DNA of 64,000 nucleotides from an uncultured archaeon (GTDB lineage Archaea; Halobacteriota; Methanosarcinia; Methanosarcinales; Methanoperedenaceae): positions 1 through 64,000 of the forward strand of contig CABMIH010000065.1 of NCBI GenBank assembly GCA_902386205.1. Direction: 5' to 3'. The notes under the pieces were generated by a model, which worked only from the letters and a program-made list of their open reading frames with translations, did not search any database and had not been told where the DNA came from. Positions 1 to 64,000 of this stretch are shown here, piece by piece. Each line of letters starts with the position of its first letter. The first letter of the stretch is position 1. Position numbers and translations under genes: made by a program.

Positions 1-480
1 TTGAATATTATGAAAAAGCACTGGGAATAGCTCAGGAGATCGGGGACAAACGAAATGAAAGCATATGGCTAAGTAACCTCGGTGATGTTCATATCAATCT
101 TGGCGAAATAGGAAAAGCTATCGAGTTTTATGACAACGCTCTGAAAATAGCTCAGGAAATTGGAGATAGACAGGCTGAAGGGGTGAATTATAGTAACCTC
201 GGCAGTGCTCAAATCAATCTTGGTGAATCCTGGAAAGCTATTGAATATTATGAAAAAGCACTGGGAATAGCTCAGGAAATTGGAGATAGACGTGCTGAAG
301 AAGTATATTTCAGTAATCTCGGTGACGCTCATGCCAATCTTGGTATGGCAAGAAAAGCTATTGAATATTATGAAAAAGCATTGGGAATAGCTCAGGAGAT
401 CGGAGACAAACAAAATGAAAGCATATGGCTAAGCAACCTCGGCATTTCTTATAGTAATCTTGGTATGGCAAGAAAATCGA
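1..480 (+). repeat. four tandem 120-bp TPR-coding repeats
   Basis: Units 1-120, 121-240, 241-360 and 361-480 each code one 40-residue TPR. Units starting at 1, 241 and 361 share an almost identical opening (ttgaatattatgaaaaagca). The repeat is in frame, so copy-number change by recombination would lengthen or shorten the protein without breaking it. The array continues past the left edge. Confidence 0.9.
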
Positions 481-1685
481 TTGAATACTTAAATAATGCG
501 GTAATGCTTGCGCATCAGACGAGTAATTCTTCATTTGAGGCTGCCTGTCTGTCTTATCTGGCACAAATGCACAGCCTTCTTAAAGATTACAAAACGACAT
601 CGGAGATCTGCCATGAAGTGGCTGCATTGACAGAAAAATTAGAGGCACAAACGAGAAAGGCTGAGATTTTTCTAAGACTTGGTGATTTGTCGGTTGAACT
701 GAAATCATTTGAGGAGGCTGCAGACAGGTACATGGAGGCACGCGAGATATATGCTAGCTTGAAACTGCCCCTTGATGAACTGAATGCACTTATCGGTATG
801 CTTGCCATCCATCGGAAATTAAAGGATGCTAAAGCGTTCGAACAAACAGCAGAAGAAGCGCATGCTTTGGCATGGCAAATAAATGACCCCATTATGCGGG
901 TGAATGCCCTTGTTAGGCTTGTTGAAAGCCTACGCTTTCATGAGGAATATGATAGAGTGTTAAAGATCATTGATGAAGCGCTAGCACTTCAACCTGATAA
1001 CCCATTAGTCTTGCGTGTTAAAGGCGATGTCTTGTGTGACATGGCGGACTACAGAGCTGCTGTCGAGATATTAGAAAAGGTCACGCAACTTAATCCTTTT
1101 GATAGCAGAGGCTTTGCGTCAAAAGGGTGGGCGCTGGAAAACCTCGGAAAAGAGCGAACGCAGGAGGCTCGGTTGGTATATGAAACTCTAATTGAATTGA
1201 ATCCTGATAACCTTTGGGCTCATAAAGGGCTTGCCAATGCCATGCGTTTACTTGGCGATACAAAAGCAGCAGTAAATAAATACCAATGGATTATTGAGCA
1301 ACAAGAAAAGCGCGATGTTGCTGATGCAGGTACAATGAACATGACTGGCTGGTGCTACTACCAATTGGAACATTATGACAAAGCCATCCAACTTCTTACC
1401 AATGCTCTTATCCTCGATCCTGACGATGTCTCTGATCAGTTTGATCTTGCTTTGTCTTTAATGTGCAGTGGAGAGCATAGTAAGGCATTACAAGAATATC
1501 AGAGAGGTCTAGAAAAGGCTCAAAGTAAGCATGTTTTGCATCGCCGTGGTCTGCTCTATGTGGCCTTAGATGATCTTAAGGAAGCTCTTACGACAAAACC
1601 AGAACTGAGGAAAGTGAAAGAGGTTCAGGGGGTACAGAAAAGGTTGAAAATGGTCTTGGATCAGGCAAAAGCATCCCTATTATAG
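1..1685 (+). CDS. TPR-repeat protein, C-terminal part (5' end beyond window)
   Basis: The frame is open from the left edge, so the true start lies outside; the first in-window ATG at 183 is inside the repeat array and is not the start. The first ~160 codons are four 40-residue TPR_12-like repeats with the core NLG...KAIEYYEKALGIAQEIGD. A helical linker follows, then more divergent classical TPRs (for example ALQPDNPLVLRVKGDVL near codon 330, and the YDKAIQLLTNALILDPDD repeat). No enzymatic domain is seen in the visible part. TPR arrays of this kind are protein-interaction scaffolds; in archaea they are often fused to N-terminal STAND/ATPase or CHAT domains, which cannot be checked here. No other gene on the strand is close downstream. 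Confidence 0.9.
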   Translation, partial: EYYEKALGIAQEIGDKRNESIWLSNLGDVHINLGEIGKAIEFYDNALKIAQEIGDRQAEGVNYSNLGSAQINLGESWKAIEYYEKALGIAQEIGDRRAEEVYFSNLGDAHANLGMARKAIEYYEKALGIAQEIGDKQNESIWLSNLGISYSNLGMARKSIEYLNNAVMLAHQTSNSSFEAACLSYLAQMHSLLKDYKTTSEICHEVAALTEKLEAQTRKAEIFLRLGDLSVELKSFEEAADRYMEAREIYASLKLPLDELNALIGMLAIHRKLKDAKAFEQTAEEAHALAWQINDPIMRVNALVRLVESLRFHEEYDRVLKIIDEALALQPDNPLVLRVKGDVLCDMADYRAAVEILEKVTQLNPFDSRGFASKGWALENLGKERTQEARLVYETLIELNPDNLWAHKGLANAMRLLGDTKAAVNKYQWIIEQQEKRDVADAGTMNMTGWCYYQLEHYDKAIQLLTNALILDPDDVSDQFDLALSLMCSGEHSKALQEYQRGLEKAQSKHVLHRRGLLYVALDDLKEALTTKPELRKVKEVQGVQKRLKMVLDQAKASLL

Positions 1686-2052
1686 GCGGCTACTATATGC
1701 GGTCCAGAGCCACATATCATCATGAAAAGTACTTGTATGCTCAGATTGTGTGAAAACTCAGGAGAAAAGGCGGCATGCTGCTGGTAAGGCTGTGGGCCTC
1801 TCGTTTCGATTCATCCCCCTGTCGATAATGATAACGCTTTGCTTTTTCTCCGCCATTTATTTCACTGTTCATCTGAATATATGAAATGGTTCTGAGCATA
1901 TAAATCCCAAACTTTATAAAAGGAAGAAACATACCATAAGTCGAAGGCTTTTGTTGTGGATTAGGGTAGCCCTCCCGGGGCTTATTTCTTTCTCGTTTTG
2001 TTTCAACTGAAAAGTAGAAATACCATAAACAATAATTATAATTTGTGGGAGC
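1686..2052. other. intergenic region, likely promoter of the flavodoxin operon
   Basis: No convincing gene in these 367 bases. A TATA-like stretch (aactttataaaagg, about 1910-1923) lies well upstream of the flavodoxin start, and an AT-rich run (aataattataattt, about 2030-2043) lies directly before it. A short inverted repeat agccc/gggct near 1968-1982 could form a small hairpin. Confidence 0.4.
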
Positions 2053-2499
2053 ATGCCTAAACTTGTAATTATCTATGGAACAGGTTCGCATAATACAGAA
2101 ATGATGGCCAGGGCGATACAGGAAGGTGCAAGAACTGAAGGTATTGAAGTTGTGCTTGAAAATGTGAACGATGCAAACAAGAACGATATCTGGGACGCTG
2201 ACGCAATAGCAGTCGGCTCACCGAATTATAACCATGCGATGATGCCAACGGTCAGGAAATTCCTGAGTGAGCTTGCAGATATCGACTTATCAGGAAAGAC
2301 AGGCCTCGCGTTCGGATCGTACGGCTGGAGCTTTGAAGCCACGGAGGGAATAAACGAAATTTTAGCTTCCCGGGGTGTGGAAATGATGGCGGATCTATGC
2401 GTAAAAAGAATGCCTGGCGAGGATGATCTTGAAGAATGCCGGAAAGCGGGAGTGCTGCTTGCACGAAACTCAAAAAGAATGGAGGTGTTATATGTGTAG
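2053..2499 (+). CDS. flavodoxin-family protein
   Basis: 148 residues, the size of a short flavodoxin. The N-terminal strand and FMN phosphate loop are recognisable (LVIIYGTGSHNTEMMARAI, residues 4-22), as are the second and third FMN-contacting regions (AVGSPNYNHAMMPTVRKFL around 55-70 and GLAFGSYGWSFEA around 84-96). It is very similar in layout to the C-terminal flavodoxin domain of the flavodiiron protein two genes downstream, suggesting duplication or joint service. It should be a cytosolic one- or two-electron carrier. The stop overlaps the start of the next gene by 8 nt, so the two are translationally coupled. Confidence 0.85.
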   Translation: MPKLVIIYGTGSHNTEMMARAIQEGARTEGIEVVLENVNDANKNDIWDADAIAVGSPNYNHAMMPTVRKFLSELADIDLSGKTGLAFGSYGWSFEATEGINEILASRGVEMMADLCVKRMPGEDDLEECRKAGVLLARNSKRMEVLYV

Positions 2500-2647
2500 C
2501 GTAGGAGATTCCTTCGGTGTAGAGCTTGAAGGCGGCATGGAAGTGCACGAATACGTGTGCAATCATTGCGGAAAGAGCTTCAAGGGAATCGGGAGCAATG
2601 TCGGCTGCCCGAAATGCCGCTCTAAAGATGTAAAATGCATAGATTGA
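2492..2647 (+). CDS. small zinc-ribbon protein
   Basis: 51 residues starting at ATG 2492, chosen because GGAGGTG (2481-2487) sits just upstream; an upstream in-frame start at 2423 would bury the gene in the flavodoxin. Two CxxC knuckles (CNHC and CPKC, 14 residues apart) form a one-metal zinc ribbon. It is not a canonical rubredoxin, whose knuckles are about 29 residues apart and carry CxxCG/CPxCG. It lies between flavodoxin and flavodiiron protein genes, where other organisms often have rubredoxin, so an electron-transfer or metal-binding accessory role is a fair inference but not shown. Confidence 0.75.
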   Translation: MCSVGDSFGVELEGGMEVHEYVCNHCGKSFKGIGSNVGCPKCRSKDVKCID

Positions 2648-2675
2648 GAAAATTTAAAATCAGGAGTAAAATAAA

Positions 2676-3869
2676 ATGGTTGTTGAATTGAAAGAAAACG
2701 TATATTGGGTCGGGGTCGTGGATTGGAACATCAAGCATTTCCACGGTCATGAATATTCGACCCACAGGGGAACAACGTATAACTCGTACCTTATTATCGA
2801 TGAAAAAGTAGCCCTGGTGGATACGGTATGGGGGCCGTATTCGCAGGAGTTGATAGATAACATCGAAACGGTCATTGACATCAAGAAAATAGATTATGTT
2901 GTGGCAAACCATGCCGAAACCGACCACTCGGGAGGGCTTCCTGAATTGATGAAATACATCCCTGATGCAACTGTGATTGTCTCGGAAAAAGGACATGAAA
3001 GCGTTTTTAAGCATTACCATAAGCGCTGGAATTTCAAGGTCGTAAAAACCGGGGACACTGTCAGTCTCGGGAAAAACAGCCTTGTTTTTGTGGCGGCACC
3101 CATGCTCCACTGGCCTGACAGCATGTTCACGTATCTTACGGGCAAAAACATCCTGATGCCCAATGACGCCTTCGGCCAGCATTATGCATCATCGGGGCGT
3201 TTTAATGACGAAGTGGATGAGATAGAGGTTTACCAGGAAGCCATAAAATATTATGCCAATATCCTGACGCCATTTAGCGACCTTGTGACAAGAAAAATAG
3301 ACGAGTTCAAGAAATTGAACATACCGGTCGATATCATTGCACCGAGCCACGGGATAATCTGGAGAAAGGATCCATTGCAGATAGTGGAGAAGTATTATGA
3401 ATGGGCATCCGGGAAGAACGAAGGCTCCGTGGTCATAATCTACGATACAATGTGGAATGCCACCGAGAAAATGGCGCTTGCCATTGCGCAGGGACTTGGG
3501 GAGGAAGGCGTGAAGTTCAAGCTGTTCAATATGGCTGTGTGCGACCGAAACGACGTACTGGCGGAAGTATTCAAGGCAAGGGGTATCCTGATCGGTTCTC
3601 CCGCCCTGAATAACGGCCTGCTGCCCACGATCAAACCGATACTTGAGGACCTGAAGGGGTTGAAGTTCAAGAATAAAGTTGGCGCTGCATTCGGGTCATA
3701 TGGATGGAGCGGTGAAAATGTGAAGCTCATCGAGGAAAACCTTGAGAAAGCAAAGATTAAGATATTGCAGGAAGGCATCAAGTTCAAATGGCAGCCCATA
3801 AAAGAAGAACTTGAGAGATGTGTGGAGTTTGGCAGGAGTTTTGCGAAAGGCTTAAAAAGCTGCGAGTGA
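2676..3869 (+). CDS. fprA: flavodiiron protein (FprA, A-type flavoprotein)
   Basis: 397 residues, the normal length for a two-domain flavodiiron protein. The metallo-beta-lactamase-like domain (about 1-245) has the diiron ligand motif HxExDH in NHAETDHSGG, then LHWPDSMF, NDAFGQH and PSHGIIW ligand regions. The C-terminal flavodoxin domain (about 250-395) starts VVIIYDTMWNATEKMA and keeps the FMN loops SPALNNGLLPT and GSYGWSGENV. Family members reduce O2 to water (FprA of methanogens uses F420H2) or NO to N2O in the cytosol. Its gene is preceded by flavodoxin and zinc-ribbon genes that may feed or modulate it, and followed by a YHS protein; all point to oxygen or nitrosative stress defence in an anaerobe. 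Confidence 0.93.
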   Translation: MVVELKENVYWVGVVDWNIKHFHGHEYSTHRGTTYNSYLIIDEKVALVDTVWGPYSQELIDNIETVIDIKKIDYVVANHAETDHSGGLPELMKYIPDATVIVSEKGHESVFKHYHKRWNFKVVKTGDTVSLGKNSLVFVAAPMLHWPDSMFTYLTGKNILMPNDAFGQHYASSGRFNDEVDEIEVYQEAIKYYANILTPFSDLVTRKIDEFKKLNIPVDIIAPSHGIIWRKDPLQIVEKYYEWASGKNEGSVVIIYDTMWNATEKMALAIAQGLGEEGVKFKLFNMAVCDRNDVLAEVFKARGILIGSPALNNGLLPTIKPILEDLKGLKFKNKVGAAFGSYGWSGENVKLIEENLEKAKIKILQEGIKFKWQPIKEELERCVEFGRSFAKGLKSCE

Positions 3870-3907
3870 ATTTCAATATCACTCTTTATTGAGTGGAGGA
3901 AAATAAT

Positions 3908-4096
3908 ATGGCTATAGACCCGGTTTGTGGAATGAGTGTTGATGAGAAGACTGCACAGTTCAAGACGGATTATAAAGGCAGTACCTATTATTTCTGCTCT
4001 TCAGGATGTAAGAAATCGTTTGAGTCTGAACCTGAGAAATACTTGAAGGGCGGGAAGGAGATGCCTGCAAAGAAGCCCTGGTGGAAGTTCTGGTAA
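3908..4096 (+). CDS. YHS/TRASH-domain metal-binding protein
   Basis: 62 residues from ATG 3908, preceded by GGAGGA at 3895-3900; a longer GTG start at 3893 would overlap this ribosome site. The whole protein is a YHS domain: DPVCGMSV at residues 4-11, then YYFCSSGCKKSFESEPEKYL. Three cysteines match the treble-clef-like TRASH metal site. Such small proteins bind or sense copper or other soft metals and are often beside P-type ATPases or redox enzymes. Here it trails the flavodiiron gene by 38 nt and is probably co-transcribed. Confidence 0.85.
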   Translation: MAIDPVCGMSVDEKTAQFKTDYKGSTYYFCSSGCKKSFESEPEKYLKGGKEMPAKKPWWKFW

Positions 4097-4137
4097 CAAG
4101 ATTTGATAAAGAATAATTATTGTTTCATGTAAATAAC

Positions 4138-4752
4138 TCAGCGCTTGTTAATTAAAACACGCAGAAGTTTTCCAATCACCGAGAGGGAACCGGATTTCAT
4201 CATCTTTGTTATAGCGCCGGGCTCGCCTGTACTATCGAAAGTTTCATGGTGAACAATTGTGGATAGTGGCAGTCTCGGAGGTACTGAAGCTTTCCCGATC
4301 TCGTATCCGAAGGCGATGAGTGCTATGAGCTTGAGATTTGGGGGTATGTGCAGGATGCTTCTCACTGCCGGTTCTTCAAATGCTCCTATCCAGCATGAGC
4401 CTATGCCAAGCGAGGTTGCCATAAGGGTCATATTAGCCCCGGCTATCGAAGCATCAATGATATACGTTCTACTCCCGGCCCCGGGATCGGCGCATACGAC
4501 CACAGCCGCACCTGCTTCCCCTACGTGACGCGATTTGAATGCTTTATAGTAGCATCTTTCGGCCAAAGCTGCAAGTTTTTCCTTTCCTGTAACCACTATG
4601 AAGCGCCAGGGCTGGGCATTCGCACCTGAGGGGGCCCACCTGCCTGCATCAAGAATCTGCTCCATGCATTCATCAGGGATCTTCCTGCCGTCAAAATGCC
4701 TGACACTGCGGCGCTTTTTGATTATTTCAAGGAGGATATTGCTCTCTTTCAT
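4138..4752 (-). CDS. nitroreductase-family protein
   Basis: 204 residues. The FMN-binding opening RRSVRHFDGRKIPDECMEQILDAGRWAPSGANAQPWRFIVV (split by eye at residues 14-54) is diagnostic of the nitroreductase fold; the family region around GIGSCWIGAFEEPAVRSIL is also intact. These are FMN-dependent oxidoreductases, usually dimeric and cytosolic; the natural substrate cannot be read from the sequence. It is convergent with the flavodiiron operon. A basic tail (GKLLRVLINKR) follows the domain. Confidence 0.88.
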   Translation of the reverse strand: MKESNILLEIIKKRRSVRHFDGRKIPDECMEQILDAGRWAPSGANAQPWRFIVVTGKEKLAALAERCYYKAFKSRHVGEAGAAVVVCADPGAGSRTYIIDASIAGANMTLMATSLGIGSCWIGAFEEPAVRSILHIPPNLKLIALIAFGYEIGKASVPPRLPLSTIVHHETFDSTGEPGAITKMMKSGSLSVIGKLLRVLINKR

Positions 4753-4935
4753 ATTCAGGAAATCCAGAATTCTATAACTTCCTGGCGCACCCAGAGACCA
4801 CTTTCTTTCCTGAAAGGAAATAAAGAATCGAGCCGATTACCAACAGGTCAAGTATCCGTCTCGCCTGGGAATTCTCAAGAGTGCGCAGTTGTCTCAGGAG
4901 AGTATATTCAGCAGTTCCTATGGAAATCATTTAAT

Positions 4936-5223
4936 TTACTCTGAGACCTTTTCAAGAATATTCTCAATTTTATTAACCTTTTTCTCTATTCTTTCTATAG
5001 ACTCTTTCATAGCGATAATGTCCACAGAGGTTTTCGAGTCCTGCATTTTTACGAGACAGCATCTTGCTGCTATTATCAGGTATCCTACAACTGCCAATGG
5101 AATTAAATATTTGAAAAATAAAACCATAAACGGCACTATTGAAATCCCAATCAGGCTAAATACTGCAATAAGAATAATAATCGCAGCAATTAAGCTTATT
5201 ATCCATATTTTATTTATTTTCAT
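4936..5223 (-). CDS. small two-helix membrane protein with C-terminal coiled coil
   Basis: 95 residues: a hydrophobic first helix (IWIISLIAAIIILIAVFSL, about 6-24), a second (about 26-52), then a charged coiled coil (MKESIERIEKKVNKIENILEK, ending the protein). The start is supported by AGGAGG just upstream on the minus strand. It follows the HTH gene by 3 nt, so the two form a regulator plus membrane-protein unit of the kind where an anchor or partner controls the regulator. No family recognised. Confidence 0.7.
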   Translation of the reverse strand: MKINKIWIISLIAAIIILIAVFSLIGISIVPFMVLFFKYLIPLAVVGYLIIAARCCLVKMQDSKTSVDIIAMKESIERIEKKVNKIENILEKVSE

Positions 5224-5226
5224 TAT

Positions 5227-5535
5227 TTATTCCTCCTTTATTTTCTGAATCACTTCAAGGCTCACAACCAGCTCGAAAGGCACTGATTTATAATATCTCC
5301 GAAAGTATGGCGTCTCCTCTGAGACCTGGCTTCTCCCTTCCACCAGCCCCAGTTTCTCAAACTGTTTGATATAGATATTGACCAGGGGTCTTGAGATACC
5401 AAGCTCTTCTGAAATCTCCCTTGCATACTTCTCCTCTTTACCTATCGCCCTGAGTATGGCAAGGCGCTGCTCGTTCCCGAGGAACCCGAGGAGCTTTGCA
5501 AGCTCAGGGATGGAGTTGATTGCAAGTCTTAACAT
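5227..5535 (-). CDS. ArsR-like winged-helix transcriptional regulator
   Basis: 102 residues from ATG 5535 (MLRLAINSIPELAKLLGFLGNEQRL). The open frame extends upstream to 5661, but that would cover the palindromic promoter site and the end of the ABC permease gene, so the shorter form is preferred. The winged helix covers ELAKLLGFLGNEQRLAILRAI and ISEELGISRPLVNIYIKQFEKLGLVEG. No cysteine pair for metal sensing is seen. The C-terminal part (YYKSVPFELVVSLEVIQKIKEE) may dimerise. A 14-bp perfect palindrome lies 14 bases upstream of the start and may be its own operator. Confidence 0.82.
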   Translation of the reverse strand: MLRLAINSIPELAKLLGFLGNEQRLAILRAIGKEEKYAREISEELGISRPLVNIYIKQFEKLGLVEGRSQVSEETPYFRRYYKSVPFELVVSLEVIQKIKEE

Positions 5536-5548
5536 GTGTTTAATATTA

Positions 5549-5562
5549 TTTACATATGTAAA
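5549..5562. promoter_or_regulatory. 14-bp palindrome, candidate operator of the ArsR-like gene
   Basis: TTTACATATGTAAA is a perfect palindrome in the promoter region of the winged-helix gene that starts at 5535. Its position at the expected transcription start suits autorepression by a dimeric regulator. Inference only. Confidence 0.45.
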
Positions 5563-5599
5563 GATAAAACTTTCGGATTGGTAATTACCTTTACGATTC

Positions 5600-6808
5600 T
5601 CACTCAGCCCTGAGGGCCTCAACAGGATCAAGCCTTGAAGCCTTGTTCGCCGGGTAAACACCTGCGATGGTCGTCGTGATCACGCCGAAAGCAAGGCCAA
5701 TCGCAAGCGAAGTCCATGTTACAGCTATCGGGAAATCGCCAAGCGTGGATATAAGGGTTGATATCCCAGCACCGATGGTTATGCCGATAAGGCCGCTCAC
5801 AAATCCCATAAGTCCCGATTCAAGCATGAAAAGCATCTGGATGTTTCCACGCGTTGCGCCTACCGCCTTCATCACGCCGATCTCTTTTATCCGCTCTGTG
5901 ACTGTGAGCATCATCACATTCACTATCCCGATACCTCCCACAACGAGCGATATTGCGCCGATACCACCAAGCGCGTACTTTATCATTGTAAGCAACTGGC
6001 CTAATTGTTCTAGGATGGATTTCATCAGGAAAACAGTGTATGCTTCATCCTTGTGAAGCCTTTTCAGGGGATCATCAAGCCTTTTTGCCGTGGTTTCCAC
6101 CTGGTTCTGGTCTTCTACTGTCACGAGAATATATGAATAGGAATAATTCCTTACATCAAGAAGGTCTTTCATCGCCTGGTGCGTTGTATAAACCGCCATG
6201 TTCTCATTTCCCCCGAAGGCGCTGGTCTGGTTTTTTTCTTTAAGTATTCCCACAATAGTAAAGTCCCTGCTCACATCGTTGTTCTTATTTTTTATGCTCA
6301 TACGCATGCCCGGGTTAAGCGGCATTTTGAACATCTTATTTGCGATATCGCTGCCTATCACTATCGCGCTCCTGTCGGAATCCATTAAGAAGCGCCCTTT
6401 ATCCACGGATTCGGCCAGATCGGCCGTTTTTGTGGGTATTACAGCAGATATTGATACCATGCGCTCTTCGTCCCTGAATTTTACGGACATGTAACCATCA
6501 GTTCTTGGCGATACAGTTTTTACGCCAACAACGTTTTCAAGTGCATGAACATCCTTATCATCAAACTCGGCAGGTTTCTGGTAAAATTTTCCCTGCTCAA
6601 AACCGGACCCCCCGGGAAATACGGTGATGACATCCAGGTCCATATCGCTGAACGCCTTGCCCACACCAGCCTGGAGCCCCTCACCGACTGAAAGCATGAC
6701 AACTATGGCGATAACGCCGATTATTATCCCGAGGCTTGACATCAGGGTTTTGAATTTATTGCTTCTGAAACTTATGAACACTGCCTCAAAAGCGTCAATG
6801 AGCTTCAT
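5600..6808 (-). CDS. MacB-type ABC transporter permease (FtsX domain)
   Basis: 402 residues with the MacB/FtsX layout: N-terminal helix (FKTLMSSLGIIIGVIAIVVMLSVGEGL, about 18-45), a large extracytoplasmic MacB_PCD domain (about 46-270), then three C-terminal helices (about 275-395) and the typical ending YPANKASRLDPVEALRAE. It overlaps the COG1361-like gene upstream by 4 nt and is the last gene of the operon. Its ATPase partner is the LolD/MacB-like gene at 10052-10732, four genes upstream. Exports or releases an unknown substrate, or acts as a mechanotransmitter, as MacB relatives do. Confidence 0.9.
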   Translation of the reverse strand: MKLIDAFEAVFISFRSNKFKTLMSSLGIIIGVIAIVVMLSVGEGLQAGVGKAFSDMDLDVITVFPGGSGFEQGKFYQKPAEFDDKDVHALENVVGVKTVSPRTDGYMSVKFRDEERMVSISAVIPTKTADLAESVDKGRFLMDSDRSAIVIGSDIANKMFKMPLNPGMRMSIKNKNNDVSRDFTIVGILKEKNQTSAFGGNENMAVYTTHQAMKDLLDVRNYSYSYILVTVEDQNQVETTAKRLDDPLKRLHKDEAYTVFLMKSILEQLGQLLTMIKYALGGIGAISLVVGGIGIVNVMMLTVTERIKEIGVMKAVGATRGNIQMLFMLESGLMGFVSGLIGITIGAGISTLISTLGDFPIAVTWTSLAIGLAFGVITTTIAGVYPANKASRLDPVEALRAE

Positions 6809-8016
6809 TCCGATTTAGCTCTCCTGCGCTTCATAAATACAAAGAACACGGCAATTATGATAACTGCTGCCGCAAGGAGGGCAATCACAGGCAAAAGTGA
6901 TTCCTTGCCTGCATTTCCTGTCGGGGCGGCCTTTGAACCATTGAACATCACGCCCAGCACCTCCGACTCATGCCAGTTGTTCCCGTTCTTGAACTTCAGC
7001 TTGAAACCGATATTGTCCGGATTGACGGCTTTCATATCGAACTTGACAGTAAAGAGCTCATCGGGCTCCATCGTGCCTATGAAATACTCGGCAGGCTCGA
7101 ACGTCGCATTACCCACGGGTATAACAGTTGCAGCCTGGACAGTATTCGGCCTGTTATTCGCCACGTTGAGAATGATCTTGCCAGGATTCAATTCCGGTGT
7201 CTCGGAAAGCGAGGTTCCTATGGATGAAGAATCCACCTTTACCGGTATCTTGAGATTCAGGCTGTAAAGCCTTGCTGCCCCTTTGAGGTCAAAGTCAATG
7301 AAATAAGTGCCGTCGAGGGTATCGTTCCTGACCTTTATTGTATATGAAAGCTCGACAGAATCGCCTGGTCCTACGATGCCTGCATTGTAGTACGGGTCGC
7401 TGGTCACATCCACAACCTCATTCCCCAGAAGCTCTGCCGATTGTATATGGGCGTTCATGCTGTAATCCGTGCCGTCCATTTTGATCGTATATTCTGAAGC
7501 GCTGTTTTTTAGCGTAAGTGTCACTGTGGCCGTATCGCCTGGCATAAGTACTTCGGGTGATACTGTGTATTTTTCAAGCCTCACGGTCCCTTTAGCGTCC
7601 ACGACCTCGCTCCCTACCTCGATATCGAATTCTTTTTTGGTGAAAACGCCGTCTATCCTGTAGCCGATCTCTATTGTATTTGTACCCACAAAGGCGTTCT
7701 TATCCACGTGCACAGAATATTTGTACACTATTTCATCCTTTTTCCGTATTGTTCCGGGATATTTTATCATGCTTTCCCCGGATTTTATCGAGAAAGGGTA
7801 TTTCGGGACAAATTCAACCGCTACACCATTTACATCGCTGTCCCCAATATTTTTGATCCGCACCCATATGCTGAAATCCGAGTCCGGGCTGACAGGATAA
7901 GGGTCGTATTTTATAAGGCTTATTTCAAGCTGGTTATCTGCAACACCCGCGCTCACTGCACCTGTAAACGATAATATGATGCAAAGCGCGATCAATATAT
8001 TAATTTTTTTGTACAT
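6805..8016 (-). CDS. COG1361-like exported membrane-anchored beta-domain protein
   Basis: 403 residues: signal peptide (about 1-23, INILIALCIILSFTGAVSAG), three CARDB/NEW3-like beta-sandwich stretches (for example VRIKNIGDSDVNGVAVEF and LTLKNSASEYTI), and a C-terminal anchor (LLPVIALLAAAVIIIAVFFVFMKRRR). This is the S-layer-associated COG1361 layout. It overlaps the permease gene upstream by 17 nt and the one downstream by 4 nt, so it belongs to the ABC operon and is probably the extracytoplasmic partner that hands substrate to, or couples, the MacB-type permease. Confidence 0.85.
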   Translation of the reverse strand: MYKKINILIALCIILSFTGAVSAGVADNQLEISLIKYDPYPVSPDSDFSIWVRIKNIGDSDVNGVAVEFVPKYPFSIKSGESMIKYPGTIRKKDEIVYKYSVHVDKNAFVGTNTIEIGYRIDGVFTKKEFDIEVGSEVVDAKGTVRLEKYTVSPEVLMPGDTATVTLTLKNSASEYTIKMDGTDYSMNAHIQSAELLGNEVVDVTSDPYYNAGIVGPGDSVELSYTIKVRNDTLDGTYFIDFDLKGAARLYSLNLKIPVKVDSSSIGTSLSETPELNPGKIILNVANNRPNTVQAATVIPVGNATFEPAEYFIGTMEPDELFTVKFDMKAVNPDNIGFKLKFKNGNNWHESEVLGVMFNGSKAAPTGNAGKESLLPVIALLAAAVIIIAVFFVFMKRRRAKSE

Positions 8017-9184
8017 ATTTTATGACCTCACTGATAGTTGGCTTTTTCCCGTACATCAAAAGACTTGCCCTGAATATCCTGACCGATAGTTCAATGATAA
8101 AGTAAGTCGATGCAACCAGTATCAGTATACTTATTATTATTTCATATAACGGCACCTCTGTTATGGAAAGCCGCAGGATCATTGAAACAGGAGATGTCAG
8201 TGGGAAAAAGCTCAAGGCTTTTGAAAGAATTGCATTGGGATTTGCGATTATGTATTCTGAGACTATCAGGGGTATCGCCCCCGTTATCGTAAAAATCCCG
8301 GCCATTTGCTGCCCTTCCCTTGAAGTTGTTGCAATTGCTCCCACGCCTGCCATTATGCTTGCAAAGACAAAGTAACCTGATATAAAATATATGGATGCCA
8401 GTACGAGTATCGGGACAGAAACATTGATCTTATCCAGTATGACGGCAGCAACTATCGGGTTAGATAATAACAGCGTTATCCCGATACTTTTCCAGATAAG
8501 TACCTGCGTGAGGCCGACTGCTCCAAGACCGATCACTTTGCCTGTGAGCAGATCTTTGTATGAGACAGAAGACAGGAGTATCTCCATGACCCTGTTCTCT
8601 TTTTCCTCCACGACCCCCTGCAAAAGGAAATTTGATGATGTAAAGATGGACATCATGAAGAGCATCGCAAATGCGATGGGGACTAAAATCGTGGATATTC
8701 CTTCCCTGCTGGTCCCACCTTTTTCATCCAGGGTGAAAAATTCGCTGTTCATCGGTCTTTTTGCCCGTTCTATGATCTCTCCTTTTTCACCTTTTAGCAG
8801 GTTGCCCAGCAGGAAGCCCTGTATCTGATCTTCAATTGTTCTTGACCCTGCAAAATCCCTTTTTGTTGAAAATATTTCGATCCTTCCTGTGGCTGTATAA
8901 TTCTCAGGTATGACAAAGAAATGGGTTATCTTACTGTCGAGAATGCCTTTTTTTGCAAGTTCTTCATTAGCATATTCTGTAAAATTCGCTGGTTCAAATA
9001 ATCCGGTTTTGTCCACGTAGCCGATTCTGTATTCTTCAGTACTCATGGTGCTGCCCATTAAGAGGATCGGAAGACCGCCTGCAACAAGAATAAATAGCGG
9101 AACCCCGAAAGTTACAAAAAGGAATTCTTTCCTGCGTATGTTATACAGGTATTCATGTTTTGCGATTGTACCCCACTTTCTCAT
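8000..9184 (-). CDS. ABC-2 type transporter permease (NatB-like)
   Basis: 394 residues with one N-terminal helix (FLFVTFGVPLFILVAGGLPILL), a long external domain (about 50-185), and five or six helices from about 185 to the end, including the ABC-2 hallmark FLLQGVVEEKENRVMEILLSSVSYKDLLTGKVIG. This is the NatB/CcmB-like ABC-2 family (Na+ or drug efflux in characterised cases). It overlaps its ATPase gene (9181-10062) by 4 nt. The substrate is unknown. Confidence 0.9.
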   Translation of the reverse strand: MRKWGTIAKHEYLYNIRRKEFLFVTFGVPLFILVAGGLPILLMGSTMSTEEYRIGYVDKTGLFEPANFTEYANEELAKKGILDSKITHFFVIPENYTATGRIEIFSTKRDFAGSRTIEDQIQGFLLGNLLKGEKGEIIERAKRPMNSEFFTLDEKGGTSREGISTILVPIAFAMLFMMSIFTSSNFLLQGVVEEKENRVMEILLSSVSYKDLLTGKVIGLGAVGLTQVLIWKSIGITLLLSNPIVAAVILDKINVSVPILVLASIYFISGYFVFASIMAGVGAIATTSREGQQMAGIFTITGAIPLIVSEYIIANPNAILSKALSFFPLTSPVSMILRLSITEVPLYEIIISILILVASTYFIIELSVRIFRASLLMYGKKPTISEVIKYVQKN

Positions 9185-10062
9185 GTACCCTCCACCACCT
9201 GAATGAATATTTCGTTAAGAGAGGGTGTGGATATCTCGAACCTGTTGACCTTTACCATTTCAACCACAGCTTTCAATATATCCTGCGGGTCTGTACCGGT
9301 TTTAAGAATTAATTCTGCATAATTGCCTGAAAGATTTGTTTTCCTTACCCCCGCAATACTTTTCAGTTCCCCTTCGAACTCAAGGAAAATCGTGTTTTTC
9401 CCGTACCCGGATTTAATTTCACCGACGCTGCCATACAACACACCGTTTCCCCTGTTTATCATGAATATCCTGTCGCACATGCGCTCGACCTGGTCCATCA
9501 TATGCGTGCTGATAAGTATCGTTTTTCCTTCTTTTCCAAGTTCGATTATAAGGTCTTTCACAAGTTTCGTATTAACAGGATCAAGCCCTGAGAAAGGCTC
9601 ATCAAGGATTATGATTTCCGGGTCATGGATAATCGCTGCAATTATCTGGATCTTCTGCTGCATGCCCTTGCTGAGTTCCCCGATTTTCTTATCCTTATGC
9701 GAAGAAAGGCCCATTTTCTCAAGAAGTTCCAGTGCTCTCTCTTTATCCGGTTTATTCTTGAGCGCCCCAAGATAATTGAGTGTGTCAATAACAGACAGCC
9801 TTTTGTACAGGCCGCGTTCTTCAGGCAGGTAACCGATCCTGTCTTTTATGCCATCTGAAAGCGAACTCCCAAGTATCCTTATAACACCCGAATCCTGCCT
9901 TATTATATCAAGAAGCATGCGGATAATCGTGGTTTTTCCCGCCCCGTTCGGCCCTATCAACCCGAATACTTCGCCTGGTGCGATATCAAAAGATATATCG
10001 CTGACAACCGGCTGGCCATTGAAGGACTTTGAGGCATGCAGGATTTCAACTTTATGTTCCAT
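9181..10062 (-). CDS. ABC transporter ATP-binding protein (NatA-like)
   Basis: 293 residues from ATG 10062, which has GGGAGG about 7 bases upstream; the longer frame to 10128 would lie inside the previous gene. Walker A is GLIGPNGAGKTTI, the signature is IGELSKGMQQKIQI, Walker B is EIIILDEPFSGLDP with H-loop STHMMDQ. The C-terminal ~70 residues are the DUF4162 extension typical of NatA-type ATPases that pair with ABC-2 permeases. It overlaps the upstream ATPase gene by 11 nt and the downstream permease gene by 4 nt. Confidence 0.92.
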   Translation of the reverse strand: MEHKVEILHASKSFNGQPVVSDISFDIAPGEVFGLIGPNGAGKTTIIRMLLDIIRQDSGVIRILGSSLSDGIKDRIGYLPEERGLYKRLSVIDTLNYLGALKNKPDKERALELLEKMGLSSHKDKKIGELSKGMQQKIQIIAAIIHDPEIIILDEPFSGLDPVNTKLVKDLIIELGKEGKTILISTHMMDQVERMCDRIFMINRGNGVLYGSVGEIKSGYGKNTIFLEFEGELKSIAGVRKTNLSGNYAELILKTGTDPQDILKAVVEMVKVNRFEISTPSLNEIFIQVVEGT

Positions 10063-10732
10063 TCTCGACCCTCCCGTCCCTAAGCCTGATAATCCGATCA
10101 CAGTTTTCCTGGGCAAGGCCCTGGTCATGTGTCACCATGAGAATGGTTCTCCCCTCTCCATGTAATTGATTGAAAATCTGCATGATTTCCTGCCCTGTTT
10201 TTGAGTCAAGGTTGCCTGTGGGCTCATCCGCAAGCAGTATCTCAGGCTCATTCGCAAGCGCCCGCGCGATAGCGACCCTCTGGCGCTGCCCCCCTGAAAG
10301 TTCGGAAGGCTTGTGGTCCGCCCGGTCGCCAAGACCGAGCATTTCAAGCAACTCTCTTGCTCTTTTTGTTCGTTGCGCGCGCGGGATATCCTGGTAGACC
10401 ATTGGCATTTCCACATTTTTCAGGGCGGTCAAACGCGATATCAGGTTAAAGGTCTGGAACACGAAGCCGATCTCCTTTCCCCTGATCCGCGCAAGCTCAA
10501 TATCGGATAGAAGCGAGGTATTCCTGTCGCCAATGATGATTTTCCCGGATGTAGGCCTGTCAAGGCAGCCGATGAGGTTCATCAGAGTGCTTTTCCCGCT
10601 GCCTGAGGGTCCCATAATTGCCGCGAATTCGCCTTCGTTGACCGCAATGTTGATATCGTGAAGTACGGGTACTTCGAGTTTTCCAAGTTTATAGGATTTG
10701 GATACATCCTCGATATTCAGCACGGTTCTCAT
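10052..10732 (-). CDS. ABC transporter ATP-binding protein (LolD/MacB-like)
   Basis: 226 residues from ATG 10732 (MRTVLNIEDVSKSYKLG), which overlaps the stop of the Yip1 gene as ATGA. Walker A GPSGSGKSTLM, signature LSGGQRQRVAIARAL, Walker B EILLADEPTGNLD, H-loop VTHD. The GNLDSKTGQEIM stretch is typical of the MacB/LolD/FtsE group. Its permease is the distant FtsX-type gene 5600-6808 in the same operon, with the NatAB pair lying between. Confidence 0.92.
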   Translation of the reverse strand: MRTVLNIEDVSKSYKLGKLEVPVLHDINIAVNEGEFAAIMGPSGSGKSTLMNLIGCLDRPTSGKIIIGDRNTSLLSDIELARIRGKEIGFVFQTFNLISRLTALKNVEMPMVYQDIPRAQRTKRARELLEMLGLGDRADHKPSELSGGQRQRVAIARALANEPEILLADEPTGNLDSKTGQEIMQIFNQLHGEGRTILMVTHDQGLAQENCDRIIRLRDGRVENGT

Positions 10733-11376
10733 AGGATGCCGAAGCTCCGGAATGTCCATAAGAGGGACATAACGATAAATATAAGTGGGATTCCTGCTAC
10801 GATTGCGGATTTAGCGGCCGAGAGCTTGTGTGCCTCCTGTATCCCAAAGAACAGGATTATTGATGCCCATATCTGAATGATTATTTCTATTATGCTTGAA
10901 TTTATGAAGTAAGAGCTCTCATAAAATCTTTTCATTGCTGTTGGATCCGTCGGTGAGATCGTTATTGTCATAGGTTCGATGATCAAAAGCATTGCAATAC
11001 TGATGAGACTTGCAAAAATCATGGGAATAAAGCTGTAGCCCACAATCGTTATCATCTGGGGATGGAATTTGCCTTCACCACCTAAAGCCATCGAAACAAG
11101 ATGAAGGATCCCTGCAATAATGAACCAAAAAATGAAAGAGCCTATAAGGGCGACCACGATTCCGAAAATTCCCATCATGGTTGATGATGGCATTTCCGGA
11201 AAGCCCTCAATAACGTAAGTCACTTTGTATGATTGTATGTAAGCAGCAAGCGCTCCCAGGACTGCGGAGATCCCCACAATTGTCACGGCCTCCTCTATCA
11301 TGGGCTGCTCAGATATGCTTTTCATGGCGTTTTTCGGACTTCTGATTGTTTCAATTATTTTTTCTGTGAAATTCAT
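10729..11376 (-). CDS. Yip1-domain membrane protein
   Basis: 215 residues with five or six membrane helices. The pattern FTEKIIETIRSPKNAMKSI at the N-terminus followed by LHLVSMALGGEGKFHPQMITIVGYSFIPMIFAS is the Yip1 family signature. It is the first gene of the six-gene ABC operon (next start overlaps its stop by ATGA). Function in archaea unknown; the context suggests a role in membrane homeostasis along with the two exporters. Confidence 0.85.
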   Translation of the reverse strand: MNFTEKIIETIRSPKNAMKSISEQPMIEEAVTIVGISAVLGALAAYIQSYKVTYVIEGFPEMPSSTMMGIFGIVVALIGSFIFWFIIAGILHLVSMALGGEGKFHPQMITIVGYSFIPMIFASLISIAMLLIIEPMTITISPTDPTAMKRFYESSYFINSSIIEIIIQIWASIILFFGIQEAHKLSAAKSAIVAGIPLIFIVMSLLWTFRSFGIL

Positions 11377-11447
11377 GATTTCCCTCCAGTGCTTCCGGGT
11401 TTCCTGTTTGTGCCTGTTTCAAACCTCTGTATTGGATTTTCAATCCC

Positions 11448-11461
11448 GTCTATTAATAGAC
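11448..11461. promoter_or_regulatory. perfect palindrome GTCTATTAATAGAC upstream of the ABC operon
   Basis: A 14-bp perfect palindrome 71 bases upstream of the Yip1 start, with a TATA-like ttatttaaaat about 20 bases further upstream on the minus strand. A close relative (GTCTATTTATAGAC, 15379-15392) and the same flank ATAGACAAACC occur upstream of the exported-protein operon at 15339, which suggests one regulator for both. Confidence 0.5.
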
Positions 11462-11517
11462 AAACCTGATTTTAAATAACCGCATCATATTTAACCTTTA
11501 CCCTCGGATAACGAAAA

Positions 11518-11712
11518 TTATTCCTCGAAGATAAAGACCTCCTCTATCCTGGATTTCAATACCTTTGCCACGTCATAAGCAAGTTTTAATGACGGATTGT
11601 ATTTTCCTTTTTCCAGGAACACGATAGTTTCCCTCCTCACACCTACTTTATCGGCGAGTTCTTCCTGCGTTAAGTCGTATCTTGCACGAAGTTCTTTGAT
11701 CCTTGTTTTCAT
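11518..11712 (-). CDS. short XRE-family helix-turn-helix regulator
   Basis: 64 residues, essentially one HTH_3 domain: [58 protein letters not shown]. This is the compact YozG-like class that commonly follows DUF2178-type membrane protein genes in archaea and firmicutes. It overlaps the upstream membrane protein gene by one base and is the last gene of a four-gene unit. Confidence 0.92.
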
Positions 11713-12146
11713 TATACGTCGCCTTTTTTGTCAAGATAATGCGAAATAATTATCCAAAGAAACACGCAGGCAACCAGAATCACATTTACTGTGCTTGTAT
11801 ATTCCAGCCCCAGATTAAAGATGCTGTTAGCCAGGCCCGAAATCATCAGGGCTGCAAGAAGCAGGAAAAATGCAAAAAACCCGGCTTTCTCGACAGCCCG
11901 CCTGGACCGTTCGTCAGCTATTGTTTTACCCTGGGATTCTGCGTTGATTCTTTTGATATTCATATATGCGAATGCCAGAATGTTGAACTCTATAAGAAAC
12001 CAGACAAGTGTGCCTTTCTCGTAATTAAGCCTTCCTTCATGAATATTTTGAAACATACTAAAAGAACTTAATAATAGCAAAACTACACTTAGCGCCAGTA
12101 AAATCTTATATGCCAATAGCATTTTTTTGTCATCGTTAATTTTCAT
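11712..12146 (-). CDS. DUF2178-like small membrane protein
   Basis: 144 residues from ATG 12146, which overlaps the stop of the upstream gene as ATGA; the open frame continues to 12212 but inside that gene. Four predicted helices with the conserved [17 protein letters not shown] stretch between the second and third, the mark of DUF2178-like proteins paired with XRE regulators. Function unknown; such pairs may act as membrane-linked regulators. Confidence 0.8.
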
Positions 12147-12916
12147 ATCGTATCGCCTTTCTTGTTGTAGTACCACCTGAACACAATGAAAATCCAGATT
12201 CCTATAATCCATATATTCTGAATCCCTTCAGCTAATTCCCTCGAAGGGGTTAATGATGGGGAGAGTTTCAACAACCTTAAGAGCGAGATTATTGCTGCTA
12301 TCATCAATGTTGCTATAAAAGCAGAATATCCGGATTTTTCACGGACCCGCACAGACCGCTCGTCTTCTATTAAATCTTCTTTAGCTTTAGTTGCTACAAT
12401 AAGACCGGCTGTTAATCCAATCAGGCCACCTATTATTAAAGAAAATCCGATAGTGTTAAATGGATAGGTAAACAAAAAAATGATAATTCCAATTAAAATT
12501 GCACCAAGACTGATTCCAATAAATTTTATGATATCCTTATCTTTCCTGACTTTTCCATAATAGTACATGCCAAAGAACAATGCACACACAGTTACCATCA
12601 TTACGATACCCAGTGCTATGTAAGTCTCAATGAAGTTGGGTCTGTAAAGATCAACCGCCAGTAACAGGACTATGGTTGACCATGTCGCCCAGAATGCCAT
12701 CACGGCTGACTTGCCGTCTATCCACTCTGACAGTTCATCCGAAGTAATTTCTTTCTTTCTTGCCTGAAGGGATAATGCAAGTATCACACTACCGAAGGAA
12801 AGAAGAATTACCCCGATATAGATGTATATTTTGAAGCCCACCAATACGATACCGATAGCAGTTGCGATGGCTGAACCGATGAGCTTTGCGGTACTGTATT
12901 TCCCTGCTTTTTCCAT
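12143..12916 (-). CDS. DUF2178-like membrane protein, double length
   Basis: 257 residues and about eight helices. The second half (from about residue 180) carries EDERSVRVREKSGYSAFIATLMI, the same motif as in the next gene, and ends [10 protein letters not shown] much as that gene ends YLDKKGDV. The first half is a further four-helix block. It looks like a fused or extended paralogue of its neighbours. Preceded by GGAGG-like AGGAGG near 12925. Confidence 0.8.
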   Translation of the reverse strand: MEKAGKYSTAKLIGSAIATAIGIVLVGFKIYIYIGVILLSFGSVILALSLQARKKEITSDELSEWIDGKSAVMAFWATWSTIVLLLAVDLYRPNFIETYIALGIVMMVTVCALFFGMYYYGKVRKDKDIIKFIGISLGAILIGIIIFLFTYPFNTIGFSLIIGGLIGLTAGLIVATKAKEDLIEDERSVRVREKSGYSAFIATLMIAAIISLLRLLKLSPSLTPSRELAEGIQNIWIIGIWIFIVFRWYYNKKGDTI

Positions 12917-12938
12917 TTCAATAACCTCCTTAAACTCA

Positions 12939-13325
12939 CTAAAACCCGATTTCTCTTTTTATCTTTTTATAATACCAGTGGCACGCAATTTTTGATACAA
13001 TTATGACAGCAATCAAAATTGCCATAACTTCAAATGTATCAAAAAGCGAGGGGTAAAAATGCAACGCAATTGTCAACACGCCTATTGTTGAAATTGCCAT
13101 AAACAATGCAAATTCGGAACTTAAGGCTGATAGTCTTTTTGTCAGTTCATCTTTTTTTATATTATTTTTAGATATCAGTTTTCCAAGGAAATAATTCGAA
13201 AATATCGCTATCCCGGCCGCAGCCATCATACTCACCCCTGCTGTGTCACCGTAATAGGATAAGATAACGGCAGCTATTCCAAAGATCGAACCAATTGCCA
13301 GTTTTACAAGGTCTGCTTTTTCCAT
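12939..13325 (-). CDS. small membrane protein of the XRE/DUF2178 operon
   Basis: 128 residues with four helices and the intervening KKDELTKRLSALSSEFALFMAI, a weaker version of the motif in the next two genes, and the ending WYYKKIKREIGF. First gene of the four-gene unit; GGAGAA lies 6 bases before ATG 13325. Two inverted repeats lie just upstream. Confidence 0.75.
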   Translation of the reverse strand: MEKADLVKLAIGSIFGIAAVILSYYGDTAGVSMMAAAGIAIFSNYFLGKLISKNNIKKDELTKRLSALSSEFALFMAISTIGVLTIALHFYPSLFDTFEVMAILIAVIIVSKIACHWYYKKIKREIGF

Positions 13326-13338
13326 CTGTATTCTCCTA

Positions 13339-13398
13339 TGTTATTTATTTAACACATAAAGTTACATATTTCCAATATTATGTTATATATTTCTAACA
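13339..13398. promoter_or_regulatory. two TGTTA-N-TAACA inverted repeats upstream of the XRE operon
   Basis: TGTTA-6nt-TAACA at 13339-13354 and TGTTA-8nt-TAACA at 13381-13398, 42 bases apart start to start (about four helical turns). They lie in the promoter region of the operon that ends in the XRE gene and are the natural candidate for its autoregulatory operator. Confidence 0.5.
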
Positions 13399-13480
13399 TA
13401 TACTTAAATCTTATGGTCAAGAGAAAAAATGCATTATCTACAGGTTAATACTCAACAAAATAAAAAAATAAAAAAAAGAT

Positions 13481-14050
13481 TTACTTCACATTCCCGCTGT
13501 CTTTCCAGACCTGCGCAACCTTTCTCTCATCCGGGTCAACCAGCGCTGAAACTCCTTTCCAGGTAACGCTCAACATCGTTTTAGGCGCATAGAATTTCTC
13601 AGAGGTCGTGGGCAATACACGTCTCACAGTAGGATTGCCGACCGCGGCTGTTGCAACTTCCTGGTTCCCAAGAGCGATCCCAATTGCTTCATCCCTGTAC
13701 ACCGGCGGTATAGCCTCAAGGAGATAACCTGTCTGGAGCAATTCGCCGTTCTCATATACGAAATCATAGATGTCCGGATTATCCGTCTCTTTTATGGTAG
13801 CTATAATCCTCAAAACAAGGGCTTTACCTTTGCTGCTTGAACTTATATTCACCAATTCGTATTCTGTCCTGTACGGGCTTATATCCACCCACAGCAGTTC
13901 TTCTATTTTTAAAGAATCATCCGGTTTATCCAGCCACTTGATTTCGTGTACCCATGAAGGTTTTGCAGAAGATTGTTCCTGGGTCAGGCTGAGCCCGATT
14001 CCAAGAGCCAGTATCAAAAGCCCGATTGTAAATTTTGTGATAGTTTTCAT
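13481..14050 (-). CDS. exported protein of unknown function
   Basis: 189 residues with a signal peptide or anchor (ITKFTIGLLILALGIGLSLTQ, about 4-24) and a soluble domain rich in beta-strand pattern (VLRIIATIKETDNPDIYDF, AVGNPTVRRVLPTTSEKFYAPKTMLSVTWKGVSALVDPDERKV). I do not recognise a family. It follows the COG1470-like gene by 29 nt on the same strand and is probably co-transcribed, so the two likely work together at the cell surface. Confidence 0.7.
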   Translation of the reverse strand: MKTITKFTIGLLILALGIGLSLTQEQSSAKPSWVHEIKWLDKPDDSLKIEELLWVDISPYRTEYELVNISSSSKGKALVLRIIATIKETDNPDIYDFVYENGELLQTGYLLEAIPPVYRDEAIGIALGNQEVATAAVGNPTVRRVLPTTSEKFYAPKTMLSVTWKGVSALVDPDERKVAQVWKDSGNVK

Positions 14051-14079
14051 GATTCATTCGAAAAGAAAAAAGGAGGGAT

Positions 14080-15339
14080 TCACTCTCCAATTGTAATAGA
14101 GTAGTCGAATCCCTGGGTGTTCCTGGGCAGTACCTTGAGCTTCCATTCACCTGTCGAGCCTTTGGCTTTGTATGTTTCTATACGCTGTATTCCATTCTCC
14201 TGGTATATCGATTCGCTGTCGATCTCCCATGGGGGCCTGTCTCCCCCCATGTTCACGTTGCCTTTTGTTACAGTTTTTGTAACAGTCAGATCTACTTGCT
14301 TCCCATCAGGACCTATCAGAGTTGTTTCAAATGACGGCTCAGGAGTCTTTGCCCCGCCGGATTTTCCATACGGATATCCATATCCGTAGTTGTAGGCTGA
14401 ACTGACCTCTATTGTGATTGGAGCTTCCTTATTCAGGGTGAAACTCCTGGTGAAAGGTTCTGTGGGCTGCTTCCACAAATTAAAATTTATGTTCACCCTT
14501 CCTTCCCAGTCCCTGACAGACATATCGTCAATGCCAAGGTCAACATACCCGTTGTAATATCCTTTGGCATCCCCAGGCACCGTTACATGTATCTTCACAG
14601 TTTCTGTTGCTCCGGCCGGGATGCTCTTTGGTGAAGTTATGGTTATCGCATCATCTGGCAAAGCCGGTGTGGTCATCCCCCCAAACGGCCCGTAGGACGG
14701 GTCGCTTCCCAGCTTCGGATTGATACCGATCGCCTGGTCTGCCGTATTTTTAAGTTTTATTTCGTAGTCATAATCCCTGCCTGCCTCAAGCTGGTCACTT
14801 ATATACGGGGTCATTATCTGGACTTTAAGCGGTGCCCAGACGTCCACCGAAAGCTGGAAGGCATTGATATAGTTAGGGAATGGCGTGGGATAAGGGTTGG
14901 GCATTACATCGTCAGAAAATGCAACCTGGGCGTTGTAATATCCCCTGGAAGCATCTTTTGGTATGGATGTTTTTATTGTGAATTTCTGGCTTGCGCCTTC
15001 AGGTATTTCAACACTGTCGGGAGTGATGGTTATCCATTCTTTTTCCATCATATATTCGCCATATGGCGCTATAACGACAATGGGTTTTACACTGATGGCT
15101 TTTTTCTCTTTGTTCTTAATGGTGACAGTCAGTTCTTTATCCTCCCCGGCCTGCAATCTCAGATTGCCATAACGCGGTGAGATTTCAAGTTTTGTGAAAT
15201 TCTCAGATTGTTCCCCTGCAGGAACCTGGGCGATCAAGGCCGTTTCTTCCGCGGCGATTACAGGAAGACTGCCTGCTGCCATTCCTGAGAACATGCTCAG
15301 GATAAGCATTGCAGTTAAAATACTTGCATATTTTTTCAT
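14080..15339 (-). CDS. COG1470/NEW3-like exported beta-sandwich protein
   Basis: 419 residues with a clean signal peptide (ILTAMLILSMFSGMAAGSLPVIAAEE) and two NEW3/CARDB-type domains (LTVTIKNKEKKAISVKPIVV, KIHVTVPGDAKGYYNGYVDLGI), then a C-terminal PPC-like stretch (STGEWKLKVLPRNTQGFDYSITIGE). There is no C-terminal anchor. The start has GGAGG 9 bases upstream. Probably a secreted or S-layer-associated structural protein. Shares a candidate operator with the ABC operon. Confidence 0.82.
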   Translation of the reverse strand: MKKYASILTAMLILSMFSGMAAGSLPVIAAEETALIAQVPAGEQSENFTKLEISPRYGNLRLQAGEDKELTVTIKNKEKKAISVKPIVVIAPYGEYMMEKEWITITPDSVEIPEGASQKFTIKTSIPKDASRGYYNAQVAFSDDVMPNPYPTPFPNYINAFQLSVDVWAPLKVQIMTPYISDQLEAGRDYDYEIKLKNTADQAIGINPKLGSDPSYGPFGGMTTPALPDDAITITSPKSIPAGATETVKIHVTVPGDAKGYYNGYVDLGIDDMSVRDWEGRVNINFNLWKQPTEPFTRSFTLNKEAPITIEVSSAYNYGYGYPYGKSGGAKTPEPSFETTLIGPDGKQVDLTVTKTVTKGNVNMGGDRPPWEIDSESIYQENGIQRIETYKAKGSTGEWKLKVLPRNTQGFDYSITIGE

Positions 15340-15675
15340 TTTAATTTAACCTCCGTCATCTTATTTAATTTCAAGCTTGTCTATTTATAGACGAGTTAGA
15401 CATTTATTACACAGCTTTGTATTTAAACTTTTCGATTCATAGACAAACCAGCTATTAAATTAATAATACATTATAAATAAATGTAAACAGACGTGGATGA
15501 GGCAAATCATATAATATCAAAGAAAATGGTCCTTTCCTTTGAACGAAGATAATGAAATAACATTATTAAAAAAGATTATCCTGTTTCATTAAGGTGATAA
15601 ATTGGTTTCATCGGTTTATTCTCCACACCCTATTAACCGCAAAATTTATCTTAAATCATTTGTATTATTATTATT
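15340..15675. promoter_or_regulatory. promoter region with GTCTATTTATAGAC site
   Basis: For the minus-strand gene starting at 15339 there is a TATA-like element gtttaaatac (about 15418-15427) and, closer to the gene, the inverted repeat GTCTAT-TT-ATAGAC (15379-15392). The string ATAGACAAACC (15439-15449) repeats the flank of the palindrome at 11448-11461. The rest up to 15675 is AT-rich and holds the plus-strand promoter of the next gene; no further gene seen. Confidence 0.5.
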
Positions 15676-15939
15676 ATGAATAAAGACTGCTTACGGTATA
15701 TTTTAAGTATATTGGCCTGCAACCTTGAATCCCTTGCAACCTCAGAAGAAATAACGAAATTTAAGAAAAAATATGGTGGCATGAACTGGCACAAAACTCT
15801 TGAAAAAGACATTTTAGAACATGCAGACAACGCTCTCACATTGGAGCGCTGGATCAAGAACCTGGTAACTTTTATGATGGAGCATAATATTCATTCCAAT
15901 ATGCAGATGGAAAGATTCATGATCCGGAGCAATAAATAA
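15676..15939 (+). CDS. small protein of unknown function
   Basis: 87 residues, helical and charged (NLESLATSEEITKFKKKYGGMNWHKTLEKDILEHADNALTLERWIKNLVTFMMEHN), with no signal or membrane segment. No ribosome site is visible and aaatttatc about 35 bases upstream could be a TATA element, so the message may be leaderless. Not recognised. Confidence 0.55.
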   Translation: MNKDCLRYILSILACNLESLATSEEITKFKKKYGGMNWHKTLEKDILEHADNALTLERWIKNLVTFMMEHNIHSNMQMERFMIRSNK

Positions 15940-15984
15940 TAAAGGCAATTTGATTAGCTTCTTATCAAATTCCAAATATTGATC

Positions 15985-16608
15985 TCACGGTTTTCTTACT
16001 TTGATACTATCTATTTCATCATTGCTGCTAAGCTCCTGGATGATCCTCTTGGGAAGTCTTGCTGTAAAATTATTATAATTCCATCTATAACCTTTCGAAG
16101 CCAGATAGGCGCTGATATTATTTTCGACCAGATTCCTGGGAACAACGATTAGCTCAAACTCATCATCTGGCCCGGCGTTCCAGATAAGCTCAAAGGAGCG
16201 GCTGTCAAGCTTTTCAAATTTCCCTCTTTCTGCTTCTTTTGACGTGACTTCTGTAATATTTGCCTGTGCCAATGCCTCATCAAGGTATATGATGAACTCC
16301 GCTCCCGTTTTCCTGTCAGTGATAATCCCTTTCCATATCTTGCGCCCTGTGCGGGGGAAATCCAAGTATTGGCCACTTGCAACTGTTAAATCTTCTTTTG
16401 CTATACCCTGTTCCAGGGAGACGAACTCAACGGCCTTATCGATTTCTGTCGGCTCTCTGTATTCCCATCTCAATATCCTGAACAAAACATCTTCCCTGAT
16501 TTTTGGAAGCCTGTAAATAATGTACGACCGGGCTGAAGAGAGACTTGCAGGACTTGCATGGTAGGTCTTATTCATATTGACATAGACATTTCCACCCTGC
16601 CTGGTCAT
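15985..16608 (-). CDS. protein of unknown function
   Basis: 207 residues, soluble, no signal peptide. The stretch FDLxx-like WNAGPDDEFELIVVPRNLVENNISAYLASKGYRWNYNNFTARLPKRIIQEL near the C-terminus is well structured and not repeated elsewhere in the window. It lies 54 nt downstream of the lipoprotein gene on the same strand and may be co-transcribed with it. Family unknown. Confidence 0.65.
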   Translation of the reverse strand: MTRQGGNVYVNMNKTYHASPASLSSARSYIIYRLPKIREDVLFRILRWEYREPTEIDKAVEFVSLEQGIAKEDLTVASGQYLDFPRTGRKIWKGIITDRKTGAEFIIYLDEALAQANITEVTSKEAERGKFEKLDSRSFELIWNAGPDDEFELIVVPRNLVENNISAYLASKGYRWNYNNFTARLPKRIIQELSSNDEIDSIKVRKP

Positions 16609-16662
16609 ATTTATAATCCTGATATCGTATGGGGATTCGCCTGAAAAAATCGCAACTATTGT

Positions 16663-18585
16663 TTAATTGCTGAAATTTATCTTTGGAGGAATTGGCTTTT
16701 TATCTCCGAGATATCTTGTATGTTTTTGCCATACAACCTCCCATTCTTTCCAGTCGTTGATGGCAACAAAGGTCTGATTTTCATACCCGCTAAAGTTACC
16801 GACAGCAATGATATTTGGATAGATATCTTCGCCTTTTTCTGGAATTATCTCTATGCTTTTCAGCCGTTCAGTGACCCCATCTTGAAGCGTTATTATAATC
16901 CTTTCTTCATTAAGACCACGTTTTGGATAAGCGCTAATCGTATAAGTAAGACCTTTCAAAATGTAATCCCTGAAATAGTAATCTTCTCCAACCTCCCTCA
17001 TGCTGATATCGTCTTTCAGGAAAGGATGATCCTGATAAATTGTATCCATCACCGTGCGGAGCGGCTGGTACCATCGTGTCGAATTAAGATAAAATACGAG
17101 ATCAGTAGTAGAATTCTCAACCTCAATTGTTATGTTTCCCAACAAATTAATTTTCTTTCCCGGAGCCAAATCAATAGGTTCCTTATTTTTGAGTTCAATC
17201 ATCCCGTTTTTGGCCGAGGTCACTTCCATGATGCCGAAGATATCGCCTTCTTTTATTTCAATTGCCTGCGTTGAAATGAGCCAGATATATTTTAAATCTG
17301 CTCCGTCAGCATCTGGTAATGGATAAATACGCTGAAAATATGTAACAAAAGTAGGAATGCTGTCGTTTATTTTTGACCGATAGCTCCACACATCCTTTGG
17401 ACCTATGATTATATCTTCAAGTTTGTTATTATCTTTATAAAGCACAAACCATCCTTGTTTTTCTGGAACCATTGAATCTATCGATTGTGCAACAACTCTG
17501 TATCCCTCCCCCAAACCCCAGGATTCTCCTATTCGCATGACTTTTGCATCCGAAGCATTTTGTTCTAAGATTATTCTTGCAATCCTGTTCCCATCCAGCA
17601 GTACGTATTTTTCCCCCAACCATCCGATTGCATTATAAAAGCCCGCCGTGCTTTCGGGAGCATTGCCTGTATGCCTGTAAACCTGAAAATTTACAGGTAC
17701 AGGTACTGTTGTGTATATCAGGTTATGTTTTTCGATTACCCTGTAACTGTTGTTCAATAAACTTTGATTAATAACAAGAGTCTCGCTGGAAACATTTGTT
17801 TCTGAATCACCCCAGAAACCGAGGAAATTCCGGGCATTCCAATATTTAATGAAAATCCCGGATGATTCATTAAAAGCTTGACTTAAGGTATTTCCTGGAG
17901 GAGAAGGCGTTATGATTCGCAAGTGAATTCCAGCGGATTCTTCTTCAGGAATAATCAGTTTCCCCTTCCCATTCCAGACAGTAGTTGCATAAAATACGGC
18001 CTTCCCGACGTATTTATTGACTATTATGGTTCCTCCGAAGTCTCCCGCAGGATAGGAATAAACGTAGTTCCCCCCCTGAAATATTACCTTTTGCCTCTCC
18101 ACGGATTTACTTCCGTAAGTGTCTTTTTTCATTTCCTCTTCCATTACAGCGATGCTTTGTTCTAAAGAAAGTTCTTCACCGACCGGGAAGCTGAATTCAT
18201 AAGACATCTTTATGTCAAGAGTCAGGTAATCGAACCTGAAAATTGCTATTTTTATTTCGGCTTCCTTTTCTGGAATAGAGGATAACATGACAATCCATTC
18301 TGCGGAAGAGGGATCGAATACTCCAACAGTATAGGGATGGACAAAAACTATCGCCGAATAAGATCTTTCTGAAGTAACATACCTCGCCTCATCCGAGCGA
18401 TTGATTTTCTCCCACAAAATTGAAGACTGATTCCTGTCATTTTCAAAACCTGGAAGGGAGTAATAATAAATATTTTTTTCAGGAATTTTATTTTCACTTT
18501 CTTTTACGCATCCGCCGATTAAAACAATTACTATAATGGAGAGAATAATAGTTATTTTTCCATAGTTGCTTACTTTGTTTGTCAA
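16663..18585 (-). CDS. large putative lipoprotein
   Basis: 640 residues. TTG start at 18585; the N-terminus has a signal sequence ending in a lipobox (IILSIIVIVLIGGC, Cys at about 26). The rest is extracytoplasmic and rich in beta-strand pattern with several NxS/T sites, for example SETLVINQSLLNNSYRV. No known domain recognised; the C-terminal part (IEIIPEKGEDIYPNIIAVGNFSGYENQTFVAINDWKEWEVVWQ) has a compact repeated aromatic pattern. Probably a cell-surface protein. Divergent from the HTH gene at 18928. Confidence 0.7.
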   Translation of the reverse strand: MTNKVSNYGKITIILSIIVIVLIGGCVKESENKIPEKNIYYYSLPGFENDRNQSSILWEKINRSDEARYVTSERSYSAIVFVHPYTVGVFDPSSAEWIVMLSSIPEKEAEIKIAIFRFDYLTLDIKMSYEFSFPVGEELSLEQSIAVMEEEMKKDTYGSKSVERQKVIFQGGNYVYSYPAGDFGGTIIVNKYVGKAVFYATTVWNGKGKLIIPEEESAGIHLRIITPSPPGNTLSQAFNESSGIFIKYWNARNFLGFWGDSETNVSSETLVINQSLLNNSYRVIEKHNLIYTTVPVPVNFQVYRHTGNAPESTAGFYNAIGWLGEKYVLLDGNRIARIILEQNASDAKVMRIGESWGLGEGYRVVAQSIDSMVPEKQGWFVLYKDNNKLEDIIIGPKDVWSYRSKINDSIPTFVTYFQRIYPLPDADGADLKYIWLISTQAIEIKEGDIFGIMEVTSAKNGMIELKNKEPIDLAPGKKINLLGNITIEVENSTTDLVFYLNSTRWYQPLRTVMDTIYQDHPFLKDDISMREVGEDYYFRDYILKGLTYTISAYPKRGLNEERIIITLQDGVTERLKSIEIIPEKGEDIYPNIIAVGNFSGYENQTFVAINDWKEWEVVWQKHTRYLGDKKPIPPKINFSN

Positions 18586-18927
18586 GATTCAGCCCCCGCT
18601 TCATTTAGGATTTCTTGCCATGAAACTATGTTTTGGTAATATAAATATTGCTAAAAAAATTCTGGTCATAGACCATATCATGGTATCATCTCATTCCCAT
18701 TCTTTTACCAAAAACCTGCTTTAAGAACTGGGAGAGAATAGCAAGCAGCAGCGGGATCGGTTCATAGCTTTTACGCATTTTTACACCATTCCTCTGAACA
18801 TCCATTCTGTAATATATTTTCTGTGAAAGCCATCTACACATATAACTCATAAAAGATTTTCTTAAACTACGAATGGATTCGTAGTTATAGAAATCTCTTT
18901 TAACATCCATGACAATTAATAATATAA
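18586..18927. other. divergent promoter region
   Basis: 342 bases between the lipoprotein gene and the HTH gene. The only strong structure is a 10+2+10 inverted repeat at 18865-18886. A minus-strand open frame (18686-18910) covers it but lacks features of a real gene. Confidence 0.4.
18865..18886. promoter_or_regulatory. 10-bp inverted repeat, candidate operator
   Basis: Arms AACTACGAAT and ATTCGTAGTT are exact reverse complements separated by GG. The site lies 42 bases before the start of the membrane-anchored HTH protein and could be its autoregulatory site. Confidence 0.45.
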
Positions 18928-19803
18928 ATGCAAGAAAATGAGAAAGATCCGGGCGATGAAAAACTCCTTATTCTCCCGCTGGGAGAGGAATCCAGGAAAA
19001 TAACGCAGGTAATATCAAACGATACTGCACGGCGGATAATCGAACTCCTTGCCGATGCACCGCTCTCGGCATCTGATATCGCTGAACGTTTGCAGGCTCC
19101 GCTAACAACTATTGTTTATAACCTTGAGAACCTTGAGAATGTGGGACTTGTCAAGGTTGAGAGGATAAAATACAGCGAAAAAGGGCGCGAAGTCAAGATT
19201 TTTGGGCCTGTTAGGAAGCTCATCGTGGTCGTGCCTGATAAGACGGATAAGAGATCCGTCGCAGATTTACTCAGGAAATACCTGGGCGTGATACTTGCAG
19301 CAGTGCTTGCGTCAAGCCTTATAGAATTTTTCACGAAAAAAGCAGGCAAAAGCATGTTCGACCTGGGTGATTCTACCGGCGTTCTCGTCCAGAAATCGAG
19401 CATACCTGCACCGGTGAATACACAGGCGCCCTCAGCAGTGTTGAATGAAACTGCAAGAAGTGGTGAACACTACAAGGGATTTGTACCATCCCCGACTTCT
19501 GTGCCCGTAACTATTGATTCGAGCTCTGCAAATATTTCCGCCGCAGTTACGTCTACTCCCGCACCGGTAACTCCGGCGGCAATGCCAGTTAATGATACTT
19601 TTAACATCACAGGCGGCGCTTCTTCCCCATTGCAGCCGCAGGTTCTTGAGAAAAGCGCTTCAAGCACCGCTGTCTCTGACATTCTCACAAGGGTTTCAGA
19701 CTTTGTTGTATCACATCCCGGTATCGTTTTCCTGCTCGGGTGCCTGTTCGTCATAGTACTGTTTATTATCCTGGACTACCGGGGAAAAAAGAAAGCCGGT
19801 TAA
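18928..19803 (+). CDS. membrane-anchored winged-helix (ArsR-like) protein
   Basis: 291 residues. Winged helix at about 25-95 (ITQVISNDTARRIIELLADAPLSASDIAERLQAPLTTIVYNLENLENVGLVKVE), a first membrane-like helix (VILAAVLASSLIEFFTK, about 120-136), a Pro/Ser/Thr-rich linker with NxS/T sites (about 150-250), and a C-terminal helix (IVFLLGCLFVIVLFIILDYRGKKKAG). This layout (cytosolic HTH, external glycosylatable linker) is common in Methanosarcinales and suggests a one-component sensor tied to the membrane. Confidence 0.85.
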   Translation: MQENEKDPGDEKLLILPLGEESRKITQVISNDTARRIIELLADAPLSASDIAERLQAPLTTIVYNLENLENVGLVKVERIKYSEKGREVKIFGPVRKLIVVVPDKTDKRSVADLLRKYLGVILAAVLASSLIEFFTKKAGKSMFDLGDSTGVLVQKSSIPAPVNTQAPSAVLNETARSGEHYKGFVPSPTSVPVTIDSSSANISAAVTSTPAPVTPAAMPVNDTFNITGGASSPLQPQVLEKSASSTAVSDILTRVSDFVVSHPGIVFLLGCLFVIVLFIILDYRGKKKAG

Positions 19804-19826
19804 GCTGAAAAATATTTTAATTTAAA

Positions 19827-20357
19827 TCAAATCATTTTCAGGCGAAGCTCACTTTTCTTTTTCTCAAGGAAATTATAAACCGGGCCGTGGGTCGAACCCT
19901 CAAGGAGCATATCAATGCCGGCTCTTGCTATAGCATTTTGTTCGGGATAACCGATCAGGCATATGGTTTTTCCGTAAACGGAAATGCGCGAACCTGTAAG
20001 GTTCTCAAAAATTTCGCGGGTCTTACCTGCCTTTCCGATCAACCTTCCTTTTATTCTCTGGAGATCTTTTTCAGTCCTTGCGATGCTTGACAGGTCGATC
20101 GTTTCAAAAATAAGAAGATCATCGTCAAATAATTTGAGCGCTTTTTCAGGACTGAAACCCCGGGCGATAGCATGGACCACCTCTCTTGCGCGCATGCCTT
20201 TGACCGGGTCTTTCGGATCCATTATTTCAACATCACCGTTCTGGCTGTCAATATTAAGCACGGCTGTCGATTTCTCTTCAATAAGTTCTTTGGTACTGCC
20301 TTTCGGCCCAACTAAAACTGCAATTCTCTCAAGTGGAATTTTAATATGTTCTGTCAT
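19827..20357 (-). CDS. KH-domain ribosome-assembly protein (Dim2/Pno1-like)
   Basis: 176 residues with two KH domains: IPLERIAVLVGPKGSTKELIEEKSTAVLNID (first GxxG = GPKG) and DLQRIKGRLIGKAGKTREIFENLTGSRISVYGKTICLIG (second GxxG = GKAG). This is the archaeal orthologue of Dim2/Pno1, which binds the 3' end of pre-16S rRNA and acts with Rio kinases and Nob1 in small-subunit maturation. It overlaps the RIO1 gene by 4 nt, which fits the role. Confidence 0.92.
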   Translation of the reverse strand: MTEHIKIPLERIAVLVGPKGSTKELIEEKSTAVLNIDSQNGDVEIMDPKDPVKGMRAREVVHAIARGFSPEKALKLFDDDLLIFETIDLSSIARTEKDLQRIKGRLIGKAGKTREIFENLTGSRISVYGKTICLIGYPEQNAIARAGIDMLLEGSTHGPVYNFLEKKKSELRLKMI

Positions 20358-21145
20358 TTTCTTCCCTCTTTTACAATCGAAATCAATTCATCCTCATTTA
20401 TCAGGATATTATATTTCTTAAAGAACTGGACAATATTTGTTACATCCCGCTGCAGGTACGCCTCGGCATGAAAGTGGTCTATGGTCACGGATTGGCCCAT
20501 ATCGATTATCACAGGCTCCATATCGTTCATATTGACCATAATATTATATTCGCTCAGGTCAGCATGGATTAATTTTGCCTTTGAATACAGCAGGTTCATA
20601 TACTCTATAATCTTGTTAAAAATATGTTTTGCTTCTTCTTCTGATAGTTTCACGTCTTTTAATTGGGGCATGGGGATGCCGTCTTTTCCAATGAATTCCA
20701 TCAACAGGATATTTCTTTTAACAACATATGGCTTTGGCACCCTGACCCCGGCTTCTTCTGCCCTTTTCAGGTTCTTGAATTCTTTTTTTGCCCATGCAAT
20801 AACAAGGTCTTTCCTGCTTTGCTTGATCCCGATAAAGCGGGGGTCGCCAATAATATATTCCTTCATCGCATTGAAATTCGCAGTGGAAATGAGATATATT
20901 TTCACTGCGATCTCCGATATTTCATCTTTTTTTGTTATCGCATGGAATACGTTCGCTTCTTTTCCTGTGCTGACCGAACCCCCGAAAGCGTCGATATAAC
21001 CTTTCCTTGCAAGCTCATAAAGAGCCATTAAAGTCGCGTCGTCAAAAACATCGGCAAATGCTGCCCTCTGACTTGAATCCTTGATCCGCATACGGAATTC
21101 ATCGACCCGCTCGTCCATGCGGCGAAGTTTCTTGTCACTCACCAT
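20354..21145 (-). CDS. rio1: RIO1-type serine protein kinase
   Basis: 263 residues. RIO motifs: flexible P-loop GSVSTGKEANVFHA, hinge LLMEFIGKDGIPMPQL, catalytic loop LIHADLSEYNIMV and metal loop VIIDMGQS. RIO1 works as an ATPase switch in the final maturation of the small ribosomal subunit. It lies between aIF1A and the KH protein genes in a conserved archaeal cluster (10 nt from the former, 4 nt overlap with the latter). Confidence 0.95.
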   Translation of the reverse strand: MVSDKKLRRMDERVDEFRMRIKDSSQRAAFADVFDDATLMALYELARKGYIDAFGGSVSTGKEANVFHAITKKDEISEIAVKIYLISTANFNAMKEYIIGDPRFIGIKQSRKDLVIAWAKKEFKNLKRAEEAGVRVPKPYVVKRNILLMEFIGKDGIPMPQLKDVKLSEEEAKHIFNKIIEYMNLLYSKAKLIHADLSEYNIMVNMNDMEPVIIDMGQSVTIDHFHAEAYLQRDVTNIVQFFKKYNILINEDELISIVKEGRK

Positions 21146-21154
21146 ACTCTTGAT

Positions 21155-21496
21155 CTAACTTTTTAAAAATCCTTTACGCTCGAGCCAATTGACCTGGGGG
21201 CCGCTATACTTCCACACTATATCAGCTTTTTCATTCTGAAAAGACCACGGAACCACAATAATAACGTCACCTTCCATGATCCATATCCTTTTCTTGATTT
21301 TACCGGGAATGCGAGCAAGCCTTACCACGCCATCCATGCACCTGACCCTTATTTTATTAGCCCCTAACAGGCTTTCTACAATCCCCAGTACCTCGTTCGC
21401 ACTTTTCTGTGGAATGCGAACCCTTGTAAATTCTTCAGGTTGAGGATTTTTATTTGCTCGCTGTTTCAGTATAACACCTCTTGATTCATGATTCAT
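21155..21496 (-). CDS. eif1A: translation initiation factor aIF1A
   Basis: 113 residues from ATG 21496 (MNHESRGV). The frame stays open to 21553, but that extension (FFVIFSKISVTF) is not part of the family. OB-fold core: VLGIVESLLGANKIRVRCMDGVVRLARIPGKIKKRIWIMEGDVIIVVPWSFQNEKADIVWKY, read here in two parts. It binds the small-subunit A site during initiation. First gene of the aIF1A-rio1-KH unit; divergent from kae1. Confidence 0.95.
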   Translation of the reverse strand: MNHESRGVILKQRANKNPQPEEFTRVRIPQKSANEVLGIVESLLGANKIRVRCMDGVVRLARIPGKIKKRIWIMEGDVIIVVPWSFQNEKADIVWKYSGPQVNWLERKGFLKS

Positions 21497-21602
21497 ATTG
21501 TCCCTGCTGTATGTAAAGGTTACTGATATTTTAGAAAATATCACAAAAAACATACGATACCTATTTCAGAAATAATTGTCATGAAGTCATTGCCAACCAT
21601 AT

Positions 21603-22574
21603 ATGAAAATCTCAATTCTTGGTCTTGAAGGAACTGCATGGAATTTGAGCGCAGCCATTGTCGATGAAAATGACGTAATAGCTGAAACCACAGCCACATA
21701 TACACCGGTATCCGGGGGCATCCATCCGCGTGAAGCGGCCCAGCATCATGCAAACCATATCACGGGCGTTGTCAGGCAAACCCTGGAAAAGGGTGGTAAA
21801 AATATAAACGCAGTGGCTTTTTCCATAGGTCCGGGTCTTGGGCCGTGCCTTCGCACGGTAGCAACGGCGGCAAGGGCTCTTGCATTATCTCTTGAGGTGC
21901 CGCTCATCGGGGTCAACCACTGCATAGCCCATATAGAAGTAGGACGATGGAAGACGCCGGCAAAAGATCCTGTCACCCTGTATGTAAGCGGCGCAAATTC
22001 CCAGGTTCTTGCGTACAGGAAAGGACATTACAGGGTATTTGGCGAAACGCTTGATATAGGGATAGGGAACGCTCTTGACAAGTTTGCAAGGTCAGTGGGA
22101 CTTTCACATCCGGGAGGGCCGAAAGTGGAGGAACTTGCCAGGAAGGCAAAACAATATGTGCCCTTGCCTTATACTGTAAAAGGCATGGATTTCTCTTTTT
22201 CAGGACTGACCACTGCTGCGCAGGAGTCATTAAAAAGAGCCGCCCTGCCTGATGTTTGCCACTCGTTTCAGGAAACAGCATTTGCGATGCTGGCTGAAGT
22301 AACGGAGCGGGCAGTTGCCCATACGGGGAAGAACGAAGTCCTTCTTGCAGGAGGCGTGGGAGCAAATTTGCGGCTCCGTGAGATGCTTGCAATCATGTGT
22401 GAAGACAGGGGGGTAGAGTTCTATGTCCCTGAGAAGCGGTTTATGGGAGACAATGGCGCCATGATAGCATATCTTGGCCTTTTGATGTATAAATCAGGAC
22501 ACAGTATCCCTGTTTCGGATTCACGGGTCAATCCCGGTTTCAGGCCCGATGATGCGGTGGTCACATGGCGATAG
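21603..22574 (+). CDS. kae1: KEOPS subunit Kae1 (tRNA t6A threonylcarbamoyltransferase)
   Basis: 323 residues of the Kae1/TsaD ASKHA fold. N-terminal GLEGTAWNLSAAIVDE, metal site PREAAQHHANHI, SIGPGLGPCLRT, nucleotide loop DIGIGNALDKFARSVGL, LLAGGVGANLRL and the C-terminal MGDNGAMIAYLG with the metal-binding Asp. Catalyses transfer of threonylcarbamoyl to A37 of ANN-decoding tRNAs with Bud32, Cgi121 and Pcc1. Its 3' end overlaps bud32 by 10 nt; in several archaea the two are fused. Confidence 0.96.
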   Translation: MKISILGLEGTAWNLSAAIVDENDVIAETTATYTPVSGGIHPREAAQHHANHITGVVRQTLEKGGKNINAVAFSIGPGLGPCLRTVATAARALALSLEVPLIGVNHCIAHIEVGRWKTPAKDPVTLYVSGANSQVLAYRKGHYRVFGETLDIGIGNALDKFARSVGLSHPGGPKVEELARKAKQYVPLPYTVKGMDFSFSGLTTAAQESLKRAALPDVCHSFQETAFAMLAEVTERAVAHTGKNEVLLAGGVGANLRLREMLAIMCEDRGVEFYVPEKRFMGDNGAMIAYLGLLMYKSGHSIPVSDSRVNPGFRPDDAVVTWR

Positions 22575-23158
22575 GCGGCAGTGCAACGATATTTGCAAGC
22601 GGCGCTGAAGCCGTGATAACACTTGAAGGATATACGATAATTAAGACAAGGATACAAAAAAGATACAGGCTGAAGGAAATAGACGAGACTTTGCGCACCG
22701 CAAGAACCAAAGCAGAAGCCAGGTTGATGTCCGAGGCGCGAAGATGCGGTGTCCCGACCCCGATAATAAAAGATGTCACTGAATTTGAAATAAAAATGGA
22801 ATATATCAACGGAACAGCCCTGAAAAACATGATCAATCCGTTGCTTGCCAGGCAGGCAGGTGAACTGATAGGGCGGCTGCACACCTGCGGGATCGTGCAC
22901 GGAGATCTTACGACCTCGAACATCTTATTTAAAGACGGTAAACTGTATCTCATCGACTTTGGCCTTGCATATCTTGATAAGACCGTTGAGGCAAGAGGTG
23001 TTGATATACATGTGCTTTTCCAGACATTCGAGAGCACTCATGAAAACCACGACGAACTTATAGAAGCTTTTAAGGACGGATATTCCAAGACTTTCAGGAA
23101 TGCCTGCGAAGTTCTGGAAAGAGTAAAGGAAATCGAATCAAGGGGAAGATATGCTTAA
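22565..23158 (+). CDS. bud32: KEOPS subunit Bud32 (small RIO-like kinase/ATPase)
   Basis: 197 residues of the piD261/Bud32 family. Glycine-poor P-loop IFASGAEAVI, catalytic loop IVHGDLTTSNILF and metal loop LYLIDFGLAY are present, as is the C-terminal tail KEIESRGRYA with the basic end needed in characterised members. Works as an ATPase that activates Kae1. Overlaps kae1 by 10 nt, a near-fusion of the two. Confidence 0.95.
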   Translation: MAIGGSATIFASGAEAVITLEGYTIIKTRIQKRYRLKEIDETLRTARTKAEARLMSEARRCGVPTPIIKDVTEFEIKMEYINGTALKNMINPLLARQAGELIGRLHTCGIVHGDLTTSNILFKDGKLYLIDFGLAYLDKTVEARGVDIHVLFQTFESTHENHDELIEAFKDGYSKTFRNACEVLERVKEIESRGRYA

Positions 23159-23160
23159 TA

Positions 23161-25287
23161 TCAAATAACCCTGTATATTTCCGTTGCCCCCCTGTATACA
23201 AGTTCAAAATTAGAGGTATTTGCAAATTTTTTCATACCTGGTGGATTGTATTTTTTTATTTCTGTTTCACCGACAGCCACATAGGAAACGTTGTATTTTT
23301 TCAACAATCCTGAAGCTTCGCTATAATCATCTGTATTGTAGATTCTATCGACATCACTTGTCCGCTGCGAGATCTCTGCCCAGTTGTTTCGCCATACGAT
23401 CTCATGCCCCACCCAGCCAATAACAGTAGGCAACCCTGTGTAAGCCGAGAGACGCGATGTATCCTCGTAACTTTCACCCGGCGCTTCAAGTATCACAGGG
23501 GTACCATTGATATTCTTGTTGAGCCAGAAAATTGCATCATAGGTGCCGTAATTGGACTTTTTCATAAAAGCCAGGCCATCAAGATGCGGGCTGCTGCTGA
23601 ACCTTTCAGCTTTTGCATACGTGCCTGTATATATGTAAATGGAATTGAGCACGATAAGAATAGAGAGAATTACCATTACTGTATTTTTCATGCTGTACTT
23701 TTTTTTATACAGGTCAAAAAAAGCATAAGCGCATGCCAGGCTCCAGAGTATCCATACCTGGATATAGAATTTAAATACGGTATTCATCCTTTCCCACTCG
23801 CCGCCAAGCAGGTCATCAAGGAAGAACATTTCACAAAACACGAGGATGCCAAGACCCAGGAGTATCAGCGACGATACAAAAAGCCTGTTCGTGTCATTAT
23901 TCTTATAAAAAAAATACATATTTACACAACAAAAAAAAGCAAGAGGAACAAATATTGAAAGGGTCTGGAAGTTGGGGACGAAATAAAGCGAGATGCTCGA
24001 TAAAGCCAGCAAAACCAGTATCATTTTTTTATTCTTTAATTCGGGCATGTTAATCAGCATGAATGAGAATATCAAAAATAAAAACAGGTTATATACCACT
24101 AAAAAGTTAATCAATGCCGTTCTTTCCACGACAGGTTTTATGCCCTGGATGCTTGATGATTTAAAGTCGATGATAAAAAGAAGGAACATCAAAAACCCAA
24201 GCAATAATATTGAAAAACCAGTGCCAAGGCTTCTTAACAGGCCGAAGAGTCTTGAAGCTCCGGCAGATACAGGTTTTGACCCTGTCATATACTTAATTAC
24301 GATGACCAGGACAAAAAATGCCGCATAGGTAAAATAATCCCATGAGTTGATCGCAAAAAGGGATCCTATGCCAAGACCCAGGAAAATAACTGCGATCGGG
24401 GAGATTTTTTTTGCAGAGTAAAAATCAAGGATCAATGTTATCACAAGGAGTACGAATGGAATGGCGATCACATGGGCATGAAGGTCCCCGAATATGAAAC
24501 TAAAATATGGGAATTCGTTGATCGTATAGGGGATTACCCTTGATGGCCCCCAGTAGTCTATGATATCGGGTACACTGCCCCACGGGCTTTGCGATATGCC
24601 CAGTATATGGGCCGATAGTACGGCAGCCGGAAAAAGGTTTCCGGCAAAAACAAGCATGAATACCGCAAAAATGCCTGCTTTTTTGCTGCGCGTGAGATTA
24701 TACCCGATCCCAAAGGCAGCGCTTGCTGCGAGGGCCGGTAGAAGGGACATTCCTATATTATATGCTATATATGCCGGAGTTCCTGCAAGTTTCGTAATTG
24801 TGGCAATGGCAAATGTCCCGAAATAATAATACATGGTCACTTTGAAACCTGAAAGCCATGCATCATGTGGCGGGAAAGAGCTGCTTCTTAAGATCTCATT
24901 TATATGCATGAAATCGTTCACTTTCTCACCGCCATGTATCTCAGGATTATATGACCTTATTACCAGGAAAAGCAGGAATACAAGGCCAAATATAATTTCG
25001 TTCCGCAGGAAGAGGCCCCTGTCTGTACAGGTCCCTGACTTGAGATAGACATAGCCTGAGAAAATGCATAATAGCAAAAGGGCGAGAAAAATCTCGAACC
25101 TGCTGTAACCGATGGCGTATGAGAGGATCCATGATATATACGAAAACATGAGGATGCCAAGTATCTTTGAAACCGAATAACCGCGGTCGGGCAGGTTTCG
25201 GCAGACAGAACCAGTAATGGGAAGTGAAATGATGCCGAGGAACAACACAAAAAGGTACCAAGTCGCTACATACAGTATTTCACCCAT
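23161..25287 (-). CDS. DUF2298 multi-spanning membrane protein (YYY family)
   Basis: 708 residues with some 14 or more hydrophobic helices. The family signature is the stretch GGEKVNDFMHINEILRSSSFPPHDAWLSGFKVTMYYYFGTF and, later, INEFPYFSFIFGDLHAHVIAIPF. DUF2298 proteins (including the chlorinating-Arch YYY group) resemble GT-C glycosyltransferases in topology, and the extracytoplasmic C-terminal part (about 560-708: GVILEAPGESYEDTSRLSAYTGLPTVIGW-like) fits that. Its neighbour upstream is a family-2 glycosyltransferase 29 nt away, so both may act in lipid-linked sugar transfer to surface proteins. Function not proven. Confidence 0.85.
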   Translation of the reverse strand: MGEILYVATWYLFVLFLGIISLPITGSVCRNLPDRGYSVSKILGILMFSYISWILSYAIGYSRFEIFLALLLLCIFSGYVYLKSGTCTDRGLFLRNEIIFGLVFLLFLVIRSYNPEIHGGEKVNDFMHINEILRSSSFPPHDAWLSGFKVTMYYYFGTFAIATITKLAGTPAYIAYNIGMSLLPALAASAAFGIGYNLTRSKKAGIFAVFMLVFAGNLFPAAVLSAHILGISQSPWGSVPDIIDYWGPSRVIPYTINEFPYFSFIFGDLHAHVIAIPFVLLVITLILDFYSAKKISPIAVIFLGLGIGSLFAINSWDYFTYAAFFVLVIVIKYMTGSKPVSAGASRLFGLLRSLGTGFSILLLGFLMFLLFIIDFKSSSIQGIKPVVERTALINFLVVYNLFLFLIFSFMLINMPELKNKKMILVLLALSSISLYFVPNFQTLSIFVPLAFFCCVNMYFFYKNNDTNRLFVSSLILLGLGILVFCEMFFLDDLLGGEWERMNTVFKFYIQVWILWSLACAYAFFDLYKKKYSMKNTVMVILSILIVLNSIYIYTGTYAKAERFSSSPHLDGLAFMKKSNYGTYDAIFWLNKNINGTPVILEAPGESYEDTSRLSAYTGLPTVIGWVGHEIVWRNNWAEISQRTSDVDRIYNTDDYSEASGLLKKYNVSYVAVGETEIKKYNPPGMKKFANTSNFELVYRGATEIYRVI

Positions 25288-25316
25288 TTTTCATCCTCAA
25301 CCGAAATGTTCCTGAT

Positions 25317-26038
25317 TTATTCCCGAAGGAATTCCAACCACAATCTGAATATCTGGGAACCCATCCCGAACACGTCCTTCACTAAATTAACTTTTGTGGT
25401 ACCGCCGTGTTTCCATTCAACCGGGAATTCCTTTACCCTGTAGCCTGCGCGCTGCGCGCGGACGAATAATTCCGTATCCCAGAACCAGTGTGTGTCTTTT
25501 ACCGTATCCATTATCTCAAAAAGTGAGGAGCGCTTAAAGGATTTGAAACCGCACTGGTGGTCATAGAGTCTTGAACCCAGCATCGTTCTTGTCAGGAAAT
25601 TAAAACCCTTGCTTGCAAACCCCCTCTTAAAGGGTCTTTTGACGTTGCTTTCAGGAAGCATTCGCGAACCTGTGGCAAAATCGTAACTGTCGCGTATGGA
25701 TTGGACCAGTTCCCTTAAATGCTTCATGTCAGTGGCCAGGTCAACGTCAATATACCCGAGGATTTCCCCTTTTGAAGACGAAAACGCACGTTTGAGAGCG
25801 CGCCCCCTTCCCAGCCTTTCATCTGAATGCAGGTGCACAACGAAATCATATTTATTCGCAAGGGCTTGGCTTATTTTATCGGTGCCGTCTTTGCTTCCGT
25901 CCTCGGCGATTATTATCTCAAATGAAGGGGTTATCCCGCGAAGGGCCGCCGCCGTCCTTTCCACTGTGCTTTCTATCCGGGCTGCTTCGTTGTAAGCGGG
26001 AAGGACGATCGAGACTTCGGTTATTTTAATGCCTCCAT
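25317..26038 (-). CDS. family-2 glycosyltransferase (dolichyl-phosphate sugar synthase-like), start frameshifted
   Basis: The GT2 domain begins EVSIVLPAYNEAARIE and includes IIIAEDGSKDGTDKI, GYIDVDLATDMKHL (DxD-like DVD), and QCGFKSFKRS with FWDTELFVRAQRAGYRVKEFPVEWKHGG. This is the DPM1/polyprenyl-phosphate glucosyltransferase pattern. There is no start codon in frame before that motif. ATG at 26038-26036 reads M-E-A-L-K then a stop; adding one T to the T4 run at 26024-26027 joins it in frame to ITEVSIVLPAYNE. So the gene is either frameshifted by a one-base deletion (real or assembly) or starts at a rare codon such as ATT; a GTG at 25964 would cut off the nucleotide-binding strand. It is followed by the DUF2298 gene. 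Confidence 0.8.
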
Positions 26039-26145
26039 ACCGTTTCTTTTTGACTGCATGAAATATAAGCTTATGTTTTTGGGGGTGCAGTCCATCTTCG
26101 ATAACATTTATACCTCTTTTATTACATTAAAACATAGGGCTAAAA

Positions 26146-26757
26146 ATGGAAATCGTGTTCAAAGGCAACGAAATAATATTAAGTAAAGAGCCTTCGCCGC
26201 TTGATAATTTCGTAATGGATTTTGTAAAAATACTCAGGAACCATAATATAAAACACGTAATTATTTCAGGATACGTTGCAAATCTCTTTGGCCAGAATAG
26301 AACGAACGAAGAGGTAAATATTCTGATCCAGCACATCACGTTTGAAAAATTCCTGAAATTCTGGCTGGAATTCGAAAAAGAATATGAATGCCTGAATACG
26401 GTTGACCCGATTGATGCCTATAACGCTTTCCTGGTAAATCACCATGCTATCGCTATTGCACGAAAGAACAGTCCTGCCCCAAACATCAAACTAAAGTTCA
26501 TTAAAAATGAACATGAAAGATTCACATTGAAATATCGGAAAACTGTAAGAATTGATGATAAAATCCTGTTTATTTCCCCTCTTGAAACATTGATATTAAA
26601 CAGTCTAATCAGTGGTTCCGAAAAAGATATCGAGGATGCGAGATTTCTATTCAAATTGTTTAAAAACGAACTTAACCTGGAATTGATGGAAAGGTTCAGG
26701 TCTGAATTAAACATCCCGGCAGAGAGCGTTGATAAATATTTGGGTAAAGTAAATTAA
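26146..26757 (+). CDS. nucleotidyltransferase-superfamily-like protein
   Basis: 203 residues. The start NHNIKHVIISGYVANLFGQNRTNEEVNILI matches the beta-alpha-beta opening of minimal nucleotidyltransferases (ISGY in place of GG/GS), but the expected DxD acidic pair is replaced (EEVN), so catalysis is doubtful. The later ISPLETLILNSLISGSEKDIEDARFLFKLF is the helical tail seen in AbiEii/MNT-like and MJ1435-like proteins. It may be a toxin-like or regulatory relative without a clear antitoxin partner beside it. Divergent from the glycosyltransferase gene. Confidence 0.6.
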   Translation: MEIVFKGNEIILSKEPSPLDNFVMDFVKILRNHNIKHVIISGYVANLFGQNRTNEEVNILIQHITFEKFLKFWLEFEKEYECLNTVDPIDAYNAFLVNHHAIAIARKNSPAPNIKLKFIKNEHERFTLKYRKTVRIDDKILFISPLETLILNSLISGSEKDIEDARFLFKLFKNELNLELMERFRSELNIPAESVDKYLGKVN

Positions 26758-26825
26758 TCTGTTATTTGCAGCTCATTCCAGGAAAACTATTAATAGTTTG
26801 AAGAAAGTCAAACCCAACGAACTTT

Positions 26826-27968
26826 ATGGCTTTTCACGTGATGCTGATCCCTACTCTGGGATGTCCTTCCAAGTGCAGTTATTGCTGGAGTTCAGATGAA
26901 AAATCCCCTGTAATGAATATCGAAATCATTAAAGATGTCGTAAAATGGCTCAGGGATTTCAGGGATGATCCTGTCACCTTTACTTTCCACGGCGGGGAGC
27001 CACTCCTTGCAGGCGCGGATTTCTACAGGGAAGCGCTGCCTTTGCTGGCTGAGGGGTTAAGTCATATGAAGCCGGCTTTTGCCCTTCAGACCAATCTCTG
27101 GAAAATGACGCCTGAACTGGCCGCTATCCTTGCTGAGTATGATATTCCCATCGGTTCCAGCCTGGATGGGCCGGAGGAGCTTACCGACTTCCAGAGAGGA
27201 AAAGGATACTACAAAAAGACATTGCGCGGCTATGAAATTGCCAGGGATGCAGGTCTTAAGGTGAGCTTTATCTGCACCTTTACCTCCCATTCAATAAAGT
27301 ACAAAGAAGATATTTTCAATTTTTTCCTGGAGAATGGCCTGAATCTTAAATTACACCCCGCACTGCCATCAATACGTTCAGAAAATCCCGGTAAATGGGC
27401 ACTTGCCCCGGAAGAGTACGGGGAATTGTTGATTTACCTCCTGGATAAATACCTGGAAAACATGGGCAGGATCGAAATAATGAATATAGATCACCTGTGC
27501 AAATGTGTGTTCACTAACAGGGGCACAGTATGCACCTTCGTGGATTGCATGGGGGATACATTTGCCGTGGGGCCCGACGGGAGCATTTATCCATGCTATC
27601 GTTTCGTGGGCTTGCCGGAATATGTGATGGGCAACGTTCGTGACAATCCGGGCAGGGAAGATCTTGCCCGATCTGACGCATGGAAACTTATGTTCCAGTT
27701 CAAGGAATACGTGGACCAAAATTGCAGTGAATGCAAATACATCAAATTCTGCCGTGGCGGATGCCCATACAATGCAATGGCGCCTACCGATTGTAAAATA
27801 AAAGGCGTCGATCCTCACTGTATTGCCTATAAGAGGATATTTAAAGAAATAACTGACAGGTGGGAGAAGGAGTTCCTGGGGTCTGGGATGGAAATGTTCA
27901 CCCTTCAGGGCGGGCTCAAGAAGGATTCAAAGCCTGGAATTATGTCCCTGATGCTCAAACGACTTTAA
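26826..27968 (+). CDS. peptide-modifying radical SAM/SPASM enzyme, CbpB-like
   Basis: 380 residues. Radical SAM cluster motif GCPSKCSYCWSSDE (CxxxCxxC, residues about 13-20), GGEPL at about 56-60, and a SPASM-type cysteine-rich C-terminus (CTFVDCMGDTFAVGPDGSIYPCYRF, then CSECKYIKFCRGGCPYNAMAPTDC). The opening MLIPTLGCPSKCSYCWSSDEKSP closely matches my memory of the CbpB family, which modifies Cys-rich precursor peptides in methanogens; that subfamily call needs an HMM. No short precursor gene is visible in the 69 bases upstream or the 84 bases before the next ATG (28053). Alternatives: anSME or another SPASM maturase. Confidence 0.75.
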   Translation: MAFHVMLIPTLGCPSKCSYCWSSDEKSPVMNIEIIKDVVKWLRDFRDDPVTFTFHGGEPLLAGADFYREALPLLAEGLSHMKPAFALQTNLWKMTPELAAILAEYDIPIGSSLDGPEELTDFQRGKGYYKKTLRGYEIARDAGLKVSFICTFTSHSIKYKEDIFNFFLENGLNLKLHPALPSIRSENPGKWALAPEEYGELLIYLLDKYLENMGRIEIMNIDHLCKCVFTNRGTVCTFVDCMGDTFAVGPDGSIYPCYRFVGLPEYVMGNVRDNPGREDLARSDAWKLMFQFKEYVDQNCSECKYIKFCRGGCPYNAMAPTDCKIKGVDPHCIAYKRIFKEITDRWEKEFLGSGMEMFTLQGGLKKDSKPGIMSLMLKRL

Positions 27969-28052
27969 AGCCGGTGATATCGTTGTGAATCTTTTTTATT
28001 ATTGGTCTTACTTGAAGTATTTATAGACGTTTTGACATTTATCAAAATAGCC

Positions 28053-28769
28053 ATGTCCCCTATAATTCGTACTGCTCCACGATATGACATGCTGTTCAAT
28101 GAAGGTGTTCTTAATGGAACACTTCTTATAGGACCGGATCCGTTAGGGGCGAATTTTGATTATCAGGTTTTCCTTGAGGCACGAAGAAAAATGAGATTGA
28201 TCGGCCTCCAGATGACTGGCAGTGAACGGGGCCTTGAGGAATACCAGAAAATATTCAGTTTCAATGGCAATAGCATAAAAGCACGGATACGGCTTGTTAT
28301 GGGGAGAAATTATCAGGGCGACCTGCGGGAATTGTGGCGCGAGACTCTTACATATGAGGATTTAATATATCTTAAAACCCATGCCGGATATGGCACGCAT
28401 ATTAGTTTGAGTGATAATGTCAGTTATTTTACAGAGGCCATGAAAGAGGGGTATGACCAGCCGCGCAAAAAACCATACAGGTTGTTCTATCTTGATTGCT
28501 GCAAGAGCGAGAAGTATTATAAGGAGGTTTTGCGTGGTTATACGGGCGACGGCACAGATCTTATACTCCATAAATGGTTCTGCGATTACCAGATAGTAGG
28601 ACCAGTGATAGTGCTTATTGATGAACTGATGAATGGATCGGACTTTGAAACGATAGTTTCGAAAATGAACGATGAATATGGCATCCCGCATTTTGATGTG
28701 GATGACGAACCGGAAGATTTGAGCCTGGACAGGAAAATGATCACATATTCCATAAGCGATGTTTTGTGA
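28053..28769 (+). CDS. protein of unknown function downstream of the radical SAM gene
   Basis: 238 residues from ATG 28053 (MSPIIRTAPRYDMLFNEG); a start 51 bases upstream (28002) is also open but adds only a hydrophobic stretch. The protein is soluble with a patterned core (RKMRLIGLQMTGSERGLEEYQKIFSF, RPYRLFYLDCCKSEKYYKEVL-like, IVGPVIVLIDELMNGSDFETIVSKMNDEYGIPHFDVDDEPEDL). It contains two adjacent cysteines (LDCCKSEK) but no family I recognise. It lies 84 nt after the CbpB-like gene and 21 nt before the PAC2 gene on the same strand. Confidence 0.65.
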   Translation: MSPIIRTAPRYDMLFNEGVLNGTLLIGPDPLGANFDYQVFLEARRKMRLIGLQMTGSERGLEEYQKIFSFNGNSIKARIRLVMGRNYQGDLRELWRETLTYEDLIYLKTHAGYGTHISLSDNVSYFTEAMKEGYDQPRKKPYRLFYLDCCKSEKYYKEVLRGYTGDGTDLILHKWFCDYQIVGPVIVLIDELMNGSDFETIVSKMNDEYGIPHFDVDDEPEDLSLDRKMITYSISDVL

Positions 28770-28790
28770 TAATTTTGCGGAGGAAAAAAT

Positions 28791-29540
28791 ATGGAAATAA
28801 GATTCTTGAAGAAACCCGAAATGACAAAACCCCGTATGTTAGTGGGTCTTCCGGGAATGGGCATGGTCGCCAAAAATACTGTTAACTATTTTATGGAATT
28901 CCTGAAGCCTGAATTGTTCGCAGATATCCCGATGCCTTACCTTTCACCTTCTATGGTTTTTTTTGAAAAAGGCTTGCTGGCACCATTTGACAGGGAAATA
29001 AGTCCCTTTAAATTCTACTACTCGCAGAAAGAGAATTTAATATTGTTCCTTGGTGACATCCAATTTGGCTATTCTGCGAAGGATAATGAACTCGCCGAGA
29101 AAATAGTTGAAGCTGCGAAGCTATGCGGGGTTGAAATTATTTATACTGTAATTGCAACACATATACAAAAATATGTTGAAAATCCGGAAGTATTCGGGGT
29201 TGCGACCTCGCCTGGACTTCTGCAATTTTTAGAGGGGCAGGGGGTGAGGATCGCAGAAGGCAGCCTTCAGATCAGCGGGGTCAACGGGCTTGTGGTCGAA
29301 TATGCATTGCGAAAAGGGATAAATGGAATAGCCCTGCTCAGCGAGACTGCTTTTCCTGAGGCTGTGGATATAAAAGCTTGTCACTCCGGAATAAGAAAAG
29401 TTTCCGAGCTTCTTGGTATTGATATTGATATGAGCAGGATTGAAATTGAAGCTAATAAGTTTGATGAGGGTTTTAAGAAGTATTTGAAAGATATCCAGGA
29501 AAAGAAGAGAAAGGAAGAGGACCTGGGGTATATAGGCTGA
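28791..29540 (+). CDS. PAC2-family (proteasome-assembly chaperone-like) protein
   Basis: 249 residues with the PAC2 fold pattern: KPRMLVGLPGMGMVAKNTVNYF, NLILFLGDIQFGYSAKDNELAEKIVEAA, and GVNGLVVEYALRKGINGIALLSETAFPEAVDIKA. Preceded by GCGGAGG at 28778-28784. Archaeal PAC2 proteins are thought to be linked to 20S proteasome assembly; some act as ATP-grasp-type partners. A recently made truncated copy of its 3' end sits at 45208-45356. The C-terminal helix (KKYLKDIQEKKRKEEDLGY) is charged. Confidence 0.88.
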   Translation: MEIRFLKKPEMTKPRMLVGLPGMGMVAKNTVNYFMEFLKPELFADIPMPYLSPSMVFFEKGLLAPFDREISPFKFYYSQKENLILFLGDIQFGYSAKDNELAEKIVEAAKLCGVEIIYTVIATHIQKYVENPEVFGVATSPGLLQFLEGQGVRIAEGSLQISGVNGLVVEYALRKGINGIALLSETAFPEAVDIKACHSGIRKVSELLGIDIDMSRIEIEANKFDEGFKKYLKDIQEKKRKEEDLGYIG

Positions 29541-29686
29541 AAGTGCGATGTGTTAAGAAGCGGGGAAAAATTGGGGGTGCAAGGAGTGTAACATAATTTG
29601 TTTTGGAAAATTGATATTATGCTCACCATAAGTATTATAATAATAAAAAACCAATATAGAAAATAAGACTTAGGAGGTTTAAAGCC

Positions 29687-30001
29687 ATGGAAACGGATAT
29701 CAGGATAAAAAGCACAGTTTTAATATCTGTGGCGTTCGTTTTTTTCTACCTCGGAGATATCATTACAACTTTTCTGGTACTGGAGAACGGCGGTCATGAA
29801 TTGAACCGGTTTATGGCTGCTATCGGCTTTGGTGGATTTGTTATTTTTAAGACATTCCTGATACTGATTTTCGGTCTGATGGTCTATTATCTTGACAGGT
29901 TCAAATTCTACAGGGAATCCGGGATCATAATAGGGATGGTCCTGATGTCAGGGCTGCTTGCCACTTTATTCAATATGGGTTTTTTTAGTTTCAGTGGATG
30001 A
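29687..30001 (+). CDS. DUF5658-like small membrane protein
   Basis: 104 residues, three helices, with the pattern YLGDIITTFLVLENGGHELNRFMA between the first and second that marks DUF5658-like archaeal proteins. AGGAGG lies 9 bases before ATG 29687. Function unknown. Followed by 322 bases of AT-rich promoter DNA before the pilin gene. Confidence 0.75.
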   Translation: METDIRIKSTVLISVAFVFFYLGDIITTFLVLENGGHELNRFMAAIGFGGFVIFKTFLILIFGLMVYYLDRFKFYRESGIIIGMVLMSGLLATLFNMGFFSFSG

Positions 30002-30323
30002 TATAAAAGATTGATTATTCTTTTCCAGCTATTTAAACACTTTAAACTGTACAAAGTACCCCTATAACAAAATTTATAAACTTTGAGGTCTTTGGCAGTT
30101 TTTTTAAGAGGCACCAGGCAAGCTACGACGCGTGCCTTCACTCTTTGTAATATCTCATCCAAGTTACATGTATATTATAATAGTTATAGTAGTAATCATT
30201 ATTATAGTAATAATTTATATTTTTTAGTGTAGATAAATTTATAAGTATATACGCTGTATAAATATTGTTTCTATCTTGCCTTCCGAGGGGATAGGTAGAG
30301 ATGATATGAATGGAGGAAATTAG
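30002..30323. promoter_or_regulatory. AT-rich region with the pilin promoter
   Basis: A TATA element (aatttataag, about 30236-30246) sits 78 bases before the pilin start, followed by a long leader and a strong ribosome site GGAGGA (30312-30317). The stretch 30160-30230 is almost pure AT. No gene seen on either strand. A strong, own promoter fits an abundant pilin. Confidence 0.5.
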
Positions 30324-30800
30324 ATGAAGAATATAAAAAATGAAGAAGCAGTGTCGCCAGTCATCGGTGTAATCCTGATGGTAGTGATAACTGTAATTGT
30401 GGCAGCCATCCTGGCTGTGTTCGCATTTGGAATAGGAGCACCACAGAAAGCACCAGAGGCACAGTTGAGATTTATAGCTACAAATGTAACAAGCTCAACC
30501 GGATTATGCTGTACTGATAATCTCAACATCACTAATAGCGGCGGAGATTCGCTAATATTGAGAGAATTGACAATCCAAGTTACAAAAGCATCTGATGGTA
30601 CAACTATATCTGGTCCATTAAATATGAGTGCTTGGGTAACATCAGGTAGTACAGACTATCTAGCACCTGGTAGGAATGTTGGCGGATCTTATACCGGTTC
30701 GAATACAGGCCTTACAGGCGATATAGTAAGAGTACAAATAGTTCACGTTCCGACAGGCCAGTTAATAGTTGACAACAGAGTAACAGTTCAGGGATCTTAA
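30324..30800 (+). CDS. archaeal type IV pilin
   Basis: 158 residues starting NEEAVSPVIGVILMVVITVIVAAILAVFAFGIG, the archaeal Pilin_N (formerly DUF1628) signature with a short basic leader for class III prepilin peptidase cleavage before VSPVIG, then the hydrophobic assembly helix. The rest is a Thr/Ser/Asn-rich beta domain (TSSTGLCCTDNLNITNSGGDSLILRELTIQV) with a vicinal CC pair. It is well away from the pilus assembly operon at 35.3-44.4 kb, which may assemble it. T-rich DNA follows the stop. Confidence 0.9.
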   Translation: MKNIKNEEAVSPVIGVILMVVITVIVAAILAVFAFGIGAPQKAPEAQLRFIATNVTSSTGLCCTDNLNITNSGGDSLILRELTIQVTKASDGTTISGPLNMSAWVTSGSTDYLAPGRNVGGSYTGSNTGLTGDIVRVQIVHVPTGQLIVDNRVTVQGS

Positions 30801-30822
30801 TTAGCTCCCTTTTTCTTTTTAC
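30801..30822 (+). terminator. oligo-T terminator after the pilin gene
   Basis: The stop codon is followed by ccctttttctttttac, two T5 runs close together. Archaeal RNA polymerase commonly terminates at such tracts. Confidence 0.5.
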
Positions 30823-31100
30823 AGGGGCATTTCCAAAACATTCTGCCTTCGGACGTTCAAAATCCGGGGCAATTTCTTTTTTAGTTCCAGACATTTCTAA
30901 AATAAATTGCCTTTTTTTCTATCGTGCCGCCGCATTCCCCAATTGAAAATACAAAAAAGAGCACGCTGCGGCATGTCCGGACACATGGACCTGTTAGCCG
31001 GCGAACATTTCCGGCGGAAGGATACGACCGCGCGGCAATCTCAGATCATTGAAGATATTTAAACACCGAAAGGGCAGGCCAAAATCCGGGCATGGTTTAT
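30823..31100. other. intergenic region with a GC-rich, self-complementary segment
   Basis: No gene seen. Positions 30958-31045 are clearly more GC-rich than the surrounding DNA and contain small inverted repeats: TGTCCGGACA (palindrome) and GCCGG-9nt-CCGGC. This could be a structured RNA, but no known family was recognised. Confidence 0.35.
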
Positions 31101-31400
31101 TTACGCGCTGATCATTTCATTCATTTCCTTGACCATTCCGTAGGCGTGCCAGGCAAAAATTACACTGATATTGAAAAGGGAAGAACCTAATGCCAGTTCA
31201 AAGGATCCAAACTTATAAAATATACCATTAATTTTAGAAATGTAATCAGTTAGAAATACCAAAGTCAAAGAAAAGGCGAGAATCAGATTGTAAATAACAA
31301 GCGCTGCGCCCAGCCATTCCCCCACATACAAATAACCAAGTCCCCAAAAGGAAAAATTCAGCACGGCTGCTACAACTGGATTTTTTTTGCTTTCATTCAT
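31101..31400 (-). CDS. small membrane protein
   Basis: 99 residues, three helices. The opening KKNPVVAAVLNFSFWGLGYLYVGEWLGAALVIYNLILAF resembles archaeal DUF5683/TM2-like small membrane proteins (PxxAxxLnfxxxGlGyxYxG). Function unknown; stands alone between convergent or divergent neighbours. Confidence 0.7.
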   Translation of the reverse strand: MNESKKNPVVAAVLNFSFWGLGYLYVGEWLGAALVIYNLILAFSLTLVFLTDYISKINGIFYKFGSFELALGSSLFNISVIFAWHAYGMVKEMNEMISA

Positions 31401-31864
31401 ACGGTTCCTCGAAGTTATTTTATTTCAATGAATGTTTTATATATAAATCAATTTGTGAAACGTGTGTGAATTCTGCCTGTAGTCCCATACACATGCAGAT
31501 AATCACCACAATTATTATAAATATTATTACAAAGTATTAAATAACTTGAAGACATATATTATAAATGAGCGGGAAGGTGAACCTACATTTTTAACCCACC
31601 ATAATCCCCATTCTCCAACCCGCTCAATATCTCACCAGTGACAGCATTCGCAGGTAGAAAAAAGGTATCCATTTCGAAAATCATCCTTCTCTGTCGCATT
31701 TCAAATAATGGTATACAGCCTTTGAAATTGCCTCTTTGATTGAGGATTCAAGCGTTTTCTTTTTCAATGCGATTACATCTTCCGCCGGAAGAACTGACTG
31801 GACATAAACTTTAATAAAAAAAATTTACATGCTCATTAAGTTTAAATAGAAGAATGACCTTCTA
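31401..31864. other. intergenic region with a DUF5371-like remnant and two hairpins
   Basis: Holds an imperfect long hairpin (31567-31625, arms GAGCGGG/CCCGCTC extended with mismatches), the startless reading frame 31678-31824, and an 8+6+8 inverted repeat (31845-31866) that overlaps the start region of the next gene. A TATA-like tttaaatag lies at about 31841-31849. Confidence 0.4.
31678..31824 (-). pseudogene. DUF5371-like small protein without a start codon
   Basis: On the minus strand the frame reads IKVYVQSVLPAEDVIALKKKTLESS and continues IKEAISKAVYHYLKCDREG before a stop near 31680. This matches my memory of archaeal DUF5371 proteins (~50-60 residues) almost end to end. However, no ATG, GTG or TTG opens the frame: upstream in frame it reads ATG-stop and then a T8 run. 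Either a relic, a gene with a one-base homopolymer error, or initiation at ATT. End positions are approximate to a few bases. Confidence 0.45.
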
Positions 31865-31873
31865 TTGGGGGAC

Positions 31874-32161
31874 ATGGTGGATGAAAAAACGGCTTTCACG
31901 ATCGCAAGATGCGGTATTGCCTGTGAAGTATGTCGGCATTTTATTGATCAGAAGTGCCTTGGCTGTGAAAAAGAAAATAAAATAGAAAACATATGTCTTA
32001 TTTTTAATTGCGCCGAAGAAAGGCAGATCAAATATTGTCTTCAATGCACAGAGTTTCCCTGTAAATTGATGTGTCTGTCAAAAGCCTACTGTCCGATATT
32101 TAATAGAATTAAAAATATTAAACATTCCCGCGAAATCCTGGCCACTTGTGAAATGAAATAA
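31874..32161 (+). CDS. DUF3795-like Cys-rich protein
   Basis: 95 residues from ATG 31874. Cysteine-rich: CGIACEVCRHFIDQKCLGC, CLIFNC, YCLQCTEFPCKLM and CPIF. The order CG-CxxC-CxGC-CxxxxC-FCxxCxxFPC is the DUF3795 pattern, presumed to bind zinc or Fe-S. Function unknown. A TTG nine bases upstream could also start. A perfect 8-bp-arm inverted repeat overlaps the leader. Confidence 0.75.
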   Translation: MVDEKTAFTIARCGIACEVCRHFIDQKCLGCEKENKIENICLIFNCAEERQIKYCLQCTEFPCKLMCLSKAYCPIFNRIKNIKHSREILATCEMK

Positions 32162-32168
32162 TAAGATT

Positions 32169-32564
32169 TTATTTGTATTTTCTATAATGTGAGTCTTGCT
32201 TTGAGAACGGATTATTGTGCCTATCCGGAACCATCAATTTGAACCATTTGTATTCAGATGCTACAATTCCCACCATTACCACGAGTTGTGCTGTCCCTTT
32301 AATGAGTTCTGAAATGTTCTCCTCCAGGAAGGGCATGAACATATCTGCAAACGGCATTGAAGCATTGATAAAGAATATAATAAACAGTAGTTTCCAATTA
32401 TCCTTCAAAAATGATTCACTCAGGAAAGCTCGCGCTCCCAAAAATTCGCTGCCCTTTTTTTTCTCCCACGTATAGGCCGTATATATAATAAGATAAGCTC
32501 CCAAAAGTGCAAGTAGTGCATATATCATGCTGATTAATTTTGAAATGATCTCTGGAAGTAACAT
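32169..32564 (-). CDS. membrane protein of unknown function
   Basis: 131 residues with three or four helices (IISMIYALLALLGAYLIIYTAYTWEKK-like, LLFIIFFINASMPFADMF, GTAQLVVMVGIVASEYKWF) and a polar tail. Not recognised. It lies 69 nt downstream of the PEF-CTERM protein gene on the same strand. Confidence 0.6.
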   Translation of the reverse strand: MLLPEIISKLISMIYALLALLGAYLIIYTAYTWEKKKGSEFLGARAFLSESFLKDNWKLLFIIFFINASMPFADMFMPFLEENISELIKGTAQLVVMVGIVASEYKWFKLMVPDRHNNPFSKQDSHYRKYK

Positions 32565-32633
32565 CTTCGAAATAAAGAATGATTGTATTCCATATAAACA
32601 GAAGTGTGAAAAAAGTGTGAAACCGAAAAAATA

Positions 32634-33332
32634 TTATTTCCTGCGGAAGAACAGCACCAGTAACATTACAGTGACTACAGGCAGTCCTATCCACTGGAAT
32701 TCGGGGATCGAATTCGGGGATGGTGTCGTGATTACGGGAATAACTGTTGGTGTTATCCCGGGCGTGGTCGCCGTTGGACTTGTCGCGGGTCCGCTGGTTG
32801 GCACAGGCTCGGTCGGCGCCGGTGTAGTGGTTGCAGGTGTGGTTTCCGGATTTGAGGCTCCCTGCGCTGCAAGGAATCCCACGCTTCCTCCTGAACCTCC
32901 GCGCATCACGCATGCCGGCACTGGCAGCTCGAACTTCTCGCCGTCATCCACGACGATCGTCAGCGTTCCTTTCTCGAACGGGATGGCAAGATCCTTGGTC
33001 TTATTCTGGAGGGGCTGAAGTTCTATTATATCCCCCATGGGGTAAACCGTGAGGATTCTAATATCACTTCCCTTATTTTTCATGTGCAGGTCGACTTCGA
33101 ATCCTCCCGCTGTCGTATTTGTGCAGCTCTGGATCTCAACGGATACAGGCCCTTGCGCTGCCTCGGGGGCTACCGTCTGCGTCGGTTGCGGAGTCTGGGC
33201 CGCCGACAGGGACGTCTGGATCGATTGCGGCCCACTATCGGATTTGCCCTTTTGTGATAATCCTAATGAAAATATAATTCCGGCTAATACTATAATAAGT
33301 AAAATTATCACTCGTATTTTTTTCATATCCAT
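32634..33332 (-). CDS. exported protein with PEF-CTERM-like sorting signal
   Basis: 232 residues: N-terminal signal/anchor (IRVIILLIIVLAGIIFSLGLS), a small domain (GPVSVEIQSCTNTTAGGFEVDLHMKNKGSDIRILTVYP), a long Pro/Thr-rich linker (about 150-205) and the ending PEF-QWIGLPVVTVMLLVLFFRRK. The PEF followed by a hydrophobic helix and a basic cluster is the archaeal PEF-CTERM signal, recognised by an archaeosortase; no such sortase is in this window. Probably a glycosylated surface protein whose mature end is processed. Confidence 0.8.
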   Translation of the reverse strand: MDMKKIRVIILLIIVLAGIIFSLGLSQKGKSDSGPQSIQTSLSAAQTPQPTQTVAPEAAQGPVSVEIQSCTNTTAGGFEVDLHMKNKGSDIRILTVYPMGDIIELQPLQNKTKDLAIPFEKGTLTIVVDDGEKFELPVPACVMRGGSGGSVGFLAAQGASNPETTPATTTPAPTEPVPTSGPATSPTATTPGITPTVIPVITTPSPNSIPEFQWIGLPVVTVMLLVLFFRRK

Positions 33333-33436
33333 AATTACTTATTATTAGATATTAACCTATATAAATTTATTGCTGTTAAAAAATTTAAATAATGATGCTT
33401 ATTATAATGAGGATGAGTCCGGTATCAACGCTCTAT

Positions 33437-33631
33437 TCATCCTTTCAAATAACTGATCTTACCCGATGACATTCCTGATTTTTCCGATTCCGGGAATAAT
33501 TCTTTCTGGCATGATCTTATTAATTCATTCAAGTTCCTGAGTTCTACTTTTGCTTTTTCGTTATTTTCTACGGCAGTTTCCGCATATATCTCGATATCGC
33601 CGATTTTCTTTTTGATTCCTATGTTTATCAT
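33437..33631 (-). CDS. small coiled-coil protein after vapC
   Basis: 64 residues, charged and helical (DIEIYAETAVENNEKAKVELRNLNELIRSC). GGAGTGG lies just before ATG 33631, and the gene starts 20 nt after vapC, so it could be a third member of the toxin-antitoxin operon. No family recognised; may be spurious. Confidence 0.4.
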   Translation of the reverse strand: MINIGIKKKIGDIEIYAETAVENNEKAKVELRNLNELIRSCQKELFPESEKSGMSSGKISYLKG

Positions 33632-33651
33632 TCAACCACTCCGCTTTTATA

Positions 33652-33951
33652 TTACCACGATCTGCATCTCAGGCCCGGAATGCGACTGAAATGATCATCT
33701 CTGGTCAGGAGCTCTTCATTATTTGCCATGACAATCCCTGCTATAAGAAGGTCCTCGATGTCCAGAGTTCTTCCTAAATTCTTTAACTTTGCATGGATAT
33801 TGGCGGTTTTCACAGAACGTTCTGCTCCGAAATAAAGTTCAAATATGTTTACTGTAGTTGTTTTAGGATGTTCAATCATGTCCAGTATTGCTTCTGGATT
33901 GCGTTTGTCTCTGAGGACGTCTATTAAAAAATTGGTGTCAAGTACCGTCAC
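33652..33951 (-). CDS. vapC: VapC-type PIN-domain toxin, shortened in the middle
   Basis: 99 residues. The PIN acidic residues are present: D5 (VLDTNFLID), E38 (NIFELYFGAERS), D64/D67 (DIEDLLIAG) and D84/D85 (LTRDDHF). Family members are normally about 125-135 residues; the stretch between FGAERS and the helix before DIEDLLIAG is ~25-30 residues short, so one or two helices of the fold are missing in frame. It overlaps the antitoxin gene by 4 nt. PIN toxins are RNases, often against tRNA or rRNA; whether this shortened one folds is doubtful. Confidence 0.8.
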   Translation of the reverse strand: MTVLDTNFLIDVLRDKRNPEAILDMIEHPKTTTVNIFELYFGAERSVKTANIHAKLKNLGRTLDIEDLLIAGIVMANNEELLTRDDHFSRIPGLRCRSW

Positions 33952-34181
33952 AGTTTCAGCCTCTTTGACCTTGTACTCATGGAGTGCCTTACTTCCAGTG
34001 CTGCTTTTTCGAAATCATCAAACTCTTTACCTGCCATCACGCCGACGAAGTCACGAAGTTTTTTCTTTCTGAGAGGTTGAGTGATACGCTTTATGAGTTC
34101 AGTGAAGCTTTCCCCTTCTTTTTTAAGCTCAGAAAGTGCTTCATATGCTTCTTCCGAAATTGTGAGTGTTTTGTGTGGCAT
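33948..34181 (-). CDS. vapB: VapB-type antitoxin (UPF0330/DUF217-like)
   Basis: 77 residues: HKTLTISEEAYEALSELKKEGESFTELIKRI is the ribbon-helix-helix-like N-terminus of the UPF0330 antitoxins paired with archaeal VapC. The C-terminal tail would wrap the toxin. ATG 34181 follows a TATA-like AT-rich segment; the stop overlaps the vapC start (4 nt). Confidence 0.85.
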   Translation of the reverse strand: MPHKTLTISEEAYEALSELKKEGESFTELIKRITQPLRKKKLRDFVGVMAGKEFDDFEKAALEVRHSMSTRSKRLKL

Positions 34182-34271
34182 ATATTTAAGTGTATTCTTA
34201 TGTGTATTTATAATTTCTTATTTCCTGTATCCAGTATTGACGATGGTTACACCAATCATCGAACACGGATT

Positions 34272-34390
34272 CCGGCTTCATCGGTGGGATACCCGTTGAT
34301 GATCTCCTGGAATTCGGGGCAGTCCTTGCATAGCGTGGCGTCGGGGTTGATGAAGTAGAGGTAGTTCACATATTCTGGAACGAAGCGGGC
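34272..34390 (-). pseudogene. decayed partial copy of the pilus gene 3' end
   Basis: About 115 bases align with the C-terminal coding part of the gene at 35277-36746 (copy near 35363-35485), with roughly 10 per cent mismatches and a 3-bp gap. The frame would read ...YFINPDATLCKDCPEFQEIINGYPTDEA as in the parent (LINPDGTLCLDCPEFQEIINGYPTDEA) but has no start or upstream domain. Flanked by vapBC on one side and the TumE-like pair on the other. Confidence 0.8.
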
Positions 34391-34406
34391 CCTTGAAAAA
34401 ATGGTT

Positions 34407-34784
34407 TCAGGGAATGATTTTATCTATAATAATATCGATAACTGTTTTTAAGTCCATATTAGGAGATGCAAATACTCCTTTTTCGCTGTGCATGTGATGG
34501 GGGAAAGTATCAATTTCCTTATAATGTGGCACATTATCCCACCGTGTTATCATTTCGCCATTTTCAAATTGCCATTGATATTTATATTTAATGCGATTTG
34601 CTTCGTTATCCTTAATTTCCACATATTCTATAAAATATAGAACTGAACCATCAACTAATTCCAGCCTGCCTTTTAAATAGCCGATATGCACATCTATTTC
34701 GTCAAACTCTGTAGAAAAATTAGTAATTATAGGACAATCTTTGATAACATCTTCAATTTGAGAGTAATACTCTCGAAACTTCAT
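34407..34784 (-). CDS. TumE-type (DUF6516) toxin-like protein
   Basis: 125 residues with the DUF6516 pattern: a beta-rich core YLKGRLELVDGSVLYFIEYVEI followed by YKYQWQFENGEMITRWDNVPHYKEIDTFPHHMHSEKG, the last stretch being the family hallmark. TumE-like proteins are small toxins of the nucleotidyltransferase-like type, next to a small antitoxin gene, as here (4-nt overlap). Its 3' end abuts the decayed pilus gene copy. Confidence 0.75.
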   Translation of the reverse strand: MKFREYYSQIEDVIKDCPIITNFSTEFDEIDVHIGYLKGRLELVDGSVLYFIEYVEIKDNEANRIKYKYQWQFENGEMITRWDNVPHYKEIDTFPHHMHSEKGVFASPNMDLKTVIDIIIDKIIP

Positions 34785-35071
34785 AAACTAATCCCTGATA
34801 ATATCTCCAGCTTTTTATTCCAGATATCAAGACCTTTTTTTGCAGCATACCAGTCAAAAAAGTCATCTCGATCGTCCAATTTTCCGGAGTCGAACTTTTT
34901 AATGAAGATTTCAGAACTAAATCCATATTTTTTTTCAAAATTTTGACATGTATTGGCGTATTTGGCCTTTTTATGCTTTGCGATCCTCTCATCAAGAGCT
35001 AAAGCTGAGCGTATTACGTTGCTTACTTCCTGTAATGAAAAATCCTTTTTGACGTTAACTGTTAAGGGCAT
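34781..35071 (-). CDS. putative antitoxin partner of the TumE-like protein
   Basis: 96 residues, helical and charged (SLQEVSNVIRSALALDERIAKHKKAKYANTCQNFEKKYGFSSEIFIKKFDSGKLDDRDDFFDWYAAKKGL). Starts with a short beta strand (LTVNVKKDF). Its stop overlaps the TumE-like start by 4 nt, and genes of this kind precede DUF6516 genes in many archaea. The antitoxin role rests on context only. Confidence 0.65.
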   Translation of the reverse strand: MPLTVNVKKDFSLQEVSNVIRSALALDERIAKHKKAKYANTCQNFEKKYGFSSEIFIKKFDSGKLDDRDDFFDWYAAKKGLDIWNKKLEILSGISL

Positions 35072-35276
35072 AATTATTTCTCACGCTTAATATTGATATA
35101 ACCTGTGCTTATAAATAACCATTGTCTTATTCGGCGCAAATATAATTGCGTTACGGATTTAGGAACTATCAAATAAGATTAATTTTCAACACTTCCGCAT
35201 ACAGCGCAGCGGCCGTTGAACACGGATTCCACGGACGCGGATTTTTTCATCCGGGCAGAACCTGTGCCTGGGCAGC
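35072..35276. other. spacer between the TumE pair and the pilus operon end
   Basis: No gene seen. Contains the string GAACACGGATTCC (35217-35230 region) that also stands directly before the decayed copy at 34261-34273, marking a shared boundary of the duplication. The plus-strand stretch acacggattccacggacgcg is an internal GGA-CGCGGATT-like repeat pair. Confidence 0.45.
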
Positions 35277-36746
35277 CTACTTATACCAGAGCACCATACG
35301 CAACTCCCTCAGGTATTCGGTGCTGATGGTCTTGAGATGGAATAGCTTGTTCACGGTCGCGGCTTCATCAGTGGGATATCCGTTGATTATCTCCTGGAAT
35401 TCGGGGCAGTCCAGGCACAGCGTGCCGTCGGGATTGATGAGGTAGAGGTTGTAGTTCACGTATTCCGGAACGAACCTGTCCATGTAGATTGAAAGATTCG
35501 TCATGTTAAGACCCGAGCATTTGGGTTTGCATTCCCCAAATAAACACTTTCCATTCAACGGGAGCACACGGACAAGGATTCCATTAGTCTTAGATGCTGC
35601 CGCCGGATCTTTCGGCTCACTGCCTTTCCCCATTGCTGTATTTCCATAGAATATATAATAATCTCCTGCTATATATCCTGTAAAGATTAATTCTGAACAA
35701 TCACCTTTATAACCCGGAGAATTGCACAACGGATTAACAAAATCGATTTTGATTTTATCGACGATACTATCATTAACCGACCCACCAGTCTCTTTATAAA
35801 ACACCTGATTAATATTTAACTCTTGAAGATTTATATTACCAGAAACATTAATCTTCAAAATCACCGATTCAGTCTCATTAATAACAGCATTGCAGCACAA
35901 TGTTCCTTTGCTTCCTGAACCTCCTGAATAAATTATTCGATGTGTATTTGAAACTTTACCTGTAATATTATTCTTTGCCTGAATATAATAAGTTCCTGAA
36001 CCATATTTTCCTGACATATTCGGCCAAATAAAGGAAAAGTTACCTAAATCCGAAGTAATATTCACTGGATTTGTTGGAGGTAAAGTATCGACTTCTTTAT
36101 AATCCGCATCCAGCAGGTTTATATTCAATCCTGGGGCCCCAGTTTCGTTTGCTAAAAATACCACTCCACTCACGTTCCTGTCGCCAACATCTGAAATCCC
36201 ATATATATCCGATTCGAGGAAATAATCTCCAATCTTTACAGTTACATAATTCGACCATGTTATCGGGTCGCTGCTGGTCCCTTCGAACGCTTTGAAATTA
36301 TATTCTCCTGGATTTAAAAAAGACCATGTCTTGTTTCCATATATCGTTGTAGAATTAACTGGGGTTTTCAATCCTAAAATTGTCTGTTCAAGAGTAAGAT
36401 TCTTATATACGATATCGGAAGTATCCAGATAGAAGACCGTGAAATTTACAGGTTCCCCAGGTTCAGCATATTTTTTATTAGCCACGAGTAAATAATCCCT
36501 GTAAACGCCCATCATTTTCGAATAACTCCCGAAAATATCAGTTATCGGTGTCAGTTCCACTAAATCGAGCGCGTCCCTCCCTATGTTCACAAGCTGCACC
36601 TTGGAATGCTCCTCCGTCTTCTGGGCTGTGTTCGGTATATTGCCTGTCACGAATAAGACAGTACCCAGGATCAGGGTTATCCCCAGGATGGCCTCAAGCG
36701 TATAGGTAAAGCCACTTTCGTCATTGATGAATTTCTTTAATGACAT
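35277..36746 (-). CDS. large pilin-like/surface protein of the pilus operon
   Basis: 489 residues with a pilin-like N-terminus (DESGFTYTLEAILGITLILGTVLFVTGNI) and a long extracytoplasmic beta domain with a Big/CARDB-like module (YFLESDIYGISDVGDRNVSGVVFLANETGAPGLNINL, about 165-200), several NxS/T sites and pairs of cysteines (CLFGECKPKC, TLCLDCPEF). Last gene of the operon, 7 nt after the next pilin-like gene. A fragment of its 3' end is duplicated at 34272-34390. Confidence 0.75.
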   Translation of the reverse strand: MSLKKFINDESGFTYTLEAILGITLILGTVLFVTGNIPNTAQKTEEHSKVQLVNIGRDALDLVELTPITDIFGSYSKMMGVYRDYLLVANKKYAEPGEPVNFTVFYLDTSDIVYKNLTLEQTILGLKTPVNSTTIYGNKTWSFLNPGEYNFKAFEGTSSDPITWSNYVTVKIGDYFLESDIYGISDVGDRNVSGVVFLANETGAPGLNINLLDADYKEVDTLPPTNPVNITSDLGNFSFIWPNMSGKYGSGTYYIQAKNNITGKVSNTHRIIYSGGSGSKGTLCCNAVINETESVILKINVSGNINLQELNINQVFYKETGGSVNDSIVDKIKIDFVNPLCNSPGYKGDCSELIFTGYIAGDYYIFYGNTAMGKGSEPKDPAAASKTNGILVRVLPLNGKCLFGECKPKCSGLNMTNLSIYMDRFVPEYVNYNLYLINPDGTLCLDCPEFQEIINGYPTDEAATVNKLFHLKTISTEYLRELRMVLWYK

Positions 36747-36753
36747 GAATCCC

Positions 36754-37116
36754 TTATTTCAATACTTCTTCAATTCTAATATCTTTATCTATAAATACTA
36801 TCGTAGCCTGTGTATCGTTACGTATGAAGTCCACGCTGTAACCGTGCAGGAGGGCAAACTGTTTTAACTCTTTTTCAAATAGGGTGATATTCACCGGATT
36901 ACTCATATTCGTGTAGGGATCCTGGTAGACCTTAGTGTACCTGTCCCTGATGCTATTGTAATAGTAGAAAGAATCCTTGTTCTCGCGGTTTATCGAATTC
37001 TCGCCAGTGCCAAGAGTTGAGTATTCATACACAGATATCAGAACGATGGCAAGCACGATGGCCACACATGCAATCAATATCAACTGTCCCCTTTCATCGC
37101 TGCGAAGATCTCTCAT
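36754..37116 (-). CDS. small pseudopilin-like protein
   Basis: 120 residues: DERGQLILIACVAIVLAIVLISVYEYSTL is a short leader plus hydrophobic helix, typical of the DUF7261-like partners in haloarchaeal and methanogen pilus operons. The rest is small and polar (DSFYYYNSIRDRYTKVYQDPYTNMSNPVNITLF). One base separates it from the gene upstream. Confidence 0.72.
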   Translation of the reverse strand: MRDLRSDERGQLILIACVAIVLAIVLISVYEYSTLGTGENSINRENKDSFYYYNSIRDRYTKVYQDPYTNMSNPVNITLFEKELKQFALLHGYSVDFIRNDTQATIVFIDKDIRIEEVLK

Positions 37117-37117
37117 G

Positions 37118-37771
37118 CTACCACACCCACAGGTTCAGCCTGTAATGAATCGCTTTATTGTCAAATTTGAGATACTTTATCAATTCAGGATTATCGGGAT
37201 CAGCTATATAAACATATCTGTCAACCACTGTTACTGTATCGAAATTTATTACCTTCACATTGTTTAGATTCGTTTCCACAGGCGTGGAGTTAAAAAGGTT
37301 CAATCCCACAGGATGCAACTCCATATAGAAATTATACCCCCCAAGCCCCAGCGCCCTTGCCGCATTCTCCCGCTGGTCATAAGAAGTTGTAGAGTTCGGG
37401 TACTCCCACCACGGGGCTCTGGTTACATTGTCCTCATAGCCCGCTCCCATCAGCGCCTTCACCTTCTTCAAATCAAGCACCTTCTGCTGCGGATTTCCAT
37501 TTTCTATATAAAGGAACCCCATCTTTGTTACATTGGAGTAATTCCCCGCTGTCCATTCCGCCTCCCACCCTGGCTCCCCCGCATCCTGCACAAGATTGTC
37601 AGTTGCCCTCGTAGCTGTCATATACTGCTTGATGCGCCAGTCCTTGTCCTCATGGGACAGGGTCGGCATGATAAGTATCGCAAGCATCACCGCGGCGATC
37701 ACCAGCACTATCGCAACCATGAGGTCAATGCTAACCATCCCGCTCTCGTTTTTCACTTTCATTTTATCCAT
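37118..37771 (-). CDS. pseudopilin-like protein
   Basis: 217 residues: NESGMVSIDLMVAIVLVIAAVMLAILIMP is the leader and helix; the external part has the patterned NYSNVTKMGFLYIENGNPQQKVLDLKKVKALMGAGYED and WEYPNSTTSYDQRENAARALGLGGYNFYMELHP. Overlaps the upstream gene by 13 nt. Part of the same operon; probably a minor pilin or a structural adaptor. Confidence 0.72.
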   Translation of the reverse strand: MDKMKVKNESGMVSIDLMVAIVLVIAAVMLAILIMPTLSHEDKDWRIKQYMTATRATDNLVQDAGEPGWEAEWTAGNYSNVTKMGFLYIENGNPQQKVLDLKKVKALMGAGYEDNVTRAPWWEYPNSTTSYDQRENAARALGLGGYNFYMELHPVGLNLFNSTPVETNLNNVKVINFDTVTVVDRYVYIADPDNPELIKYLKFDNKAIHYRLNLWVW

Positions 37772-38247
37772 ATCCGTACTCCTGTGCTGTTTTTCACCAT
37801 CCCGATGATCAATTCACCCGAACCGCTGTACACAGGCCTGATCGAATCTATGGTCACGCCTGCATCTATAGAAGTGAGTACAGTGCTGACCCTGCTGCCA
37901 AAAAGCCCGCCCTCTTCGATCTCGACAGATGCCATGCCCCCTGGTTCGGCATTTTTCAGCAATACACTGTAACCCCTCCCGCCTATTGTAAGAGGTATGC
38001 TGCGTTCTATGTTGATATTAACATCATCCTCCAGGTGCGCGGATGAAAGATACATGTTCGTTATATCGCGAGCTATTTCGCTCCCAAGATCTGTATACCC
38101 TGCACGCATGGCCTGCTTCGATGATGAATCCGACGCAAGATAAAAAGGACCCACGATGGCCCCGGCAAATATTAAAAGGACAAGGAAATTCAGGATATAC
38201 CCTATTTCGATGTTCACGGCGCTGTCATCATGAAGTATCGAACGCAT
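37759..38247 (-). CDS. pseudopilin-like protein (DUF7266-like)
   Basis: 162 residues. N-terminus HDDSAVNIEIGYILNFLVLLIFAGAIVGPFYLASDSSSKQAMRAGYTDLGSEIARDI is a pilin-like leader plus helix followed by an amphipathic stretch; then a small beta domain (IPLTIGGRGYSVLLKNAEPGGMASVEIEEGG). Its stop overlaps the next start by 13 nt; 8 nt separate it from the gene upstream. Confidence 0.72.
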   Translation of the reverse strand: MRSILHDDSAVNIEIGYILNFLVLLIFAGAIVGPFYLASDSSSKQAMRAGYTDLGSEIARDITNMYLSSAHLEDDVNINIERSIPLTIGGRGYSVLLKNAEPGGMASVEIEEGGLFGSRVSTVLTSIDAGVTIDSIRPVYSGSGELIIGMVKNSTGVRIWIK

Positions 38248-38255
38248 GTCGCACC

Positions 38256-39116
38256 TTACCTGACCTTCACGTCGATCCTTGACTCATAAACAGAAAGGAA
38301 AATATCAGGCCTGCTTGTTGAACCATTTCCATATATCTGCACCTCCAGCGGGCGTGTTCCGCTGATATTATAGCCTGTCGCATTTCCCCTGATCGAAGGC
38401 ACAAGCCCCGCATCCTTCAGTTTCCCTTCGAAGAAAACCTTCCACGCATCGGGGTAGTCGGTGGTTAAGTTGATATAGGTATTATTTGCCTTTCCGACGA
38501 CGTCGGGTTCTATGGTCTGGTTGTAGTGTTTTAACCTTGTCTCAACCCAGGCCTTCCCGTCCCCTCCGGTCGAAGACAGCGTCCCGTTGATACAGACAGC
38601 ATGGATCGAGACCGTCACATTCCTGTCCTTTGTGTCATAAATGCTTATCAATGGTTCCGAGACCATGAGGGGATATCCGCCTTCGTACTTTCGTATCACT
38701 GCCCCATTCTCGTAAGCGATTATCTCCTGTCCGGCGATATACGTAATGTTGGAGGGCGGTATAATTATCGTGAAATTGCTCCTATTTGTCCTTGAATACG
38801 TAACATTAGTGCTGTTCGGAATAACGCTCAGCGCGCCTCCCATCAACTCAAACTCAGTCTCCCTTGAAGGTCCCAGTCCTTTCGTGTCGGTTATTTCATT
38901 CGGGTTTTTCACCCATATCGGCCCCCGCACCACCTCCTCGATATCGTTCTGCAGCGACATGAACGAGTTCATGGCAACATCCATTTTCGCGTCATTCCTG
39001 CCTGATTCTATCATCGGCACACCAACAAGCATTATCGATCCTATAACTATCATCATTACTGACAGGATCAATATCATCCCGATAACTTCAGATGCTGCAT
39101 CCTCATGACTGTTCAT
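38256..39116 (-). CDS. archaeal pilin-like protein (DUF7289-like)
   Basis: 286 residues: DAASEVIGMILILSVMMIVIGSIMLVGVPMIES is a class III prepilin-like leader (ASEVIG) and helix; the rest is a glycosylatable beta domain with a long GRDNR-like central stretch (MDVAMNSFMSLQNDIEEVVRGPIWVKNPNE). Start overlaps the TadC-like gene stop by one base, so it is translated right after the membrane platform. Confidence 0.75.
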   Translation of the reverse strand: MNSHEDAASEVIGMILILSVMMIVIGSIMLVGVPMIESGRNDAKMDVAMNSFMSLQNDIEEVVRGPIWVKNPNEITDTKGLGPSRETEFELMGGALSVIPNSTNVTYSRTNRSNFTIIIPPSNITYIAGQEIIAYENGAVIRKYEGGYPLMVSEPLISIYDTKDRNVTVSIHAVCINGTLSSTGGDGKAWVETRLKHYNQTIEPDVVGKANNTYINLTTDYPDAWKVFFEGKLKDAGLVPSIRGNATGYNISGTRPLEVQIYGNGSTSRPDIFLSVYESRIDVKVR

Positions 39117-41050
39117 TATTTCACCAGCAGTGTGAACGCAAGATACGCTATGAACATCAATATGACCGAATGCTTGAGGCCCGATTTGGGATTCCCTTCA
39201 CCGAGGACCCCGGCCATCATGCCTGAGAAGAAGGCCTGTATAAGCGCTGTGTGGTAGAAATATACTTTGTAGAACTCAAGGTTAAAGTTCCTGATAAAAG
39301 TCGACCCGCCAGCCTGGGCTCCTTTTGCCATTTGCGGAAGAAATGTGGTCGCAAGCGTATATACAACGTAAAGGAACACCAGGAAGGCAATATAAATTAT
39401 TATCACGTATATCAGCATGTTCGTTGACTTGTCCTTCTTGAGCTGGAGATTTATATTCGAATCCGTGGCCGCGATATTCAGGACCTCCCTTATATCCCCG
39501 CTTGATTCGCTTGCCTTTGTGATAAGAGCTACCACACGCGAAAGTGTATTTGTTTTTATTTTGTTCGAAAAACGAATGAAGGCGTCTGTGGTGCTTGCCC
39601 CCCACGAGATGTCGGTGTACATTCTCTCGACATGCTCCCGCAGGGCCCCTCTCTCTGTCCTTAGCATCACACGCAGCGACTCAGCAAGAGAGAGACCCGT
39701 TTCATTTATGATAGATAAATTTTTCAGGAATTGCGGTATGGCGTTCTCGATATTCCACAACTTTCGCGAGCGGGCCTCAAAGAAAACGATGTACGGCAAA
39801 AGCGCGACCATTAGGGCAAGAAGAATATAATTTGTAAAATACCCGGATGCTGGGGCATACCCTTTGAAAAGCATACCCGGATTTGAGATCATGGAGAAGG
39901 CGATGATCAATAACGCGACAGGAACTGTTATATATAAACTCAGCTCCGGCTCCTCGAAAAAAGCCCGCAGCGGATTTTTCATGATATTCTCAAAATGTAT
40001 CCTTCGCTTTGAATTTTCATATTCTTCGAAAAGCTTCTGTTCCTGTCCCGCCGGTTTTTCGATCTTCCTTAATCCCACAAACGCCGCCACTTTCCGAAGG
40101 TTCAGAGTCCCTATTACCTGCTCATCCTTTGGAAGCATCATGTCCACGACCAGAACGAAACCTATCGACCCGAAAGGAAGAACAGCATAAGTCAGGCCCA
40201 TGAGCAGAAATGTCATCGAGCCCTTCATGGAACCCAGTGTCGCGGCCACGATTATCATGAACAGGGGGCCTGCGACAAAGCCCGTTACATATGTTTCTGC
40301 GATCATGCCGAGCATATCCAGGAAAAGCGTATGTTCGGATTTTGTTTTTGTCCTGTAGTTGTCTATCTGGATTTCAAGGAAATCCGTTACATCGCCGCCG
40401 TTATCGATAAGGGTGATAAGATTCCCGAGGAACTGGTTGAGATTCTGTGAAGGCGTCTCTTTCTGGAGATTACGCAGGGCGTTCATGAAATCTATCCCGA
40501 GGAGTTCTGAATCCCGTAATATCATTGCAAATTCATTCGAGATCTCACCATAGACGTTTGGCAATTCAGCCACGGATCTTATGATCTCAATAATATTAGT
40601 CTCCCCCCTGCTCAGCGCATACATATACATGACGGCGTACGGAAGCTGGGTATCGATCTTCACTTTTCTGATGCTTGCCTGGAAAGATGGGTAGATCATG
40701 AATATTGTATAGACAATGCCTCCGAGGAAGGCAGAACCCACGATCCCGACAAGCGCTATCAGCGTGTATTTCTTAAAAGGTGAGAAGATATTGAGTATCC
40801 TTGCAACATCAGGATCATAAACAAGCATCGGGGGGATATTTATCCTTCCGGCCAGGATTATTCCCACAACGAGGCCGATTATCAGGCCTGAGATGGCAAC
40901 GATCAAGGAAACGATAAGGGCTTCAGAGACATATTCCTCATAAGGCTTGAAGATATGGGCGCTCCTGAGTTTTCCCCTGATGATAAGGTAATTGTTGTGC
41001 CTTTTCACGAAATTTCCGAACTTGGCAAGTGCAAACTGGCTGAAATTCAT
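39116..41050 (-). CDS. type II secretion F/TadC-like platform protein, double domain
   Basis: 644 residues and nine or so membrane helices. Two T2SSF modules are visible: one at about 130-235 (VKIDTQLPYAVMYMYALSRGETNIIEIIRSVAELPNVYGEISNEFAMILRDSELLGIDFMNALRNLQKETPS) and one at about 425-530 (AIPQFLKNLSIINETGLSLAESLRVMLRTERGALREHVERMYTDISWGAS). This FlaJ/TadC-like inner platform holds the pilus ATPase and pilins. Overlaps the ATPase gene stop by 4 nt. Confidence 0.88.
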   Translation of the reverse strand: MNFSQFALAKFGNFVKRHNNYLIIRGKLRSAHIFKPYEEYVSEALIVSLIVAISGLIIGLVVGIILAGRINIPPMLVYDPDVARILNIFSPFKKYTLIALVGIVGSAFLGGIVYTIFMIYPSFQASIRKVKIDTQLPYAVMYMYALSRGETNIIEIIRSVAELPNVYGEISNEFAMILRDSELLGIDFMNALRNLQKETPSQNLNQFLGNLITLIDNGGDVTDFLEIQIDNYRTKTKSEHTLFLDMLGMIAETYVTGFVAGPLFMIIVAATLGSMKGSMTFLLMGLTYAVLPFGSIGFVLVVDMMLPKDEQVIGTLNLRKVAAFVGLRKIEKPAGQEQKLFEEYENSKRRIHFENIMKNPLRAFFEEPELSLYITVPVALLIIAFSMISNPGMLFKGYAPASGYFTNYILLALMVALLPYIVFFEARSRKLWNIENAIPQFLKNLSIINETGLSLAESLRVMLRTERGALREHVERMYTDISWGASTTDAFIRFSNKIKTNTLSRVVALITKASESSGDIREVLNIAATDSNINLQLKKDKSTNMLIYVIIIYIAFLVFLYVVYTLATTFLPQMAKGAQAGGSTFIRNFNLEFYKVYFYHTALIQAFFSGMMAGVLGEGNPKSGLKHSVILMFIAYLAFTLLVK

Positions 41051-42675
41051 TCAGCGGGCTCCCCGAGGTTCAGTCTCGAAATAAGCCTTTCCTGGTTGCT
41101 CTGGAACTCCTTGATGATACCGACAACAGAATCGTAGTCGGATATGTCCTGGTCAACCATATACTGGAGGACCTGCCTGCGCTTGTTGAATGCTGACTCC
41201 AGTTGCTCCTTGCTCCACCCCCTTTTATCCCTGATCTCTTCCATTACCTGTGATTCCCTCAGCGTATTATAAATATCGTTAAGCGGGTTCCATGAGAACG
41301 TTTCAAGTGTATTAAGGCTCTTGGATTCAGGGTCAAGGTCAAGTATCTCGATGACGTTTAGCACACGCCTGATCCTTTTTCCCTGGATATAGATCGCTCC
41401 CTGCACGCAAAGTATGTCAAGCGCTGTGATCATGACCCTCGGCACATTGATAGGTTCATTCTCCAGCCTGTTGATGGCTGCCTGCACACTTCCCGCGTGC
41501 ATAGTTGAATAGGTCGTATGTCCTGTGCTCATCGCCTGGAATAAAGTGAGTGCTTCCTTGCCCCTGACTTCCCCAACGATGAGGAATTCAGGACGCTGCC
41601 TTAATCCCTGGCGCAGCAGTTCATACATATCCACCGCGCCTTTCCCTCCTGCCACGAAGGGATCCCTTGTCAGGCCTGCGACCCAGTTCTGGTGGAAAAG
41701 CTGGAGTTCCCGCGTGTCCTCGAGAGTTACAATCTTTGCCTTATAAGGGATGAAGAGAGAGATGGCATTGAGGGAAGTGGTCTTTCCCGAAGCCGTGCCG
41801 CCGGCCAGGATAAGGCTTTTATTATTCTCTATCGCAAGCCACATATAAGCCATCATATCCACGCTGAACGTCCCAAATTTGATGAGATTTATCGGTGTTA
41901 TCGGGGTTTCCTTGAACTTTCTGATTGTAAAAGAACTTCCGCGGGTGGTGATCTCCCTTCCGAGCGTTTCCTGGAGGCGTGAGCCGTCTGAAAGCGTGGC
42001 GTCAAGATACGGCTTCGCGATCGATATATTCTTTCCACTCCGTTGCGCCAGAAGAAAAACGAATGAGTTAATCTCTTCTTCTTCAAAGGATATGCTTGTT
42101 TTTATGTTCTCGTATTTCCTGTGGTACAGAAATACGGGAATTTTTGGTCCGCTGCATGATATATCCTCTATTCCCGGATCCCTCATCAAAGGGTCGATAC
42201 GGCCAAACCCGATATTGTTCCTGTGCATATAATATAAAATTTTATAAAAAGATTTGATGTCAAAGTTCTGGATGTATTTATCAATTATCTCCTTTACCTT
42301 GCAGGTCAGGATATCTTTCCTGTCGGCTCCTTTTACCAGGTCCTTATAAGACAGCAGATCGCGTGACCTCTCATAGACATCGTTGAGGAGTGTGACCTCA
42401 AAAGGCGTCAGTTCCGGTTCTGCTATATAATAGATATAATCATTTGTGGCTTCATTGAACTGGATCGAAATGAAAGAATAGGGCTCGTTAACCCAGTATC
42501 GCTCTATTTCCGTATACCCCTGGATGTCTTCGAAATTCACAAGATCGCCATGGATCTTGACATCGTACGGCTCGAGGGGAGTTGGATTTGCCTCACCTTC
42601 CAGCAGGACCTTCTTCTTAAAATATAAGTTATGTAATTTTATATCTCCTAATTGATTCTTGATTTTTTCAAGCAT
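41047..42675 (-). CDS. type IV pilus/secretion ATPase (TadA/PilB-like)
   Basis: 542 residues. An N-terminal domain (about 1-240) precedes the RecA-like ATPase core: Walker A LAGGTASGKTTSLN at about 288-301, Asp box VTLEDTRELQL, Walker B FLIVGEVRGKEALTLFQAMSTGHTTYSTMHAG with the His box. C-terminal ~120 residues are helical. Powers pilus assembly with the platform protein encoded next. First of the continuous seven-gene block; two KaiC-like genes lie 118 nt upstream. Confidence 0.93.
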   Translation of the reverse strand: MLEKIKNQLGDIKLHNLYFKKKVLLEGEANPTPLEPYDVKIHGDLVNFEDIQGYTEIERYWVNEPYSFISIQFNEATNDYIYYIAEPELTPFEVTLLNDVYERSRDLLSYKDLVKGADRKDILTCKVKEIIDKYIQNFDIKSFYKILYYMHRNNIGFGRIDPLMRDPGIEDISCSGPKIPVFLYHRKYENIKTSISFEEEEINSFVFLLAQRSGKNISIAKPYLDATLSDGSRLQETLGREITTRGSSFTIRKFKETPITPINLIKFGTFSVDMMAYMWLAIENNKSLILAGGTASGKTTSLNAISLFIPYKAKIVTLEDTRELQLFHQNWVAGLTRDPFVAGGKGAVDMYELLRQGLRQRPEFLIVGEVRGKEALTLFQAMSTGHTTYSTMHAGSVQAAINRLENEPINVPRVMITALDILCVQGAIYIQGKRIRRVLNVIEILDLDPESKSLNTLETFSWNPLNDIYNTLRESQVMEEIRDKRGWSKEQLESAFNKRRQVLQYMVDQDISDYDSVVGIIKEFQSNQERLISRLNLGEPAE

Positions 42676-42793
42676 TTCAATTCCACCGTTCTTCTATTAT
42701 TTTTCACAAATCCAGTCTATGATGCCTTTTAATACCTTCAATTTATACTGCATCTATAATATATATGTATAATTCTGCTAATATTATAAAAGA

Positions 42794-43585
42794 TTATCCC
42801 AAAAATTTTTTATCCATTTCACCATAAACATCTTCCCCTTCTGAATGATATACCATTTCCATCGGATAAACTATTATGCCTTTTTCTGTTATTTCATAGG
42901 GCCGGGATATCCGGTCATGCACCGTTCTCCTCATTTTTATGACACGCACCATCATTTTCATGTTTCTTGCCGATTCGCTTTGCTGTAAAAACAGTATTCC
43001 GTCAGAAGAGTATTCTATTATCCCGTCTTTTGAGTGAAAAGGATTTTTCGTATCAGTCTCAGATGTGTACAGGGCTGTGATACCCATTTTTTTGATGGTC
43101 TTATTTAAATCGACCAATCGTATCCGTCTTTCTATCGAGTTGTCAAACATTATGCTGAAAAGCGTGATCGAGTCGATAACAAGCCGGCTCGCTCCAAATG
43201 ATTTTATAAGTTCAGGCAGGTCAACTTTAATCCTTCTGGCAGCGTTTTTTATGTCGGACAGGTCAAGCTTTAAAAGCTCAAGTTTCTTCTTCTCGATGTA
43301 ATTATTCAGGTCCCACCCGAAAGAGGCCGCTGTAGATATGATCGATTCGATCTCTTCTTCAATGCTTATGTAAATACAGGACTCTCCCTTACACAGGCCG
43401 TCATAGATATATTGGAGTGCCAGCGTTGTTTTCCCGGTTCCGGTATCTCCGATAGCTACAATAATGTGTCCGGCGGGAAAGCCTCCTCCAAGCATCTCGT
43501 CAAGCCCGTTTATACCCGAGGATATGCGTTCCTTAGACTTTGATTTATACAATCTTTCTAATATTTGACACCTCGAATCCGCCAT
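42794..43585 (-). CDS. KaiC-like RecA-family ATPase, intact
   Basis: 263 residues of the KaiC/GvpD/FlaH type: GINGLDEMLGGGFPAGHIIVAIGDTGTGKTTLALQYIYDG contains a complete Walker A (GDTGTGKTT). Catalytic/second acidic site ISIEEEIESII and Walker B RLVIDSITLFSIMF are present. The ATG at 43585 overlaps the upstream gene by 41 nt; TTG at 43552 is an alternative start. Paired with the next gene, it may form a hetero-oligomer that regulates pilus or motility assembly, as FlaH does for the archaellum. Confidence 0.85.
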   Translation of the reverse strand: MADSRCQILERLYKSKSKERISSGINGLDEMLGGGFPAGHIIVAIGDTGTGKTTLALQYIYDGLCKGESCIYISIEEEIESIISTAASFGWDLNNYIEKKKLELLKLDLSDIKNAARRIKVDLPELIKSFGASRLVIDSITLFSIMFDNSIERRIRLVDLNKTIKKMGITALYTSETDTKNPFHSKDGIIEYSSDGILFLQQSESARNMKMMVRVIKMRRTVHDRISRPYEITEKGIIVYPMEMVYHSEGEDVYGEMDKKFLG

Positions 43586-44411
43586 AGGATGTTATCCTTG
43601 TTTCGAATTTCTCAATATTATTCTGCTCTATCCGCGGCAGAAGTCCCCTGAATTTAGTAATGTAAAGGCTTCGCTGCATCCTCACTGACCTCCTGTCGAA
43701 CCATTCAAATGTGAGCACGCCGTCAACAAGCTCGGTGATGATCTCCTGCATTTGCCGCTCAAGTATATTGGCGCTGAGAATAAGGTATATCAGGCCATTC
43801 CACATTTTTGAAACCCGGACCACGCCTTTTAAAAACATTATGATGTCGTTCTTGTTCAGGTAATCCCCCTCGTACATCATGAGTTCTGTAAGGGAATCGA
43901 GAACGACTATATTGTTCTCGGCGTGCTTATCAAGGAACTCATATGTCTCTTCAAGGATGTTTTTATCAGAACCGTGACTTACATATGTGTTATTTTTCGT
44001 ATCCGGGACCAGATTATGGACTATACTCTGTCTGAAGTAAATATCAGAAAGCTCTTTAAAAATGATCCCATCTTTTAAGGTGTTGTAAAAGTCTTTGTGG
44101 AATGAATAAGCGTTCTCATTTAAGATGTCCTCCCTGGGTTTTGAAACTGAGATATAGCTAATTTCATTCGGAAGTTTGAGAGTCGTCGTGATTTCATCGA
44201 CTTTGCCGTAATCTTTATGTTTCTTACTCATCTGATCGAAAATGCGCTGGTTTGATTTTAGCTTAATTATATTATAAATCGAAGTATATATAAACTCCCG
44301 TGCACCTGCACCGATATCTTCGAGAAGAAGTACAACTGAACCTGCCGGGAAACCATCATTTATGTTGGAGTCAAAAGTTTTTATTCCTGTGGGTATCTTT
44401 TCGAATGTCAT
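43545..44411 (-). CDS. KaiC-like RecA-family protein with degenerate Walker A
   Basis: 288 residues. PTGIKTFDSNINDGFPAGSVVLLLEDIGAGAREFIYTSIYNI aligns with the KaiC opening, but the Walker A is EDIGAGAREF in place of GDTGTGKTT, so the Lys and Thr needed for phosphate and Mg are missing. Walker B (NIVVLDSLTELMMY) remains. The C-terminal part is normal in length. Like FlaH, it may bind ATP weakly or act as the structural half of a pair with the intact neighbour (41-nt overlap). Confidence 0.8.
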   Translation of the reverse strand: MTFEKIPTGIKTFDSNINDGFPAGSVVLLLEDIGAGAREFIYTSIYNIIKLKSNQRIFDQMSKKHKDYGKVDEITTTLKLPNEISYISVSKPREDILNENAYSFHKDFYNTLKDGIIFKELSDIYFRQSIVHNLVPDTKNNTYVSHGSDKNILEETYEFLDKHAENNIVVLDSLTELMMYEGDYLNKNDIIMFLKGVVRVSKMWNGLIYLILSANILERQMQEIITELVDGVLTFEWFDRRSVRMQRSLYITKFRGLLPRIEQNNIEKFETRITSYGGFEVSNIRKIV

Positions 44412-44717
44412 TCCTGAACTCTTTTGTGCAAAACCATATCATTATGGACTTTGGATAATAAAGATTTTTTCAAACCGATAAATCAGTAAGGTTTCTGGAT
44501 TGTGTTCATAATTACTTTTTTTATTGCATTTAATATATCTATGTACTGCAAAACATTCATTTGTCCCCGCTATACATCTTCATTGCCTGATTAGCATCGC
44601 ATACTTCTTGCATTTATTGTAACCTCATATATTTAAACCTTCTCATTTTTATAATTTACATATAATCATTATAATTACATCAACTATGGATTTCTATATT
44701 TTTAGCATTTATCTGTC
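44412..44717. other. AT-rich intergenic region
   Basis: 306 bases of AT-rich DNA between the first KaiC-like gene and the cupredoxin gene. Both are on the minus strand. It should hold the promoter of the pilus operon. TATA-like segments such as tatatttaaacc (44628-44638) are visible; no gene seen. Confidence 0.35.
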
Positions 44718-45140
44718 TTATCCCGTGCCATCAACAATAATGCGCCCTTTAGGCATTCCAGGATGTAGAGAGCAATTGTATTCAAAAATTCCAGCTTTAT
44801 TAAAAGTATAATTCCATGTATCCCTTTTATTCAAGGGTGGAGAACTGGTATTATCTACATGGATAACATAGGTTGCGCTGTCCATATTCTTCCATCTCAC
44901 TGTCGTGCCGTTGATTACCTTCAATTCTGGATTATCAAACATCGATCCTTTTATTTCAACATAGACTGTTGAATTCTCCAGCACCTTGATTACCTGGGCA
45001 TCGTTTGTCTTAATCTCTGTCTTATTCACTGTCGCATTTGTCATTTGTTCCGGTTTGCGGGAAAGTTCATAGATATAGGCAAATATAGAAAATACCATGG
45101 CCAGAATTACGATCAATGCAATTAATTTGAATACCTTCAT
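44718..45140 (-). CDS. membrane-anchored cupredoxin (plastocyanin-like)
   Basis: 140 residues: signal/anchor (LIALIVILAMVFSIFAYIYEL) and a cupredoxin domain from about 50. Type 1 copper ligands are in place: His in ATYVIHVDN, then Cys-His-Met in YNCSLHPGMPKG. Mononuclear blue copper protein acting outside the membrane, probably in electron transfer to or from c-type cytochromes such as the triheme protein at 50.3 kb. Confidence 0.88.
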   Translation of the reverse strand: MKVFKLIALIVILAMVFSIFAYIYELSRKPEQMTNATVNKTEIKTNDAQVIKVLENSTVYVEIKGSMFDNPELKVINGTTVRWKNMDSATYVIHVDNTSSPPLNKRDTWNYTFNKAGIFEYNCSLHPGMPKGRIIVDGTG

Positions 45141-45207
45141 ACTTATTCTTATTAATTTATTAATATTAATACATCACGTAACTTAATGGATATCACCCAA
45201 AAAAACC

Positions 45208-45356
45208 TTGCGAAAAGGGATAAATGGAATAGCTCTGCTCAGCGAGACTGCTTTTCCTGAAGCTGTGGATATAAAAGCTTGTCACTCCGGAATAAGAAAA
45301 ATTTCCAGGAAAAGAAGAGAAAGGAAGAGGACCTGGGGTATATAGGCTGAAAGTGC
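45208..45356 (+). pseudogene. truncated, internally deleted copy of the PAC2 gene 3' end
   Basis: Aligns with 29307-29405 and then 29497-29546 of the PAC2 gene, with only about three mismatches, so the copy is recent. The 91-bp piece between was lost at a shared TCC, and 91 is not a multiple of three, so the frame is broken. No start codon or upstream domain is copied. Confidence 0.88.
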
Positions 45357-45459
45357 CGTCATTCTGATGCAGCAAGATTGGGAAAAAGATTTAATATCTA
45401 TGGAATGGTGTTTCTGTACCTGGTGGTAAAAATTCAAAAAATTCGCATAGGTGAGACAA

Positions 45460-45990
45460 ATGACAGACTTTAGATCCAGGGTAGAAGGGGACAGGGGATT
45501 ATTAAAAAAGATCGAACTGTTCATCCCGGGTTTTAAGGGATACCGCAAGCGTGAGGACATAAGGGCAGCGGACAGCCTGCTCAGGCAGCAGCTTGCAAAC
45601 AGGCTTGGGGAAGTAAATAAGATATTCGAAAATTGCAGGGAAGAACTCGTACGGGCCACGGAGTTATCACTTATTTCAGATGCAGGCGATATACTGAAGT
45701 CCGGAAGGAATATTGAAAATAAGATCCGTCATGCTGAGCAGGGTTATTCCGGGATATCCGCAGATATCAGGATAGAAGAAGAGGAGATCAATAAAATATA
45801 CGAATGGGACCTTGCACTTCTTCAAACAATAGAATCCCTCGGGAAACTGGCAGACGACCTTAACGTCTCGATCACCGGGAAAGATGGTACGGCTGCCCAG
45901 AAAATAAGGAACATAAGGAAAGCTCTTAATGATTTTAACTCAACTTTTGATAAAAGAATAGCTATAATTTCAGGACTGGAGGTAAGCTAA
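45460..45990 (+). CDS. PspA-position helical protein of the SPFH/zinc-ribbon module
   Basis: 176 residues from ATG 45460, with AGGTGA (45449-45454) as ribosome site; the GTG at 45451 is inside it. Opens IELFIPGFKGYRKREDIRAADSLLRQQLANRLGEVNKIFENCREEL and is a helical, coiled-coil protein (GRNIENKIRHAEQGYSGISADIRIEEEEINKIYEWDLAL). Similar 180-residue FIPGYxGY proteins sit next to SPFH/zinc-ribbon genes in other genomes. Stop and next start overlap by one base. May replace PspA (YdjF) of the Bacillus operon in the module. Confidence 0.7.
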   Translation: MTDFRSRVEGDRGLLKKIELFIPGFKGYRKREDIRAADSLLRQQLANRLGEVNKIFENCREELVRATELSLISDAGDILKSGRNIENKIRHAEQGYSGISADIRIEEEEINKIYEWDLALLQTIESLGKLADDLNVSITGKDGTAAQKIRNIRKALNDFNSTFDKRIAIISGLEVS

Positions 45991-47168
45991 TGATATTTGA
46001 TAAGAAAACGCCAACGACACAGGGTTCTGGAGGAAGCTTTTCAGGCGCTACCACTTTCATGTGGGATGATGCAGCCAAGGGCGAAAAAGTGATGTACAGG
46101 ATTCCCAGGAACATCATCTGGAATGATAATGTCGTGGTCAGGGAAGATGAATACGCGGTTTTTTTCAGGGACGGGAAAGTGCTTACCGTGCTTGACAGGG
46201 CAGGACGGTTCGGGTTATCATCACTTAACATACCTGTACTTACAGAATTGCAAAGAAAGATCACAGGTACGCAGCCTGTTGCTGAGGTCTATTACCTCCA
46301 GCGCAGGGAACTCCAGGGGAAATTCGGCACTACCGAGGCATTGACATTCAGGGACCAGGATTTTGGAATGATAAGGCTTCGTATTTTTGGACAGTTTGCA
46401 TACAAAGTTGTTAATCCCATACAGTTCATAACGCAGTTTGTCGGCACAAGCGGCTTTAGCGAAAGCGACCAGGTCGTAAGCTGGTTAAAAGAAGCGATCA
46501 TAATGCAGCTTAACGACGCCCTTGGTGAACTCAAGAAAAAAAGCCAGGTTTCAGCCCTGGATCTGCCTGCATACCTGGATGAACTCGGTGAGATACTTCT
46601 TTCAAAATCAGAGTCCAAAGTGGCTGAATACGGCCTCAAGGTCATGCGCATCGTTGGTCTCAACATTAACTTTCCGGAAGATGTGCAAAAGGCCATAGAT
46701 ACACGCTCAGGCATCGGGGCTCTCGGCCTTTCCGACCAGAAGCAAAAAGAAGCATTCATGGCGTTCCAGGCAGGAAATGCCATGAGGGACGCCGCCAAAC
46801 AGGAAGGCGGTGCTGCCGGGGCCGGAGCGGGTGCAGGCGTGGGGATAGGCGCGGGGATGGGTCTTGGGATGATGATGGCTTCCCAGTTGGGCCAGACCAT
46901 GCAGCAGCCGCAGCAGGCCGCGCGCACTCCGGGGATCAAATGTCCTTCATGCGGTTCTGATGTTCCATCAGGTTCAAAGTTCTGCACCAACTGCGGCGGC
47001 AAAATCGGCGGGGGCACACCGTGCCCGAAATGCAAAGCCGATGTTCCTTCAGGCTCAAAGTTCTGCCCCGCATGCGGAACAAAGATCGCCACGAACTGTC
47101 CCAAGTGCAATGCAGAGCTCCAGCCCGGAGCAAAGTTCTGTCCGAGCTGCGGCGAGAAGATAGAATAG
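45990..47168 (+). CDS. SPFH/Band-7 protein with three double zinc ribbons (YdjI-like)
   Basis: 392 residues. The SPFH-like domain (about 30-250) includes EDEYAVFFRDGKVLTVLDRAGRFGLSSLN, FRDQDFGMIRLRIFGQFAYKVVNPIQFITQFVG and FPEDVQKAIDTRSGIGALG; then a Gly/Ala-rich hinge (GAAGAGAGAGVGIGAGMGLG) and three zinc ribbons with six CxxC knuckles (CPSC/CTNC, CPKC/CPAC, CPKC/CPSC). This is the layout of Bacillus YdjI (virion-core-like). SPFH proteins form membrane-associated oligomers. Not itself clearly membrane-spanning. Confidence 0.9.
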   Translation: MIFDKKTPTTQGSGGSFSGATTFMWDDAAKGEKVMYRIPRNIIWNDNVVVREDEYAVFFRDGKVLTVLDRAGRFGLSSLNIPVLTELQRKITGTQPVAEVYYLQRRELQGKFGTTEALTFRDQDFGMIRLRIFGQFAYKVVNPIQFITQFVGTSGFSESDQVVSWLKEAIIMQLNDALGELKKKSQVSALDLPAYLDELGEILLSKSESKVAEYGLKVMRIVGLNINFPEDVQKAIDTRSGIGALGLSDQKQKEAFMAFQAGNAMRDAAKQEGGAAGAGAGAGVGIGAGMGLGMMMASQLGQTMQQPQQAARTPGIKCPSCGSDVPSGSKFCTNCGGKIGGGTPCPKCKADVPSGSKFCPACGTKIATNCPKCNAELQPGAKFCPSCGEKIE

Positions 47169-47178
47169 AGGTTTCCAC

Positions 47179-47928
47179 ATGGAAATAAAGTGTCCCCAGT
47201 GCGGCGCAGGCGTAAAGGCGATTGAAGGACAGACGTTCCTGACGTGCGAATACTGCTCTTCTGCCATCTACGTGGATAAAAGCAAGGTCGTATTCCACTA
47301 CATGCTGAATCCCACTCTTGACCAGGCGGGCGCCGGGGCGTCGCTTCGTCGCTGGATGGCAGGAAGCACGACAGTAAAAGGCCTTGATAAGGAAGCGCGG
47401 ATAACAAAAACAGAATTCATCTACTTTCCAGTATGGTATTTCAAGGTCAAACAGGGCGGGAACGAAGCTGTCAGGATCCAGCCCGCATCCCCGTCTCCCA
47501 TACCTGAATTAAAGAATTTGCCTATCCCTGCAGGGGACCTGCGGTTCTTTAACCAGGCAGATGCCGGAAATCCTGCAATAAAGGAGCCGCACATCCTCTA
47601 CACATCAGCGCTTGAATGTCTCAAAAGCGAGGGAGTAGATGTATCAACAATTACCCAGAGCTCACTTGTGCATATCCCGCTGTATATTTTCAATTATGAA
47701 TACAAGAACAATACTTACAATGCCATTGTGGATGGTTCGTCAAGCAAGGTGATGACCGCTGAATTTCCCTCAAAACATGAAATGCCATATTTGATCGTTG
47801 GCGGAGGAGCGACGATCCTGTTCTTTTTTGAGGGAATATCGCTGGAATTTCCCGAAGTATTGGGCGTATATGCGATAACTGCAATAATAGTGACCATAGC
47901 GGCCGTATTTGTCGCCGAGAAGGTGTGA
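47179..47928 (+). CDS. zinc-ribbon membrane protein (module member)
   Basis: 249 residues: TFIIB-type zinc ribbon at the N-terminus (CPQCGAGVKAIEGQTFLTCEYC), a middle domain (ITKTEFIYFPVWYFKVKQGGNEAVRIQPASPSPIPELKNL) and one or two C-terminal helices (YLIVGGGATILFFFEG, AITAIIVTIAAVFVAEKV). The IYFPVWYF motif recurs in the two following genes. YdjG-like; stop overlaps the next start by 4 nt. Confidence 0.8.
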   Translation: MEIKCPQCGAGVKAIEGQTFLTCEYCSSAIYVDKSKVVFHYMLNPTLDQAGAGASLRRWMAGSTTVKGLDKEARITKTEFIYFPVWYFKVKQGGNEAVRIQPASPSPIPELKNLPIPAGDLRFFNQADAGNPAIKEPHILYTSALECLKSEGVDVSTITQSSLVHIPLYIFNYEYKNNTYNAIVDGSSSKVMTAEFPSKHEMPYLIVGGGATILFFFEGISLEFPEVLGVYAITAIIVTIAAVFVAEKV

Positions 47929-48986
47929 AAATGGCGCAGGAACAACCTGAAATAATTAAGGGGCTCATGTGCCCGGGCTGCGGCGGGGCTGTTGAACTCA
48001 GGGAAGGAATTAATGTATTGAAATGCCCTTACTGCGAAACTTCGCTGCTTGTAATGGGAGACGAGGGAGTGCTACAGTATCATGTCAGCAGTAAAATAAA
48101 ACGTGAAGAAGCAAAGGCCGTAACACTAAAGTGGCTTGGCGGATTTGATAAGGACAGGAAGCTAAAAACCGGGGCGGAGTTCACGGAGATTTTCCTTGTG
48201 CATTTGCCTTTCTGGCGGTCAACTGGAAAAGTCTGCGGCTGGGTGTTCGGCAACAAGATACATCATGAGACACATCGGGACAGCAGGGGAAATGTCACCA
48301 CCACAACACGGAAGGAACCTGTGGAGCGCATGGTAATGCAGGATTATTTATGGAACAGGGCTGCATGCGACGTATCCGAATTCGGGGTCGAAGAACTGGA
48401 CAATTCAGGCATCATGGGGAACCTTGAACCCTTTGATTTCCAGAATGTGGAAAAACAGGGAATGATATTTGAGCCCACCCATTCAAGAACGGATGCCGCC
48501 AGGGAATCCGAGAAATGGATGCTGGAGAAAGCCAAAAGGAGCGTGGATGTGGATGAAGTGATATTCCAGAAATTGCAGTCCATAGGCACGAGACTATCGG
48601 TGGTCTATTATCCTTTGTGGATCCTCAGGTACAGGTTCAAAGAACGGAACTACCAGGTAGTGGTTGATGGTATTCACAATAAACTGCTCTACGGCAGGGC
48701 TCCGGGCAGCACCCTGTACAGGGTGAGCATGTTCATAGGGAGTCTTCTTATCGGGAACCTCCTGCTTACAACGTCGGCAAGACAATATTTCGGCGCAGGC
48801 TCAGGCGACATATTTGCCATCGGTGCACTTGCCGGGCTGGCGTTGATAGTGTTCGGGTTCGTCAAGTTCAGGTACGGCGGCGAGGTAGTGGAGGGCAGGA
48901 AATCAAAAATAAAAGGAGAGGACATCCAGGAGACTATGAACTCTTTAAAGAACGGCGATTTTAATAAAATCTTAGGGGTGAGATAA
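47925..48986 (+). CDS. zinc-ribbon membrane protein (YdjG-like)
   Basis: 353 residues: zinc ribbon CPGCGGAVELREGINVLKCPYC, a domain with EIFLVHLPFWRSTGKVCGWVFG, then VVYYPLWILRYRFKERNYQVVVDGIHNKLLYGRAPGSTLYRVSMFIGSL and two C-terminal membrane helices. Same domain order as the gene before. Stop overlaps the next start by one base. Both look like membrane-associated partners of the SPFH protein. Confidence 0.8.
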   Translation: MKMAQEQPEIIKGLMCPGCGGAVELREGINVLKCPYCETSLLVMGDEGVLQYHVSSKIKREEAKAVTLKWLGGFDKDRKLKTGAEFTEIFLVHLPFWRSTGKVCGWVFGNKIHHETHRDSRGNVTTTTRKEPVERMVMQDYLWNRAACDVSEFGVEELDNSGIMGNLEPFDFQNVEKQGMIFEPTHSRTDAARESEKWMLEKAKRSVDVDEVIFQKLQSIGTRLSVVYYPLWILRYRFKERNYQVVVDGIHNKLLYGRAPGSTLYRVSMFIGSLLIGNLLLTTSARQYFGAGSGDIFAIGALAGLALIVFGFVKFRYGGEVVEGRKSKIKGEDIQETMNSLKNGDFNKILGVR

Positions 48987-49612
48987 TGACGCAGGCTTCG
49001 GGGCTTCGGCTGGTGGCATTGAAATGCAAGAAATGCGGTTCACTGCTTGATGCTGACCCGAAAGATGTGGTTTATTATTGCAACAATTGCGGTACGGGTT
49101 ATGAGCTTATCAATGAAAAAGACGAGCTTGTGGCCCTGGACATAGATTTTGCGCTCCCGAAAAAAGCAGTGGACGCAGAGGTCGTATATTATCCTTTCTG
49201 GGTGTTCAATGCAAATATTAAAATAAATGAAAGGGATGCCGGAGGAACGCTGGGCAGTGTCGTTGATTTCATAAAGGGAAAGATAACAGGCGGTCCAAAG
49301 CCCATAGAAAAGTTCTATATCCCCGCATTCGAAACGCCGATGGAAAATATCAAAAAGCTCGGACTTGAATTCACAAGGAACCAGCCGGATTTTGATACTG
49401 TGAAGAAGGATAAGCTTAAAGGCTGCGTATATTCAAGCAGGGATGCTGAAAAAATCGCAGATTTCATATTCCTGAGCATGGAAGCGGAAAAACCCGATAT
49501 GCTAAAGGGTATTTCCTATACACTCGGCCTTTCATCCCCGAAAGTGATAGGGATACCGTTCTACAAGGACGGCACGGGATTTATAGACGGGATTTTCGGG
49601 ATAAAAATATAG
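48986..49612 (+). CDS. zinc-ribbon soluble protein (module member)
   Basis: 208 residues: zinc ribbon CKKCGSLLDADPKDVVYYCNNC, then VDAEVVYYPFWVFNANIKINERDAG (the shared [VI]YxPxW motif) and a C-terminal part with no membrane helix (KVIGIPFYKDGTGFIDGIFGIKI). It looks like a membrane-free member of the same family. Confidence 0.75.
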   Translation: MTQASGLRLVALKCKKCGSLLDADPKDVVYYCNNCGTGYELINEKDELVALDIDFALPKKAVDAEVVYYPFWVFNANIKINERDAGGTLGSVVDFIKGKITGGPKPIEKFYIPAFETPMENIKKLGLEFTRNQPDFDTVKKDKLKGCVYSSRDAEKIADFIFLSMEAEKPDMLKGISYTLGLSSPKVIGIPFYKDGTGFIDGIFGIKI

Positions 49613-49628
49613 AAACTCAAAGGGGAAC

Positions 49629-49946
49629 ATGAGACAATTAACAGAACTTGATAAGAAGATCCTGGCAAAACTCGCACCTGAACTTGAAGGCGTGACCGGC
49701 CCCGCGCCAGGGCATGATTTCAAGTTCATCCTCCTGCCTGTATCCCATCGTTTCTCGGAATCACCTGAGGATTTTGTGGCAAGGATAGGAAAATTGACTG
49801 ATGAAGAGCTGGATTACCTTGTCGGGCTTATTATGCGCGGGGAAGAGGATGTGCATTCGCTGGCAGAAGGGGATTTTGATGCGCTTGTTGAAGTGATGGA
49901 GAAAAGGCTTCCGGAAAAAGCGAAGGTATTAAGAAATATAACATAG
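49629..49946 (+). CDS. small protein at the end of the module
   Basis: 105 residues: LDKKILAKLAPELEGVTGPAPGHDFKFILLPVSHRFSESPEDFVARIGKLTDEELDYLVGLIMRGEEDVHSL. Acidic and helical, with no known domain. Starts 17 nt after the zinc-ribbon gene and is last of the six co-directional genes. Function unknown. Confidence 0.65.
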   Translation: MRQLTELDKKILAKLAPELEGVTGPAPGHDFKFILLPVSHRFSESPEDFVARIGKLTDEELDYLVGLIMRGEEDVHSLAEGDFDALVEVMEKRLPEKAKVLRNIT

Positions 49947-49974
49947 ATAGGAACTTATAGAAAAACCAACCGAT

Positions 49975-50292
49975 ATGAGCAAGCGCAAAATAATATTCCT
50001 GGGACTTTTGGGTGCATTGTTTTTACTTGCGGGGTTTTACTATAATAATTCATCTCTTCAATATCTCGGCTTCGGAACCCTGTTTGCGGGGCTTTTATAC
50101 TATACGCTTTTCAGGAACCATAAAGAGATAATGGCGCTGATTTTAGGTCTTGTAATACTCCATTCAGGAGTTTTACTAATTATCGAAAGAGCCTCAAATC
50201 CAAAATTGCTGGGCCTGCTGGTTTTCACAGTCGGGATTATGGTCGTGCTAAATTCCGGTTTTTCGGATTATATAAAAAAAAGGAAAAAATAA
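49975..50292 (+). CDS. small membrane protein
   Basis: 105 residues with four helices in pairs (FLGLLGALFLLAGFYYN, LGFGTLFAGLLYYTLF, ALILGLVILHSGVLLII, LLGLLVFTVGIMVVLNSGF) and a basic tail (YIKKRKK). Not recognised. It follows the module by 29 nt and could be co-transcribed; convergent with the cytochrome gene. Confidence 0.65.
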   Translation: MSKRKIIFLGLLGALFLLAGFYYNNSSLQYLGFGTLFAGLLYYTLFRNHKEIMALILGLVILHSGVLLIIERASNPKLLGLLVFTVGIMVVLNSGFSDYIKKRKK

Positions 50293-50296
50293 TATA

Positions 50297-51172
50297 TTAT
50301 TTGTCGGTTGAAACCAGTTCTTTCAAACGCTGCAGGGGTTCATGTGTCTGATGACAGTCAAAACATGCTCCTCCTATCTGTTGCATTGTATTCGATGCGC
50401 TAGTAAGATCTCCGCTTGAAATCTCTCCCTCAGCCTTGCTTACCAGTGCCATGACATCGTCGCTGACATAATATCTGCGTTCCGTATCATGACATGAAGA
50501 GCACGCATCTTTCATGTACAGGAACATCGTTTTGAATTGCTGGAAACTTTTATTGGCAGCTTCCTGCTGGTTCTCTCTTGCATTGACGATAGTCCCGTCA
50601 AAACCCGTCACCAGATATTTTGCTTTTGCTTCTGTCCAGGGAGCTTCGGGTTGTTCAGGATTTACAGTCTTCATTTTTACATCTTTCAAATCTTTCCAGT
50701 TATATTTTGCGAACACTTTGGTTTTCGTTGCCACATGGCATTTAGCGCATGTCTGGAAAACAACATCCATACTGGCCAATATCTGGTTCTTATCGCCCGC
50801 TTCAAGAGCATTTCCAACTTTATCCACAGCTTCCAGGTCATAATATCTTCTCCATTCCGGTACCATTTTTGAGCTGTTCCTATATTCATTTTTGAATATT
50901 TGATAGGAAATTTTTGCATTTGTCATATCGTCTTGCTGCGTATTTACCAAAACTCCCATCATCGGACCGCCGAGTTCATACATCCTGAATAGATATAATG
51001 GCTGTCCCCAGGGCGTCTTGGTTTCAAACCAATTATCCAGTGAATCCGGAAGTGGTATTGCCATATTTGATATTGCATTTGATCTTTCAGATTTCATCAT
51101 TTTTCCAGAGACCACCAGAAGTCCTGATATTATCAGAACTATAGCTACCGCTATTACTAACCTGTTTTTCAT
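50297..51172 (-). CDS. triheme c-type cytochrome, membrane-anchored
   Basis: 291 residues from ATG 51172, with GGAGGT about 7 bases upstream (an upstream GTG-type start at 51193 overlaps it). Signal/anchor helix at about 5-22 (LVIAVAIVLIISGLLVVSG). Three CxxCH heme sites: CAKCH at about 141, CSSCH at about 223 and CFDCH near the C-terminus (about 270). The last 25 residues are soluble (QTHEPLQRLKELVSTDK). Multiheme cytochromes are typical of Methanosarcinales and ANME archaea, where they carry electrons outside the membrane. A cupredoxin gene lies 5 kb away. Confidence 0.88.
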   Translation of the reverse strand: MKNRLVIAVAIVLIISGLLVVSGKMMKSERSNAISNMAIPLPDSLDNWFETKTPWGQPLYLFRMYELGGPMMGVLVNTQQDDMTNAKISYQIFKNEYRNSSKMVPEWRRYYDLEAVDKVGNALEAGDKNQILASMDVVFQTCAKCHVATKTKVFAKYNWKDLKDVKMKTVNPEQPEAPWTEAKAKYLVTGFDGTIVNARENQQEAANKSFQQFKTMFLYMKDACSSCHDTERRYYVSDDVMALVSKAEGEISSGDLTSASNTMQQIGGACFDCHQTHEPLQRLKELVSTDK

Positions 51173-51300
51173 TAAACTACCTCCGACTTCCAACCCAGGA
51201 AATCAGAAGCAGTCGGTGCGAATGATATATATAGGTTTCGCTGCCTGTGATTACTACCAGGAATATGTAACTGTAATAAATCACAGTGCCTGAGGCAATT

Positions 51301-51600
51301 TCACATCTCCATCAAAACAAGCTCGAATTTGATACCCATACAGGATTGGCAGAACCCCAGGAATTCTTTTGCGTTGATAGACATTTCATCGTAGAGGGAT
51401 TTAGATATATAAAAAAAAATATGTACCTGTCCAGGATTATCCGGGGTCCGCTTTTTTATTTCACCGTGAAGTTCTTCAAAAATGGCCACAAGAATCTTGA
51501 AATTTATCCTTTTAAGGATACGGATGCGTCCCGCTCCTGTCTCATCTACCCAGATGCGGTAGTTGGCGGTTTTGCGGACAAAAACATCCTTTTCATTCAT
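51301..51600 (-). CDS. small protein of unknown function
   Basis: 99 residues: VFVRKTANYRIWVDETGAGRIRILKRINFKILVAIFEELHGEIKKRTPDNPGQVHIFFYISKSLYDEMSINAKEFLGFCQSCMG, with one CQSC pair. Overlaps the end of the frameshifted gene upstream by 8 nt. Family unknown. Confidence 0.6.
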   Translation of the reverse strand: MNEKDVFVRKTANYRIWVDETGAGRIRILKRINFKILVAIFEELHGEIKKRTPDNPGQVHIFFYISKSLYDEMSINAKEFLGFCQSCMGIKFELVLMEM

Positions 51601-52004
51601 ATAATTCCTGTACTTTCCTGCCGGATTCCATATCCCATCTTATTTCTTCAGCTAAAGACCGTCTTGCGCCAGTCATCGTATCAAGCTGTTCATAGATATA
51701 CTCACGCAGGAACAAATCTTCGATTTTCTCTGCATCATTTTCTATCTCATGCAACCGGTTAAGCAGGTTCTCAAGTTCTCTCTGTGAGTGATGCCTGCTC
51801 GTACCCTGCCAGCTGCCTTCTATTAAGGCAATTGAGCGGGCCGATCTTTCAAGTCCGATCCTTATACGCTGGTATTGCGGCTTTTTTAGTTTCTCCTTTG
51901 CATATATCTCATATTCTGATACAAATCTTTCTTCTATACCCTCAGGTTCAGTATCATCCCATTTATCATGGAAGGCAAAAACGATCCCTTCTTTGGTTTA
52001 ACAT
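51593..52004 (-). CDS. unknown protein, start frameshifted
   Basis: The minus-strand frame KEGIVFAFHDKWDDTEPEGIEERFVSEYEIYAKEKLKKP... to LYE-stop (51593) is open for about 135 codons but has no in-frame start. ATG 52004-52002, with GGTGA 7 bases upstream, would read in if one A of the AAA run (51997-51999 on the plus strand) were removed: M-L-T-K-E-G-I-V-F. So the gene probably has a one-base insertion, real or in the assembly. Soluble, charged, no known family; its 3' end overlaps the next gene by 8 nt. Confidence 0.6.
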
Positions 52005-52020
52005 ATTTTTGTCACCGTCC

Positions 52021-52407
52021 CTTCTATATAAATAGACGATATATATCCTTAAATATTCAGGCAGGATTTGTCACTATTTGAACAAAACCGGAACTATCAT
52101 GACAATAATGCCTTATGGATTAAACATTCGAATTGTTAATAAACCAGAGAACTTTACCTTGATCTTCCCGGGGACCGAATGGATTTATCAAATATTGCTT
52201 ATTTACACTATTTGAATATCTGTGGGGCCATAGAGGTATCCGGTGAATTAAATGACACTACAAGAAAAAAGAAGGGATTTACTTTGCCCCAGAGAAAGGG
52301 CACAGTAAGAGTACAGCCGACGATAACAATACAAAAATAGAACAGGATATTGTACTGTTCAAAAGTCCTGGAGATTCCAGGCTGATGGATTATGTCTGGT
52401 GGTTGAT
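52021..52407. other. intergenic region
   Basis: 387 bases with no convincing gene. A 38-codon frame from ATG 52099 stops without features. The part near 52260-52320 is A-rich. Promoters for the divergent neighbours are likely here (tatataaatag near 52025 on the side of the minus-strand gene). Confidence 0.4.
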
Positions 52408-52554
52408 ATGACTTCAGCCAGACAATACAAATGCCCCAATTGCAAGCGTACGATAACGGTAACCCGTGCAGACTTCATCAAAGGAATCGCGATGGTGTCA
52501 TGTGGAGACTGCGGCAGAAATGCTTTTACGATAGAGGAAAGTCTGTTGGGATGA
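52408..52554 (+). CDS. small zinc-ribbon protein
   Basis: 48 residues from ATG 52408: CPNC at residues 9-12 and CGDC at 32-35 with KRTITVTRADFIKGIAMVS between, then GRNAFTIEESLLG. GGTGG lies 7 bases upstream. This is a one-zinc ribbon of unknown role, too short to be found by a 60-residue cutoff. It lies 50 nt before enolase and may share its transcript. Confidence 0.65.
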   Translation: MTSARQYKCPNCKRTITVTRADFIKGIAMVSCGDCGRNAFTIEESLLG

Positions 52555-52604
52555 ATACTTAAAATTAAGTACAATCGTGCCTATTCAGGTCAAAAGGTGA
52601 GATA

Positions 52605-53852
52605 TTGTTTACAATTGAGCACATCCATGCACGCGAAATACTTGATTCAAGGGGCAATCCCACAGTGGAAGTCGATGTTTTGACAGAAAGCGGCTTTGGC
52701 CGCGCAAGCGTCCCGTCTGGCGCTTCCACAGGAACAAATGAAGCTCTTGAATTGAGGGATAAAGAAAAGCGCTACCTGGGAAAAGGCGTCACGAAAGCCG
52801 TAAACAATGTCAATACTGAAATTAAGGATGCGCTCATCGGCATGGACGTGCGGGACCAGCGCGAGATTGACATGATGATGATAGAACTTGACGGCACCCC
52901 GAACAAATCAAGAATAGGGGCAAATGCCATACTCGGTGTTTCACTGGCCGTAGCCCACGCGGCAGCTGATTCTCTCGGGCTTTCCCTTTACCGTTACTTG
53001 GGCGGTGCGAACTCTTTCACACTTCCCTGCCCGACCATGAACATAATAAACGGGGGAAAACACGCAGGCAACCACCTTGCTATCCAGGAATTCATGATAC
53101 AGCCAAGAGGCGCAAAGACATATTCCGAAGCCCTGCGCATGGGGGCTGAGACGTATCACACACTGGGTGCCATACTTGTTAAAAAATACGGCGCATCTGC
53201 CGTCAATGTGGGTTACGAAGGCGGTTACGCTCCACCGCTTTCGAACACAAGGGATGCGCTTGATTCCGTGACCTCTGCCATTGATGAGGTGGGATACGGG
53301 AAAGAGATAAGCATTGGTCTTGATGCCGCAGCTTCGGAGTTTTACGAGAAGGGCATATACAGCATCGATGGAAGCTCCTTCTCTCCTGATGACCTTGCCG
53401 ATTATTATTCTGACCTCGTTAAGACCTATCCGATCCTCTCAATCGAAGACCCGTTCCATGAAGAGGCATTCGATGATTTTGCTGCCCTGACAGGAAAACT
53501 GAAGGACACAATAATCATTGGCGATGACCTTTTTGTGACGAACGTGAAGCGGCTTGGGCAGGGTATAAAGATGAACGCAGGGAATGCACTGCTCCTGAAA
53601 GTCAACCAGATTGGCACACTGTCTGAGGCTTTTGATGCCGCAAGGCTTGCGCAGAAGAACAGGTTCAAGGTCATCGTGAGCCACAGGTCGGCCGAGACAG
53701 AGGATACTACAATTGCGGATATTTCAGTTGCTATCGGCGCCGAATTGATAAAAACAGGAGCGCCAGCAAGGAGTGAGAGGAACGCGAAGTATAACCAGTT
53801 GCTAAGGATAGAGGAGGAACTGGGAAAGGCGGCGGTGTTTACAGGGATTTGA
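52605..53852 (+). CDS. eno: enolase
   Basis: 415 residues from TTG 52605 ([25 protein letters not shown]) with GGTGA just upstream; no ATG is available in the conserved N-terminus. Catalytic and Mg-binding motifs: [77 protein letters not shown] and [22 protein letters not shown]. Interconverts 2-phosphoglycerate and phosphoenolpyruvate in the cytosol; mainly gluconeogenic here. Followed by a small acidic gene 19 nt on. Confidence 0.97.
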
Positions 53853-53871
53853 ATTACAACTCTACAAAATA

Positions 53872-54084
53872 ATGTCAATAAAAGAGCTTGAAGAAGAAAT
53901 CATAGAAATTGAAAAAGTAAAGGAACATTATAAACCCGGTAGTTTGGAGTGGAACAACATTAACGCTATAATTACTGAAAAGAAAAGAAAACTCAACAGA
54001 CTGAAAACGCAAGAAGATGGTGAAGAAGATGATGTACTTATCGGATGTGAGGGGGATTGTGGCAGTTGCGGCGGAGGAAGGTGA
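53872..54084 (+). CDS. small acidic protein with Cys-rich tail
   Basis: 70 residues: a helical, charged N-terminus (SIKELEEEIIEIEKVKEHYKPGSLEWNNINAIITEKKRKLNRL) and a GCEGDCGSCGGGR tail with three cysteines, which could bind metal or a cluster. Not recognised. 19 nt after enolase. Confidence 0.6.
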   Translation: MSIKELEEEIIEIEKVKEHYKPGSLEWNNINAIITEKKRKLNRLKTQEDGEEDDVLIGCEGDCGSCGGGR

Positions 54085-54136
54085 CCGTAAATATGCGGTT
54101 CCCTCTCCACATATCTTTCTTGTTAAAAAAATAGAA

Positions 54137-54538
54137 TTATTTAATAAATTTCCGTCCGATTAGCGCGCCAAGCATTGCAAATACTGCTCCAAACACAACA
54201 TTGATTATGCCCATGAACAGTAAATTAAAAAGCAAATAGGGTTGGGATGCAAAACTTATTCCAAGAACTGGTTTATGCATGGTCATTCCGATAAATATAC
54301 CGGCGTAAATTGTAATAACGGAGGCAAGCGTTACAATGCCACCTTTTATCGCGGCTTCTCTGAAGCCAAGGCCTGAAAATATCCATCCCGTATAGCCAAT
54401 AATTGCTATGCGGGCAAGTAGAAACAACGTATTGGCCGAAGAATTGGCGGATAATGGAGGCAAAATCCCGCCAAGGATTAATCCTGTTTGTATGCCTGTT
54501 AATGCAATCATGAGGGCAATGATGTGAATCTCTTTCAT
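54137..54538 (-). CDS. small membrane protein
   Basis: 133 residues with four helices; begins KEIHIIALMIALTGIQTGLILGGILPPLSANS. Contains the charged loops FSGLGFREAAIKGG and ends GALIGRKFIK. Function unknown. No clear operon partner. Confidence 0.6.
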   Translation of the reverse strand: MKEIHIIALMIALTGIQTGLILGGILPPLSANSSANTLFLLARIAIIGYTGWIFSGLGFREAAIKGGIVTLASVITIYAGIFIGMTMHKPVLGISFASQPYLLFNLLFMGIINVVFGAVFAMLGALIGRKFIK

Positions 54539-54595
54539 AATCTCTTATAATGATTTTTTGTAATAATATATATTTCCATTGGATAAATGGTATTA

Positions 54596-54939
54596 CTAAT
54601 GTTCCGCCCTCAATTTAAGAGCCCGGTTCATTTCTTCAAAGCCCCGCTGCGTGTCTTTAAACAGCCAGCGCACAAACAGGGGAACGAGCAAGCCCTAAAT
54701 ATCTTGCGCTGCACAAATCGCACGCTTCCGGCTTCAAGCGGCTCAATGGTGAAAATGTGCTCGCCGTCGAAAAGACCGGGTATCAGGAAGTGTCCAAGCC
54801 AGCGCAGTTCGCGATTGAGTTCGCCGCTGGCACGGCGTATGAAGGGGTTCCACTGAGGGAAACTGGCAAAATCGGTGAGGAGATGCCAGACACGCTCAGG
54901 AGGGGCGGCTATTGAGATTTCGGTGTGGAGGTGGTTCAT
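54596..54939 (-). pseudogene. SRPBCC-type protein, deleted and frameshifted
   Basis: The N-terminus (HTEISIAAPPERVWHLLTDFASFPQWNPFIRRASGE) and LNRELRWLGHFLIPGLFDGEHIFTIEPLEAGSVRFVQRKIFR are SRPBCC/polyketide-cyclase-like, but about 25-30 residues normally between them are missing in frame. At 54693-54695 a run of three Cs (plus strand) is one short: with one more, the frame reads on as GLLVPLFVRWLFKDTQRGFEEMNRALKLRAEH and stops at 54596; as given it stops early at 54628. Family members bind hydrophobic ligands. A natural relic, an assembly error, or both. Confidence 0.75.
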
Positions 54940-55039
54940 GGTTCAGGTTCAGTCATGGTTTTTAACGCATAGGAAATTATGAAATATTTATTATGTCTCC
55001 CACTATTTCGATAATTATTTGATTGTGAGGCTTTCAGTT

Positions 55040-55864
55040 TTATCTGCTTTCCTTATCATGCACCCACCACTGGCCACCCGGCGTATGCTCCTTCTTCCAG
55101 ATGGGGACTTCAGCTTTCAGACGTTCGATAGCTTCACTCAGCACAGGGAAAAGCTGTTCCCTGTGGCCTGCTGCCACAACTATGTACACGATCTCCTCAC
55201 CAGCCCTTATGATGCCTGTCCTGTGATGCATCAGGACATCTATGATCCCTTCTTTTTCCCTGAGTCCTGTGCATATTTCATTCATTTTTTGCCTGGCGAT
55301 CCCGCCGTATTCCTCAAATTCGAGATACTCAGTTCTTGCATCTTTCGTTACTGCCCTTACGATCCCTGTAAAAGTCCCGATAGCTCCGGCTTTTTCCATA
55401 TCCTTTGAGGTTCGGATTTTCTTTATGAGCGATTCCAGCGTATGGTACTCCGGCTGATCCATGATCTTGCTGACGATTTCCCTGATATCGGCATCTTCCG
55501 GCTTACCAAGCCTGATAACGATATCTGGCGCATCAACCTCACCGAGAGCTATTTTTGGAAGCCTGCTATCCTTAAAACCCTCGATAACCGCAAAATCCAT
55601 TCCAGCATCTGCAAGTTCATCCAGCGCGCTAACAATATCGTTATCGAGTGAGAATTTTACAAGTTCACTTTGCGTGACACCGATGACGACATCTGCCCCG
55701 GCTTCCCTGTGTTTCCATGTATCAGTACCCGTAGCATCTATTTTATGATCATGGAGGTGTTTTATAGTTCCTACGGAACCGTAGCCCTTAAGCGCTTTTA
55801 CGATTTGCCCGACTAATGTGGTTTTCCCTGTTTTTTTATATCCTACGACCGAAATGACCCTCAT
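55040..55864 (-). CDS. fused MobB-MoaE molybdopterin cofactor protein
   Basis: 274 residues. Residues 1 to about 150 are MobB (GTP-binding): Walker A VVGYKKTGKTTLVGQIVKAL and AVIEGFKDSRLPKI. From about 155 the protein is MoaE, the large subunit of molybdopterin synthase: GAIGTFTGIVR, LEFEEYGGIARQKM, VLMHHRTGIIRAGEEIVYIVV and VPIWKKEHTPGGQWWVHDK with the Lys residues that carry the reaction. MoaE inserts sulphur into precursor Z with MoaD; MobB assists guanylylation. Such fusions occur in archaea. Adjacent (2 nt) to argS. Confidence 0.92.
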   Translation of the reverse strand: MRVISVVGYKKTGKTTLVGQIVKALKGYGSVGTIKHLHDHKIDATGTDTWKHREAGADVVIGVTQSELVKFSLDNDIVSALDELADAGMDFAVIEGFKDSRLPKIALGEVDAPDIVIRLGKPEDADIREIVSKIMDQPEYHTLESLIKKIRTSKDMEKAGAIGTFTGIVRAVTKDARTEYLEFEEYGGIARQKMNEICTGLREKEGIIDVLMHHRTGIIRAGEEIVYIVVAAGHREQLFPVLSEAIERLKAEVPIWKKEHTPGGQWWVHDKESR

Positions 55865-55866
55865 AA

Positions 55867-57561
55867 TTACATGGATTCAGGGGCTGTTATCCCGAGCGTA
55901 TCAAGGGCGTTTGCCAGGACGATGCGCGAGCAATCGACCAGCGCAAGACGGGAAGCCCTGTACTCGGGCTCGACGCTGAGGACCGGCACATACCTGTAGA
56001 ACTGGTTGAAGGCATCGGCAAGTTCCCTGGCATAAATGGCCATGAGATTGGGCTTTAGCTCCCGTGCCGAATTATCTATCACATTTTCAAAACTTGCAAG
56101 TTTTTTTATAAGAGTTACTTCCTGCTCTTCAACAAGGAGACTGGGGTCGAACATGTCAAAAACGAACCCTTCGTCTTTTGCATTCTTGAGTATGCTGCAT
56201 GCCCTGGCGTGAGAATACTGGATAAATGGCGCTCCCTGTTTTTCAAAGTCAAGCGCTTCTTTCCAGTCAAACGTGGTCGCCTTTTCGGGCGAAACGCGGA
56301 TAATATCGTACCGGACTGCACCTATGCCAACAAAGGCCGCCACCTTTTTCTTAAAATCCTCGCCTGTTTCAGGACGCTTTTTATTTACTTCATCGTAGGC
56401 CGCTTTCTCGACCTGGTCAAGCAGTTCGTCGGCAGATATGAAAACGCCGCGACGTGTGCTCATCGAACCTTCAGGCAATGATACGAATTCAAAAATCACT
56501 ATCTCAGGTTCTTTTAAACCGAGGATTCGAAGCACAGCCTTAAGCTGCGAAGAGATGAGCTTGTGGTCGGCGCCGAGTATGTCTATCATCCTATCGCACT
56601 GCGATGCTTTCCATTCATGGTACGCCAGGTCGCGGGTCGTGTAAAGCGAAGTGCCGTCCGAGCGCTGGATAACAAGAGGCTTTTGTATCCCTTCGTTTTT
56701 CAGGTCAACCATGAGTGCGCCGTCCTTCATTCCTGCGCGGCCTGTTTCCCTGACGCGCTCTATCATCCTGTTCACCTCTCCCGAACGCACGAACATGGAC
56801 TCCCAGATGAACTTATCATGGCGGATGTTCATCCGCTCCAGGGATTCTTTTATTCCCTGCATGGCCGTATCTATGGCATCCTTGAATTTTTTGGTAGTTT
56901 CATTATCACCAGTTTCGTATTGTTTCATGATGCCGTCAACTTCAGGCGAGTGTTCTTTTTCATCCACCAGGGTTTTGTTGGCATTGATATAGACCTCTGC
57001 TATGGCATGGTCCGTCTTTTTTGTGGTGTCGAACTTGAAGTTGGCAAGTCCCCATACGACGACTGCTATCTGCCTTCCCATATCATTTATATAATACTGC
57101 GTTTCCACATCGAAACCCGCACGTTTAAGTATCCGGGCGAGTGTATCGCCGATCACGGAATTCCTTATATGGCCTATATGCAGCGGGCCATCTGGATTGG
57201 CCGAGGTGTGTTCAAGTATCACTTTCCCTTTGTTGTTGAGATTCCCGAAATCTTCCCTTTCAAGCAAAACACGCAATAATGTCTCGTTCAGGTAAGCGCG
57301 GCTTGCAAAAAAATTGATATAGGGCCCTGCCATTTCCGCCCTGTCGATATAGGAGTCGGGCTGGATCTTGATATTCCTGTAGATCTTTTCGCAGATGTTT
57401 TTCGGGCCCTGCCTGTATTCCGGAGCCAGCCTGAATGCGACCGATGATGCAATATCGGCGTGGGGCGACTCTGAAAGTGCTAAATCAGATGTTTTGAAAC
57501 CCGATTTCTCCATTGCAATAGATAGTACAGAAGATACCTCATTCTTGAATTTTAGAAACAT
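55867..57561 (-). CDS. argS: arginyl-tRNA synthetase
   Basis: 564 residues from ATG 57561 (MFLKFKNEVSSVL); the open frame to 57636 adds a basic, AT-rich stretch not seen in the family. Class I HIGH motif in ANPDGPLHIGHIRNSVIGD (about 110-118), ArgS N-terminal domain (AEMAGPYINFFAS), STMSTRRG-like ending of the KMSKS region in SSMSTRRGVFISADEL, and the anticodon-binding domain with IQYSHARACSIL and the C-terminal ALDTLGITAPESM. Charges tRNA-Arg. Divergent from the glutaredoxin/nrdD operon. Confidence 0.96.
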   Translation of the reverse strand: MFLKFKNEVSSVLSIAMEKSGFKTSDLALSESPHADIASSVAFRLAPEYRQGPKNICEKIYRNIKIQPDSYIDRAEMAGPYINFFASRAYLNETLLRVLLEREDFGNLNNKGKVILEHTSANPDGPLHIGHIRNSVIGDTLARILKRAGFDVETQYYINDMGRQIAVVVWGLANFKFDTTKKTDHAIAEVYINANKTLVDEKEHSPEVDGIMKQYETGDNETTKKFKDAIDTAMQGIKESLERMNIRHDKFIWESMFVRSGEVNRMIERVRETGRAGMKDGALMVDLKNEGIQKPLVIQRSDGTSLYTTRDLAYHEWKASQCDRMIDILGADHKLISSQLKAVLRILGLKEPEIVIFEFVSLPEGSMSTRRGVFISADELLDQVEKAAYDEVNKKRPETGEDFKKKVAAFVGIGAVRYDIIRVSPEKATTFDWKEALDFEKQGAPFIQYSHARACSILKNAKDEGFVFDMFDPSLLVEEQEVTLIKKLASFENVIDNSARELKPNLMAIYARELADAFNQFYRYVPVLSVEPEYRASRLALVDCSRIVLANALDTLGITAPESM

Positions 57562-57609
57562 AAACAGGGGCTTACACTCAAGCCAAGTACATAATTTTTT
57601 CTTATTTTT

Positions 57610-57675
57610 TTTGTTATCATACATGATAACAAACATGATAAATAATTAACCATATCTGATAAAATATCTGATAAC
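57610..57675. promoter_or_regulatory. TGATAA half-site array between argS and the nrdD operon
   Basis: An 11+2+11 perfect inverted repeat (57610-57633, arms TTTGTTATCAT and ATGATAACAAA) is followed by ATGATAAA (57635-57642), CTGATAAA (57656-57663) and CTGATAAC (57668-57675). Start-to-start spacings are 12, 21 and 12. This looks like a cooperative operator for ribonucleotide reductase genes. The AT-rich DNA to 57720 holds the promoter. Confidence 0.5.
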
Positions 57676-57762
57676 AAACAATAAATAATGATATTCAAAT
57701 TTGATTCTGAAAACCATTATTACCCTTGAAACGCACTTATTCCTTTTACAAGGAGACGTAAC

Positions 57763-58020
57763 ATGGCAGACATCCTGATATATTCTACCAACAACTGTCC
57801 GAATTGCAGGGTACTAAAGCAATTTCTGGAAACAAAAAATGTGCAATACAAAGAGGTAGACATGGCTACACCGGCAGCGCTTACAGAACTCAGAATGAAC
57901 GGCGTGTTCACCATGAGTGCCCCGGTGCTGCAGGTAGGCAACAGGTTCTATATTTCAAGTGACCTTTTCAGCCAGAACAGGATCGACCAGGGCAAAGTGG
58001 AAACACTCCTTAAGACATAG
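57763..58020 (+). CDS. glutaredoxin/NrdH-like redoxin
   Basis: 85 residues with the redoxin fold: ILIYSTNNCPNCRVLKQFLETKNVQYKEVDM (CPNC active site at about 12-15) and SAPVLQVGNRFYIS with the cis-Pro. ATG 57763 has AAGGAG 7 bases upstream. It is directly before nrdD (50 nt), so it most likely reduces the class III reductase's active-site cysteines or its formate-replacing thiol system. Divergent from argS. Confidence 0.88.
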   Translation: MADILIYSTNNCPNCRVLKQFLETKNVQYKEVDMATPAALTELRMNGVFTMSAPVLQVGNRFYISSDLFSQNRIDQGKVETLLKT

Positions 58021-58070
58021 ATAAAGGATTCTATTGCGAAGAAGAAATAACCAAACAGGAGGAATGTTAA

Positions 58071-61000
58071 ATGGTTAAATACATCGATATCCAGATATCG
58101 AGTCCACGGGAGCATAGTAAGGAGTTGGCGGGAATTTTTATACGTGAAACACGGCAGGCCCTTGAAGCCCTGAAGGCTAAAAACGCCCAGGCGGCAAAGG
58201 AATTCCAGACCATACAGAAAACGCTGGGTGGCTACTCGGTCCCGGCGATACCCAAGGTCAGGACGACTGACGGGCACCTGATGGACTGGGACAGGAACAC
58301 CATTGTCAGGCAGCTTTTAAAAGAGACAAAACTCAGCGAGCAGTTCCACGGGAAGCCTGCGATATCGGAAGAGGAGGCTAAGGAGATAGCCAAGGAAACC
58401 GAGAAGAGGATAAAGGATATGGGGGTAAAGTTCCTCTCAGGGCCGCTAGTGCGCGAACTGGTCAATATTATACTTCTTGAACGCGGACATACCGAATGGC
58501 GGAACATCTCAACGCGTGTGGGAACGCCTGTGTTTGATGCTTACAGGATAGACATGGGCACGGGTTTTGAGGCGAACGACAACGCGAACCTGCAGGAGAA
58601 CGCCGAAACCTCTCACAAGAAGAAAGCAGACAAGATGAGCAAGGAGCAGTACCTCCTGATGATACCACCCAAGCTTGCGGATGCGCACCTGAACGGCGAT
58701 ATCCACATCCATGACCTTGAGTACCTCGGGACACGCGCCTTCTGTCTTGATGCTACAGCGACAATCCCGATGGTAATGAACGGCGAGTTCTCGTTCGCAA
58801 AAGCCGGAGACTTCGATGCAATGTTCCAGAAGCCGGAAAAAATCGAGGACAGGGAATTGGCGGACGTTTCATTCCTGGACATTAAGTTTTTCGGACCCCG
58901 CGGATGCCGCAAGTTATTGCGCGTCTATCGCAAGAAAACAGATGAAAAGATACTTGCCCTGCGAACAAACCTTGGAAAAACCCTGCGCTTGAGTAAAGAT
59001 CACCCTCTGATAGTCTGTGAAAACGGGTCTCTGCTTGAACGCCGCGCGGGCGATACAAAAGCAGGCACTACCCTTGCAACCGGAACCCCATATCTTTTTG
59101 GAACCATTCCGACAAAAATAAACATGGTCCGTGAATTGTGCAGTAAAGCAACTGCAGAGGAGATCGAGAATGTTTATGCAAGAGGGCTTGGAAAGTTCTT
59201 TGAACAGAATCAGGTGATGGTGAGCGCGCATGGACAGCTTCAGAAACAATGGAGGATACGGGGGATTTTGCCCATTTCGCGCCTTGCTGAAATGACTGCG
59301 GACTGGAGCGATGAAGAATGCGAGGAAGGATTTATTGGGATCACCTTAGGGGTCACCGGCTCCGAACACGTTCTTCCGGCGATATTTGAAATGACGCCTG
59401 AAATGGCAAGGCTAACAGGCTACTTTGTTTCCGAGGGGAACTACAACGTTGTTCAGGGACATAACTATAATCTGGTCATAACAAACGGGAACCTCGAAGT
59501 GATCGAAGATGTGAAGAGAGGGATACAGGAGCTTGGCACGTACACTACTGTTTCAACCCAGCCCAACGGCGCACAGCAGATCTTTTTTGGTGGAAAACTG
59601 ACATACCTGCTTTTCAGGAGAGTGCTGGGAATTCCAGAAGGTGCAGCCGGCAAGCGCATCCCTGCGAAATTCTTTTGCATGGATAAAAAAATCTCTGATG
59701 AGTTCCTCAGCGCTTACATGACAGGCGATGGATCGTTCGCTTACCGTAAAGAAAAATCCGATGCTCTCATAAGCTTTACAACGCAATCTGAAGGACTTAA
59801 AACAGACCTGCTTTATCTCCTTGCAGCCAACGGTATCGCTGCCAGGGCGTACACGACCTCAAGCAGTACAACGTTCTCAACAGGACATGAGCACATATCA
59901 AATGTGTGGAGAGTGGCTTTCAACGGTGAGAACGTCAGGAGATTCCTGAAGTTCTCCACATTCCTGGACGAAAAGAGATCAAAAGCCGCAGCCGGGTTCC
60001 TTGAAAAAGTGATGCCGAAAAAAGCTGCATTCAAAGAGGAAAGAGTAGCAGAAATGAAAGAGGTTGACGCTACAACCGGATACCTGTATGACTTTGTGCT
60101 TGAAGGGGACGAGAATGAGGAGCATGTGTTCATGGCTGGCGATGGTCTTCTTGTTCACAACTGCCAGGACTGGGACCTGCGCTACTTCTTCTATTACGGC
60201 CTGATGCCTGACGGCAGCGGCACGAAGGCAAGCGTGGCAGGACCTGCAAAGAAAGCGGAAGTGGCCATACTCCATGCGGTCAAGGCCCTCGGGAGCGCAC
60301 AGACCAATTTCGCAGGAGGCCAGGGGTTCTATAACTTCCTCACCTTTATCGCGCCTTTCTTTGAAGGCATGAGCTACGAGGAGATCGAGCAGCTCATGCA
60401 GATGTTCGTTTATGAGATGACCCAGATGATGGTAGCGCGCGGAGGACAGCTTGTCTTCTCCTCCGTCCAGTTGTCCCCGGGCGTTCCCAAACTCTGGAAA
60501 GATAAGCCCGTGGTCTACAAGGGTGCGGTCTATGACGGGAAGCAGGCACCCCTGCGGACTTATGGAGAGTTCGAGCGCGAGGTGCGCCTTGCCTTTGAAG
60601 CGCTCATGAATGTGATGCTAAAAGGCGACTACTGGGGCAAACCCTTCAACTTCCCCAAGCCCGAAGTGAGCATAGAGCCGGATTTCATGGTTGAGGACGA
60701 GGAGTATAACCGAGCGCATCCCGAACTTCTGAGCTACGACGAGCTTTATACAAAGGCTTTTGAGCTTGCGGCAAAGTTCGGCGCGCCCTACTTTGACAAC
60801 CAGCTTCCGGAGTACAGGGGCGCAGGGAAGGGGATAAGCTGCTACCAGTGCTGCGCCTACAATTTCTCATCATCGCAGGATAAGGATTCGGAGTTCGAAG
60901 CCAAGCTGTATTTCAGGGACGGAAAGCATTTCTCGATGGGTGCATGGCAGGTCGTGTCCGTCAACTGCCCGCGCGCAGCCTACAAGGCAAAGAAGGATGA

Positions 61001-61889
61001 CAGTGCGCTCTTTTCCGAGCTTAAGAGACTGATGGATACGAGCATTGAGCTCTTCCTGGTAAAGCGCAAGTGGATGGAAATCGTTATCAGGAACAACAGG
61101 ATGCCCTTTGCGACACAGAGGCCGAAGGACCCCCAGACCATGCAGCGCGGCTCGATAGCTGTTGACACAAGCGGGCTTGTGTACACGATCGGGGTGGTAG
61201 GCATAAACGAAATGGTGCAGCACCACACTGGCAAGGAGATGCACAATAATGAGGATGCGCGGCGGCTTGCGATCAGGGCGATGTTTGAGATGAAGTTCTA
61301 CGCAAAGGAGCTATCGCAGAAGTACGGCATGGAAATAGCGCTTGCAAGGACGCCGGCTGAGACCACGGCGCAGAGGTTTGCAGTATCCGACCTCCTGCAC
61401 AAGGAATACAGGAGGTGCGCCGAGCCCATTATAAAGGGCAATGTGAAAGAAGCGCTCAAGCGCATCTCTGAGACGCGCGACCTCCCTGTTTATTACACCA
61501 ACGGCACGCACATCCCCCCGAGCGCAGAGGTGTCGCTCCCCCAGCGCATCAAGCTTGAGGAGGTCTTTTTCCCGATAGTGGACGGGGGCAACATCCTCCA
61601 CATCTGGCTCGGAGAGGCGGCGCCTGACCCGCACGGATTAAAGGAGTTCGCCATGAACATCGCGAAGAACACACAGGTGGGGTATTTTGCCTTCACGAAG
61701 GATATGACGGTGTGCATGGACGATTTCCATGTGGCGTCGGGCCTCTTGGATGCGTGCCCGAACTGCGCGAGTGATAATGTGGAGCATCTGTCGCGGGTGA
61801 CGGGGTATATTCAGGCTGTGAGCGGATGGAATGAAGGGAAGAAGCAGGAATTGAAGGATAGGAAGAGGTACGGGGTGGGGGGGATGTGA
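58071..61889 (+). CDS. nrdD: anaerobic (class III) ribonucleoside-triphosphate reductase with intein
   Basis: 1272 residues: an ATP-cone-like N-terminus (RTTDGHLMDWDRNTIVRQLL, about 64-83), then the NrdD core interrupted by an intein at residues 225-697. After splicing the core reads EYLGTRAF-CQDWDLRYFFYYGL, as in uninterrupted relatives, and the mature protein is ~799 residues. Active-site region ISCYQCCAYNFSS (about 920), and the glycyl radical loop RVTGYIQAVSGWNEGKKQELKDRKRYG with the radical Gly at about 1245 (772 after splicing). Just before it, CPNC is present but the second cysteine of the first knuckle appears as Asp (VCMDDFH). The activase gene nrdG is not seen. Reduces NTPs to dNTPs without oxygen. 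Confidence 0.96.
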   Translation: MVKYIDIQISSPREHSKELAGIFIRETRQALEALKAKNAQAAKEFQTIQKTLGGYSVPAIPKVRTTDGHLMDWDRNTIVRQLLKETKLSEQFHGKPAISEEEAKEIAKETEKRIKDMGVKFLSGPLVRELVNIILLERGHTEWRNISTRVGTPVFDAYRIDMGTGFEANDNANLQENAETSHKKKADKMSKEQYLLMIPPKLADAHLNGDIHIHDLEYLGTRAFCLDATATIPMVMNGEFSFAKAGDFDAMFQKPEKIEDRELADVSFLDIKFFGPRGCRKLLRVYRKKTDEKILALRTNLGKTLRLSKDHPLIVCENGSLLERRAGDTKAGTTLATGTPYLFGTIPTKINMVRELCSKATAEEIENVYARGLGKFFEQNQVMVSAHGQLQKQWRIRGILPISRLAEMTADWSDEECEEGFIGITLGVTGSEHVLPAIFEMTPEMARLTGYFVSEGNYNVVQGHNYNLVITNGNLEVIEDVKRGIQELGTYTTVSTQPNGAQQIFFGGKLTYLLFRRVLGIPEGAAGKRIPAKFFCMDKKISDEFLSAYMTGDGSFAYRKEKSDALISFTTQSEGLKTDLLYLLAANGIAARAYTTSSSTTFSTGHEHISNVWRVAFNGENVRRFLKFSTFLDEKRSKAAAGFLEKVMPKKAAFKEERVAEMKEVDATTGYLYDFVLEGDENEEHVFMAGDGLLVHNCQDWDLRYFFYYGLMPDGSGTKASVAGPAKKAEVAILHAVKALGSAQTNFAGGQGFYNFLTFIAPFFEGMSYEEIEQLMQMFVYEMTQMMVARGGQLVFSSVQLSPGVPKLWKDKPVVYKGAVYDGKQAPLRTYGEFEREVRLAFEALMNVMLKGDYWGKPFNFPKPEVSIEPDFMVEDEEYNRAHPELLSYDELYTKAFELAAKFGAPYFDNQLPEYRGAGKGISCYQCCAYNFSSSQDKDSEFEAKLYFRDGKHFSMGAWQVVSVNCPRAAYKAKKDDSALFSELKRLMDTSIELFLVKRKWMEIVIRNNRMPFATQRPKDPQTMQRGSIAVDTSGLVYTIGVVGINEMVQHHTGKEMHNNEDARRLAIRAMFEMKFYAKELSQKYGMEIALARTPAETTAQRFAVSDLLHKEYRRCAEPIIKGNVKEALKRISETRDLPVYYTNGTHIPPSAEVSLPQRIKLEEVFFPIVDGGNILHIWLGEAAPDPHGLKEFAMNIAKNTQVGYFAFTKDMTVCMDDFHVASGLLDACPNCASDNVEHLSRVTGYIQAVSGWNEGKKQELKDRKRYGVGGM
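58743..60161 (+). other. intein in NrdD, with LAGLIDADG-type endonuclease
   Basis: 473 residues from Cys225 (CLDATATIPMVMNGEFSF, block A) to Asn697 (HVFMAGDGLLVHN, block G), followed by the catalytic Cys698 of the C-extein. Block B is LSKDHPLIV; the endonuclease motifs are LTGYFVSEGNY (about 447) and YMTGDGSFAY (about 549), one each of the paired LAGLIDADG helices. The terminal HN|C allows normal splicing. The insertion sits in the conserved catalytic core of NrdD. Confidence 0.93.
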
Positions 61890-61943
61890 TGTTGGAGTAA
61901 ACAATAAGTTTCAAACAGACGCAAAAAGATCTATAGGTGAAAT

Positions 61944-64000
61944 ATGTATTGGTGGTCGCGCAATGGGCTTATCGGGGATCCATTTGATAGGATTAGTGGA
62001 ATAGAAGAAATAGATATACTATCATTAATTGTTGAAACAGAAATTGTTAGAAAATATAATAACATTCTGATAACAGATCCAAGAAACCTACTTGGTAAAT
62101 CAGTAATTATTTTTGGAGAATTTGGATCAGGTAGAACGACTCTATTTTCCTTTCTTAAAGGTTTAATTCACAGAGAAGGGATTGATAGTCATATTATTCG
62201 TTTACATGGATCCTTTGAAGATAGTTCAGAGATAGAAAAAAAATTTTTAAATTCATTGTTTTTCAAATTAACTGGAGAGGTTAGAGAAGATGCATCCTTA
62301 CTTGAGATAATTGAAGCGCTTAGAAATAAAAAAAACAAAATTGATAAATATTTTGTTTTTATTGATGAACTTCATAAAAATCAATTTATTCAATCCTCTT
62401 TAGAATTCTTAAAGAATCTTCAAGGGATTATAGAAGAAATAAATGAAGAAGTAAATATAGGCATAATGATTGCCGGTCGGAATGAATGGCGAAATGAAAT
62501 AATTAATAATCCTATTTACAGTGGAACTTTTGCAAATTATGATGAAATTGGGGAAATGTCCATTGAAGATGCATGTAACATGGTTGACAAGAGAATTCGA
62601 TATTTTCATTCAAAGCCCGAAGCTTATATTTCATTTTCTTTAGTTACTCAAGATGCAATAGCTAAAATATATTCAACAATAGAAATTAAAACACCTCGAG
62701 CAATACTCCGAGCAGTTTCACGGTTGGTAGAGGCAGTTCCAGTATCAGTGAATGTAATCACATCTTCAGATATTCCCAGATATCTTGGGAAAAATATACT
62801 TTCTGGAATAAGAAATCATATATTAGCGGTATCTTCAGTGTACAATAGATTATCTAATGTAGAAACCTTGGGAAACAGAGAGACTCAAGAAAAAGCATTT
62901 GATCTTATTTATAAAATATATACTCATCCATTGAAATTACCCTTGAATTCATCCTCTGGCTACGATTCAGAATTAATCATCAAAATGTTAGGAAAAAACC
63001 TATTACAACAAAAACAAATCAAAATTCCAATTGTATTTGATCATATTAAAATAAAATCCAGTGAAGGCAGTGAAAAAGTCATTGTAGTTGATGATGCTAT
63101 TAAAGCTGTTTTTGATAATATTACTGAAAAACACCAAGTATCTCCAGAAGATTATTTAGTAACTATATTTTTAAATAAAGAAACATATACTCAATCATCT
63201 CAAGATGATGCAAAGAGTATAATTAAAAGAATTGGTGGTATAAAAGAAAGGTTGCCTGAAAGGCTTGAAGCATGTAAGACTTGGATAGACGATTCAATAA
63301 TACAGTATACCAAAGTCACAAATTTTGAAATTAATGGGATTCCGAAAGAAAAAGAGTACGAATTTCTTTTGACGTGCGAATCTGCGATGGATGGAATTTT
63401 AAAAGTTTATTATGCGGTCAGAGAAGACATAACTGAAACAGTAAGTAGAACTATATTCCTTGAAAAAATATTGCAAGATTGTGATCTCGAAGAACTAAAT
63501 GAATTTTATCAAAAGGTAAGAATATCAAACGAATTAGGAACTGTTCATTTAGATGTTAGAGAAACAATAATAGATTTATTTTTTAGAGCATACCGTAAAG
63601 TGGTAGAAGTAATACTTGGTGAGCTGGATTTAGGGAGATTTTTAGCCTTGAAATCCTATTATATTCTTCCAAAGGAAATGGAAATTTTGCGTGACATAAG
63701 GTCAAAAATCTTCGATCAAAAGAACTACATTAAAGCGAGATCGATGATTCAGTTTCTGTTTAATGAAAAAATTGCAGAATTTCTTAATTTTAACTTATCG
63801 GTTGTTTATGGAATTGATTGGTATGAAAAATGTTTACCAAGAGATTTAGCTTCCAAAATAAAACAAGAAGGTACAATAGTTGAGGAACAAAATCAGCTTC
63901 AAGAGAAAGAAAGAATTTATAATAAATTAAAGCATTTAGATTTAATTGATGTTTATGAAATTATAGAATTCAAAATATTGTGGGATGGATTTTTTGGATT
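61944..64000 (+). CDS. large P-loop (STAND-like) ATPase with C-terminal Swt1-type HEPN-like domain, 3' end beyond window
   Basis: Open for 685 codons from ATG 61944 to the right edge with no stop. A Walker A-like GEFGSGRTT (residues 58-66) carries Arg in place of the usual Lys; Walker B YFVFIDELHK (136-145, D141 E142) is intact; AGRNEWRNEIINNP (~178) and RAILRAVSRLVEAVP (~252-266) fit a sensor/winged helix following the ATPase. The final 80 residues, IAEFLNFNLSVVYGIDWYEKCLPRDLASKI... to HLDLIDVYEIIEFKILWDGFFG, look like the start of a Swt1-type HEPN. Codons are AT-rich, unlike nrdD directly upstream, and no promoter-like gap exceeds 55 nt, so it may be a recent gain. A defence role is inference. 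Confidence 0.75.
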   Translation, partial: MYWWSRNGLIGDPFDRISGIEEIDILSLIVETEIVRKYNNILITDPRNLLGKSVIIFGEFGSGRTTLFSFLKGLIHREGIDSHIIRLHGSFEDSSEIEKKFLNSLFFKLTGEVREDASLLEIIEALRNKKNKIDKYFVFIDELHKNQFIQSSLEFLKNLQGIIEEINEEVNIGIMIAGRNEWRNEIINNPIYSGTFANYDEIGEMSIEDACNMVDKRIRYFHSKPEAYISFSLVTQDAIAKIYSTIEIKTPRAILRAVSRLVEAVPVSVNVITSSDIPRYLGKNILSGIRNHILAVSSVYNRLSNVETLGNRETQEKAFDLIYKIYTHPLKLPLNSSSGYDSELIIKMLGKNLLQQKQIKIPIVFDHIKIKSSEGSEKVIVVDDAIKAVFDNITEKHQVSPEDYLVTIFLNKETYTQSSQDDAKSIIKRIGGIKERLPERLEACKTWIDDSIIQYTKVTNFEINGIPKEKEYEFLLTCESAMDGILKVYYAVREDITETVSRTIFLEKILQDCDLEELNEFYQKVRISNELGTVHLDVRETIIDLFFRAYRKVVEVILGELDLGRFLALKSYYILPKEMEILRDIRSKIFDQKNYIKARSMIQFLFNEKIAEFLNFNLSVVYGIDWYEKCLPRDLASKIKQEGTIVEEQNQLQEKERIYNKLKHLDLIDVYEIIEFKILWDGFFG

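Follow-up and report, generated by a model that had tools for sequence, protein, structure and literature searches.

A conserved archaeal five-gene SPFH and zinc-ribbon module with likenesses to Bacillus pspA-ydjGHI, yet without PspA

Gene content and junctions of the locus

The window analyzed here, a stretch of 64,000 nucleotides of contig CABMIH010000065.1 from an uncultured member of the Methanoperedenaceae, carries at positions 45460-49612 five co-directional open reading frames on the forward strand (genes A to E), which form a real and conserved archaeal module that has apparently not been described before. A first-pass annotation had described six genes joined mostly by overlaps of 1 to 4 bases; the co-directional frames lie where it placed them, but the sixth, gene F, proved not to be a member, and its account of the junctions stood only in part. 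Genes A and B, like D and E, overlap by 1 base, whereas gaps of 10 and 16 bases separate B from C and E from F, and the C/D junction depends on the start assigned to D, with a 4-base overlap only if D begins at GTG 47925 and a 2-base gap if it begins at ATG 47931. Upstream of gene A, positions 45380..45459 (forward strand) probably contain the operon's promoter and leader; reading of the sequence alone suggests a TATA-like AT-rich element, TTTAATAT, at 45390-45397, and, shortly 5' of the gene A ATG, a GGTGA.

Gene A (45460..45990) encodes a 176-aa protein, predicted to be soluble and helical, with the annotated FIPGxxGY motif present as FIPGFKGY, and its family keeps PGFxGYR...ED.R..D..LR.Q and a G..G loop invariant. 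It had been taken for a coiled-coil protein, but the predicted structure (pLDDT 84.6, pTM 0.81) consists of a short N-terminal helix and four further helices, with no extended coiled coil. The sole named relative of A is the Leptospira family NF047596 (LIMLP_15305), which was matched over nearly the full length of the window's A (E=5.9e-18, 65.4 bits) and by gene A in all 15 of 15 aligned archaeal loci. As the score of the window's A lies below the equivalog cut-off of 210 bits, A is a homologous but distant relative belonging to a different equivalog. The one paper found to name LIMLP_15305 does so solely where it tabulates the positions of non-coding RNAs, and the archaeal module supplies family context for this Leptospira protein family of unknown function.

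Gene B (45990..47168) encodes an SPFH protein of the Band_7_1 family (PF13421; E=3.7e-38, 131.7 bits, against a curated gathering threshold of 24), followed by a glycine-rich low-complexity stretch and C-terminal zinc ribbons; no hydrophobic or membrane segment was found in B or its relatives. The three ribbons, previously read as double, are single, with six CxxC between them, and all six are present in 82 of 112 relatives of B.

Genes C (47179..47928, 249 aa), D (47931..48986, 351 aa) and E (48986..49612, 208 aa) each combine an N-terminal zinc ribbon with the recurring YxPxW motif, just as first annotated, and a C-terminal membrane hairpin is predicted in C and D but in none of A, B, and E. 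Profile comparison with D (hhalign E=1.5e-35 for C and E=3.5e-12 for E) identifies the three as paralogues sharing the N-terminal ribbon and a duplicated [YH]xPxW domain. At least two copies of YxPxW occur in 72/82 relatives of C, 65/72 of D, and 41/59 of E, even with some entries being fragments at contig ends, compared with at least one copy in just 38 of 801 neighboring ORFs, and the recurrence of the motif is not chance. Among 44 D proteins, five showed a PepSY/YPEB match in the domain itself, weak and below the curated cut-off (E 0.0055 at best). Sequence searches of solved structures with A, B, C/D, and E returned nothing but generic ribbons and coiled coils, and for the fold of D the PDB offered no meaningful match, only long hairpins aligned to pore-forming toxins and similar proteins (probability <=0.25, TM about 0.1).

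The ribbons of C, D, and E resemble those of TFIIB, RPB12, and S27e, as would be expected if they bound RNA polymerase or DNA and were sequestered at the membrane by B as a transcription-regulatory module; the ribbon of Bacillus YdjG, too, has been suggested to be possibly regulatory (PMC9239133). However, ribbons this short fit a wide range of unrelated families with similar quality, the proteins have no DNA-binding domain, and C and D carry membrane hairpins, so that we regard a regulatory function of this kind as highly improbable.

Distribution of the module and its neighbors

A search that demanded A alone yielded 99 non-redundant loci, from Halobacteriota and Thermoplasmatota, and in 98 of them B followed A directly. 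The three ribbon genes either adjoin the A-B pair or sit at a second locus of the same genome, and in three genomes with A-B only at the first locus, C-D-E was found at such a second locus. Within Halobacteriota, D-type proteins occurred in 21 of 22 genomes with A versus 4 of 371 without it (Fisher p about 8e-30, a value that ignores phylogeny). The order of the genes is kept in other archaea, which removes the objection that the cluster might not be conserved in related genomes. Its carriers include the cultured methanogens Methanomicrobium and Methanocorpusculum, the latter with D and E fused. A defined five-gene set has been kept across two archaeal phyla.

Gene F (49629..49946), the 105-aa acidic protein formerly counted as the sixth gene, is encoded by each of the 24 Methanoperedens genomes that were searched, and by 33 of 40 relatives, whether or not the module is there; other module-bearing species have it on a separate contig. 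As its presence is independent of the module, it is a mere neighbor. At other loci, there is often, a short distance 5' of A, a gene for a small membrane protein, in most cases predicted to have four helices. The small membrane gene G (49975-50292) was considered as its counterpart in the window, but this found no support (hhalign probability 5% and 2%), and only this species and its nearest relative have G close to the module.

The module is patchy within Methanoperedens, being present in 7 of 24 genomes, this one included, which argues that it serves no housekeeping need, and its insertion sites vary between species. Such a pattern might be expected of a defense or conflict system that senses viral membrane damage, and SPFH genes do lie near conflict genes elsewhere (one on a Vibrio plasmid is near a TIR gene). 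However, PADLOC yielded no defense match for the module members save one marginal Cas12f ribbon match for E (E=0.004), and the few matches among 103 neighboring proteins were mostly of a generic helicase type, which leaves a defense island unsupported. The members have no toxin-like or nuclease domain, and the flanking genes are mostly housekeeping or metabolic and differ between lineages. No relative of A was found in viruses or in plasmids, and we rejected a mobile or viral origin on these grounds. A role in defense is thus very unlikely.

Likeness to pspA-ydjGHI and the absence of PspA

PF13421 also matches in B. subtilis, presumably in YdjI, which has no membrane helix, a low-complexity stretch, and a C-terminal zinc finger, which depends on YdjG/YdjH for its membrane localization, and which affects membrane fluidity (PMC8581546). 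Gene B has the same build: a Band_7_1 domain, no membrane helix, a low-complexity stretch, and C-terminal ribbons. YdjG has been described as zinc ribbons with a YpeB-related domain and a membrane segment (PMC11237479), and C and D, likened to it by this description only, combine a ribbon, the weak PepSY/YPEB match, and a membrane hairpin. The resemblance to the Bacillus system that had been noticed in the window is thus supported for B and, more tentatively, for C/D. Both systems form one compact operon, though the archaeal one is sometimes split in two, and it has three ribbon paralogues where Bacillus has one. The TPM domain of YdjH was matched by no module protein of the window, nor did it appear in the matches listed for D and its relatives.

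The comparison fails for gene A, which had been thought possibly to take the place of PspA. The Bacillus operon encodes PspA, whereas the archaeal module has none, and A is unrelated to PspA by every test made. Profile searches gave no match of A to PF04012, hhalign against 30 archaeal PspAs gave a probability of 0.1%, and Foldseek of the A model against the PDB returned no match at E<=1e-3, with PspA, Vipp1, and ESCRT-III absent from the top 50; both PspA_IM30/Snf7 sequence similarity and an ESCRT-III fold were looked for in A, and neither was found. A true PspA is encoded elsewhere in the same genome, on another contig, and the occurrence of PspA across genomes does not track the module. A genuine Psp-type module, with A a PspA or ESCRT-III protein diverged past sequence recognition, would account for the position of A as the first gene of the operon, directly 5' of the SPFH gene, and for its predicted all-helical structure with a short N-terminal helix, like that of PspA. 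Given the profile and fold results and the genuine PspA that occurs independently of the module, we consider this highly improbable. With no PspA in the module, its link to membrane repair is one of analogy, through the SPFH and ribbon parts only.

Archaeal Meth_adaptin ESCRT loci include SPFH and zinc-ribbon proteins (PMC10936438), and like them the module sets an SPFH protein with zinc ribbons beside other ribbon and membrane proteins; no Vps4, ESCRT-III, or adaptin genes were seen among the largest recurrent neighbor groups or the best Pfam matches of the 103 flanking proteins. Stomatin/NfeD and flotillin loci have the SPFH superfamily in common with the module, but it lacks an NfeD or protease partner, and B lacks an N-terminal membrane helix.

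A putative membrane scaffold

We propose that the products of A to E form one membrane-associated SPFH-scaffold complex in which C and D hold B at the membrane and A acts as an adaptor, likely with a role in stress, a reading that we consider evenly balanced between right and wrong. As with other SPFH proteins, B subunits would form a ring or a cage along the cytoplasmic side of the membrane. Lacking a membrane helix, B must rely on partners to stay there, putatively C and D, whose C-terminal hairpins would anchor it. Protein-protein contacts may run through the zinc ribbons, those of the three paralogues as well as the three in B, all of which are predicted to be cytoplasmic, and the PepSY-like domain, duplicated in C, D, and E, may bind a substrate or sense a signal at the membrane surface. 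Gene A, best read as the obligate partner of the B scaffold, would supply a soluble, helical protein that is always made together with B and binds to it as an adaptor, thereby taking the place of the Bacillus PspA without kinship to it. By analogy with YdjI and its partners YdjG and YdjH, the complex probably protects or organizes the membrane under envelope stress.

The same parts could instead build a quality-control or assembly cage, in which B with C/D encloses specific membrane proteins, the ribbon and PepSY-like proteins pick or hold a client, and protection from stress is secondary. B belongs to the SPFH family, HflK/C encloses FtsH, and PepSY-like domains, to which the ribbon proteins show their weak match, have been tied to propeptides or to the inhibition of peptidases. 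In addition, stomatin reportedly encapsulates membrane channels (PMC12407830). However, the module contains neither a protease gene nor a recurrent client gene and its flanks vary by lineage, and we judge such a cage unlikely, if far from negligible.

Returning to the scaffold with A as its adaptor, we tentatively extend it to a broader possibility, toward which we remain more doubtful than confident: that this is an undescribed archaeal membrane-scaffold machine with A dedicated to a Band_7_1 SPFH ring, and that the A-SPFH pair may reach into bacteria via the Leptospira-type family, as a second solution, one that needs no PspA, to the problem addressed by pspA-ydjGHI. SPFH proteins are nearly universal, and to our knowledge the route by which soluble ones reach the membrane, and their role there, are poorly understood. 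The archaeal set includes likely counterparts of parts by which the Bacillus system brings PspA to the membrane, yet has no PspA, and this separation makes the SPFH-ribbon core testable alone, cultured methanogens included.

A separate SPFH gene of this genome was seen by inspection to lie beside a protease/NfeD-like ORF (locus L142).

Extent and conservation of the module

The window belongs to a 2.79-Mb Methanoperedens genome bin, and its module consists of five forward-strand open reading frames: A (45460-45990), encoding a helical protein with a PGFxGY motif; B (45990-47168), encoding an SPFH protein; and C (47179-47928), D (47931-48986), and E (48986-49612), encoding zinc-ribbon paralogues. 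The first-pass annotation had described six genes with mostly 1- to 4-base overlaps, which holds for A/B and D/E (1 base each) and, only if D has a GTG start, for C/D (4 bases, otherwise a gap of 2), but not for B and C, which are 10 bases apart, nor for the proposed sixth gene, F (49629-49946), which starts 16 bases past E. F was found in all 24 Methanoperedens genomes and in 33 of 40 relatives, with or without the module, and in those further species with the module that were searched it lies on a different contig; it is therefore a bystander, and the module comprises A to E. The F family is one of small acidic proteins that extends to most of the order, a genome often encoding two paralogues, and for it Pfam, NCBIfam, and PADLOC gave no matches at useful scores.

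The module occurs in 7 of 24 Methanoperedens genomes (this one included) and in one genome of a sister family. A to E are common to these genomes, whereas the other genes flanking it in the window are common to the closest relative only. Among the latter are genes for a secreted, weakly cupredoxin-like protein (44718-45140, reverse strand) and a multi-haem cytochrome c'-type protein (50297-51193, reverse strand), neither of which accompanies the module in species beyond that closest relative. Scanned across genomes, the A alignment identified 165 relatives; the 80 loci retained come from Methanoperedens, Methanocorpusculum, Methanomicrobium, Methanomassiliicoccales, and other Thermoplasmata; in the second phylum, Thermoplasmatota, A is present in 51 of 194 genomes. 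A comparison of gene order in other archaea, as had been suggested, showed that B adjoins A in 98 of 99 non-redundant loci (all found through A), that all five genes lie within 6 kb in 49 of the 99, many of the remainder being on short contigs, and that most complete loci are ordered A-B-C-D-E or C-D-E-(small membrane gene)-A-B.

Linkage extends beyond the operon. In three genomes (G376, G370, and G171) A and B form an isolated pair (loci L047, L050, and L052), and a C-D-E cluster lies elsewhere in the same genome. Within Halobacteriota, a D-type protein was found in 21 of 22 genomes with A (21 from the A search plus G390, where A was recognised later) versus 4 of 371 without (Fisher p about 8e-30, relatedness ignored). 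In 31 loci A is directly preceded by a gene for a protein of about 115 residues, mostly with three or four predicted membrane helices, whose two groups are homologous (hhalign E=8e-13); the window's operon lacks this gene. Methanocorpusculum-type and Methanosarcinaceae-type genomes (L058, L187, and L196) carry a second, diverged version of the module, sometimes together with the common version in one genome; A of L058 shares only about 28% identity with A of the window.

A role in defence is disfavoured, since the flanking genes are mostly metabolic (e.g., enolase and glutamate synthase), PADLOC matches among neighbours are few and mostly generic, and a search for viral relatives found none.

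Gene A and the place of PspA

Pfam yielded nothing of note for A, and the sole significant match is NCBIfam NF047596, the 'LIMLP_15305 family' of Leptospira (E=5.9e-18, residues 12-169), at 65 bits, under the cut-off of 210; the same family, and no other, was matched by all 15 aligned A proteins. In the AlphaFold2 model (pLDDT 84.6, pTM 0.81), a short helix at the N-terminus (4-21) leads into the PGF loop, which is followed by helices at 31-65, 69-94, 107-140, and 145-171.

The suggestion that the first gene takes the place of PspA through a PspA-like fold found no support. A PDB fold search with the model returned nothing at E<=1e-3, with PspA, Vipp1, and ESCRT-III chains absent from the top 50, and when the A family was compared by hhalign with 30 PspA proteins from the same order, the probability was 0.1%. 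A gene for a genuine PspA lies at another place in the genome (G000:C45:3182-3871, E=5.1e-23), in agreement with the placement of PspA genes in other operons in Methanoperedens BLZ2 (PMC9239133). Most relatives have PspA, module-bearing or not; module-bearing G011 lacks it and G002 has a sub-threshold match only. At L140:3176-4152, a 92-residue open reading frame follows the genome's true PspA with a 4-base overlap and, by position and size, may be a PspAA-like partner.

The SPFH and ribbon core

In B, a Band_7_1 domain (PF13421, E=3.7e-38) is followed by Gly-rich sequence and then by three zinc ribbons; six CxxC pairs are kept in 82 of 112 relatives. This is the anatomy published for Bacillus YdjI (no membrane helix, a low-complexity stretch, and a C-terminal zinc finger; PMC8581546), and B. 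subtilis also matches PF13421. On a Vibrio coralliilyticus plasmid (L173:595-8031), a Band_7-type SPFH gene and its downstream neighbour lie near TIR-domain and TRAFs-binding-domain genes, possibly a conflict-system context for bacterial relatives.

Generic ribbons aside, C, D, and E match no families. Profile-profile comparison shows them to be paralogous (C-D E=1.5e-35, D-E 3.5e-12, C-E 7e-11), and the recurring YxPxW motif noted at first reading is present in two copies in most of them. The motif is probably the mark of a domain duplication, since hhalign aligns one half of D with the other (E=1.9e-5, probability 77%). C and D combine a ribbon with a C-terminal membrane hairpin, and 5 of 44 D proteins have a weak PepSY/YPEB match, around the second motif in both proteins checked for position. 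YdjG, by published description, has a pair of zinc ribbons, a domain related to YpeB, and a membrane segment (PMC11237479). Structure models cover A and D; that of D yielded no convincing structural neighbour. Given its tight modelled hairpin turn and the Arg/Lys-rich sequence beyond the second helix, nearly the whole of D should be cytoplasmic.

The resemblance to Bacillus ydjFGHI thus stands in part: the core of SPFH and ribbon-membrane proteins is shared, as judged from descriptions, whereas PspA and a TPM-domain protein are missing from the archaeal module, and A and extra ribbon paralogues are added. We rate the module as a YdjGI-like core in which the place of PspA is taken by an unrelated partner, A. 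The literature searched, covering few subscription journals, gave no description of it, and an earlier one may exist; the nearest works are Psp surveys (PMC9239133, PMC11237479) and an archaeal ESCRT survey (PMC10936438). We propose that B may form a ring or cage, as do other SPFH proteins, that C and D would anchor it at the membrane with their ribbons as contact surfaces, and that A would dock on B. Because their adjacency is near-invariant and their translation presumably tightly coupled, we argue for a fixed complex of A and B. The output would be membrane organisation or protection; the main rival is a client-holding role like that of HflK/C or stomatin.

The ribbon genes also occur in other arrangements. 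A 499-residue Methanocorpusculum protein (L188:5446-6945) joins a D part, without its N-terminal ribbon, to an E part whose ribbon is mid-protein; it adjoins a C-like gene, away from the main module. In G208 and G286, from one other Halobacteriota family, four to five D-like proteins (287-447 residues) are encoded in tandem (L185:5040-9921 and L186:4733-12278) with A and B absent nearby, and a similar array is among the matches in a third genome, G189.
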